From positions 1,488,001-1,552,000 of the forward strand of contig OZ024883.1 in NCBI GenBank assembly GCA_964017185.1: a DNA stretch of 64,000 bases, given 5' to 3'. This document shows, piece by piece, positions 1 to 64,000 of the stretch (positions are counted from its first letter, which is position 1; every line of letters starts with the position of its first letter). The notes beneath the pieces are model-generated. The model was given only the letters and a program-made list of their open reading frames with translations, was not told the origin of the DNA and made no database searches. The DNA comes from Rugalucina vietnamica (Eukaryota > Mollusca > Bivalvia > Lucinida > Lucinidae). A program made the position numbers and the translations under genes.

Positions 1-372
1 TAAGAATACATTCCTATGATTGTTTGTTAAGATATGGACTTAGAGAAGAAACAGTAACATTGTAAACAGCACATTTTAAAGGTGAACTAGATTTTGACCT
101 CCAGCCCCACCCCCCTGGCATGGACCCTGGAGCCCGACCTCATGGAAATAAAGCAAACCCTATAGGGTACCTATGGTCAAAATATGAATAGTTTCTGACC
201 ATTGGTTTATGAGATATACACCTCTAGAGAAACTTTAACCAAAACTTTGACATAAATTCTACGAACGTTCCGGAATTACGAACGAAGAAACGAACTAACG
301 AACGAACATACGAACGGACGAACGGAAAAGCGAAAGCTATATACCCGTCGGCATAAATGCCGGGGGTATAAT
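1..372 (+). repeat. Dispersed repeat R2, 3' part
   Basis: This block matches 59886-60205 plus 61454-61494 along most of its length. Shared stretches include the tract around AGAGAAGAAACA, the phrase CAAACCCTATAGGGTA and a GAACGAAC/ACGGACGAACGG-rich stretch. It ends with the short inverted repeat GTCGGCATAAATGCCGGGGG. No coding potential was seen. It gives the uninterrupted reference for the insertion at 60206-61453. Its 5' end lies outside the window. Confidence 0.75.
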
Positions 373-373
373 T

Positions 374-519
374 AGAACCACAGCAGAAGTATCGCAATAT
401 AATATTACTGGGGGCTTAAACCGGTTTTACAGACGCCTAACCTCACCCTCATCTTCTGCAGTGGTTCACAACATTTAGTTAATTGTTCGGTCCTCGTGGT
501 GAATCTCTAACTAGTCAAA
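374..519 (-). mobile_element. PLE 3'-region fragment (copy P1)
   Basis: The segment matches the reverse complement of the 3' untranslated part of the Penelope-like element at 55138-57172. The landmarks are the AGAACCAC block, CTTCTGCAGTGGTTCA and GGTCCTCGTGGTGAATCTC. It lacks the terminal roughly 100 bp (the ...TTGCCTACTTGTACCTT end). Its other end stops just beyond GAATCTCTAACTAGTCAA. Confidence 0.75.
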
Positions 520-574
520 GACTAGTATTAGCCACAAAGAGACAAATATATAAAATGTTGGTAGGAAAATATAT

Positions 575-3295
575 ACCAGAGGACCATTGGTCCTGAGAAC
601 GCTCACCTGAAGCCTGATCCTGGAGTACATGTATTAAGTCATCATGAAATGACCTTGACCTTGAATACTCACACACCTTTATTGAATTCATAAGTTGTCT
701 GCATCTGCAAAGTTTCAGGTCTCATGCTGCAATACTTTCCAAACCCAGTGATTTCTGAGAAAACCATAATTTTAATTTTGATATTTAAATGACCTTTGGT
801 CCAGGTCAAGAAATGACCTTGGCCTTCATTAATTACTTACCTTCATTGACTCCATTGGTTGTCTGCATCTAGCAACTTTCATCTAGTACCTGACTGTTAG
901 TTTGGTTTTTTCCCACCTCGGTTTTTAGAGTGGGAATCTTTTTCTGATTGCGCCTTTTCCTGATCTTTGCCTACTTGTACCTTTTCAGGTCTCAGACTGC
1001 AACAGTGTCCAAAATATCCATTGTTTTCACCTTTTCCCATGTAAAAGCCTATGTTTCCAAAATTGACCTTGCCGTAAAATAGGTCAAGGTCATCCTAGGG
1101 TCATCATTTCAACAAACTATGATGGGCTGGAGTCCTTGATGCTACATAACAAGTTTCGCGAAAATCGGCCTGCCGGTTCTGAAGAAGATTTTTGAGTAGT
1201 TTTTACCATATATGGGCGTGGCGGCCATCTTGGTCATGTGTCCTGGATTTGGCGATCAAACTTTCGTCTCCCCTACCAATGGATGCTCCACATAAAATTT
1301 CACTTTGATTGGCCAAGCAGTTTCAGAGAAGAAGATCTTTGAAAAGTGTGTATGGACGACAGACTGGCCAAGGTCAAGAGATGACCTTGACCTAAATTAA
1401 TGACATACCTTCATCTACTCCATTAGTTGTTTGCATCTACCACTTTTATAGGCCTCAGGCTGCAATAGTTTTCAAAAAATCCATAGTTTTCACTTTTTCC
1501 CATGTAAAAGCCTATGTTTCCAAAATTGACCTTGCCGTAAAATAGGTCAAGGTCATCCTATGGTCATCATTTTATCAAACTATGATGGGCTGAAGTCCCA
1601 ATGCTACATACCAAGATTCGTGGAAATCGGCCTGCCGGTTCTGGAGAAGAAGATTTTTGAGTAGTTTTTACCATATATGGGCGTGGCGGCCATCTTGGTC
1701 ATGTGACCTGAATTTTGCGATCAAACTTCCGTCTCCCCTACCCATGGATGCTCCACATAAAATTTCAACTTGATTGGCCCAGCAGTTTCAGAGAAGATCT
1801 TTGAAAAGTGTGTATGGACGACAGACTGGCCAAGGTCAAGAGATGACCTTGACCTAAATTAATCACATACCTTCATCTACTCCATAAGTTGTTTGCATCT
1901 ACCACTTTTCAGGCCTCAGACTGCAATAGTTTTCAAAAAATCCATAGTTTTCACTTTTTCCCATGTAAAAGCCTATGTTTCAAAATTGACCTTGCCGTAA
2001 AATAGGTCAAGGTCATCCTATGGTCATCATTTTATCAAATTATGATGGGCTGAAGTCACTGATGCTACATACCAAGTTTCGTGGAAATCGGCCCACCGGT
2101 TCTGGAGAAGAAGATTTTTGAGTAGTTTCTAACATATATGGGCGTGGCGGCCATCTTGGTCATGTGATCTGGATTTTGCGATCAAACTTTCGTCTCTCCT
2201 ATACATGGATGCTCCACATAAAATTTCAATTTGATTGGCCCAGCAGTTTCAGAGAAGAAGATCTTTGAAAAGTGTGTATGGACGACAGACTGGCCAAGGT
2301 CAAGAGATGACCTTGACCTAAATTAATCACATACCTTCATCTACTCCATTAGTTGTTTGCATCTACCTCTTTTCAGGCCTCAGGCTGCAATAGTTTTCAA
2401 AAAATCCATAGTTTTCAATTTTTCCCATGTAAAAGCATATGTTTCCAAAATTGACCTTGCCGTAAAATATGTCAAGGTCATTCTATGGTCATCATTTTAT
2501 CAAACTATGATGGGCTGAAGTCCCCAATGCTACATACCAAGTGTCGTGGAAATCGGCCCACCGGTTCTGGAGAAGAAGATTTTTGAGTAGTTTTTACCAT
2601 ATATGGGCGTGGCGGCCATCTTGGTCATGTGACCTGAATTTTGCGATCAAACTTTCGTCTCCCCTACCCATGGATGTTCCACATAAAATTTCAACTTGAT
2701 TGGCTTAGCAGTTTCAGAGAAGAAGATCTTTGAAAAGTGTGTATGGACGACAGACTGGCCAAGGTCAAGAGATGACCTTGACCTAAATTAATCACATACC
2801 TTCATCTACTCCATTAGTTGTTTGCATCTACCACTTTTCAGGCCTCAGACTGCAATAGATTTCAAAAAATCCATAGTTTTCATTTTTTCATGTAAAAACC
2901 TGTTTCCAAAATTGACCTTGCCGTAAAATAGGTCAAGGTCATCCTATGGTCATCATTTTATCAAACTATGATGGGCTGAAGTGCCCGATGCCACATACAA
3001 GTTTCATGGAAATCGGCCCACTGGTTCTGGAGAAGAAGATTTTTGAGTGGTTTTTAACATATATGGGCGTGGCAGCCATCTTGGTCATGTGACCAAGATA
3101 TCATGAACAAAATTACAATGCCACTACCCAAGGAGGCTCCACATAAAATTTCAACTAGATTGGCCATGCGGTTTCAGAGAAGAAGATCTTTGAAATTGTG
3201 GACGACGACGACGACGATGGACGGACGACGGACGGACGCCGGATCTTGGCCATCCTATAAGCTCACCTTGTGAGCCTTCGGCTCAGGTGAGCTAA
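575..3295 (+). mobile_element. HINE-like element A with 463-bp tandem units
   Basis: The 5' head is ACCAGAGGACCATTGGTCCT, with inverted AGGACC/GGTCCT, followed by CGCTCACCTGA. The 3' end is a hairpin (AGCTCACCT...AGGTGAGCT around GAGCC-TTC-GGCTC) closing in CTAA. GCTCACCTGA near the 5' end and TCAGGTGAGC at the 3' end form subterminal inverted repeats. Between them lie five units of about 463 bp: GGCGTGGCGGCCATCTTGG or its variant recurs near 1214, 1680, 2141, 2605 and 3065. The last unit runs into a GACGACGACGGACGGACG tract. Conserved head, central tandem units and a 3' hairpin are the known layout of Helentron-associated (HINE) elements. That class is inferred; no transposase or clear target duplication is seen. 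PLE copy P2 is inserted at 884-983. Confidence 0.75.
884..983 (+). mobile_element. PLE 3'-end fragment (copy P2) inside element A
   Basis: About 100 bp match the extreme 3' end of the PLE, from TAGTACCTGACTGTTAG to TTGCCTACTTGTACCTT. The fragment interrupts the first 463-bp unit, which elsewhere reads GCATCTACCACTTTTCAGG. Short flanking TTTCA on both sides may be a target duplication. The copy is very strongly 5'-truncated. Confidence 0.8.
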
Positions 3296-3414
3296 TAAAC
3301 CGATACAGAATTATAACGTTAAGATGATGGATCCCCGTTTTAAATCTTTGAATATAGAATGAATCACCAAGACAAAACGAATTAAATATGATGGACGTCA
3401 TTAGGAAAACATGT

Positions 3415-3545
3415 CCATGCAATGTATACCCCCTTAAACCCCCACCTTTATATAGTAAAACTGGGGTTTGCAGGGGGATACCTATTTTTCTTATTTTTGC
3501 TTCAAAACATAGATTGTGGGTACTCGTTAGAACCGCCTCGGTGCC
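3415..3545 (+). mobile_element. Foldback MITE family F, partial copy (F1)
   Basis: It begins with the family terminus GAAAACATGTCCATGCAATG and continues through a TATAGTAAAACTGGGG tract to the palindromic centre GATTGTGGGTACTCGTTAG. The second arm is missing, apparently lost where PLE copy P3 starts. The complete copy is at 33453-33722. Confidence 0.65.
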
Positions 3546-3561
3546 TACATCATGTCGACAT

Positions 3562-3730
3562 TAAGGTAACTGAGTGGCCACCTATTGGGAAAATAGCTGC
3601 TCATTCGGCTTACGATATGTTTCATGGTATAAGTGCCTGATTGTTAGTTTGGTTTTTTCCCACCTCGGTTTTTGGAGTGGGAATCTCTTTCTGATTGCGC
3701 CTTTTCCTGATCTTTGCCTACTTGTACCTT
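3562..3730 (+). mobile_element. PLE 3'-end fragment (copy P3)
   Basis: It matches the last roughly 170 bp of the PLE, from AAGGTAACTGAGTGGCCACC through the CCCACCTCGGTTTTTGGAG block to TTGCCTACTTGTACCTT. Apparent open reading in this segment is only repeat sequence. Confidence 0.85.
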
Positions 3731-3749
3731 ATTATATCAAATAGTTCTA

Positions 3750-3913
3750 TCAAAAAGTGTGGTAGGAGTTGATCGGCCCGTGAATGCCCTTACCTGTAAA
3801 AAAAAAAAAACTAAGAAAAAAGTTCGCACAGCTGTAATTTTGTCAAATTTTTTTTTGGCAATAATATTTCTTCACGCAAATGTCCAATGGGTCTACATCA
3901 TGTAGGCATAATA

Positions 3914-3950
<37 letters not shown>

Positions 3951-4220
3951 TCGAACAAAAACTGTGGTAGGAGTTGATCGGCACTATCTTTACTGTATAC
4001 AAAATACAAACAGAAGTATAAAGGGGAATAACTCTAAAATGATTGAACCCTAGTCCTTGTTTTTGCCTGTAAGTTTTTGTCTCATTAATAACGTGAAGGC
4101 TGCAAAATTTCATAAAATTCGTCAATGTGTCTTCAAAATATTAAAGAAACAAAATGTTACGGACGGACGCACGGACGGACAACGTGAACACAGTATACCC
4201 CCCTGAAAACTTCGTTTTGG
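3750..4220 (+). repeat. Dispersed repeat with poly(A) and GGACGGACG tail
   Basis: The phrase GTGGTAGGAGTTGATCGGC occurs twice (near 3760 and 3965), separated by A-rich sequence that includes a long A run (about 3918-3948). The stretch ends in ACGGACGGACGCACGGACGG and then GTATACCCCCCTG. The tail style resembles that of elements A-C, but the termini of that family are absent. No gene is visible. Confidence 0.5.
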
Positions 4221-4269
4221 CGGGGGGTGGGGTGGGGTAGTATAAAAATGTATACCTAAAATCAGGTTT

Positions 4270-4760
4270 CGGTATCTTGTAAACGATCACCTGAAATCTA
4301 CTTTCATATTAATATGTTCTCTGCTCTCAAAGAATTTCAATTTTATTTTTATTTGCTATTACTGCAGCTGGTGTTGTGTCGTGTGGTGGCCCTAAATAGT
4401 CTCCCCGTACATTAGCCATAGTGCAGATTATATTTTAGTTTTGGTATTTTGAGATCAGAGAGGGTATACTGACAAATCAGAAAATTATTATCGGTTAGAG
4501 TCATTTTCTAACAAACGTTTCATATATTTTGCCCCAGTTGGATCATACTAGTCTTTGTATCGACTACCCAGTTGAAAGGTGTAATTCTCTTTGCCCCATG
4601 TTGCCAAGCTTAAAGTCTCTCTGAAGAGACCGAATCCGCGGTATGGCCCATCCCCTTTCTCATTAATATGGTCACTGCTCTTAAAGGATCTCAGTTTCAT
4701 TTTTATTTTATACTCAAATCTATGCCCTTTAGAATAACTCCGAGTCAATCGAGGGGAGAG
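4270..4760 (-). repeat. Dispersed repeat family G, antisense copy
   Basis: On the minus strand it matches 35414-35985 (the GGGCCACCACACGACACA / CAGCTGCAGTAATAGC block) and 41341-41517 (CCATGTTGCCAAGC, ATGGCCCATCCCC). Two partial units of the same kind follow each other. No coding potential or terminal structure was found. Confidence 0.55.
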
Positions 4761-5130
4761 AACATGCTAAATTTGTATCCATTTGACCATTTCTGCATTG
4801 TTTCTCCACGCACTGGCATTTTATCAATTCCGAAATTCAGATGCATAGGTTACATAAACTGACATTGCAGTAATACAGATCAAGGTCATCAAAAGGTAAT
4901 GATTAATATAATGCATGTAGTGCTCTATTCATTGACGATTACAGATTGATGCTTCATGTCAAATTTCAATTTGATCGGTATTCTGGTCTTGGAGTAGAGG
5001 ATTTTTGCACTATTTTGCTAAATATCTTGATCATCTTGGTCATGCGACCTAAATCATTTATATAAGCAATCATTCTCCATTTGCGAGGTTACATATGGAA
5101 TTCTCAAATTGGTCTCATAGAAGATGTCTA

Positions 5131-5348
5131 TTTTTGTGCTGTTGGCGCCTTATGTATGTTTGCAAATTTTTAGTTAAGTTAAGGTAACTGAGTGGCCACC
5201 TATTAGGAAAATAGCTGCTCATTCGGCTTACGAAATGTTTTCATGGTATAAGTACCTGATTGTTAGTTTGGTTTTTTCCCACTTTGGTTTTTGGATTGGG
5301 AGTCTTTTTCTGATTGCGCATTTTCCTGATCTTTGCCTACGTGTACTT
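5131..5348 (+). mobile_element. PLE 3'-end fragment (copy P4)
   Basis: Colinear with the last roughly 220 bp of the PLE, from TTTTTGTGCTGTTGGCGCC to a diverged TTGCCTACGTGTACTTT end. The sequence between this copy and P5 (5349-5611) is unassigned and holds no gene. Confidence 0.85.
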
Positions 5349-5611
5349 TTTTATTACAAAACGACCATATCCATGGACTTCGTCCCAAGGCTGGGACAGA
5401 CAACGCATTATGCCCAAAATATGTTCAAAAACATAAATGGTCTGTTCATTTACCTATTCTCAGAAAGTTTTCTTAGTTTTAGGCCATTTAACCAATTTTC
5501 TACATTAAAATTCAAAGGAGGTCTAAGTGGACCTTGCTGTAAATTAGGTCAATATCATCTCAGGATCACTTGAATCTGATAATTAAGTGGTGTCATGCCG
5601 AATTGACAATT

Positions 5612-6323
5612 CCAATCATGGTTGATAAATATGCTGTCTTCTTTAATTGCACGCCGGTGGGTCGGGCGTCTGACTCTATGATGGCCCCGACTTAAAGCTA
5701 TTCATTTTAGTTGGTTGGGGCCGGAGCTTCTTGTCTGTTGCTTGGCCCATCGGGGTCCAACTGGTGTTTTTCTTTTGCTCCGGAGTTAGTGGGTTATTCG
5801 GCGCCCAGGGATCTCCATCGTCGGGCAGCTTACTCAATCTGTGTGTCCTGGTTTTTGATTCATCAGGATGTTTATTATGATTTATTTGTTTGTTCTTGAT
5901 GATTCATTGACTAGTTAGAGATTCACCACGAGGACCGAAGAACTAAGTAAATGTTATGAACCACTGCAGAAGCTGAGGGTGAGGTTGTGGCCATGAAAAT
6001 AAAATTAAAAAACCTGTTTAAGCCCGCCATTAACTTTGTGTTACTGATCGTTCCAAGGCGATACTTCTGTGGTGGTTCTTTTTGTTTTATGTCTTGGTGT
6101 TTAATTTTTTTGTGCTGTTGGCGCCTTATGTATGTTTTCATATTTTTAGTTAAGTTAAGTTAACTGAGTGGCCACCTTTTGGGGAAATAGCTGCTCATTC
6201 GGCTTACGATATGTTTCATGGTATAAGTACCTGATTTTTAGTTTGGTATTTTCCCACCTCGGTTTTTGGAGCTGGAATCTTTTTCTGATTGCGCCTTTTC
6301 CTGATCTATGCCTACTTGTACCT
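5612..6323 (+). mobile_element. PLE 3' region (copy P5)
   Basis: It matches the PLE from the last codons of its ORF (CCAATCATGGTTGATAAAT, corresponding to NPIMVDN) through the whole 3' untranslated part to TTGTACCTT. It is 5'-truncated. Short ORFs inside it are translations of the untranslated region. Confidence 0.9.
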
Positions 6324-7329
6324 TTTTTGTATCGACTATGCTGTTGAAAGTTGCAAAATTACATTATTTGCCAATGGCTCCAAATCTGGCTGTTTTTTTG
6401 TTTTCTTGAACCATTTATTTTTTTCGCTTGACAATGAAAACAATATATTTTTTCAAACAGACACAGAACCAAAATATTTTTTTCTCCAATAACCAAAACT
6501 AATTTTTTTAAAAAGTTTGGTTTAACATGTTTAAAACCAATATTTTATTTTTCGTGCCACATATCGTTCAAATGTCTCACACATTTTAGTATTAAGCACA
6601 TACATATATTTTGCTTAATATGGTATCAAGGAAGACAACCAAGGGGTAGAAATGAAATCCATATTAGTGAACCAGTTTTGAGCACCAAAGGTGCAAAGGA
6701 GAGCGACAGGCGCAAAACCTTGCTGGGGGGTTTTCGAGGGCATGCTCCCCCGGGAAATTTTTAAATCTTGGTACAGTTTGGTGGCATCTGGTATTATTGA
6801 GAGTAGATAGAACTGTCTAATCCAGAGTATTTCAGAGCATATTTTGATATTACAAGACATATGAAAAGAACCATGTCATATCGAAACTTTCTATAACTAC
6901 GATAATTTGATTTTTCATTCATACAGTTCATTAAACTCATAAAGAGACTGGAGTTTGAATCTTTGTATTATTCCTTATATAATTTATTATGCACCTGTTG
7001 TCGTTTGGCATCTGGAAGCTCATTTTCATGATTCATTTAGAAAATGCTGTTATTTTAGGATTAAGATTGTAAGAAATAAGTACCAGATTGCCCTGACAAT
7101 ATTTTAATTTTTGTCCAACAGATTTTTTTTTTACTTTTTTTTATTGAACACATTTTTTACATTTTTTTTTAAATCAAACACATATGTTGGAATTTTTTTT
7201 CGCCTGTTGACAAAAGACATTTTTTTTTCTGTCGCCCTAAACCATTTTTTTTTCAGTAATATTAAAACCAAAATATTTTAACAACCCCCCGAGAAAATCA
7301 AATGGTCCGTCCCTTATGCACCCGGATAT
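6324..7329. other. T-rich stretch without a gene
   Basis: The segment has many T runs. It also holds a phrase (GGGGGGTTTTCGAGGGCATGC at about 6723-6743) typical of invertebrate dispersed repeats. AACCAAAATATTTT recurs near 6470 and 7265. No protein similarity, splice-supported exon or clean inverted termini were found. Confidence 0.4.
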
Positions 7330-8090
7330 TGCGTTTAATAAAGCCAAGGGTCTGATTTGCATTTTAGTAAAGTTACTGATATGGTTTGATCAACTGTGGT
7401 CTTCTTAGACAGTGACCCCAAGGTACGTTGCAGAGGATACACTTTCGAGAGCATAGCCATGAAGGCAATGTGTGGTTTGGAGGGGTGATTTGATTTAGGT
7501 CACATGTCGTTTAAATGACCTGGCATTTGGACTTAGTGGAGGGATTAAAACTCATATCCCAGAGTTTTTCCATTTTTTCCAAGCTGTCAATGTCTTTTTG
7601 GAAGATCTCTGGGTCACCTTGCTTGTCAATGGCATGCTAGATGGCTGTGCCATCTGTAAATAACCTAATTCTAGAATTTACCTGATCCGAGAGGTCATTT
7701 ATATATGCTAGAAACAGTATGGGTCCGAGAAACGAGCCCTGCCGGACACCGGACTACTGTCAGGATTAGATCCTTTTAAAAGGCCGAAATGGGATTTATT
7801 GTCTAAAAGTCCTTGATCCAAGTTAGTGTATTCAACCTTGTGCCATATAAGTGAAGATGGCTTGCTAAAATCAAGGAGGATTAGTCCTGTATGTTGTTTG
7901 GCTTTCATCTTTTCGCAAGTTCATCAATAAGCATGGGTGATTATCCTCGAAGGATCTCTTTCCTCGGAACCAATGCTACAAGTACAATATAGCGTGTTGT
8001 GTTCGGCAAAGTATTTAGAAATGTTCTAGATGCCACAATATGCCCAGGCACCTTACAGAGGACATAGGTCAGAGAGAGGGATTGGCAGCT
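7330..8090 (-). pseudogene. LINE reverse transcriptase remnant
   Basis: Read on the minus strand, 7690-7760 encodes GVRQGSFLGPILFLAYINDL, which is reverse-transcriptase motif B with the following block. Downstream is an RLF-TDG remnant where FADD is expected, then an in-frame TAG and a stretch ending LWDMSFNP. The order matches the LINE at 13050-14852, which reads GVPQGSVL, YINDLPDEV, FADD and WDMEFNP. The catalytic Asp pair is lost and several frames are needed, so the copy is dead. It is a RT-domain fragment with no endonuclease. Confidence 0.8.
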
Positions 8091-9335
8091 GGCCGGGTGC
8101 AAATAAGGGATACATTGGCTTCTTTTTTAATTGGATGGGATATTTCCAGAATCAAGGAATTTTAGGTAGATTAGTTGTAGGATGTGGCGATTTCCTTAAC
8201 GCAGGGTCTGAAAGACTATCCATCTATCCTTTCATACTGCAGCACCCTCTCACTAGTATTATGTGCAGCTGCGCTGTCAGTGGAAGAATATAAAAAGCTA
8301 GATTCTAGCAGATGTGAAAGTAAAATAGTGAGAATGATTAAAAGATGCTAGTGGTAGTGCAGAGTGAGGTTTAAAAACAGGTAAAACGGTGTTTAAAATG
8401 ATAAGAACTGATGATTGATCTGACAGACTCCTTCTTTGAAGGAGTCAAGATCAGCCCTGAGAAAACCAGTTATGATCAGTTATGATTATCTGATCAAGTG
8501 AGTTGTTCTCAAACTAGTAAGAGGTTGACAATAGGAAAGTTGCACATAATTTCGTTCAAGCTTAATTTTACTGTATTCAGAAATACAGTTAACCCAATGT
8601 ATGCAAACAAAATCGGCCATTTTGTGTGGCAAAATCTTGATATTTGTCATGCAGGAACTATCTATTCCAAATGGTTGCTGGATAAAAGGCCTTTTGATAA
8701 TAAGTTGCTTTCGTGTGGGTCTGCCTAAACGAGAGAGAGTGCATGTGGCGCGTGTATCTCTGTGGTTTCTCAAAATATGGTGGTATATCAATTGCTACAT
8801 AGCCATTTTGTATAACACTAGTTGGTAGTCAATTCGCCTGTTTTTGAGGGATCGCCATCCTAGGTCTGCGAGCATGTTAGAGACTATCGGTCTTTTTCTG
8901 GCTTATGTATTGTTCTTTGTATGTGTAATGTAGAGATGTACGGGTTAGCAACGATTCCAATCCAAGACAGAAGATGGCGAACTTACTACAAAACAGTTTC
9001 TTCAAAATTAATTGGGCTCATCTTTGACCTCCAGACTAAATGGATAACTCATTGTAAACTATAACAACAACTGCAACGCTGATTTATACAAGCAACTGCA
9101 TTGGCTGTAAAATATTTTATTCCTAATTCAGGTATCATACTAGAAGTTTCCAACAAGTTTTCTATTTTTCTATCAGGAAAATATAAATGAGTTTTAATTT
9201 ATAATTTTAAGTCACTCTCATAAAGAATCTAATTTGAAATCCATTGTTCTGAGCAGTAATCTGTTCTCTAAATTGTGTAAGCTGCTTTGGCTTAATATCA
9301 TAACAACTGCTTAGGCTGTATCTCACATGGACGGA
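8091..9335. other. Intergenic AT-rich sequence
   Basis: I see no convincing gene here. Short ORFs occur on both strands around 8490-8830, but they overlap antisense and have no recognisable motif. The first part may be further decayed LINE sequence. Confidence 0.4.
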
Positions 9336-9630
9336 AAAAGAACGTGGCCCGACCGGGACTAGAACTTAAGGCCTCTCGCGTACCGTAGGAGCATTCTGTC
9401 AGCTGAACGTCCACTGCATAATTAGATTCGTCCACAAATCTGTTCGGAACTATGCCAAAACCGACGAGTCCCTTTTGCTGCCAGCAGTCCGACCATGGGC
9501 CCACATTGCGCTATCAAAGGTCACAGGGGCGGAAACGGAACTTGTCCAACCGGAACTCGAACAAAGGGTCTCTCGCTTACCGTGCGAGCGCTAGCACTCT
9601 AGCAGCTGAGCTACCATTTTCGACCGGTTA
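9336..9630 (-). mobile_element. tRNA-derived SINE, two tRNA-like heads
   Basis: On the minus strand, 9545-9630 reads as a tRNA-like module: GGTAGCTCAGCTGCTAGAG resembles a polymerase III box A and GTTCGAGTTCC a box B. A second diverged module lies at 9340-9420. The spacing fits a tRNA head, but the arms do not pair well, so it is a SINE or tRNA relic rather than a working tRNA. Confidence 0.55.
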
Positions 9631-10329
9631 TAATTGTAAACCACAGACTTATTCTTCCGATTGCTCCTATCTTGAGCGTTTGCAACATCTTAAAAAAACG
9701 TGTAACGTTCTGCAGTGAAATTCTATACTTTGTGATCTTGTTGATCCCTACAGCGTGGCCGCGTCTAAACTTGTCACTGACCTGATGCCAATTGAAATAA
9801 TAATCCCGGGCGTTCGTTTCTTGCCAGATATTCATTTTCTCGGCTTTGTTATCTGTCATATGGACATGGCGGGTGCATTATAATGGGCAAGTGATGCTCA
9901 ACCTTCGCGAACACCTGATCACCGCCGCCCCCCAGTTTTATTGGGGGTTGGGGGTCCATGCCTGTATGACTACATATCTCGTATTCGTCAATGTTGTTTC
10001 GGATTTATGAGCTAGGATATACGATTTCGGTACCTTGACCCCTTTACTTTGTAATTGTCGCTGAGAACTGTCAGGATCATCATGATTTGTGCATTCCAAT
10101 GGCAATCGTTGAAGTTTTATACAGGTTCATTCTCAGACTATTATTCATTACATCCCATGATAAATAACAATTCAAAATATCATGATGTTTTTGAATGTAT
10201 TCAACATAATGGTAAATGGTACATAAATCACTCGGAATCAAGATAAATTTGTTAACCGTCAGATCTAATTTCTGCACCAAAGCGCTCATCATAGCTTAGG
10301 ATGCCATCATGGATCGATCGCGGGTCCGT
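9631..10329. other. No gene seen
   Basis: AT-rich sequence with short opposing ORFs. A small palindromic CCCCCCAGTTTTATTGGGGG lies at about 9928-9947. I could assign nothing else. Confidence 0.4.
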
Positions 10330-10530
10330 TTTATTACATCCCGAATACGTTACCGATCACCGCTGTGTCTGGTGCGGGTTGGAACCCCGCTGTGGCCACG
10401 TACGTGTGAGACAAGCCAAGTTCTGCTTGCGAGTGTGCAAGGTGGTTTTCCTCGGTGTCCTCCCGTTTTCGCCCACCAACTGATTGGCCCGTCTCATATG
10501 AACTGAAATATACATCTTGAAAGTGACGGC
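10330..10530 (+). mobile_element. tRNA-Ser/Leu-like SINE (family S1), partial
   Basis: It shares ACCGCTGTGTCTGGT, the box-B-like GGTTGGAACCCCGC, then GGTGGTTTTCCTCGG, CGTTTTCGCCCACC and TGATTGG with the antisense copies at 45860-46096 and 63848-64000. The tRNA 5' half present in the 45860 copy is missing or diverged here. Confidence 0.7.
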
Positions 10531-11414
10531 AAAAATAGTAACCAATCGGGCTATCGGGCCGAAAAATAAAGACTTGTAAGTACTCTTGCAATAAATGGTT
10601 ATTATAGGGGGAAATTTGTTACATGATACCAACACACGACAGTGATTCACAGTCACCCATCCGTTAATCAACAAAAACATTTTATTTTCAATTTCACAAA
10701 ATTAAAAAGATATCGTGAATAAAGCTGATGAAAATATCCAGGATATATTAGAATACATTACATACGGAAGTCGAATTAAATTGTGACTACACTGTTAAGG
10801 TAACAATCTTGACTTTATATACATTTAAGGATTAATTTGAATTTTAAAGTCAGCAAAAATAATACAAAGTTAACATGTGATGTCCTTAAGACTTTATAGA
10901 GAAAGATTTCGAACGTGAAATGAGCACGTTGTCATCTTTATGTTTACATTTCACGAGCCGTGAAATTAGCTCACAGATTCAGATTTTAAATGCACACGTG
11001 GTCCTACAATGCCATGAATTAACATAAAGTTTAAAACAGTACACCTTCTATATCTTATTTTGGTACAATGTAGTTTCATTGGGAAACAGAACTTGCTGGC
11101 GTATAGTTGATATGTTTTCATACATGCTAATAAAATCCGTACCAAATGACCTACAATTGGATACTTTGAAATCAGATTGAAATAATACAGCAGATATTAT
11201 TGTACTACTTGTGATCTTTCTGCATATAATAATAGATAAAATGTCAAATATCCTGTATGTGCATGCTCGAGAGCATACGCTTGCAATGATCAATGAGCAT
11301 AACCGATACGCCTTTTTTCCAAGTTAAAATAAACAATTTGAAACTAAAAATCGAAATAATAACTTCTGTACGTTTCGGCTAGTAATTTTGATATTAATGT
11401 CTATACTTTTACAG
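10531..11414. other. Upstream flank of the receptor gene
   Basis: AT-rich with no ORF of note. It should contain the promoter or a noncoding first exon of the receptor, because CTTTTACAG just before the ATG exon looks like a splice acceptor. No TATA box or start site could be assigned by eye. Confidence 0.35.
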
Positions 11415-11422
11415 AGTACATT

Positions 11423-38069
<26,647 letters not shown>

Positions 38070-38090
38070 GTAAGTCAGGGGCAAACATTT

Positions 38091-38245
38091 CGAAAACACG
38101 CCCATGCAATATACAGAATCTTTTTAAGCTGTCAAAAATGAAAATTCCATTAGCCCAGGGGAAAATATATTTTTAATATTTTTGCTCAAAACATTGATAA
38201 TGGGTACACAAACGAGTACCAACAATATATGATTTGGTTCAAAAA
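38091..38245 (+). mobile_element. Foldback MITE F, diverged partial copy (F5)
   Basis: CGAAAACACGCCCATGCAAT, then AGCTGTCAAAAATGAAAATT, TTTTTGCTCAAAACATTGA and GTACCAACAATATATGATTT follow the family order of F4. It begins 21 bp after the donor of receptor exon 7. Confidence 0.75.
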
Positions 38246-38254
38246 TAGGAAATG

Positions 38255-38460
38255 AGCCACACATGGTAAAACAACAATCTGCATGTGCGAAAACAAAGAC
38301 GCAGATCAGCTTCGCAGAAACTTTGAAGCTGATCAGCGCATTTGTTTTCGCTACTCGGATAGTACAATTCCTCATCTTTTTAAAACCAAAATTTCAAGCT
38401 TCTAGCCTGCTTCGGATGTACAGCCTGCTTTGTGTCCGACCTGGTCGGAAACCCAAATTG
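38255..38460 (+). mobile_element. Hairpin repeat family H, copy 1
   Basis: GCGAAAACAAAGACGCAGATC faces GATCAGCGCATTTGTTTTCGC around AGCTTCGCAGAAACTTTGAAGC, a 30-bp imperfect palindrome. GATAGTACAATTCCTC and a GTGTCCGACCTGGTCGG end follow. Copies 2 and 3 are at 39660-39915 and 41518-41760. A 188-codon ORF across it is not considered a gene. Confidence 0.75.
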
Positions 38461-38954
38461 GTGGTTGTCTCTTACATAGGCTCAAGTGGTGTATACCCCT
38501 TACCATATCATAAAGTAAGCGCTGTAGTTACGAATCGTTTGCTACCTCTTTTCAGTAGTGGACTTTTCTGTTTTTGGATGCTTGTAAGATTTCATATACT
38601 GAACAATTTTATCCATTGTACAAGGGCAGATAGGAAACCAAGTTGTCAGTTGGCATACCTTATTATTTTATCACTCAAAGGAACCAGAACCAATTTGTTA
38701 CGCCATTTCAAACTTGCAGGGTTTCTCAGTTATATCACGGCTCATCACATGTCTAGTTTTATTTTATACTTTACAATGAAAAGGAACGTATATCAAAACT
38801 TGATAATTTTGATATTTTCATTGATATGAAATTTCACTGATATCAAATCTCACTGATGTCAAAAGCTAATAGTGACTGATATCAGCCTATATCTTCACTG
38901 TACAAGACGAACTACTTTTTTCAGTTTATAGTATAAAATAAAAAGAAAAACAAA
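38461..38954. other. No gene seen
   Basis: An ORF running from the family H repeat to 38829 lacks any recognisable motif. CTGATATCA-type short palindromes cluster at 38820-38890. Confidence 0.4.
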
Positions 38955-39092
38955 TCTTTTTTCGGTGAATACGAAATATATTTCATTTCGTGAGTTGAAA
39001 ATATCAAAATTTTCACTTGTGCCGCGCACTCGTGAAAATTCTGATGTTTTCAACTCACTCGATGAAACATATTTCGTATTCATCTCAAAAAA
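38955..39092. mobile_element. Foldback element, about 58-bp arms
   Basis: GTGAATACGAAATATATTTC...GTGAGTTGAAAATATCAAAA on the left is the inverse of ...GATGTTTTCAACTCAC...GAAACATATTTCGTATTCAT on the right, around a short CGCGC centre near 39022. Both strands therefore encode near-identical peptides starting MNTKY. A snap-back MITE or recent inverted duplication; no target duplication was defined. Confidence 0.85.
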
Positions 39093-39159
39093 GCAAATAT
39101 CCCCTATTTATCCGTTCCAGCCATCATCAACAGCCTGGACTACGTAGTTCCAACCTGGG

Positions 39160-39400
39160 GCCCAGACGATCCATACACTAGCCTATCCGGAAACCAGGGG
39201 TATGAACGCCCGGTGACCAGTACTAACCATTAGATACCAGCCCATATTTTATCATGTACACCGTGCATCAGCCTACTAGGGAGCCAGGGGTATGAACGCC
39301 CGGTGATCAGTTATGAAAATTTACCATGTACACCATACATTAGCCTATCCGGGAACTAAGACTATGAACATCCGGTGACCATTAGTGACCAATAGATACC
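39160..39400 (+). repeat. Short tandem array, about 85-bp units
   Basis: ATTAGCCTATCCGGAAACC-type starts followed by ATGAACGCCCGGTGACCAG recur three times, near 39178, 39268 and 39349, with GATACCAG spacers. No coding signal was seen. Confidence 0.7.
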
Positions 39401-39659
39401 AGTCATTCGTTTTTCATGTAAAATTGATTTGACGTTGATTTCGTTCTAGGAATCACTGAGTCTGTAATTGATAAAATTTGTAGCTATGGGTTTTCATCCT
39501 TGGTATATAGACCAGTTAGCAGGGTAGCACGTGATTAACAATGTATAGCAACGCAATATGTTCGCTGCTATCACAAGGGGCTGACTAGTGGTTTTTAGCA
39601 TGATACTGCTTCTAGCATAATATTTAAGCATGTGCGTGAGAAAACAAACAATTTGGACT

Positions 39660-39915
39660 CCGATCATGTCTGACACATACCGGACTGTACAGTCATAGAA
39701 GATGGCTGGCAACAGGCTGGAAACTTTGGATTTGGAACGAAGAGGAATTGTACTATCCATGTAGCGAAACCAAAGGTGCTGATCAGCTTCGCTGTTACTG
39801 CGAAGCTGATCTGCGCCTTTGTTTTTGCCAATGCAGATCGTTTGTTTTCCCATCCGGCGGCTCATTTTGCATGCATACATGCATGTTTCTCTGTTAATTA
39901 TTGTTATGTCACATT
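39660..39915 (-). mobile_element. Hairpin repeat family H, copy 2 (antisense)
   Basis: The reverse complement contains AAAACAAAGGCGCAGATCAG, CTTCGCAGTAACAGCGAAG and CTGATCAGCACCTTTGGTTT, then GATAGTACAATTCCTCTTC, matching copies 1 and 3. The apparent 141-codon antisense ORF is this repeat. Confidence 0.75.
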
Positions 39916-40042
39916 GCATCTTTATTCATTCGAGACTATCTGCTGTGGTAAGAAGGTCGGGTTAGCAGATCACATGATGCATAACTTCTATATAAATGGC
40001 ACATCTATATATGACATTGTATCCGATAAGTACAATCTCTCC

Positions 40043-40765
40043 TATCTCACTGGAATGCGACAGCTGGAGACTAGTTCGCGAATAGCTCGCGATTATTTCG
40101 CGACAAAGATTAACAATATAAACACAATTTTCATGTTGCATTCTCATTGAATAGACATTTATGCGACAAATTAGAGAATTTCGTTCAAATTTTGAAAACA
40201 TATCTCGCGACTGTCGCGCAACTGTCGCAAGACAGTCGCACGACATTCGTGAGAGTGTCTCACGACTTTCCCGCGAATGTAGCTTATTTTCATTTAAATT
40301 CGTACGACAGTCGCACGGCATTCGTGTTAGTGTCGCACGACATTCGTTCGAATGTCGCTTAGTTTTATTTTCTCGCCAGATAGTCGCGAGGCTTTCGCAT
40401 ATTGTCTCAAGACTGTCGCGCGACCGTCGTGTTACACTCGCATGACATTCAAGCGATTGTCGCGAAAATTTCGCATTGTAAATCTGCAAATATTTCGCGG
40501 ACACAGGTTCGCGACACTCGCACGAACGTCGCGCGACCGTCGCACGACAGTCTAGCGAAATATTTTGACGAAAAAATTCGCATTTGTTTTTTAAACATGT
40601 TTTTAACCTTTGCGACCAGTTCGCGACTAGTTCGCAACACATGAAATTTCTCACGACATTCGCGCTACATTCGCTCGAATTTCATGTCACTCTCGCGAAT
40701 GTCGTGCGAAAGTCCGCGACAAAATTCGCAAAACAGTCGCGAGAAATTCGCAAGCCAGTGAGATA
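40043..40765. mobile_element. MITE filled with an 11-bp-phased TCG array
   Basis: The ends TATCTCACTGG-AA-TGCGA and TCGCAA-GCCAGTGAGATA are inverse (16 of 18). Between them TCG (or TC) recurs at exact 11-bp steps: 40214, 40225, 40236, 40247, 40258, 40269; again 40300-40355; again 40405-40471; again 40529-40551. The unit is roughly CGCACGACATT with drift. Flanking sequence on both sides is one SINE-like repeat (compare 46366-46480), so the block inserted into it; CTA or TA may be the duplicated target. ORFs rich in Arg/Ser/Val on both strands are artefacts. Confidence 0.85.
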
Positions 40766-40900
40766 CTAGCATACTACGTCAGAGAGTCGACTGTTCGGCT
40801 CAGATGTAAGGATGTTGGATTTCCAGGTGTCCCTGAGTTCGAATTCCATCAAGGACGTTTTTTCATGCAATGCATGATCTCGTATTGGCATATTTCATTT
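40766..40900 (+). mobile_element. tRNA-derived SINE family S2, diverged copy
   Basis: CATACTACGTCAGAGAGTCGACTGTTCGGCTCAGATG...GTTGGATTTCCAG...GAGTTCGAATTCCATCAAGGACG follows the order of the copies at 46097 and 46433, including a box B-like GTTCGAATTCC. Its 5' flank (39950-40042) is the same repeat, split off by the MITE. Confidence 0.65.
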
Positions 40901-41077
40901 TCGCACGACTTCTATTTAGTCATTCAATCATAAACTCGAAGACTTGTCTACAGATGTCATTTAGGTATCGCAATGTCACTGACATCCCAGACTTAACGAG
41001 ACTTTGACCCACATTTAAGAGTTTTTCGATTGACTGATTGTGATGCATATTTCTAAAACAGTTCTCGACGCGTCCAC

Positions 41078-41320
41078 GGAAACATGCAAACATACGAATT
41101 TTTTTCAGCTGTAAAAATTGAAATTTTCAGTAGGAAAAAAAAATGATATTTTTTAATATTTTCGCTCAAAAATATACATTGTGGATACATTGTGGCGATT
41201 CTAACAAGTATCCACAACGTATGTTTTGGACCAAAAATAAGAAAACTAGGTATACCCCAGCAAACCCCAGTTTCGCTATAAAAAGTGGGTTATACGGGGG
41301 AATACACTTCATGTTTTCCT
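41078..41320 (+). mobile_element. Foldback MITE F, complete diverged copy (F6)
   Basis: It starts GGAAACATGCAAACATACGA and ends ACACTTCATGTTTTCCTGATG. The middle has ACATTGTGGATACATTGTGG facing AACAAGTATCCACAACGTAT, then ACCCCAGTTTCGCTATAAAA. Both halves are present but the stem is eroded. Confidence 0.75.
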
Positions 41321-41340
41321 GATGGGGAATAGGTTATCAG

Positions 41341-41517
41341 TAATATATTTGGCCCCTTTTGATAATATTAGTCTTTGTATCGTTTGCATTCTTGCCAGTT
41401 GCAAAAATACAGTTATCTCTCCATGTTGCCATCAAATCTTAAGAGTCACTGGCGAAGCTTAAGTAGCCGAAACCATGGCATGGTCCATTACCCTTCTGAT
41501 CGATATGTTCATTGCTC
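41341..41517 (+). repeat. Dispersed repeat family G fragment
   Basis: GATAATATTAGTCTTTGTATCG, CCATGTTGCCATCAAATCTT and CATGGCATGGTCCATTACCC match 4530-4690 in the same order. Confidence 0.6.
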
Positions 41518-41760
41518 TTAAATGAGCCGCATCGTGAGAAAACCGGAATTTTGCCTTTGCGAAAACAAAGACGCAGATCAGCTTCGCACTAACTGCGGAA
41601 AGCTGATCAGCGCCTTAGTTTTCGCTACACCGATAGTACAATTCCTATTCTTCCTAATTCCAAAATTGCAAGCGTCTAGCCTTTTCCTGAGACTATATAG
41701 GCCGGTTTGTGTCGGAACTGGTCGGTACCCCGAAGACCGCTTTTTTCGCGTCGCGGCTCA
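41518..41760 (+). mobile_element. Hairpin repeat family H, copy 3
   Basis: GCGAAAACAAAGACGCAGATC...GCTGATCAGCGCCTTAGTTTTCGC forms the family palindrome. GATAGTACAATTCCTATTC and GTGTCGGAACTGGTCGG follow. In frame it reads CENKDADQLRTNCG, a peptide type that comes from this repeat rather than from a gene. Confidence 0.75.
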
Positions 41761-42610
41761 AATGATCTAAGTTTTACCTTCTCGTGCCGCCATTTATGTA
41801 ATTGATGGTACGGCGAAAAGCTAGCATTGCTTGTGATGAAACCTTGCAATAGCTATAGTTGTTCCCTGGTTTTCCTCGATTTTCGACATTTGCATTAATA
41901 TTCGTGAATATACAAATGATATACAGTGTACGTTTCATTTATGCCCATTACATAAATAAATTTGTCATATGATATCACTGATCAGTATCACAGTGACAAT
42001 TTGGACCAGAATGGAATTTTAACAGTTTTTCTGTCATTTTTTATACTTTCATCAAATTTATGAATATGCAAATTAGACATCTTGCGTTATTTACAATAGC
42101 GTAAACGAGCAATGTTAAAGCTTTAAAATTAGGCCAGGTTCAATGGTCAAGGATAAATAGAGGGAATATGACCAATTTCATATGTGCAACCCCATACTCA
42201 GGAATCGTGTTAACGGTTGCCATAGAAACCATGCATTTTTCGTAGTGCAAACACGTTTTTCTTTGAAGACAAAACTTCGTTGCATTCTTTGTCCCAATGA
42301 ACGATTTGGCACCCATGAAAAAATATCTGGGTGCGCCGAAAAGTCAGCGGCGGAGCTCTACGACACAACAGAATAGCTTTATCTAACTAAAAACTCTGAT
42401 AAGGCTGGTTTTCTCTCGAATAACGACTGCCAATATCCGATAGGTTATCTAAATACATGTATCTCGAAGTTGAATTAAATGTATCCTTGATACACTGCGT
42501 GATAGCATACATTTTGCAATTGCAGTTGTTGTTGTATTTCTTGAATGCAGTTGTCATTATAATCACAGTGCAATTTACACATCAGTTATCCATCTTTCAG
42601 AATTTTACTT
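41761..42610. other. No gene seen
   Basis: AT-rich intergenic sequence. Short ORFs at 42182-42376 and 42457-42696 have no motif. Confidence 0.4.
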
Positions 42611-42616
42611 ACGCTG

Positions 42617-42617
<1 letters not shown>

Positions 42618-42648
<31 letters not shown>
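42618..42648 (+). repeat. Poly(A) tract
   Basis: About 31 A with no recognisable retroposed body at its 5' side. Confidence 0.9.
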
Positions 42649-42652
<4 letters not shown>

Positions 42653-42983
42653 ACACGGTGAGTATTTTTCTGGTGTTGTATACTAGTCTACGTTGAAATT
42701 TAATTTTCAAGGACGATACAAAATGGGGCTCACAGTGAGGCTAAACGAGATGCATATAAATTTACCTGTATTTTCATCATTTTATACAGGAAAAGAGCAT
42801 ACTCCTTAAAAGTCCTCAAATAAATTAGCGTTAGTCATGTTAGTCCCAATGTATTTCGTCCCTTTTCGATATTCGGTGGTAGGTAAATGTTTGTGAATTT
42901 TGAACTTCCTGATCTATTGGATTGAACCAAAATACTAATCAGATGGAAATCGGGAGAAAAAAGACACCTAGGTACTTAAACCA

Positions 42984-42986
<3 letters not shown>

Positions 42987-43020
<34 letters not shown>
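42987..43020 (+). repeat. Poly(T) tract at the edge of PLE copy P13
   Basis: About 34 T. It replaces the terminal roughly 100 bp of the antisense PLE fragment that follows. Confidence 0.9.
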
Positions 43021-43021
<1 letters not shown>

Positions 43022-43025
43022 CAAA

Positions 43026-43300
43026 AGCAAAAAGCAAAACTTATGCCAAGAAAACACATCGTAAGTCGAGTGAGCTATTCCTCCAATAGGCCGCCACTCA
43101 GTTATCCGAACTTTTAAATAGAATATGAAAACGTACATAAGGCTTAAACAGCACAAAAAATCGACTCCAAAACACAAAACAATTAGAACCACTACAGACG
43201 TACCGCGTTTGAACGATCAGTTATATAAAATTACTGGGGGCTGAAATCGTTTTTTCAGGCACCTTACCTCGTCCTCATCTTCTGCAGTGGTTCACAACAT
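43026..43300 (-). mobile_element. PLE 3'-region fragment, diverged (copy P13)
   Basis: The reverse complement of the PLE 3' region: ACTTATGCCAAGAAAACACA, GGCCGCCACTCAGTTA, AATATGAAAACGTACATAAG and CTTCTGCAGTGGTTCACAAC. The MITE at 43301 interrupts it at CACAACATT. Confidence 0.8.
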
Positions 43301-43802
43301 TAAGCAGTCAGGGTCAAAACCTAAACAGGTTATAAAAATAACTGAAACAAGTTATTAATACACTTTAAATGATCTCCTTTTCCAAGATGTTAGAGTTAAC
43401 TTTTCTTGGATATTTTTTTCAGGTCAAAAAACCGCTTATATAAGTTATGCTTAAATTAGTAATTATGACAATATTAACAGTATCATTACCCCACTTGTCA
43501 AAATTCTGGTATGGTGGGAAGAGATGTTTTAAAATCAGGGATTTTGCCATTCCGATGCCCAAAAATTGCATAAAAAACTGAAATTTTCAAAATCTTAATG
43601 GTATATACTAACTGCAGCCATATGAGTATAAAAATCTCATCTTGTTGCATCTCCCATTAACATTTAAATTATGTAAAACCTTAAATATTTCAATTAGATT
43701 AAGAAAAAACTTCACAGATTTTGACTGATGCAGGGAAAATGAAATATAACTTGTTTCAATTATTTTTTTATAACTTGTTTAGGTTTTGTCCCTGACTGTT
43801 TA
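43301..43802. mobile_element. MITE with about 55-bp TIRs
   Basis: TAAGCAGTCAGGGTCAAAACCTAAAC on the left is inverse to GTTTAGGTTTTGTCCCTGACTGTTTA on the right; the match continues through TTATAAAAA and TGAAACAAGTTAT. It is inserted into PLE copy P13 at ACATT|TA, giving a TA or TTA duplication. The interior is AT-rich without coding capacity. Confidence 0.85.
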
Positions 43803-43959
43803 GTTATCATAAAGCAATTTATCTTTAGAAAACAAAATATAATATACAACTTATTGTATCAATTTCAAACCTTCTAATGACCATGTATATAATGTTATTT
43901 ATCAAGTTATTGCGTATGGGCCCAGTAACAGGTACGAGGTCAGCTGATTGAGGACTTGT

Positions 43960-44834
43960 AACTGTTCCTCACAATGCTTCTTTTGGTGTATACATTCCGG
44001 AGCTTATTAGGTTTGCTAGAGTCTGCAATCATGTAGCGGACTTCAAGCGCGAAATGAATGTTTTACAGTCACACTTCTCCGGCAGGGCTATCGGTATCAT
44101 GAACTTCGAAAAACATTTTCTAAATTTTAACTCAAACACTACGAGTTGATTCCCAAATTTAATGCTGGGCTAAAGACGCTAACATTAAGTGAGGGCCTTT
44201 CGGAACCAGAATTTTATGGTGACTTGGTATACAACTTGGTAAAAACATATCAGGTACATGCAATGTTTATTGTTTCTTTTCATTACAGAAAAATCATTAC
44301 ACGTAACCGACGTATAGGTAATAATTTGAATGGTCTGCATGCTTAGTTTTCAACCCAGTCATGCTGTCTCCTTTAATTGCACTCCGGTGGGTCGGGCGTC
44401 AGACTCTACGATAGCCCCGACATAAAGCTAACCAGTTTAGTTGGTTGGGGCCGGAGCTTCTTGTCTGTTTCTTGTTCCACTGGGGTTCAACTGGTGGTTT
44501 TCTTTTGCTCCGGATTTCAGCCCAGGAAACTCCATCGTCGGGCAGCCTACTGAATTTGTTGAGTCCTCGTTTTTGAATAATCAGGGTGGTTATCCTGATT
44601 TATTTGTTTGTCCTTGGTGATTCATTGACTAGTTAGAAATGCACCACGAGGACCGAAGAACTAACTAAATGTTGTGAACCACTGCAGAAGATCAGGATGA
44701 GGTTAGGTGCCTGTCAATCCGGTTTAAGGCCCCCCAGTAATATTATATTACTGATAGTTCCAATGCGTTTTTATGTTTTGGAGTCGATTTTTTCTGCTGT
44801 TCGAAGCTTATGTACTTTTTCATATATTTATTAA
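43960..44834 (+). pseudogene. PLE decayed copy (P11, 5' part)
   Basis: It encodes broken equivalents of SYGVYI..LIRFARVCNHV, then LLRQGYRYHELRKTFSKF, LSEGLSEPEFYGDLVYNL and RKIITRNRRIG. The 3' untranslated part follows from 44345 with GGTGGGTCGGGCGTC and TTGGGGCCGGAGC. 5'-truncated, with frameshifts. Copy P12 interrupts it at 44835-45232, and it resumes at 45233-45340. Confidence 0.85.
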
Positions 44835-45232
44835 AAGGTACAAGTATCAGGAGATCAGGAGAAGGCGCAATCAGAAAAAGATTCCCACTCCAAAAACCGA
44901 GGTGGGAAAAAACCAAACTAACAATCAGGTACTTATACCATGAAACATATCGTAAGCCGAATGAGCAGCTATTTTCCCAATAGGTGGCCACTCAGTTACC
45001 TTAACTTAACTAAAAATATGAAAACATACATAAGGCGCCAACAGCACAAAAAATGTATACACCAAGACATAAAACAAAAAGAACCACCACAGAAGTATCG
45101 ACTTGGAACGATCAGTAACACAAAGTAACTGGCGGGCTTAAACCGGTTTTACATGGCCATAACCTCACCCCTAGCTTCTGCAGTGGTTCATAACATTTAA
45201 TTAGTTATTCGGTCCTCGTGGTGAATCTCTAA
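44835..45232 (-). mobile_element. Antisense short PLE (copy P12) nested in P11
   Basis: It runs from AAGGTACAAGTATCAGG to GGTGAATCTCTAA, about 398 bp, the same limits as P10. The sense element reads CATATATTTATTA before it and TTAGTTCGGATAACTGAG after it, matching the uninterrupted ATATTTTTAGTTAAGTTAAGG. TTA is the likely target duplication. Confidence 0.85.
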
Positions 45233-45340
45233 TTAGTTCGGATAACTGAGTGGCCGCTTATTGGGAAATAGCTGCTCACTCGGCGTACAATATGTTTGCT
45301 AAGTATAAGTACTTAATTGTCAATTTAGTTTTTCCCACCT
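45233..45340 (+). mobile_element. PLE copy P11, 3' remainder
   Basis: CGGATAACTGAGTGGCCGC through GTTTTTCCCACCTCGG continues P11 after the insertion. The last roughly 60 bp are missing. Confidence 0.8.
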
Positions 45341-45489
45341 CGGCTTTCTTCCAAAGATGTCTTAGATGTTCCCCAAATCATATCGACTGCTTCAAAAATA
45401 TATTTTGATGTTTATTATTCCTATAATTTTTCCAGCCGCATGTGTCCAACATCTTTAAATCTCGAAGTTTCTCTACAATATTTGCTGTA

Positions 45490-45785
45490 TGTTCTCATTT
45501 ATTTTCTGTTCACCCCAGGAGTTCAAGCTTTACAGTGGTTTATCTTCTACTTTTATTGTATTTCAGGGTAGAAAAGAAAACAGTAGCCAGAGGTTAAGAG
45601 GTTACCTCCTCAACCTTAGAAAACAAATAGATGTGTATTGTCTCAATAAGTCATATAACAAGACGAATGTCTGTTTACACTAAAGATAAACTCTATAGTG
45701 GGAAACACTCAACAAGCGTAATAACATTCAGGATATTCTAGTTCTCACTAAAGATAAACTGACTAATTGTAGCTCCTACGAGATA
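45490..45785 (+). repeat. Upstream copy of a duplicated zinc-finger 5' region
   Basis: TATTGTATTTCAGGGTAGAAAAG...AACAGTAGCCAG...ACCTCCTCAACCTTAGAAAAC...AATAGATGTGTATTGTCTCAA is repeated at 46660-46870 directly upstream of the finger array. Both copies carry a TTTCAG acceptor-like site. The first copy leads into SINEs instead of fingers, so it looks like a partial tandem duplication of the gene's 5' part. Confidence 0.7.
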
Positions 45786-45859
45786 GCACAGCTATTCGAT
45801 GCAATGTATCATATAAGTGCAATTTCCGACATACTGCGTCGGGGAGTTTTTGTTGTTGT

Positions 45860-46096
45860 TTTTTTTTAATTCAGTTTTACGCCCCTTTCAAGATTATTTC
45901 AGCTCATATAAGATGAGCCAATCAGTAGGTGGGCGAAAACGGGAGGACCCCGAAGAAAAACCACCTGGCACAGCCGCAAGCAGAACTTTACTTGTCTCAC
46001 ATGTGGCCAGAGCGGGGCTCGAACCCATACCAGACACAGCGGTGAGATGATTGAGTGATTAAGAAACAGCGCTTTTAACCGCTCGGCCACGGGGGC
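45860..46096 (-). mobile_element. tRNA-Ser/Leu-like SINE (family S1)
   Basis: On the minus strand it starts GGCCCCCGTGGCCGAGCGGT, followed by TAAAAGCGC (box A) and GGGTTCGAGCCCCGC (box B). The body contains GGTGGTTTTTCTTCGG and CGTTTTCGCCCACC. Related copies: 10330-10530 (+) and 63848-64000 (-). The long insertion in the anticodon/variable region excludes a working tRNA. Confidence 0.8.
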
Positions 46097-46240
46097 CGCT
46101 GAGTCGACTCTTTGGCTTAGTGGTTAGAGCATTGGATTTCTACCCCGGCGGTCCAGGTTCGATCCCATCAGGGACGTGGGATTTTTTTAAACTACGCATC
46201 ATTTCTTAGGTATGCATATTCATATTCGTAAGATTGGGGC
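46097..46240 (+). mobile_element. tRNA-derived SINE family S2
   Basis: GAGTCGACTCTTTGGCTTAGTGGTTAGAGCATTGGATT holds box A and GGTTCGATCCC box B. A tail with AAACTACGCATCATTTCTTAGG follows. The next copy starts at 46433, with the same ACAGCTATTCGATGCAG leader between them. Confidence 0.8.
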
Positions 46241-46432
46241 TGGACCGGGATGGACCATATGAGTCATACAGTCATAAAAATGAAATTCTCGAAATGCGGG
46301 TGTGTTATGTCCCATCGCACCACTCATTCATTCGAGATTTGTATCATGATGCGTAACTTCTATAAATAGCACAGCTATTCGATGCAGTATATCATATATG
46401 TACAATTTCTGACATACTGCGTCGGGGAGTTG
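46241..46432 (+). repeat. S2-associated leader repeat
   Basis: CATTCATTCGAGATTTGTATCATGATGCGTAAC...ATAGCACAGCTATTCGATGCAG...CATACTGCGTCGGGGAG recurs at 45783-45845 and, diverged, at 39920-40042, always before an S2 tRNA-like head or a truncated one. It may be part of a composite SINE. Confidence 0.65.
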
Positions 46433-46560
46433 ACTCTTTCACTCAGTAGTTAGAGCATTGGATTTCTACCCCAGCGGTCCGGGTTCGAATCCCATCAGAA
46501 ACTACGCATCATTTATTAGGTACGAATTTTCATATTTGTAAGAAGGTGTTCTACAAACAT
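46433..46560 (+). mobile_element. tRNA-derived SINE family S2, second copy
   Basis: GACTCTTTCACTCAGTAGTTAGAGCATTGG and GGGTTCGAATCCCATCAG (box B intact), then ACTACGCATCATTTATTAGG, matching the copy at 46097. Confidence 0.8.
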
Positions 46561-46886
46561 CTAAATGACATTAAATCCCGAAGTCTGTATATTCTATTTT
46601 TTTTCCTCTGTTCACCACATGACTTCCCAGATCGAGACAGTTTGATCATCTATTTTTTTTATTGTATTTCAGGGTAGACAAAAAACAGTAGCCAGATGAT
46701 ACCTCCTCAGCCTTAGAAAACAAATAGATGTGTATTGTCTCAATAAATCATATCACAAGACAAATGTCTCTTTACACCAAAGATAAACTCTATAGCCGTT
46801 ACGATTGTGGGTAACACAAAACGAGCGTACTTACATACAGGACATTCTTATGCTCATTTGGGATAAATCGACTGATTGAAGCTATT

Positions 46887-48238
46887 GTGCAAGATTATTT
46901 CGACAGAAGACAAATCTTACTTCCTACATGTACAATTATGCTACATAGATCATATAGCTGTGGAACATGTGGTAAGTCATTCACACAGAAAGGCCATCTT
47001 CAAATGCATATGTTAATTCACATTGGCGATAAACCACATAATTGTGAAGCATGTGGGAAATCATTCACACGAAAAAGCGTTCTTACAACCCATATGCTTA
47101 TTCACACTGGAGATAGACGACATATCTGTGAAGCATGTGGAAAGTCATTCACGACGAAAAGCCATCTTACCACCCATATGCGTATTCACACTGGATATAG
47201 ACCACATAGCTGCGAAACGTGGACAATCATTCACACGGAAAGGCCATCTTCAAATGCATAGGTTAATTCACATTGGCGATAAACCACATAATTGTGATGC
47301 ATTTGGGAAACCATTCACACGAAAAAAGCGACCTTACAACCCATGTGCTTATTCACACTGGAGATAGACGACATAGCTGTGAAGCATGTGGAACGTCATT
47401 CACGACGAAAAGCCATCTTACAACCCATATGCGTATTCACACTGGTGATAGACCACATAGCTGTGAAACATGTGGAAAATCATTCACACAGAAAGGCTAT
47501 CTTAAAAGGCATATGCTAATTCACACTGGAGATAAACCACACAATTGTGAAATATGTGGAAAATCATTCACAATTAAATCTAGTCTAACTAATCATATGC
47601 TTATTCACACTGGAGATAAACCACATAGCTGTGACGCATGTGGAAAATCATTCACACAGAAAGGAAATCTTAAAACGCACATGTTATATCACACTGGAGA
47701 TAGACGACATAGCTGTGAAGCATGTGGAAAGGCATTCACGACGAAAAGCCATCTTACAACCCATATGCGTATTCACACTGGTGATAGACCACATAGCTGT
47801 GAAACATGTGAAAAATCATTCACACAGAAAGGCTATCTTAAAAGGCATATGCTAATTCACACTGGAGATAAACCACACAATTGTGAAATATGTGGAAAAT
47901 CATTCACAATTAAATCTAGTCTAACTAATCATATGCTTATTCACACTGGAGATAAACCACATAGCTGTGACGCATGTGGAAAATCATTCACACAGAAAGG
48001 AAATCTTAAAACGCATATGTTATTTCACACTGGAGATAAACAACATAGCTGTGACGCATGTGGAAAATTATTCACACTAAAAGCCCATCTTAAAATGCAT
48101 ATCTTAATTCACACTGGAGATAAACCACATAATTGTGAAGCATGTGGGAAATCATTCACACGAAAAAGCGATCTTACAAGCCATATGCTTATTCACACTG
48201 GTGATAAACCATATAGCTGCGGAACATATGGGAAATAA
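46887..48238 (+). pseudogene. C2H2 zinc-finger array, frameshifted
   Basis: About 15 fingers of 28 residues, C-x2-C-GKSFT-x5-L-x2-H-x3-H, with the linker HTGDKPH in place of the common TGEKPY. The frame opens at MQDYFDRRQ, runs through three fingers, loses 2 nt at about 47220 (CGAAACGTGGACAATC where sisters read GAAACATGTGGAAAATC), then gains an A at about 47327 (CGAAAAAAGCG against CGAAAAAGCG). It then runs intact from finger 5 to a TAA at 48236 inside a finger (TATGGGAAATAA for TGTGGGAAATCA). Fingers 6-9 and 10-13 are near-identical 336-bp blocks. C2H2 proteins bind DNA in the nucleus. No other domain was found. The breaks argue for a pseudogene unless they are assembly errors. Confidence 0.85.
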
Positions 48239-49000
48239 TTCGCACGGAAAAGCAGTCTTACAACCCATTCGCTTATTCACACTGAAGATAAACCACATGA
48301 GTGTGATACTTGTCTAAGTATTCATATACTTAATCACACTGGAGATTAACCATACAATTGTGATTTTTGTAGAAAATCATTTTTACAAAAAAAGCATTCT
48401 TATCCCGCATATGTTGAAACACATTGGAGATAAACCACGTGAGTGTGGTACTTACTCTTCATGGCAGTCAAACAACATATATGCTCATTCGCACCGGGAA
48501 AAAGTCACACAAATGTGGTGTTTGTGGAAAATGGTTTCATCAGAAACAAACTCTAAAAGCACATAAGCTTATTCACACTGGAGATGAAGAAATAAGTTGT
48601 GGAACTTGTGCACAAACACCTGTTCATAATTCCAATCTTAAAAGACATATGCCTATTTACACTGGTGTAAAGACACTCAGTTGTCATGTTTGTGGAAAAT
48701 CATTTAATCAGAAACATAGTAAAAAACATATGCTAATTCACACTGGAGATAAATCACACAGTTGTGAACTTTGCGGAAAATCATTTGCACAGAAACAAAT
48801 TATCAAAACATTTGCGCAATCATACCTAAAATCAACCACACCACTGGGATTTTTGTGGTAAATCATTTGAAAGCAAACGTAATATTACAGAGCATATGCG
48901 AATTCACATTGGAGATATACAAAGTTATGAAACGTGCATATAATTATGTACACAGGAAAACAGTCTTACGATGCATATGCTTATACACGATAAAGATAAG
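48239..49000 (+). pseudogene. Decayed continuation of the zinc-finger array
   Basis: Fingers continue in shifting frames: FARKSSLTTHSLIHTEDKPH, CDFCRKSFLQKK, CGVCGKWFHQKQTLKAHKLI, CHVCGKSFNQKHSKKHMLI and CELCGKSFAQKQ. Stops and lost cysteines are frequent, and decay increases downstream. AATAAA at about 49097 could be the old polyadenylation signal. Confidence 0.8.
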
Positions 49001-49110
49001 TTATGTATGTTATAACATGGTACGGTAGTAGATTTGTTAGCCAATATTATGAAATGATATAAAGTCATTGTACATGTTTTCATATATACTGTGTAAAATA
49101 AATTTAGCAA

Positions 49111-49745
49111 TTTTTGATGTTAGATATATTTTTTGATCACCTCAGAGCAATTTTGGACATTTTTTTAATTCACATGACACAAACAGTGTCTAAGGCACAT
49201 GATACGATGAATTAAGAAACGCCATCCTTTAAAAAGGCTTCTGAAACAACCAACAAATACAGAAAGGGTGTGGATGCAAAATTCTCAACCATTGAGCACA
49301 ATGCAAACAGCTGACTTTTGTTGAGTCCATTAGGCCCATCCTTTCCAACCCCATATTTATGACCGTTCTTGATAATGTGACAAGTGAGTTTGGGCTTTTT
49401 TGGGACAAACTTTACCTGCCAAAAACGACGTCGACGCGCCGTCAACAGGTCGAAATTGCCTTTATTTCGGGTAACTTGGTTTCCATTGATTTTATCAAAA
49501 CAAAACAAGACAAACAAAGCACGATGCAGCCAATACTGTGGTCAGTAACACTTGAAAGATTCAGCGCCATAACGCGTCATACTAGTGAGATAACGCTGAC
49601 GCCAAACGATTTTTTTTCAGCTCACGCTATAAAGTCAAGATAGGGAATTTGGCAAACTCTCTTTATTTTAACATATCGGTATGCATCAGGCATTTAAACG
49701 CATTGCTTGTTTTTGGGAAATTCTAGTTAGAAATGTAACTGTAAG
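49111..49745. other. No gene seen
   Basis: Opposing ORFs (49212-49517 minus, 49359-49643 plus) overlap each other and have no recognisable motif. CCTTTAAAAAGG-type palindromes are present but minor. Confidence 0.4.
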
Positions 49746-50483
49746 AAGGTACAAGTAGGCAAAGATCAGGAAAAGGCGCAATCAGAAAAAGATTCCCACT
49801 CCAAAAACCGAGGTGGGAAAAAACCAAACTAACAATCAGGTACTTATACCATGAAACTTATCGCAAGCCGAATGAGCAGCTATTTTCCCAATAGGTGGCC
49901 ACTCAGTTACCTTAACTTAACTAAAAATATGAAAACATACATAAGGCGCCAACAGCACAAAATTCTTTTAAACACCAAGACATAAAACAAAAAGAACCAC
50001 CACAGAAGTTTCGCCTTGGAACGATCAGTAACACAAAGTAACTGGCGGGCTTAAACCGGTTTTACATGACAATAACCTCACCCTCAGCTTCTGCAGTGGT
50101 TCATAACATTTCGTTAGTTCTTCGGTCCTCGTGGTGAATCTCTAACTAGTCAATGAATCATCAAGAACAAACAAATAAATCATGATAAACATCCTGATGA
50201 AACAAAAACCAGGACTCACAGATTGAGTAAGCACAGATTGAGTAAGCTGCCCGACGATGGAGATCCCTGGGCGCCGAATAACCTACTAACTCCGGAGCAA
50301 AAGAAAAACACTAGTTGGAGCCCGGTGGACCAAGCAGCAGACAAGGAGCTCCGGCCCCAACCAACTAAAATGAATAGCTTTAAGTCGGGGCCATCATAGA
50401 GTCTGACTCCCGACCCACCGGCGTGCAATTAAAGAAGGCAGCATAGCCATCAACCATGATTGGGTTAAAAACTAAGCATGCAA
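49746..50483 (-). mobile_element. Antisense PLE 3' region (copy P14)
   Basis: The reverse complement of the PLE from its last coding block (TGCATGCTTAGTTTTTAACC, i.e. ACLVFNP) through the whole 3' region to AAGGTACAAGTAGGC. It is 5'-truncated and among the least diverged copies in the window. Confidence 0.9.
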
Positions 50484-50952
50484 GGCAATCACGTAGGAGC
50501 AAACGAAAAAACGTCGAATTCAAAAACTTACGATCTTAATTTCTCGGCGATAAAATTTTGTTTCCAAACGTTTTAAAAGTTTTCCTTTGTTTTGATGACT
50601 AAAGAGTTGCTTACGCATGATTTTGGTTTCCAACGTTAAGCCGGCCGCTTCTTGTGTGACGAAAGCTTTTGCAAAGAAAAATTAAAATCTAAAATCTGTG
50701 GATTTTGAAATTTTGTGATCCATGCAGGCCATCGTAGATAAGATGCGTTCGGATTTTCTCCATAAAATATATGCATGTTCGGATCAAAGGCTATAATTAT
50801 CAGACATGATACAGATCAAGCTGCTGCACCCAGTTTTGGAGTTTGAAAATAAGTTGCATAACGGGAGAATACGGCGAACCCAAGACCTAACATTCCTATT
50901 TTTGTGGACAAACAGTCGCAGGTTTAAAAAGGAAGCAGTAAATAAGAAACAG

Positions 50953-50995
<43 letters not shown>

Positions 50996-52048
50996 AAGAA
51001 AAGGTATAACATGTAGTTTACATGTTATACAAGGCGTTGCTAAAAGTTAAACGTCCAGGAAAAGGGCAAGCTTTGCACTGAGGCTACAATATCAGGTGTC
51101 TTGTGGCCATTCATTGGGTAGAGTACAGAAATAATTTACTAAACTATTAGGTCTCTTGTGTTAAGCAGATTGCCCTTTTTTTCTGCAAGTTTTGATTGTC
51201 AAATGACATTTTTAACAATCTCCCATTCAGAGATTATGTCTTTCAAGTGTTTCAATCTTTGTTCATTTGAGGTTACATTTAATGTAGTTTTTACGGTATC
51301 TGTGTGTAAAATTGGTGTATTGTACTGATGCACTAGTCGAGCAGTGTGTGCTTATGCAAATATTTTGGACACCACAGGGATGTGTCCTTATTGGGGCATA
51401 TGCGCTTATTAGAACGAATATGTTAAATAAATTTTACCATCAAAAATGTGCATAAAATAAGCGTAATTTACCCCTAAGGTAATTTTTGAGAGAGTAAGGA
51501 TTTTGTATATCAAAAATACAATATCTTTTTTTATATCTCATGAAACAAATGCAAAAATCAAGACACTGTTGATACACTGATACACATTCATGAAATATGA
51601 CTTCAAGAGAAAGCATTCATACTTTTTGTTGACTAGAAACTTGACTTTTTTGATTGACCCCTTGCTCAAAATCATTCACACAAATGAAGACTAACACTAG
51701 TTGATACTATCATAATGGATTAATTTTCATAACAGCTGATGAAGCAATCGTTGGACATTCAAGAAAAAAATAATATGACAAAATACCTTCAAAACTTGTA
51801 CTGATTGTCCTACTGATGCTACCCATGATCAATCCTCACATCAAAGACATTCCTTTCATGAAGCGTCTTTACATAACTGAATCAATATTAGCATTGAATC
51901 AGACCTGGTCAAGGGTTAGGTTCATGGATGGTGTTCTGGTCTGAAAGACGTTTGTAAGCTACAATACAGACTACATAATATGAATACAGCTGTATAGTAA
52001 TCAACTTAAGTTTCTGTAAGTTAGAGTCACACCTGGACAAGAACTAAA
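50484..52048. other. Intergenic; poly(A) run and a perfect hairpin
   Basis: No gene seen. There is a run of about 40 A at 50954-50994. Just after it, GTATAACATGTA-GTT-TACATGTTATAC (51004-51030) is a perfect 12-bp hairpin. The remainder is AT-rich without repeats recognised elsewhere in the window. Confidence 0.5.
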
Positions 52049-54018
52049 ACCAGAGGAACAATGGTTTTGTAAACGCTCACCTGAGATTTGGGATATGCGA
52101 CCTAAGCTGACCTTGCCATAAAATAGGTCAAGGTCATCTGGCGGTCATGATTATATAAACTTTGTAGAGCTCCATTCACTGATGTTCCAGGCAAAGTTTC
52201 AAAATCATAGGTCTTCTGGTTCTGAAAAATAAGTTTTATAGAGGTTTTAGCTATTTATAGCCATGGTGGCCATCTTGGTTATGTGACCTTGACCATTCAT
52301 ATTAACTTTTATTCCCCTTTCCAAACAATGCTCCACATTAAGTTATGCTTTGATTGGCCAAGCAGTTTCAGAGAAGATGTTTGAATATTATGGTCATATA
52401 CATGTATATAGCCCAGGGGCCAGGCAGACAACCCCCTGAGGACATTTTTTCCATAAACATAAATCTTCTGTTCATTTGCATACTCCCAGCAAATTTACCC
52501 CATTTAATGACATTTTACTAATTTTTTTCCATTCAAATGCATGGGCAACCAATGTTGACCTTTGAATATAATCGGTCAAGGTCATTCCAAGGTCATGATT
52601 TACAGAAACTTAAAAGAGCTCATCACCCTGATGCTTCACTCCAAGTTTCAAAATTAAAGGCCTTCTGGTTCTGGAGAAGAAAATCTTTAAATCTTTGGTC
52701 ATGTGACCATGACTATCAATATACATTTTCATTCTCCCTTCCTAAGAATGCTCCACATGACGCTTGGCTTTGATTGGCCAAATTGTATCAGAGAAGAAGA
52801 TCTTTGAACATTATGGTAATATACATGTATATTGCCCTTTGGTGGGGTCAGACCTACCCCTGGGGTCTAAATCATAAATCTTTAGTCCATTTGCCAATTT
52901 CCTTCAAGCTTTCCCTTTTAATGACATTTTGATAATTTCCCCATTTACATGCATGGGAGACCTATGTTGACCTTGCCATAAAATAGGTCAAGGTCATCTC
53001 TGAGAAGAAAATCTTTGAAAAGTATGTATGGATGACAGACTGGCCAAGGTCAAGAGATGGCATTGACCTGAATAAATATCATACCTTCATCGACTCCATT
53101 AGTTGTTTTGCATCTACCACTCAGGCTGCAATAATTTTCAAAAAATCCATAGTTTCCACTTTTTCCATGTAAAAGCCTATGCTTCCAAAATTGATCTTGC
53201 TGTAAAATAGGTCAAGCTCATCCTAGAATCATCATTTGAACTAAATATTATGGGCTGGAGTCCCAGATATAACATACCAAATTTCGTGAAAATCGGCCTG
53301 CTGGTTCTGGAGATTTTTAATGTTTTTTTTTCCCTTTATGAGCATGGCAGTTTTCTTGGTCATGTAACCCCGATTTCGCGATCAAACCTTCGTTCCAAAC
53401 TATTCTTGGAGGCTCCGCATAAAATTTCAACTTCATCGCCCAAGTGGTTTCATGAAGATCTTTGAAAAGTGTATATGGATGACAGACCTGCCAAGGTTAA
53501 GAGATGACCTTGACCTAAATAAATCACATACCTTCTACTCCATTAGTTGTTTGCATCTATCACTTTTCAGGTCTCAGGCAGCAATAGTTTTCAAAAAATC
53601 CATTCTTTACACATTTTCCCATGTAAAATCTTGTTTCCAAAATTGACCATGACGTAAAATAGTTGAAAGATATTCTAGGGTCATCATTTGAAAAAAAAAC
53701 TTTTATGGGCTGGAGTTCCTGATGCTAAATAGAAAGTTTCGTGAAAATCGGCCCGCAGGTTGGAGAAGAAGTTTTTGAAGGGTTTTCACCACATATTGGT
53801 GTGGGCCATCTTGGCCATTTGACCAAGATCCCGTGAACAAACTTTCATTTCTCCAACCCTGGGAGGCTCCACATAAAATTTCAGCTTGATCGGCCGAGCA
53901 GTTTCAGAGAATACCTTTGAAATTGTGGGCGACAACGGACGAAGACAGACGGACGGACGGACGTGGGATCATGCCTATACTATAAGCTCACCTGTGAGCC
54001 TTCGGCTCAGGTGAGCTA
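52049..54018 (+). mobile_element. HINE-like element B
   Basis: Head ACCAGAGGAACAATGG, then CGCTCACCTGAG; 3' end CTCACCTGTGAGCCTTCGGC and TCAGGTGAGCTAA. The interior is four to five diverged units carrying GACCTTGCCATAAAATAGGT, GGCCATCTTGGTTATGTGAC and GAAGATCTTTGAA, followed by ACAGACGGACGGACGGACG. AGGTCAAGGTCA occurs at 52125 and 52985. No ORF is meaningful; ORFs in it are translated repeat. Confidence 0.75.
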
Positions 54019-54311
54019 AAAACAATGAATTTGTACAATTTAGAGAAAGACTGCCATGCCTGAATAGGATCCACACCATATGTCCTTTATAGAACCACAC
54101 TACAATAGTCAACTCCAGTTGATACAAATATGTCATTTAATAAGACAAAGTGCAGAGCAGACACCGATATCTGCTGTTATGCACTTAAAGACTCCGTTTG
54201 CAACCAGAATGTCAAGGATGCCTACCTTCTTCTTTTCCTGACTGAACAACACAGAATTATATGAAGCCTGTAGGCCTGTGGTCTAGAAGTTCTTTACTGG
54301 GCATATTTGTA

Positions 54312-54518
54312 TTAGCTACCTAGAGTTTCAACTTCCCCAATTTTATTGTGGGCATTGTAGGTACAATCATTACAATGTAACAAACCTTTCGCAAGTGATT
54401 CTTGCTTAACAGCTTGAACTGGTTGGCCGTGGACAGTTATAGTATTTGATCCAGTTTCCATTATGCCAGTGACCTCGTGTGCCTTGAGTGATGTAGACTT
54501 TTGGTATGTCACATGCAT
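54312..54518 (-). CDS. Hypothetical coding exon, unassigned
   Basis: A minus-strand frame of 68 codons in a gap between elements B and C, unlike the neighbouring repeats. It reads SLKAHEVTGIMETGSNTITV, then HCNDCTYNAHNKIGEVETLG. CCAAAAG before TCTACATC could be an acceptor and CTCTAG|GTAGCT a donor. No family was recognised and there is no partner exon nearby. It may equally be chance. Confidence 0.25.
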   Translation of the reverse strand: MHVTYQKSTSLKAHEVTGIMETGSNTITVHGQPVQAVKQESLAKGLLHCNDCTYNAHNKIGEVETLGS

Positions 54519-54659
54519 TTAACTTTGATTTTGATCCCAATTCAATAGCTGCTATCTACTTGATATGGGGCATCTGTCCATCTCAAACTGGAAAACAATA
54601 AATTGCCATTTTAACAGAAAATAAAACTGTCTCCACAGTATCTCACATACATTAGAAAA

Positions 54660-55137
54660 ACCAGAGGACCAATGGTCCTGATACGCTCACCTGGGATCTA
54701 CTGCATATACCAATAAACATGTTTGAATATTATGGTATTTAACCGTGTGCAGGGGCAGATGAAGCCCTTGGGTCATTTTCATTTTTTCAGAATAATTAAT
54801 ATTCTGTCCATTTGCGAATTTCCTGCTGGCTTTCTACTTCAAATAACATTTTAACAGTTTCCCCCCATTCAAATGCACAGGCAACCCATGTAGACCTTGC
54901 CATAAACTTGGTCAATGTCATCACTGGGTCATGATTTAGATGTACGTTGGAGAACTTTAGCCATCGATGCTTCATGCCAAGTTTCCTTGAAATCAGTCTA
55001 TTGGTTTCAGATAAGAAGATTTTTTTCATGGCAGCCATCTTGGTAATGTGACCTAAATTATTTATAAACACATTGTTTCCCCCATCCTATGGATGCTTCA
55101 CATAAAATTTGGCTTTAATTGGCAAAGCTGTTTAAGT
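54660..55137 (+). mobile_element. HINE-like element C, left part
   Basis: Head ACCAGAGGACCAATGGTCCT (perfect AGGACC/GGTCCT pair), then ACGCTCACCTGGG. A first unit follows, stopping at GGCAAAGCTGTTT where PLE copy P15 starts. The element resumes at 57173. Confidence 0.8.
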
Positions 55138-57172
55138 TAATGCCCACTTAAACGATTTACCTGTTAAGTTTTCTGTTTGTGTCAATGAAGGCCAAGACAA
55201 ACTTCCTACGATGTATTGGTTACCTAAGCTTCACAAAAGACCATACAAAGCTAGATTTATTGCAAATTCAGTACTACCACTGAACTTTCTAAATTATTAA
55301 CTTCCTGTCTTACTGCTATCAAATCTCATGTTATAAGATACTGTGAGACAGTGTATGAAACTTCAAATAAAAATTGGTTTTGGTCAATTAAAAATTCTGG
55401 TGAGGTGCTCAGTAAATTGAAGTGTAGAGGGTTCCGTGCGACAAGCTTGTCCACATATGATTTTTCTACTCTGTATACAACATTACCACATAATCTAATT
55501 AAAGAAAAACTTCTGGATTTGATAGAGTGGACCTTCAAAAGGGCATTAAAAAACTATGGTTCACTTTATTTGGCATGTAATGACAGAAAGGCTTTTTTCA
55601 CTTCCTCTGACCAAAGTCGGTATACACTTTGGTCATGTCAGAATGTATGCGACGCCTTATCCTATCTCCTTGATAATATTTATATTAGATTTGGGACCAA
55701 GTTATACAGACAAATTGTTGGAATTCCGATGGGTACAAATTGCGCACCTCTCGTAGCTGATTTATTTTTATACTGCTACGAAAGAGATTTCATGGATTCT
55801 CTTAACCATGATAATCAAGCTGATGTTATCGAGGCTTTTAATTCCACATCTAGGTACCTCGATGACCTTTTGAACATTGACAACCCTTATTTTGAAGGTA
55901 TGGTCAATCAAATTTATCCACCTGAACTTCAGTTGAACAAAGCCAATATCTCAGATACTGAAGCCCCCTTTTTAGATCTACATCTTTCTGTTGCAAATGG
56001 ATTTGTTTCTTCTAAAATTTATGATAAGCGCGATGACTTTGATTTTGATATAGTAAATTTTCCTTCTTTGGATGGTGACGTTCCTCGTCGTGCTTCTTAT
56101 GGTGTATACATTTCGCAACTTATTAGGTTTGCTAGAGTCTGCAATCATGTTACAGACTTCAACGCTCGAAATAAATGTTTAACGGCAAAACTTCTCCAAC
56201 AGGGCTATCGGTATCATAAACTTCGAAAAACATTTTCTAAATTTTATCGTAGACACTATGAATTGATTTCCAAATATAATGTTGGGTTAAAGACGCTTTT
56301 AAGTGAGGGCCTTTCGGAACCTGAATTTTATGGTGACTTGGTTTACAAATTTAAGAAACTTAAAGGAATTAATGATTTTTCTTTTCAGTTCAGAAAAATC
56401 ATAACACGTTACAGACGTATAGGTTATAACTTGAATGTTATGCGACAGTCTGCATGCTTAGTTTTTAACCCAATCATGGTTGATAACTATGCTGCCTTCT
56501 TTAATTGCACGCCGGTGGGTCGGGCGTCAGACTCTATGATGGCCCCGACATAAAGCTATTCATTGTAGTTGGTTGGGGCCGGAGCTTCTTGTCTGTTGCT
56601 TGGCCCACCGGGGTCCAACTGGTGTTTTTCTTTTGCTCCGGAGTTAGTAGGTTATTCGGCGTCCAGGGATCTCCATCGTCGGGCAGCTTACTCAGTCTGT
56701 GAGTCCTGGTTTTTGATTCATCAGGATGTTTATCATGATTTATTTGTTTGTTCTTGATGATTCATTGACTAGTTAGAGATTCACCACGAAGACCGAATAA
56801 CTAACTAAATGTTATGAACCACTGCAGAAGCTGAGGGTGAGGTTATGGCCATGTAAAACCGGTTTAAGCCCGCCAGTAACTTTGTGTTACTGATCGTTCC
56901 AAGTCGATACTTCTGTGGTGGTTCTTTTTGTTTTGTGTTTTGGTGTATAAAAATTTTTTGTGCTGTTGGCGCCTTATGTATGTTTTCATATTTTTAGTTA
57001 AGTTAAGGTAACTGAGTGGCCACCTATTGGGAAAATAGCTGCTCATTCGGCTTACGATATGTTTCATGGTAAAAGTACCTGATTGTTAGTTTGGTTTTTT
57101 CCCACCTCGGTTTTTGGAGTGGGAATCTTTTTCTGATTGCGCCTTTTCCTGATCTTTGCCTACTTGTACCTT
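55138..57172 (+). mobile_element. Penelope-like element, best copy (P15)
   Basis: It splits element C (AAAGCTGTTT | TTCAGAGGAG). Coding sequence starts already 5'-truncated at LNDLPVKFSVCVNEGQDKLP. A lost heptamer near 55268 shifts the frame relative to copy P9. The ORF then runs to 56551, followed by a roughly 620-bp 3' region ending TTGCCTACTTGTACCTT. Fifteen or so copies of this 3' region are in the window. Confidence 0.9.
55351..56553 (+). CDS. PLE reverse transcriptase, 5'-truncated
   Basis: 400 codons. RT blocks: LSTYDFSTLYTTLPHNLIKE (motif A), GIPMGTNCAPLVADLFLYCY (motif B) and SRYLDDLLNI (catalytic YLDD), then EAPFLDLHLS, SKIYDKRDDFDFDIVNFPS, SYGVYISQLIRFARVCNHV, QGYRYHKLRKTFSKFYRRH and GLSEPEFYGDLVYKF. 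This order is that of Penelope-like RTs. No GIY-YIG endonuclease follows before the stop, so the element is either of a type with an N-terminal nuclease (Naiad/Chlamys-like) or lacks one; the missing 5' part prevents a decision. The true start lies upstream of a frameshift, so the ATG given is only the first in this frame. Confidence 0.9.
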   Translation: MYETSNKNWFWSIKNSGEVLSKLKCRGFRATSLSTYDFSTLYTTLPHNLIKEKLLDLIEWTFKRALKNYGSLYLACNDRKAFFTSSDQSRYTLWSCQNVCDALSYLLDNIYIRFGTKLYRQIVGIPMGTNCAPLVADLFLYCYERDFMDSLNHDNQADVIEAFNSTSRYLDDLLNIDNPYFEGMVNQIYPPELQLNKANISDTEAPFLDLHLSVANGFVSSKIYDKRDDFDFDIVNFPSLDGDVPRRASYGVYISQLIRFARVCNHVTDFNARNKCLTAKLLQQGYRYHKLRKTFSKFYRRHYELISKYNVGLKTLLSEGLSEPEFYGDLVYKFKKLKGINDFSFQFRKIITRYRRIGYNLNVMRQSACLVFNPIMVDNYAAFFNCTPVGRASDSMMAPT

Positions 57173-58632
57173 TTCAGAGGAGATGTTTGAATATTATGGT
57201 AATATACATGTATATTGCCCCGGGGTGGGGCCATATAAGCTCTTGGGTCCAACTTTTTTCAGAATCATTAATATTCAGTCCTACTGCCCATTTCCTGCAA
57301 GATTTTCACCTCAAATGACTTTTTAAAAGTTTTCCCCTTTCAAATGTATAGGCCACCTATGTGGACCTTGTCGTAAAATTAGGTTAAGGTCACCACAGGG
57401 TCATGATTTATATACACATTGTAGTACTTGAGCCATCGATGCTTTATGCCAAGTTTCTTTGAAATTGGTCCACCAGTTCCGGAGTAGAAGATTTTTTAAG
57501 GGTTTTTATCTTACATGGGCATGGTGGCCATCTTGGTCATGTGACCTGGATTATTTAGATATACACTGATTCTCCAATTCTATAGATCTATGCTTCACAT
57601 AAAATTTGGCTTTGATTGGCAAAGTGGTTTCAGAGGAGCAGATGTTTGAATATTATGTTAATATACATATATAATGCCATAGGGTGGGGACAGATGAGCC
57701 CCTTGGGTCCATTTTTTTCAGTATTATTAATATTCAGTCCTACTGCCTATTTCCTGCAAGACTTTCACTTTAAATGACTTTTTAAAAGTTTTCTCCGTTC
57801 AAATGCATTGGCGACCTATGTTGACCTTGCCGTAAAATAGGTCAATGTCATCACAGGGTCATGATTTATATATACATTGGAGTACTTGAGCCATAGATAC
57901 TTCATGCCAAGTTTCATAGAAATTTGTCCTCATGTTCCAGAGAAGATTTTTGAAGTGTTTTTACCATGGGCATGGTGGCCATCTTGGTCATGTGACCTGG
58001 TTTATTTTTATATACAGTGGTTCCCCCTTCCTATAGAAACTTCACATAAAATTTGGCTTTGATTAGCCAAGCGGTTTCAGAGGAGAAGTCGTTTGAATAT
58101 TATGGAGATATACATGTATATTGCCCCGGGGTGGGGGCACATGAGCCCCTGGGGTCCAATTTTTTCACAATCATTAATATTCAGTCCTACTGCCCATTAC
58201 CTGCAAGACTTTCACGTTAAATGACATTATAAAAGTTTTCCCCATTCAAATGCATTGGCGTCCTATGTTGACCTGGCTGTAAATTAGGTCAAGGTCATCA
58301 CAGGGTCATGATTTCTATAAACATTGTAGTGCTTGAGCCATCAATGCTTCATGCCAAGTTTCATTGGAATCGGTTCACCGGTTCGGGAGAAGAAGATTTT
58401 TGAAGGGTTTTTACCATATATGGGCGTGGTGGCCATCTTGGTCATGTGATCTTAATCATTTATACATCCGTTCCCCTATCCTATGGATGCTTCACATAAA
58501 ATTTGGCTTTGATTGACCAAGTGGTTTCAGAGGAGAAGATCTTTGAAATTCTGGACGACGGACGGACGCCAGTCGCCGGATCATGGCCGTCCGATAAGCT
58601 CACCTTGTGAGCCTAACGGCTAAGGTGAGCTA
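57173..58632 (+). mobile_element. HINE-like element C, right part
   Basis: Units restart at TTCAGAGGAGA near 57174, 57630, 58077 and 58527, spaced about 450 bp. Each holds ATGTTTGAATATTATGG..., ACATGTATATTGCCCCGGGG and GGTGGCCATCTTGGTCATGT. It ends GGACGACGGACGGACGCC and the hairpin AGCTCACCTTGTGAGCC...GGTGAGCTAA, slightly damaged (GCCTAACGGCTAAGG). Confidence 0.8.
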
Positions 58633-59385
58633 ATAAGATAAGTGGAATCAACTCTACATGACTTCATATTTACTGTCATTACTGAGAGATGTGATGTGGT
58701 AAACTGTGAAAGCCTAATTGTTCGAAGATGTGTTGTCGTAAACTGTGAGAGCCTAATGGAAATGTCTGGCGTTCAAAGAAGTGGTTATGTAAACCTTAGT
58801 GTTCTGAGTGTTGTAACACACAACATAGCTTAAAAGCCTTCATCCGTGTCAACAGATAAAATGTATTTGAGGCTTCTGACAAGGTCTTATACAATTTGTG
58901 CTCTGCGGTAATATTAGTGATGACTAGAGGCTTGAAACTTTGTTTAAGCATATGCATGTCATACATAGATGGCATACTTAGATCAATTGGTTGTTTCAAA
59001 CACAATTAAGGTAGGGGATCCTGTGGGAATGACTGGTTTTTAAATTCCCTCTCACAACACTGTCAGGTAGTTTCCACACACCCACACTGAAATCCTGCCC
59101 AATTTCTGAAAAAATAAATAAAATGAACTAGAAAAAGTTCCTTGAGAGGCACGTTTACCCCTGTCTGGTAATTCTCCAGCCCCCCTCACACCCATAAGCC
59201 CATCGCCCCCGACCATGACAGTGACTCATTAAACCTCAATTCTCGAGAAAAAAAAGAGAGCACCCTCAACAAGTACATCTTATAAATATGTATCACGCGC
59301 GGATCCATAAAATTTTTTCGGGGGAGGTGGGGGGGGGGGGGGTCCGACCATGTGTATTTGCAAAACGCTCTGTCTAAAAACATGG
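58633..59385. other. No gene seen; GGATCC-type MITE relic
   Basis: A 33-bp tandem phrase (GTAAACTGTGARAGCCTAAT) occurs at about 58697 and 58739. CGCGGATCCATAAAATTTTT...GGGGGGGGGGGGTCCG at 59296-59345 resembles the ends of the MITE at 62729. No coding exon is supported. Confidence 0.4.
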
Positions 59386-60205
59386 GAAGTGGGGAGTGTA
59401 GTATGATGACAGATCTATTTTAGAGCAGTATACAGAGCTAACTTGTATACACAATCAAGGACTTGATCGTGGATATTGAGGGTCAGGTCCTCGGTCCTAG
59501 ATAGATAGAATGTCGTTTGAAGAAGATGTTCTAGATCTTGACCTCTAGACCCACCCAGGGCTGAAGTATGAATGATTTCTAAACATGGTGGTAAAGAAAA
59601 GTACAGAAAATACAATATTTACAGAAATTCTAGATTGTTACCTCTAGCCCCAACCCCTGCACATGGATCCTAGAGTCTGAACCTTACACAGTACCAATAG
59701 TCTAAGACTTCTGACAAGACTTTATGGATGCGAAGAAAAAAGACCTACAGAAAATTTATCGTGGTAACTATCATATTATAAAGGTGTCCTAGATTTTGAT
59801 CTCTAGCTCCACCCCTGGAGATGGTACCCAGGATTTGGAGACATGAAATTAGAAAGCAAACCCTATAAGGTTTCTATGAACTAAAAAAGAATACATCCCT
59901 ATAGCTGCTTGTTAAGATATGAACTTAGAGAAGAAACATTACCGTAACATTGTAAACAGCACATTTCAGGGGGACCTAGATTTTGATATCCAGCCCCACC
60001 CTCGGGAGTGGAGCCTGCGGTCTGAACTCGTGGAAACAAAGCAAACCCTATAGGGTATCCATGGTCCAAATATGAATGGTTGGTGGCCATTGGTTCATGA
60101 AATATACACCTCTAGAGAAACTTTTACCAAAACTTACATCATTCTGGAATCACGAAAAAACGAACTAACATACGAATGGATGAACAGAAAAGTGAAAACT
60201 ATATA
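59386..60205 (+). repeat. Dispersed repeat R2, tandem units
   Basis: TCTAGATTTTGATCTCTAGC / CTAGATTTTGATATCCAGCC-type starts recur about every 230-250 bp (near 59530, 59630, 59790, 59970). Each is followed by an A/C-rich CCCCACCC and AAAGCAAACCCTATA-type block. The right end matches 1-330. It is interrupted at TATA (60202-60205) and continues at 61458-61494. Confidence 0.65.
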
Positions 60206-61453
60206 CGAGGGTCTGGATGGGGTATAATGATTAAAGAATAATGGCCTAAAAATTTTAATGAGAGTGAATAAATAGCCAAAAATTTAATGATTAGTGAATA
60301 AGTAGGTCCTAAAAAATAATGAATAAATGAAAAATTTTAATGAATAGCAGAATAATATAATGAATAGTGAATAATAACATTTTAAAGAATGATGAATATG
60401 CTAAATTTTGCTATGGAATTGTCTTAGATGGCCTCCCTGACATTCCAGAATTTCATTTTTTTCGCCCCCAGACCCGATTTAGCTCAAATGTTATAGTTGT
60501 ATTTCTGAAATCTTTGAATGTTTGGAAAGACATAGCATGTAGGGACTCACTTCATGAATCTTTTAAAAAAAATGTGTCATTTCCTGAGCCAGATACTTTG
60601 TTTGCTTATGTATATGTATTTTCTTTTTATTCTGTTACCCCACTTTGTCCTTATTATGTATGTTCCAATCCTATAATGATAATCTTTTCTGTGGACGGAC
60701 ATCACTTTGCTTTTTTATATGACAGAGCATAATTATGGTGACTTTTGCAATCAGAAACAAGCCAGTACTAAGAACGTTAATGCAAATCTAACTGGCAGTT
60801 TATATGGCGCTACATAATTTTTTCCTCGCTCGCTTCGCTCGCTCGGTATTTAAGACATTTATAAAATGTTTTGTACAATCAGGCACAAGCACAAAATCAT
60901 ACTTCACATAGTACTCCTATGCTTACTAGTTAACTAAATAAAAACAACAGTTTTTTATTATAACTTTTACCCCTGAAGTTACAATTTTTCTTAAATTAAC
61001 CTTTGATATGCATAATTGAAGAGAAAGATTCAGGGTGAAACTCAGGGCATATTCAGTATACAGTTTGGAGGGGATTATATTCCCAACAGATGTAAAAGAG
61101 GATTTGCTAAAAAATCAGTTAATTATTTTGGAAAGTTTCTATGAGGCTTTGTGGTCTAGCAGATAATATATGCTTCTCTCAAGATGTTAAAATCAAGGTT
61201 GCACTCAGCAGTCTACAATTAAGTATCATAGAATTAGTCATTGTGGCTTTAGATAAGGGATGCCTTAGGTTGGGAATACCTATATTTGCTATTAGAAATT
61301 AGCTGGGTGAAGAAGGCGATTCTAGTAATTATCATATTTTAATGAATAATCGAGCTAATTTTAATGAATAAGCCAAAATTTTAATGACAGTGAATAAATG
61401 GCTAAATTTTTAGTGATTAGTGAATACCAGGACCCCCCATCCAGACCCTCATA
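60206..61453. mobile_element. DNA transposon relic with GAGGGTCTGGATGGGG TIRs, TATA target
   Basis: The left end CGAGGGTCTGGATGGGG is inverse to CCCCATCCAGACCCTCA at the right. TATA is present on both sides (60202-60205 and 61454-61457), and the uninterrupted repeat at 1-372 reads CTATATACCCGTCGG there. Subterminal AATGATTAGTGAATAA-type motifs repeat at both ends. An internal 121-codon ORF (60367-60732) has no recognised domain. CCTCGCTCGCTTCGCTCGCT is at about 60826. Non-autonomous as it stands. Confidence 0.85.
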
Positions 61454-61494
61454 TACATGTCGGCATAAATGCTAGGGGTATAACTATACTGAAC
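61454..61494 (+). repeat. Repeat R2, continuation after the insertion
   Basis: TATACATGTCGGCATAAATGCTAGGGGTATAAC corresponds to 342-372 (TATACCCGTCGGCATAAATG...). Confidence 0.8.
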
Positions 61495-61611
61495 CTGAGT
61501 AACAGAGATAATTCACATACTAAAGTTTGGTTCATCTGATCTCAAGATAATAAATTTTTCTTCATGCTCAACACAGCTGAGCAAAAAATCTGGTTTGATT
61601 TTCAATCTGGA

Positions 61612-61834
61612 GCGGACTGGCGCAGTTGGTAGCGCATCGGACTTTGGGCCGAGGGGTCCCGGGTTCGATCCTCGTCCGGGTCGTCGTCTGTTGTGGCCTT
61701 GAGCAAGTCACATTTCCACAGCATGATGTGTAAATAATGTACATATGTTCTTAATAAGTCGCAATAAAAAGCTCTACAGAGCTTATGTTGATTGTTGAAA
61801 TATAAAGCGACTTTAAATGAAGAATATTATATTA

Positions 61835-61889
<55 letters not shown>

Positions 61890-61890
61890 C
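61612..61890 (+). mobile_element. tRNA-derived SINE with (ATT)n tail (S3)
   Basis: GGACTGGCGCAGTTGGTAGCGCA (box A) and GGGTTCGATCC (box B) form a tRNA-like head. A GTGGCCTTGAGCAAGTCACA block follows, of a kind shared by several animal SINE families. Then come a 3' part with AATAAAAAGCTCTACAGAGC and a (TTA)n run at about 61839-61890. The head lacks good acceptor-stem pairing and anticodon-loop geometry, so it is not called a tRNA. Confidence 0.8.
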
Positions 61891-62051
61891 TGACACTGTA
61901 AGACCTCTGAAATGACTGGTTCAGTTCACAGCCAACAGCTAAGGTCAGTTATAATTTTAACTATTCTTGGGGAAGACTCTTAAAGGCAGGTTACCAGCAT
62001 TTTGTGCTCATTTCTTTCACCACTAGCTGTTCTTGAATCAGCAGAAGAAGA

Positions 62052-63580
62052 ACCAGAGGACCACTGGTCCTGAAATCGCTCACCTGAGATTTGTTCTTGC
62101 ATGACCTTTAGCTAAGGTCATGTTGGTCAATGTAAACTTGACCTCTAATACTCAAATAATTAATGGAAATTTACCTTTTTGGGGGCCCCAGCAACCAATC
62201 AAAATAAGGTATTAGGGCAAAAGTAATATAAAACATAGAGGACTACTAAATAAACATTTCTGCAAAATCTCCAATAAAACTGCAGAAATAGCAAATTTTC
62301 ACTTTCACCCATTATAAGTCTATGGAAACTGAAAGTAGCCATAGCAACCAGAGTTCTTATCTGACTGGAACAAAAAACATATATTTTTTGTAGAGGCTAA
62401 TGCCAGGAACATGTATGCAAAGTATCAGCTTCATAAAGCAAACAGTTTCTGAGAAGAAGAATTTTAATAAACATTTCTCTAAAAATAAAAATGAGACTGC
62501 AGAAATAGCAAATTTCCTCTTTTCCCATTATAAATCTATGAAAACTGAAAGTTGCCATAGCTACCTGAGTTCTTATCTGACTGGAACAAAAGACAACTTT
62601 TTTTTTTTGTAGAGGCTAATGCCAGGAACATGTATGCAAAGTATCAACTGCATAAAGCAAACAGTTTCTGAGAAGAAGATTTTTAAAGATTTTTTTTTCG
62701 AAAATTTTCCATTTTTGGGGCCCCAGCATGGGCGGATCCAGAGGGGGGGGACAGGGGGTCCGGACCCCCATGGAATTGCCAGATTATTTATTTTTGCCAT
62801 GTTGAAATTTTCCATCAGACCCTTCTGGGATTTTGGACCCCCCCCCACCCCCTACCCCCTGAGAAAATTTTCTGGATCCGTGCATGCCCAGCAACCAATC
62901 AAAATAAGTGATCAGGATGAAGGTCATCTGAAACATAGTGCATTACTCATTAAACATTTCTCTAAAAATAAAATTCAAATATCTCCAATGAGACTTCCCA
63001 TTATAAGTCTATAGAAACTGAAAGTTGCCATAGCAACCAGAGTTCTTATCTGACTGAAACAAAAAAAAAAACAACTTTTTTTGTAGAAGCTAATGCCAGG
63101 AACATGTATGCAAAGTATCAGCTTCATAAAGCAAACAGTTTCTGAGGAGAAGGTTTTTAAAGATTTTTTCGAGAATTTTTCCTTTTTGGGGCCCCAGCAA
63201 CCAATCAAAATAAGCGATCAGGATGAAGGTCATCTGAAAGGTAGAGCGCTACTCAATAAACATTTCTCTAAAAATAAAACTCAAATATCTCCAATGAGAA
63301 AGCAAAAATTTGCAATTTCCACTTTTTTCCATTATAAGTCTATGGGACGTATAAGTTGCCATGGCAACCAGAGTTCTTTTCCGATCTGAACAAAAAACTA
63401 CATTTTTGGTTCCCCCCTCCTGTGGATGCTTTATGCCAAATATCAAAAGCTTTGGCCACACAGCTTCAGAGGAGGTGTCATTTGAAATTGTGGACGACGA
63501 CGGACGGAAGACGACGGACGGACGACGGATACCTACCTATCCTATAAGCTCACCTTTGAGCCTTTGGCTCAGGTGAGCTT
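62052..63580 (+). mobile_element. HINE-like element D with a different interior
   Basis: Same head (ACCAGAGGACCACTGGTCCT, then CGCTCACCTGAG) and same 3' hairpin (AGCTCACCTTTGAGCCTTTG, TCAGGTGAGCTTA) as A-C. The inside is unrelated units carrying ATGCCAGGAACATGTATGCA (62400, 62619, 63093), TTGCCATAGCAACCAGAGTT and GGGGCCCCAGCAACCAATC. The last part rejoins the family with GACGACGGACGGACGAC. No coding capacity. A MITE is nested at 62729-62886. Confidence 0.75.
62729..62886. mobile_element. hAT-like MITE nested in element D
   Basis: TGGGCGGATCCAGAGG at the left and TCTGGATCCGTGCATG at the right are near-inverse ends with G/C homopolymer-rich subterminal parts. CCCAGCA is duplicated on both sides (62722-62728 and 62887-62893), and the neighbouring unit at 63190-63203 shows the uninterrupted CCCCAGCAACCAATC. 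A 7-8-bp duplication fits hAT. Confidence 0.8.
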
Positions 63581-63847
63581 AAAATGGCCATAGAAATAAT
63601 TCCATAAACAAATATGTCACTAATCAGGCTGGCCACCCATTGTGCACTTAACTTACTGCTTCTGTGCAAAAATACCTGATTGATATGAAACACCTTCTAG
63701 AGTTTCCTAGGCCTCCTGTTTTGTCCCTACCTCTTGTTTTAGCAGAAGTCTCTGTGTTTTACTTTTAAGTATGTAACCATGAGATAAGCCAGCTTTTGAG
63801 TGTGCCTGGAATTGAACAAAGTAAATCATATTACATGACCTTTCTTT

Positions 63848-64000
63848 TTTAATTCAGTTTTACCTCCCTTTCAAGATTACTTCAGCTCATATGAGACTCG
63901 CCAATCAGTAGGTGGGGGAAAATGGGAGAACCAGCATAGAAAAACCACCTGGCACACCCGCAAGCAGAGCTTGGTTTGTCCAGATTGGGGCTCGATCGGG
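63848..64000 (-). mobile_element. tRNA-Ser/Leu-like SINE (family S1), cut by the window end
   Basis: TTTTTTAATTCAGTTTTACC, TTCAGCTCATATGAGACTCG, CCAATCAGTAGGTGGG, AAAAACCACCTGGCACA and GGGGCTCGATCGGG match the antisense copy at 45860-46096. The tRNA-like 5' end lies beyond the window. Confidence 0.8.

Follow-up and report, generated by a model that had tools for sequence, protein, structure and literature searches.

An 11-bp minisatellite probably carried by a PIF/Harbinger-like MITE in the genome of Rugalucina vietnamica

We have analysed a stretch of 64,000 nucleotides (the window) from the lucinid bivalve Rugalucina vietnamica, in which a block at positions 40043-40765 carries TCG at steps of 11 nt while the letters in between drift. 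The question raised by this locus is what kind of unit the block is and how its phase, which resembles one turn of the DNA helix, is kept when the sequence changes. A first-pass annotation had offered two answers, selection or copying on the helical repeat and an 11-bp minisatellite captured by a MITE.

The block and its receiving repeat

The features of the locus are listed below (window coordinates, strand, description and basis).

40041..40769, + strand: MITE copy, non-autonomous transposon with terminal inverted repeats (alignment to the other copies)
40043..40060, + strand: left terminal inverted repeat (inverted match of 18 nt, 89%)
40748..40765, - strand: right terminal inverted repeat (inverted match of 18 nt, 89%)
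40071..40103, + strand: 11-bp array of the TCGCGA type, 3 units (listing of TCG positions; repeat pairs)
40203..40279, + strand: 11-bp array, phase block 1, with TC at 40203-40269 (listing of TCG positions)
40300..40365, + strand: 11-bp array, phase block 2, six TCG from 40300 (TCG listing; TRF 40298-40358, period 22)
40373..40481, + strand: 11-bp arrays, phase blocks 3-4, with one 10-bp step at 40395-40405 (TCG listing)
40509..40561, + strand: 11-bp array, phase block 5 (TCG listing; TRF 40511-40558)
40612..40642, + strand: 11-bp units of the TCGCGA type (TCG listing; repeat pairs)
40649..40758, + strand: 11-bp arrays reaching the right end (TCG listing)
39973..40040, + strand: receiving repeat, left part (78% to 46345-46410)
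40770..40851, + strand: receiving tRNA-like SINE, right part (70% to 46413-46497)
46345..46497, + strand: paralogous site lacking the insertion, carrying tRNA-like A and B boxes (by eye)

There are 40 TCG in the block, with 21 pairs at lag 11 and 13 at lag 22. Since 500 dinucleotide-preserving shuffles of the same stretch gave a mean of 1.09 lag-11 pairs and a maximum of 6, the recurrence in three runs described by the first-pass annotation is real. Counting TC as well, these runs comprise six positions at 40214-40269, six TCG at 40300-40355 and seven positions at 40405-40471. They are out of phase with each other, steps of 9, 10, 13, 14, 18, 24 and more nucleotides separating the blocks, and the whole is a row of several short arrays, not one continuous 11-bp register. 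The pattern is also particular to this place. Taking TCG and CGA together there are 28 lag-11 pairs in the block and at most 2 in any 700-bp stretch starting outside 39301-40799 (100-bp steps). The high CpG content that had been pointed out was found too, with an observed/expected ratio of 2.23 in the block vs 0.75 across the remaining window.

The inverted termini named at first, TATCTCACTGG at 40043-40053 and CCAGTGAGATA at 40755-40765, do belong to an inverted match (18 nt, 89%), but they do not bound the element, whose true ends lie 6 bp further out on each side: AGCCCC at the left and CTAGCT at the right, followed by TWA. The window copy, about 10% diverged from the young consensus, has lost the outermost of these bases (AGCC at the left, CT at the right) and has no flanking TWA duplication.

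An empty copy at 46345-46410 and 46413-46497, its two parts separated by two bases, aligns with the two flanks (39973-40040 and 40770-40851), in agreement with the earlier claim that both flanks come from one dispersed repeat into which the block moved as a unit. Inspection by eye suggests that this empty copy is a SINE of tRNA origin in which A and B boxes can be recognised; ARAGORN and Rfam (gathering score) called nothing at 46345-46497. The right flank has at least 49 matches in the genome including itself (40 of 68 candidates scored), 42 of the 49 beginning at the junction (40770, the fifth base of the query). Nine pairs of these matches are spaced 333-394 bp.

The window holds other repeats as well. 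At 46954-48306 there is an 84-bp tandem array of 16 units, the unit reading by eye as a C2H2 zinc finger, and at 12184-12890 a CTAT microsatellite of 176 units with 99% matches. Long-period tandem repeats (465 and 447 bp) occupy 981-3195 and 57172-58555. Close to the block, a 32-bp inverted repeat (39764-39828, 84%) lies within a dispersed repeat also present at 38250-38471 and 41520-41725 and seen by eye at the end of one of the MITE copies (L104).

A dispersed family with a 3-bp target duplication

Used as a query against the genome (1.09 Gb, 47 contigs), the block gave 2,427 candidate places, of which 40 were scored; the other end-to-end copies showed 81-87% identity, and in the loci fetched around the scored places 36 copies covered the query from base 1 to 723. 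Intact copies begin with AGCCCCTATCTCACTGG and finish with CCAGTGAGATACTAGCT, bordered on the outside by TWA, and in most copies TTA or TAA adjoins both ends. Searching the end motifs genome-wide with at most one mismatch retrieved 1,401 left and 1,841 right ends, and the reversed-motif controls retrieved 0. The inverted repeat measured from end to end is 17-18 bp.

Copies were collected in two ways. The set chosen by similarity included 41 copies longer than 650 bp, 36 of them with both ends kept (5 were left out). The positional sample, from contigs 1 and 2, took 80 of the first 100 listed left ends among the 1,401; the other 20 were 6 in one minisatellite, 2 duplicates, 3 composites and 9 outside the fetched loci. 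From these 80 we removed 19 for which the fetched stretch contained no right end, together with the composite L105_73 (TTA/TAA). With the remaining 60 the total is 96 complete copies, 36 by similarity and 60 by position. The period was studied in 68 copies (the 60 positional ones, the window copy and 7 of the 36), and divergence and indels in 66 (the 36, 29 of the first positional batch, L105_73 among them, and the window copy).

Complete single copies in the positional sample are 378-745 bp long, apart from L104, a doubtful call of 341 bp with unlike flanks. In 10 of the 68 copies the longest open stretch was 180 aa or more (up to 220 aa), with frames and lengths that vary between copies. Pfam gave no match for four such stretches, 96-215 aa long, taken from the window copy and from one of the youngest copies (L022). 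We read these long open stretches as a by-product of stop-poor arrays. The block is thus one copy of a dispersed non-autonomous DNA transposon, a MITE, common in this genome: short, present in high copy number, with inverted ends and a target site duplication and without coding capacity of its own. As in tandem-repeat-containing MITEs, there is an inner tandem array with a variable number of units. Since other copies carry both termini and the 11-bp period, the proposal of a transposon-like unit inside a SINE-like repeat holds, and neither of the outcomes that had been set against it (no copies with the same termini, no common 11-bp period) occurred.

Some of the copies are peculiar. L083 (G000:C1:6392000-6392330) ends in a 31-bp minisatellite of seven units, each of which joins the 17-bp left end of the element to 14 bp of different sequence. 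L080 and L115 keep 40-48 bp of the left end, the partner end being absent from the next 6 kb. L090, L086, L125 and L122-L123 seem to share one inner repeat foreign to the MITE, and the left end is preceded by TTT in L090 (1,754 bp) as in L086 (about 1.5 kb), possibly by duplication of a segment or because a composite moved as one.

The triplets flanking the 96 complete copies were identical TTA or TAA in 51, another identical triplet (TTC, AAA, ATA, TAT or TTT) in 9, one TTA and one TAA in 17, and different in some other way in 19. C precedes TWA in 32 of the 51 and G follows it in 25. Two copies, L031 (TAA/TAA) and L040 (TTA/TTA), are inserted in older copies of the same element, with the host copy intact and TWA alone doubled. 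A duplication of TA, or of TTAA as in piggyBac, is ruled out because both these self-nested insertions and the identical triplets other than TWA show 3 bp. A 3-bp TWA duplication is a feature of PIF/Harbinger elements, and from this duplication alone we infer an element of PIF/Harbinger type. Transposons of this superfamily encode a second, Myb/SANT-like protein.

Harbinger-type genes are plentiful in the genome, with at least 150 scored matches to PF13359 (DDE_Tnp_4) of 415 candidates. No inverted pair of MITE ends and no array was found within 1.5 kb on each side of 30 of these 150 matches. One match located 7.7 kb from a MITE copy on contig 2 proved unrelated and had no inverted pair of ends. 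Longer end-to-end stretches on contig 1 were considered as a possible autonomous element, and those resolved turned out to be composites with other repeats: L090 (1.75 kb), L121, L122+L123 (12.7 kb), L124 and L125. Their interiors contain, by eye, a LINE fragment, an LTR retrotransposon or the shared inner repeat. Neither these stretches nor the PF13359 loci yielded an element that joins the MITE ends to a transposase.

The copies with unlike triplets deserve attention by themselves. Among the 68 copies flanked by TWA left and right they number 17, divided 9 to 8 between the two orientations. Mutation would hit the first, middle and last positions alike, and 17 of the 21 single A/T differences found in the duplications fall at the middle one (p 1e-5 vs one third). 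In the set chosen by similarity 16 pairs were alike and 10 unlike, and in the positional sample (without L105_73) 35 and 7; such a majority of like pairs in the latter rejects full independence of the two middle bases.

We tentatively suggest, as a possible cause that we hold to be somewhat unlikely, a sticky-end insertion in which the element would be excised with the 5' TWA overhangs of the donor and ligated into a new TWA target untrimmed and unfilled. The outer T and A would have to pair and the middle base would be free, so that one side could read TTA and the opposite side TAA. A hand calculation from the ratio of 31 T to 20 A predicts 24-32% of unlike pairs, and 25% were seen (17/68). 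Cuts leaving 5' TWA overhangs have been proposed for the excision of mPing in yeast (PMC4561436). However, unlike pairs were found in 15 of 44 copies with at least 17 lag-11 pairs vs 2 of 24 others (p 0.02), an excess in young copies that sticky-end insertion alone does not predict and that favours either a subfamily trait or gene conversion, among young and almost identical copies, that extends into the duplication. Gene conversion and exchange between copies are the rival explanations. The copy L019 reads TAA/TTA and sits in a short telomere-type TTAGGG stretch, with one unit at its left and two at its right, which suggests, as one modest case in a short stretch, that exchange between distant loci is not the sole cause of the unlike pairs.

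The 11-bp unit and the persistence of its phase

A consensus of 705 positions was derived from 41 rows, and 473 of these positions belong to 11-mers that contain CG, begin with TC and are accompanied by another TC at a distance of 11 nt. The commonest unit is the palindrome TCGYRCGA plus 3 bp; close to either end of the element the form is TCGCGA plus 5 bp. There are 7 TCGCGCGA, 6 TCGCACGA, 3 TCGTACGA and 3 TCGTGCGA, and the palindromic core TCGNNCGA occurs 19 times. When TCG, TTG and TCA were counted together, lag 11 was the strongest of lags 5-40 in all 68 copies (in one of them tied), and with strict TCG in 65 of 68. Lag 11 came out top or tied in 67 of 1,360 shuffles, none of which reached the count observed in its copy. 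These 68 copies are relatives, so they represent a shared property and not 68 independent events. The first-pass annotation had proposed to check whether the period is common to the genomic copies and whether the phase is kept as they diverge; the former was seen in 68/68 copies and the latter in copies with decayed motifs.

Changes in length are informative about how such arrays evolve. Among 97 distinct indel events of at least 3 bp relative to the young consensus (66 copies), 26 were multiples of 11, an excess with p 4e-7 over 1 in 11, which is a rough null with crude binning. Lengths of 10, 11 and 12 bp appeared in 6, 14 and 3 events. Indels that break the phase also occur, one 10-bp step and other sizes among them, and substitutions leave it intact. 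As for these substitutions, 18 copies show a divergence of 8% or more, and in 14 of them the frequency of change at CpG was 2.4-4.1 times that at other sites; the window copy is one of the four exceptions (ratio 1.25, no strong excess). In the mostly young copies chosen by similarity, the share of cells that depart from the consensus is 2.9% at CpG positions and 2.5-5.2% at other bases; singleton changes among young copies are about 1.45 times denser at CpG (89 in 192 vs 164 in 513 positions). In older copies the arrays blur and the CpGs are lost, and the spacing stays.

Six of the 60 complete positional copies (L088, L089, L095, L109, L112 and L150) form a subfamily with decayed arrays. A consensus made from five of these copies contains 19 TCG and 5 lag-11 pairs vs 42 and 29 in the young type, and the six members have 96.4% mutual identity and 86% to the young type. 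This subfamily would have amplified after most of the array decay, the direction from young to decayed type being read without an outgroup. If it was copied after the array had decayed, the full array is not needed for movement, and a few end units may still be needed. At the other extreme, the youngest copies (L022, L023 and L024, with no differences from the consensus) carry nearly the most perfect arrays, with 29 lag-11 pairs (the maximum among single copies is 30), which hints at upkeep. Singleton vs shared changes were 133:53 in the unit core, 43:28 in the spacer and 77:56 outside. The core excess of singletons (Fisher p 0.011 vs all the rest, p 0.10 vs the spacer alone) keeps a functional role possible, as a weak signal partly confounded with CpG decay.

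The best explanation is, with good probability, that an 11-bp minisatellite is carried by a PIF/Harbinger-like MITE and that the spacing is the footprint of an old tandem array. A gene-less element of about 700 bp would be moved in trans by a DDE transposase of PIF/Harbinger type, which would recognise the 17-bp inverted ends and perhaps the adjoining bases. The array grows and shrinks preferentially by whole units, as the excess of such events shows, presumably by slippage or unequal exchange; new copies would inherit it, and substitutions, CpG decay included, would leave the phase in place. The phase would thus be kept while the letters drift because of tandem origin and descent. The palindromic units may in addition bind the transposase or a partner protein, the full set not being required. 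Phase in copies with decayed motifs, length changes by whole 11-bp units and amplification of the decayed subfamily indicate that a tandem array plus inheritance is enough, and on the same grounds selection or copying on the helical repeat is not supported; of the two options offered at first, the minisatellite captured by a MITE is the better supported.

The strongest competitor, which we nevertheless consider unlikely, takes the 11-bp units as binding sites for the transposase, its Myb-like partner or a host factor, spaced by one helical turn so as to let a filament assemble along a single face of the DNA, with selection on transposition keeping the phase. The 19 palindromic cores in the 705-bp consensus, the nearly best arrays of the youngest copies and the relatively few shared changes in the core all fit with this. 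However, the core is not significantly conserved against the spacer alone, the phase jumps of 9, 10, 13, 14 and other steps mean that the sites do not lie on one face overall, and the decayed subfamily amplified with 5 lag-11 TCG pairs instead of 29. Clearly less probable is a chromatin or methylation device, either an unmethylated CpG island or a cassette for nucleosome phasing. The consensus has a CpG observed/expected ratio of 2.39 vs 0.75 around it and its CpGs differ little in the mostly young copies, as such a device would have it, but the excess of CpG changes in 14 of the 18 older copies and the denser young singletons point to methylation after insertion.

The remaining two alternatives concern the class of element. 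Foldback elements have long inverted arms built of tandem repeats, and one could imagine the self-complementary arrays acting via DNA folding, since the single strand folds far better than its shuffles (z -10.65, from only 20 shuffles). We give this slightly less credit than the chromatin device. The arms are 17-18 bp end to end, and the palindromic units by themselves explain the folding. Helitrons have neither inverted ends nor a target duplication, and a rolling-circle (Helitron/Helentron) satellite carrier in place of a DNA transposon has almost no likelihood here, given the inverted ends and the identical triplets that flank 60 of the 96 copies; the two self-nested insertions with TWA duplicated refute it. 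In its favour were the CTAG contained in the right end and the rolling-circle carriers of tandem repeats reported in oyster (PMC7492417).

Relation to known elements and meaning

Satovic and Plohl reportedly described in 2013 a MITE containing tandem repeats in the clam Donax trunculus. Xstir and miDNA4 of Xenopus are tandem-repeat-containing MITEs too, according to the review PMC12628747. The element described here resembles all three in being non-autonomous, with inverted repeats and an inner tandem array. What sets it apart, at least from the Xenopus elements, is its unit, 11 bp long, palindromic and CpG-rich, and arrays that take up about two thirds of the consensus (473/705). With PIF/Harbinger elements and Tourist-type MITEs such as mPing it shares the 3-bp TWA duplication, short inverted ends and high copy number, and unlike them it has an unlike middle base in 17 of 68 TWA/TWA copies. 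The coral CMITEs (PMC2872659) are similar as MITEs whose interior is remarkable and which include elements paired in tandem; according to the abstract they are linked to piggyBac, whereas the duplication here is TWA. piggyBac itself would be an analogy only, in that target-matching overhangs would be carried by the element, TTAA there and TWA here. In the literature searched by end motifs, arrays and tandem-repeat MITEs, with subscription papers largely outside, no paper among those listed described this family and no paper was found on CpG-rich palindromic subterminal arrays. Judged by this literature, the family looks like a new form of MITE with an inner tandem repeat.

A regular spacing that resembles a helical code can arise without one, from a tandem repeat in a mobile element whose phase outlives its letters. 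The subfamily with decayed arrays is a natural test of the importance of the array for movement. If confirmed, the unlike TWA duplications would let genomes show whether the overhangs of the donor travel with elements of PIF/Harbinger type.
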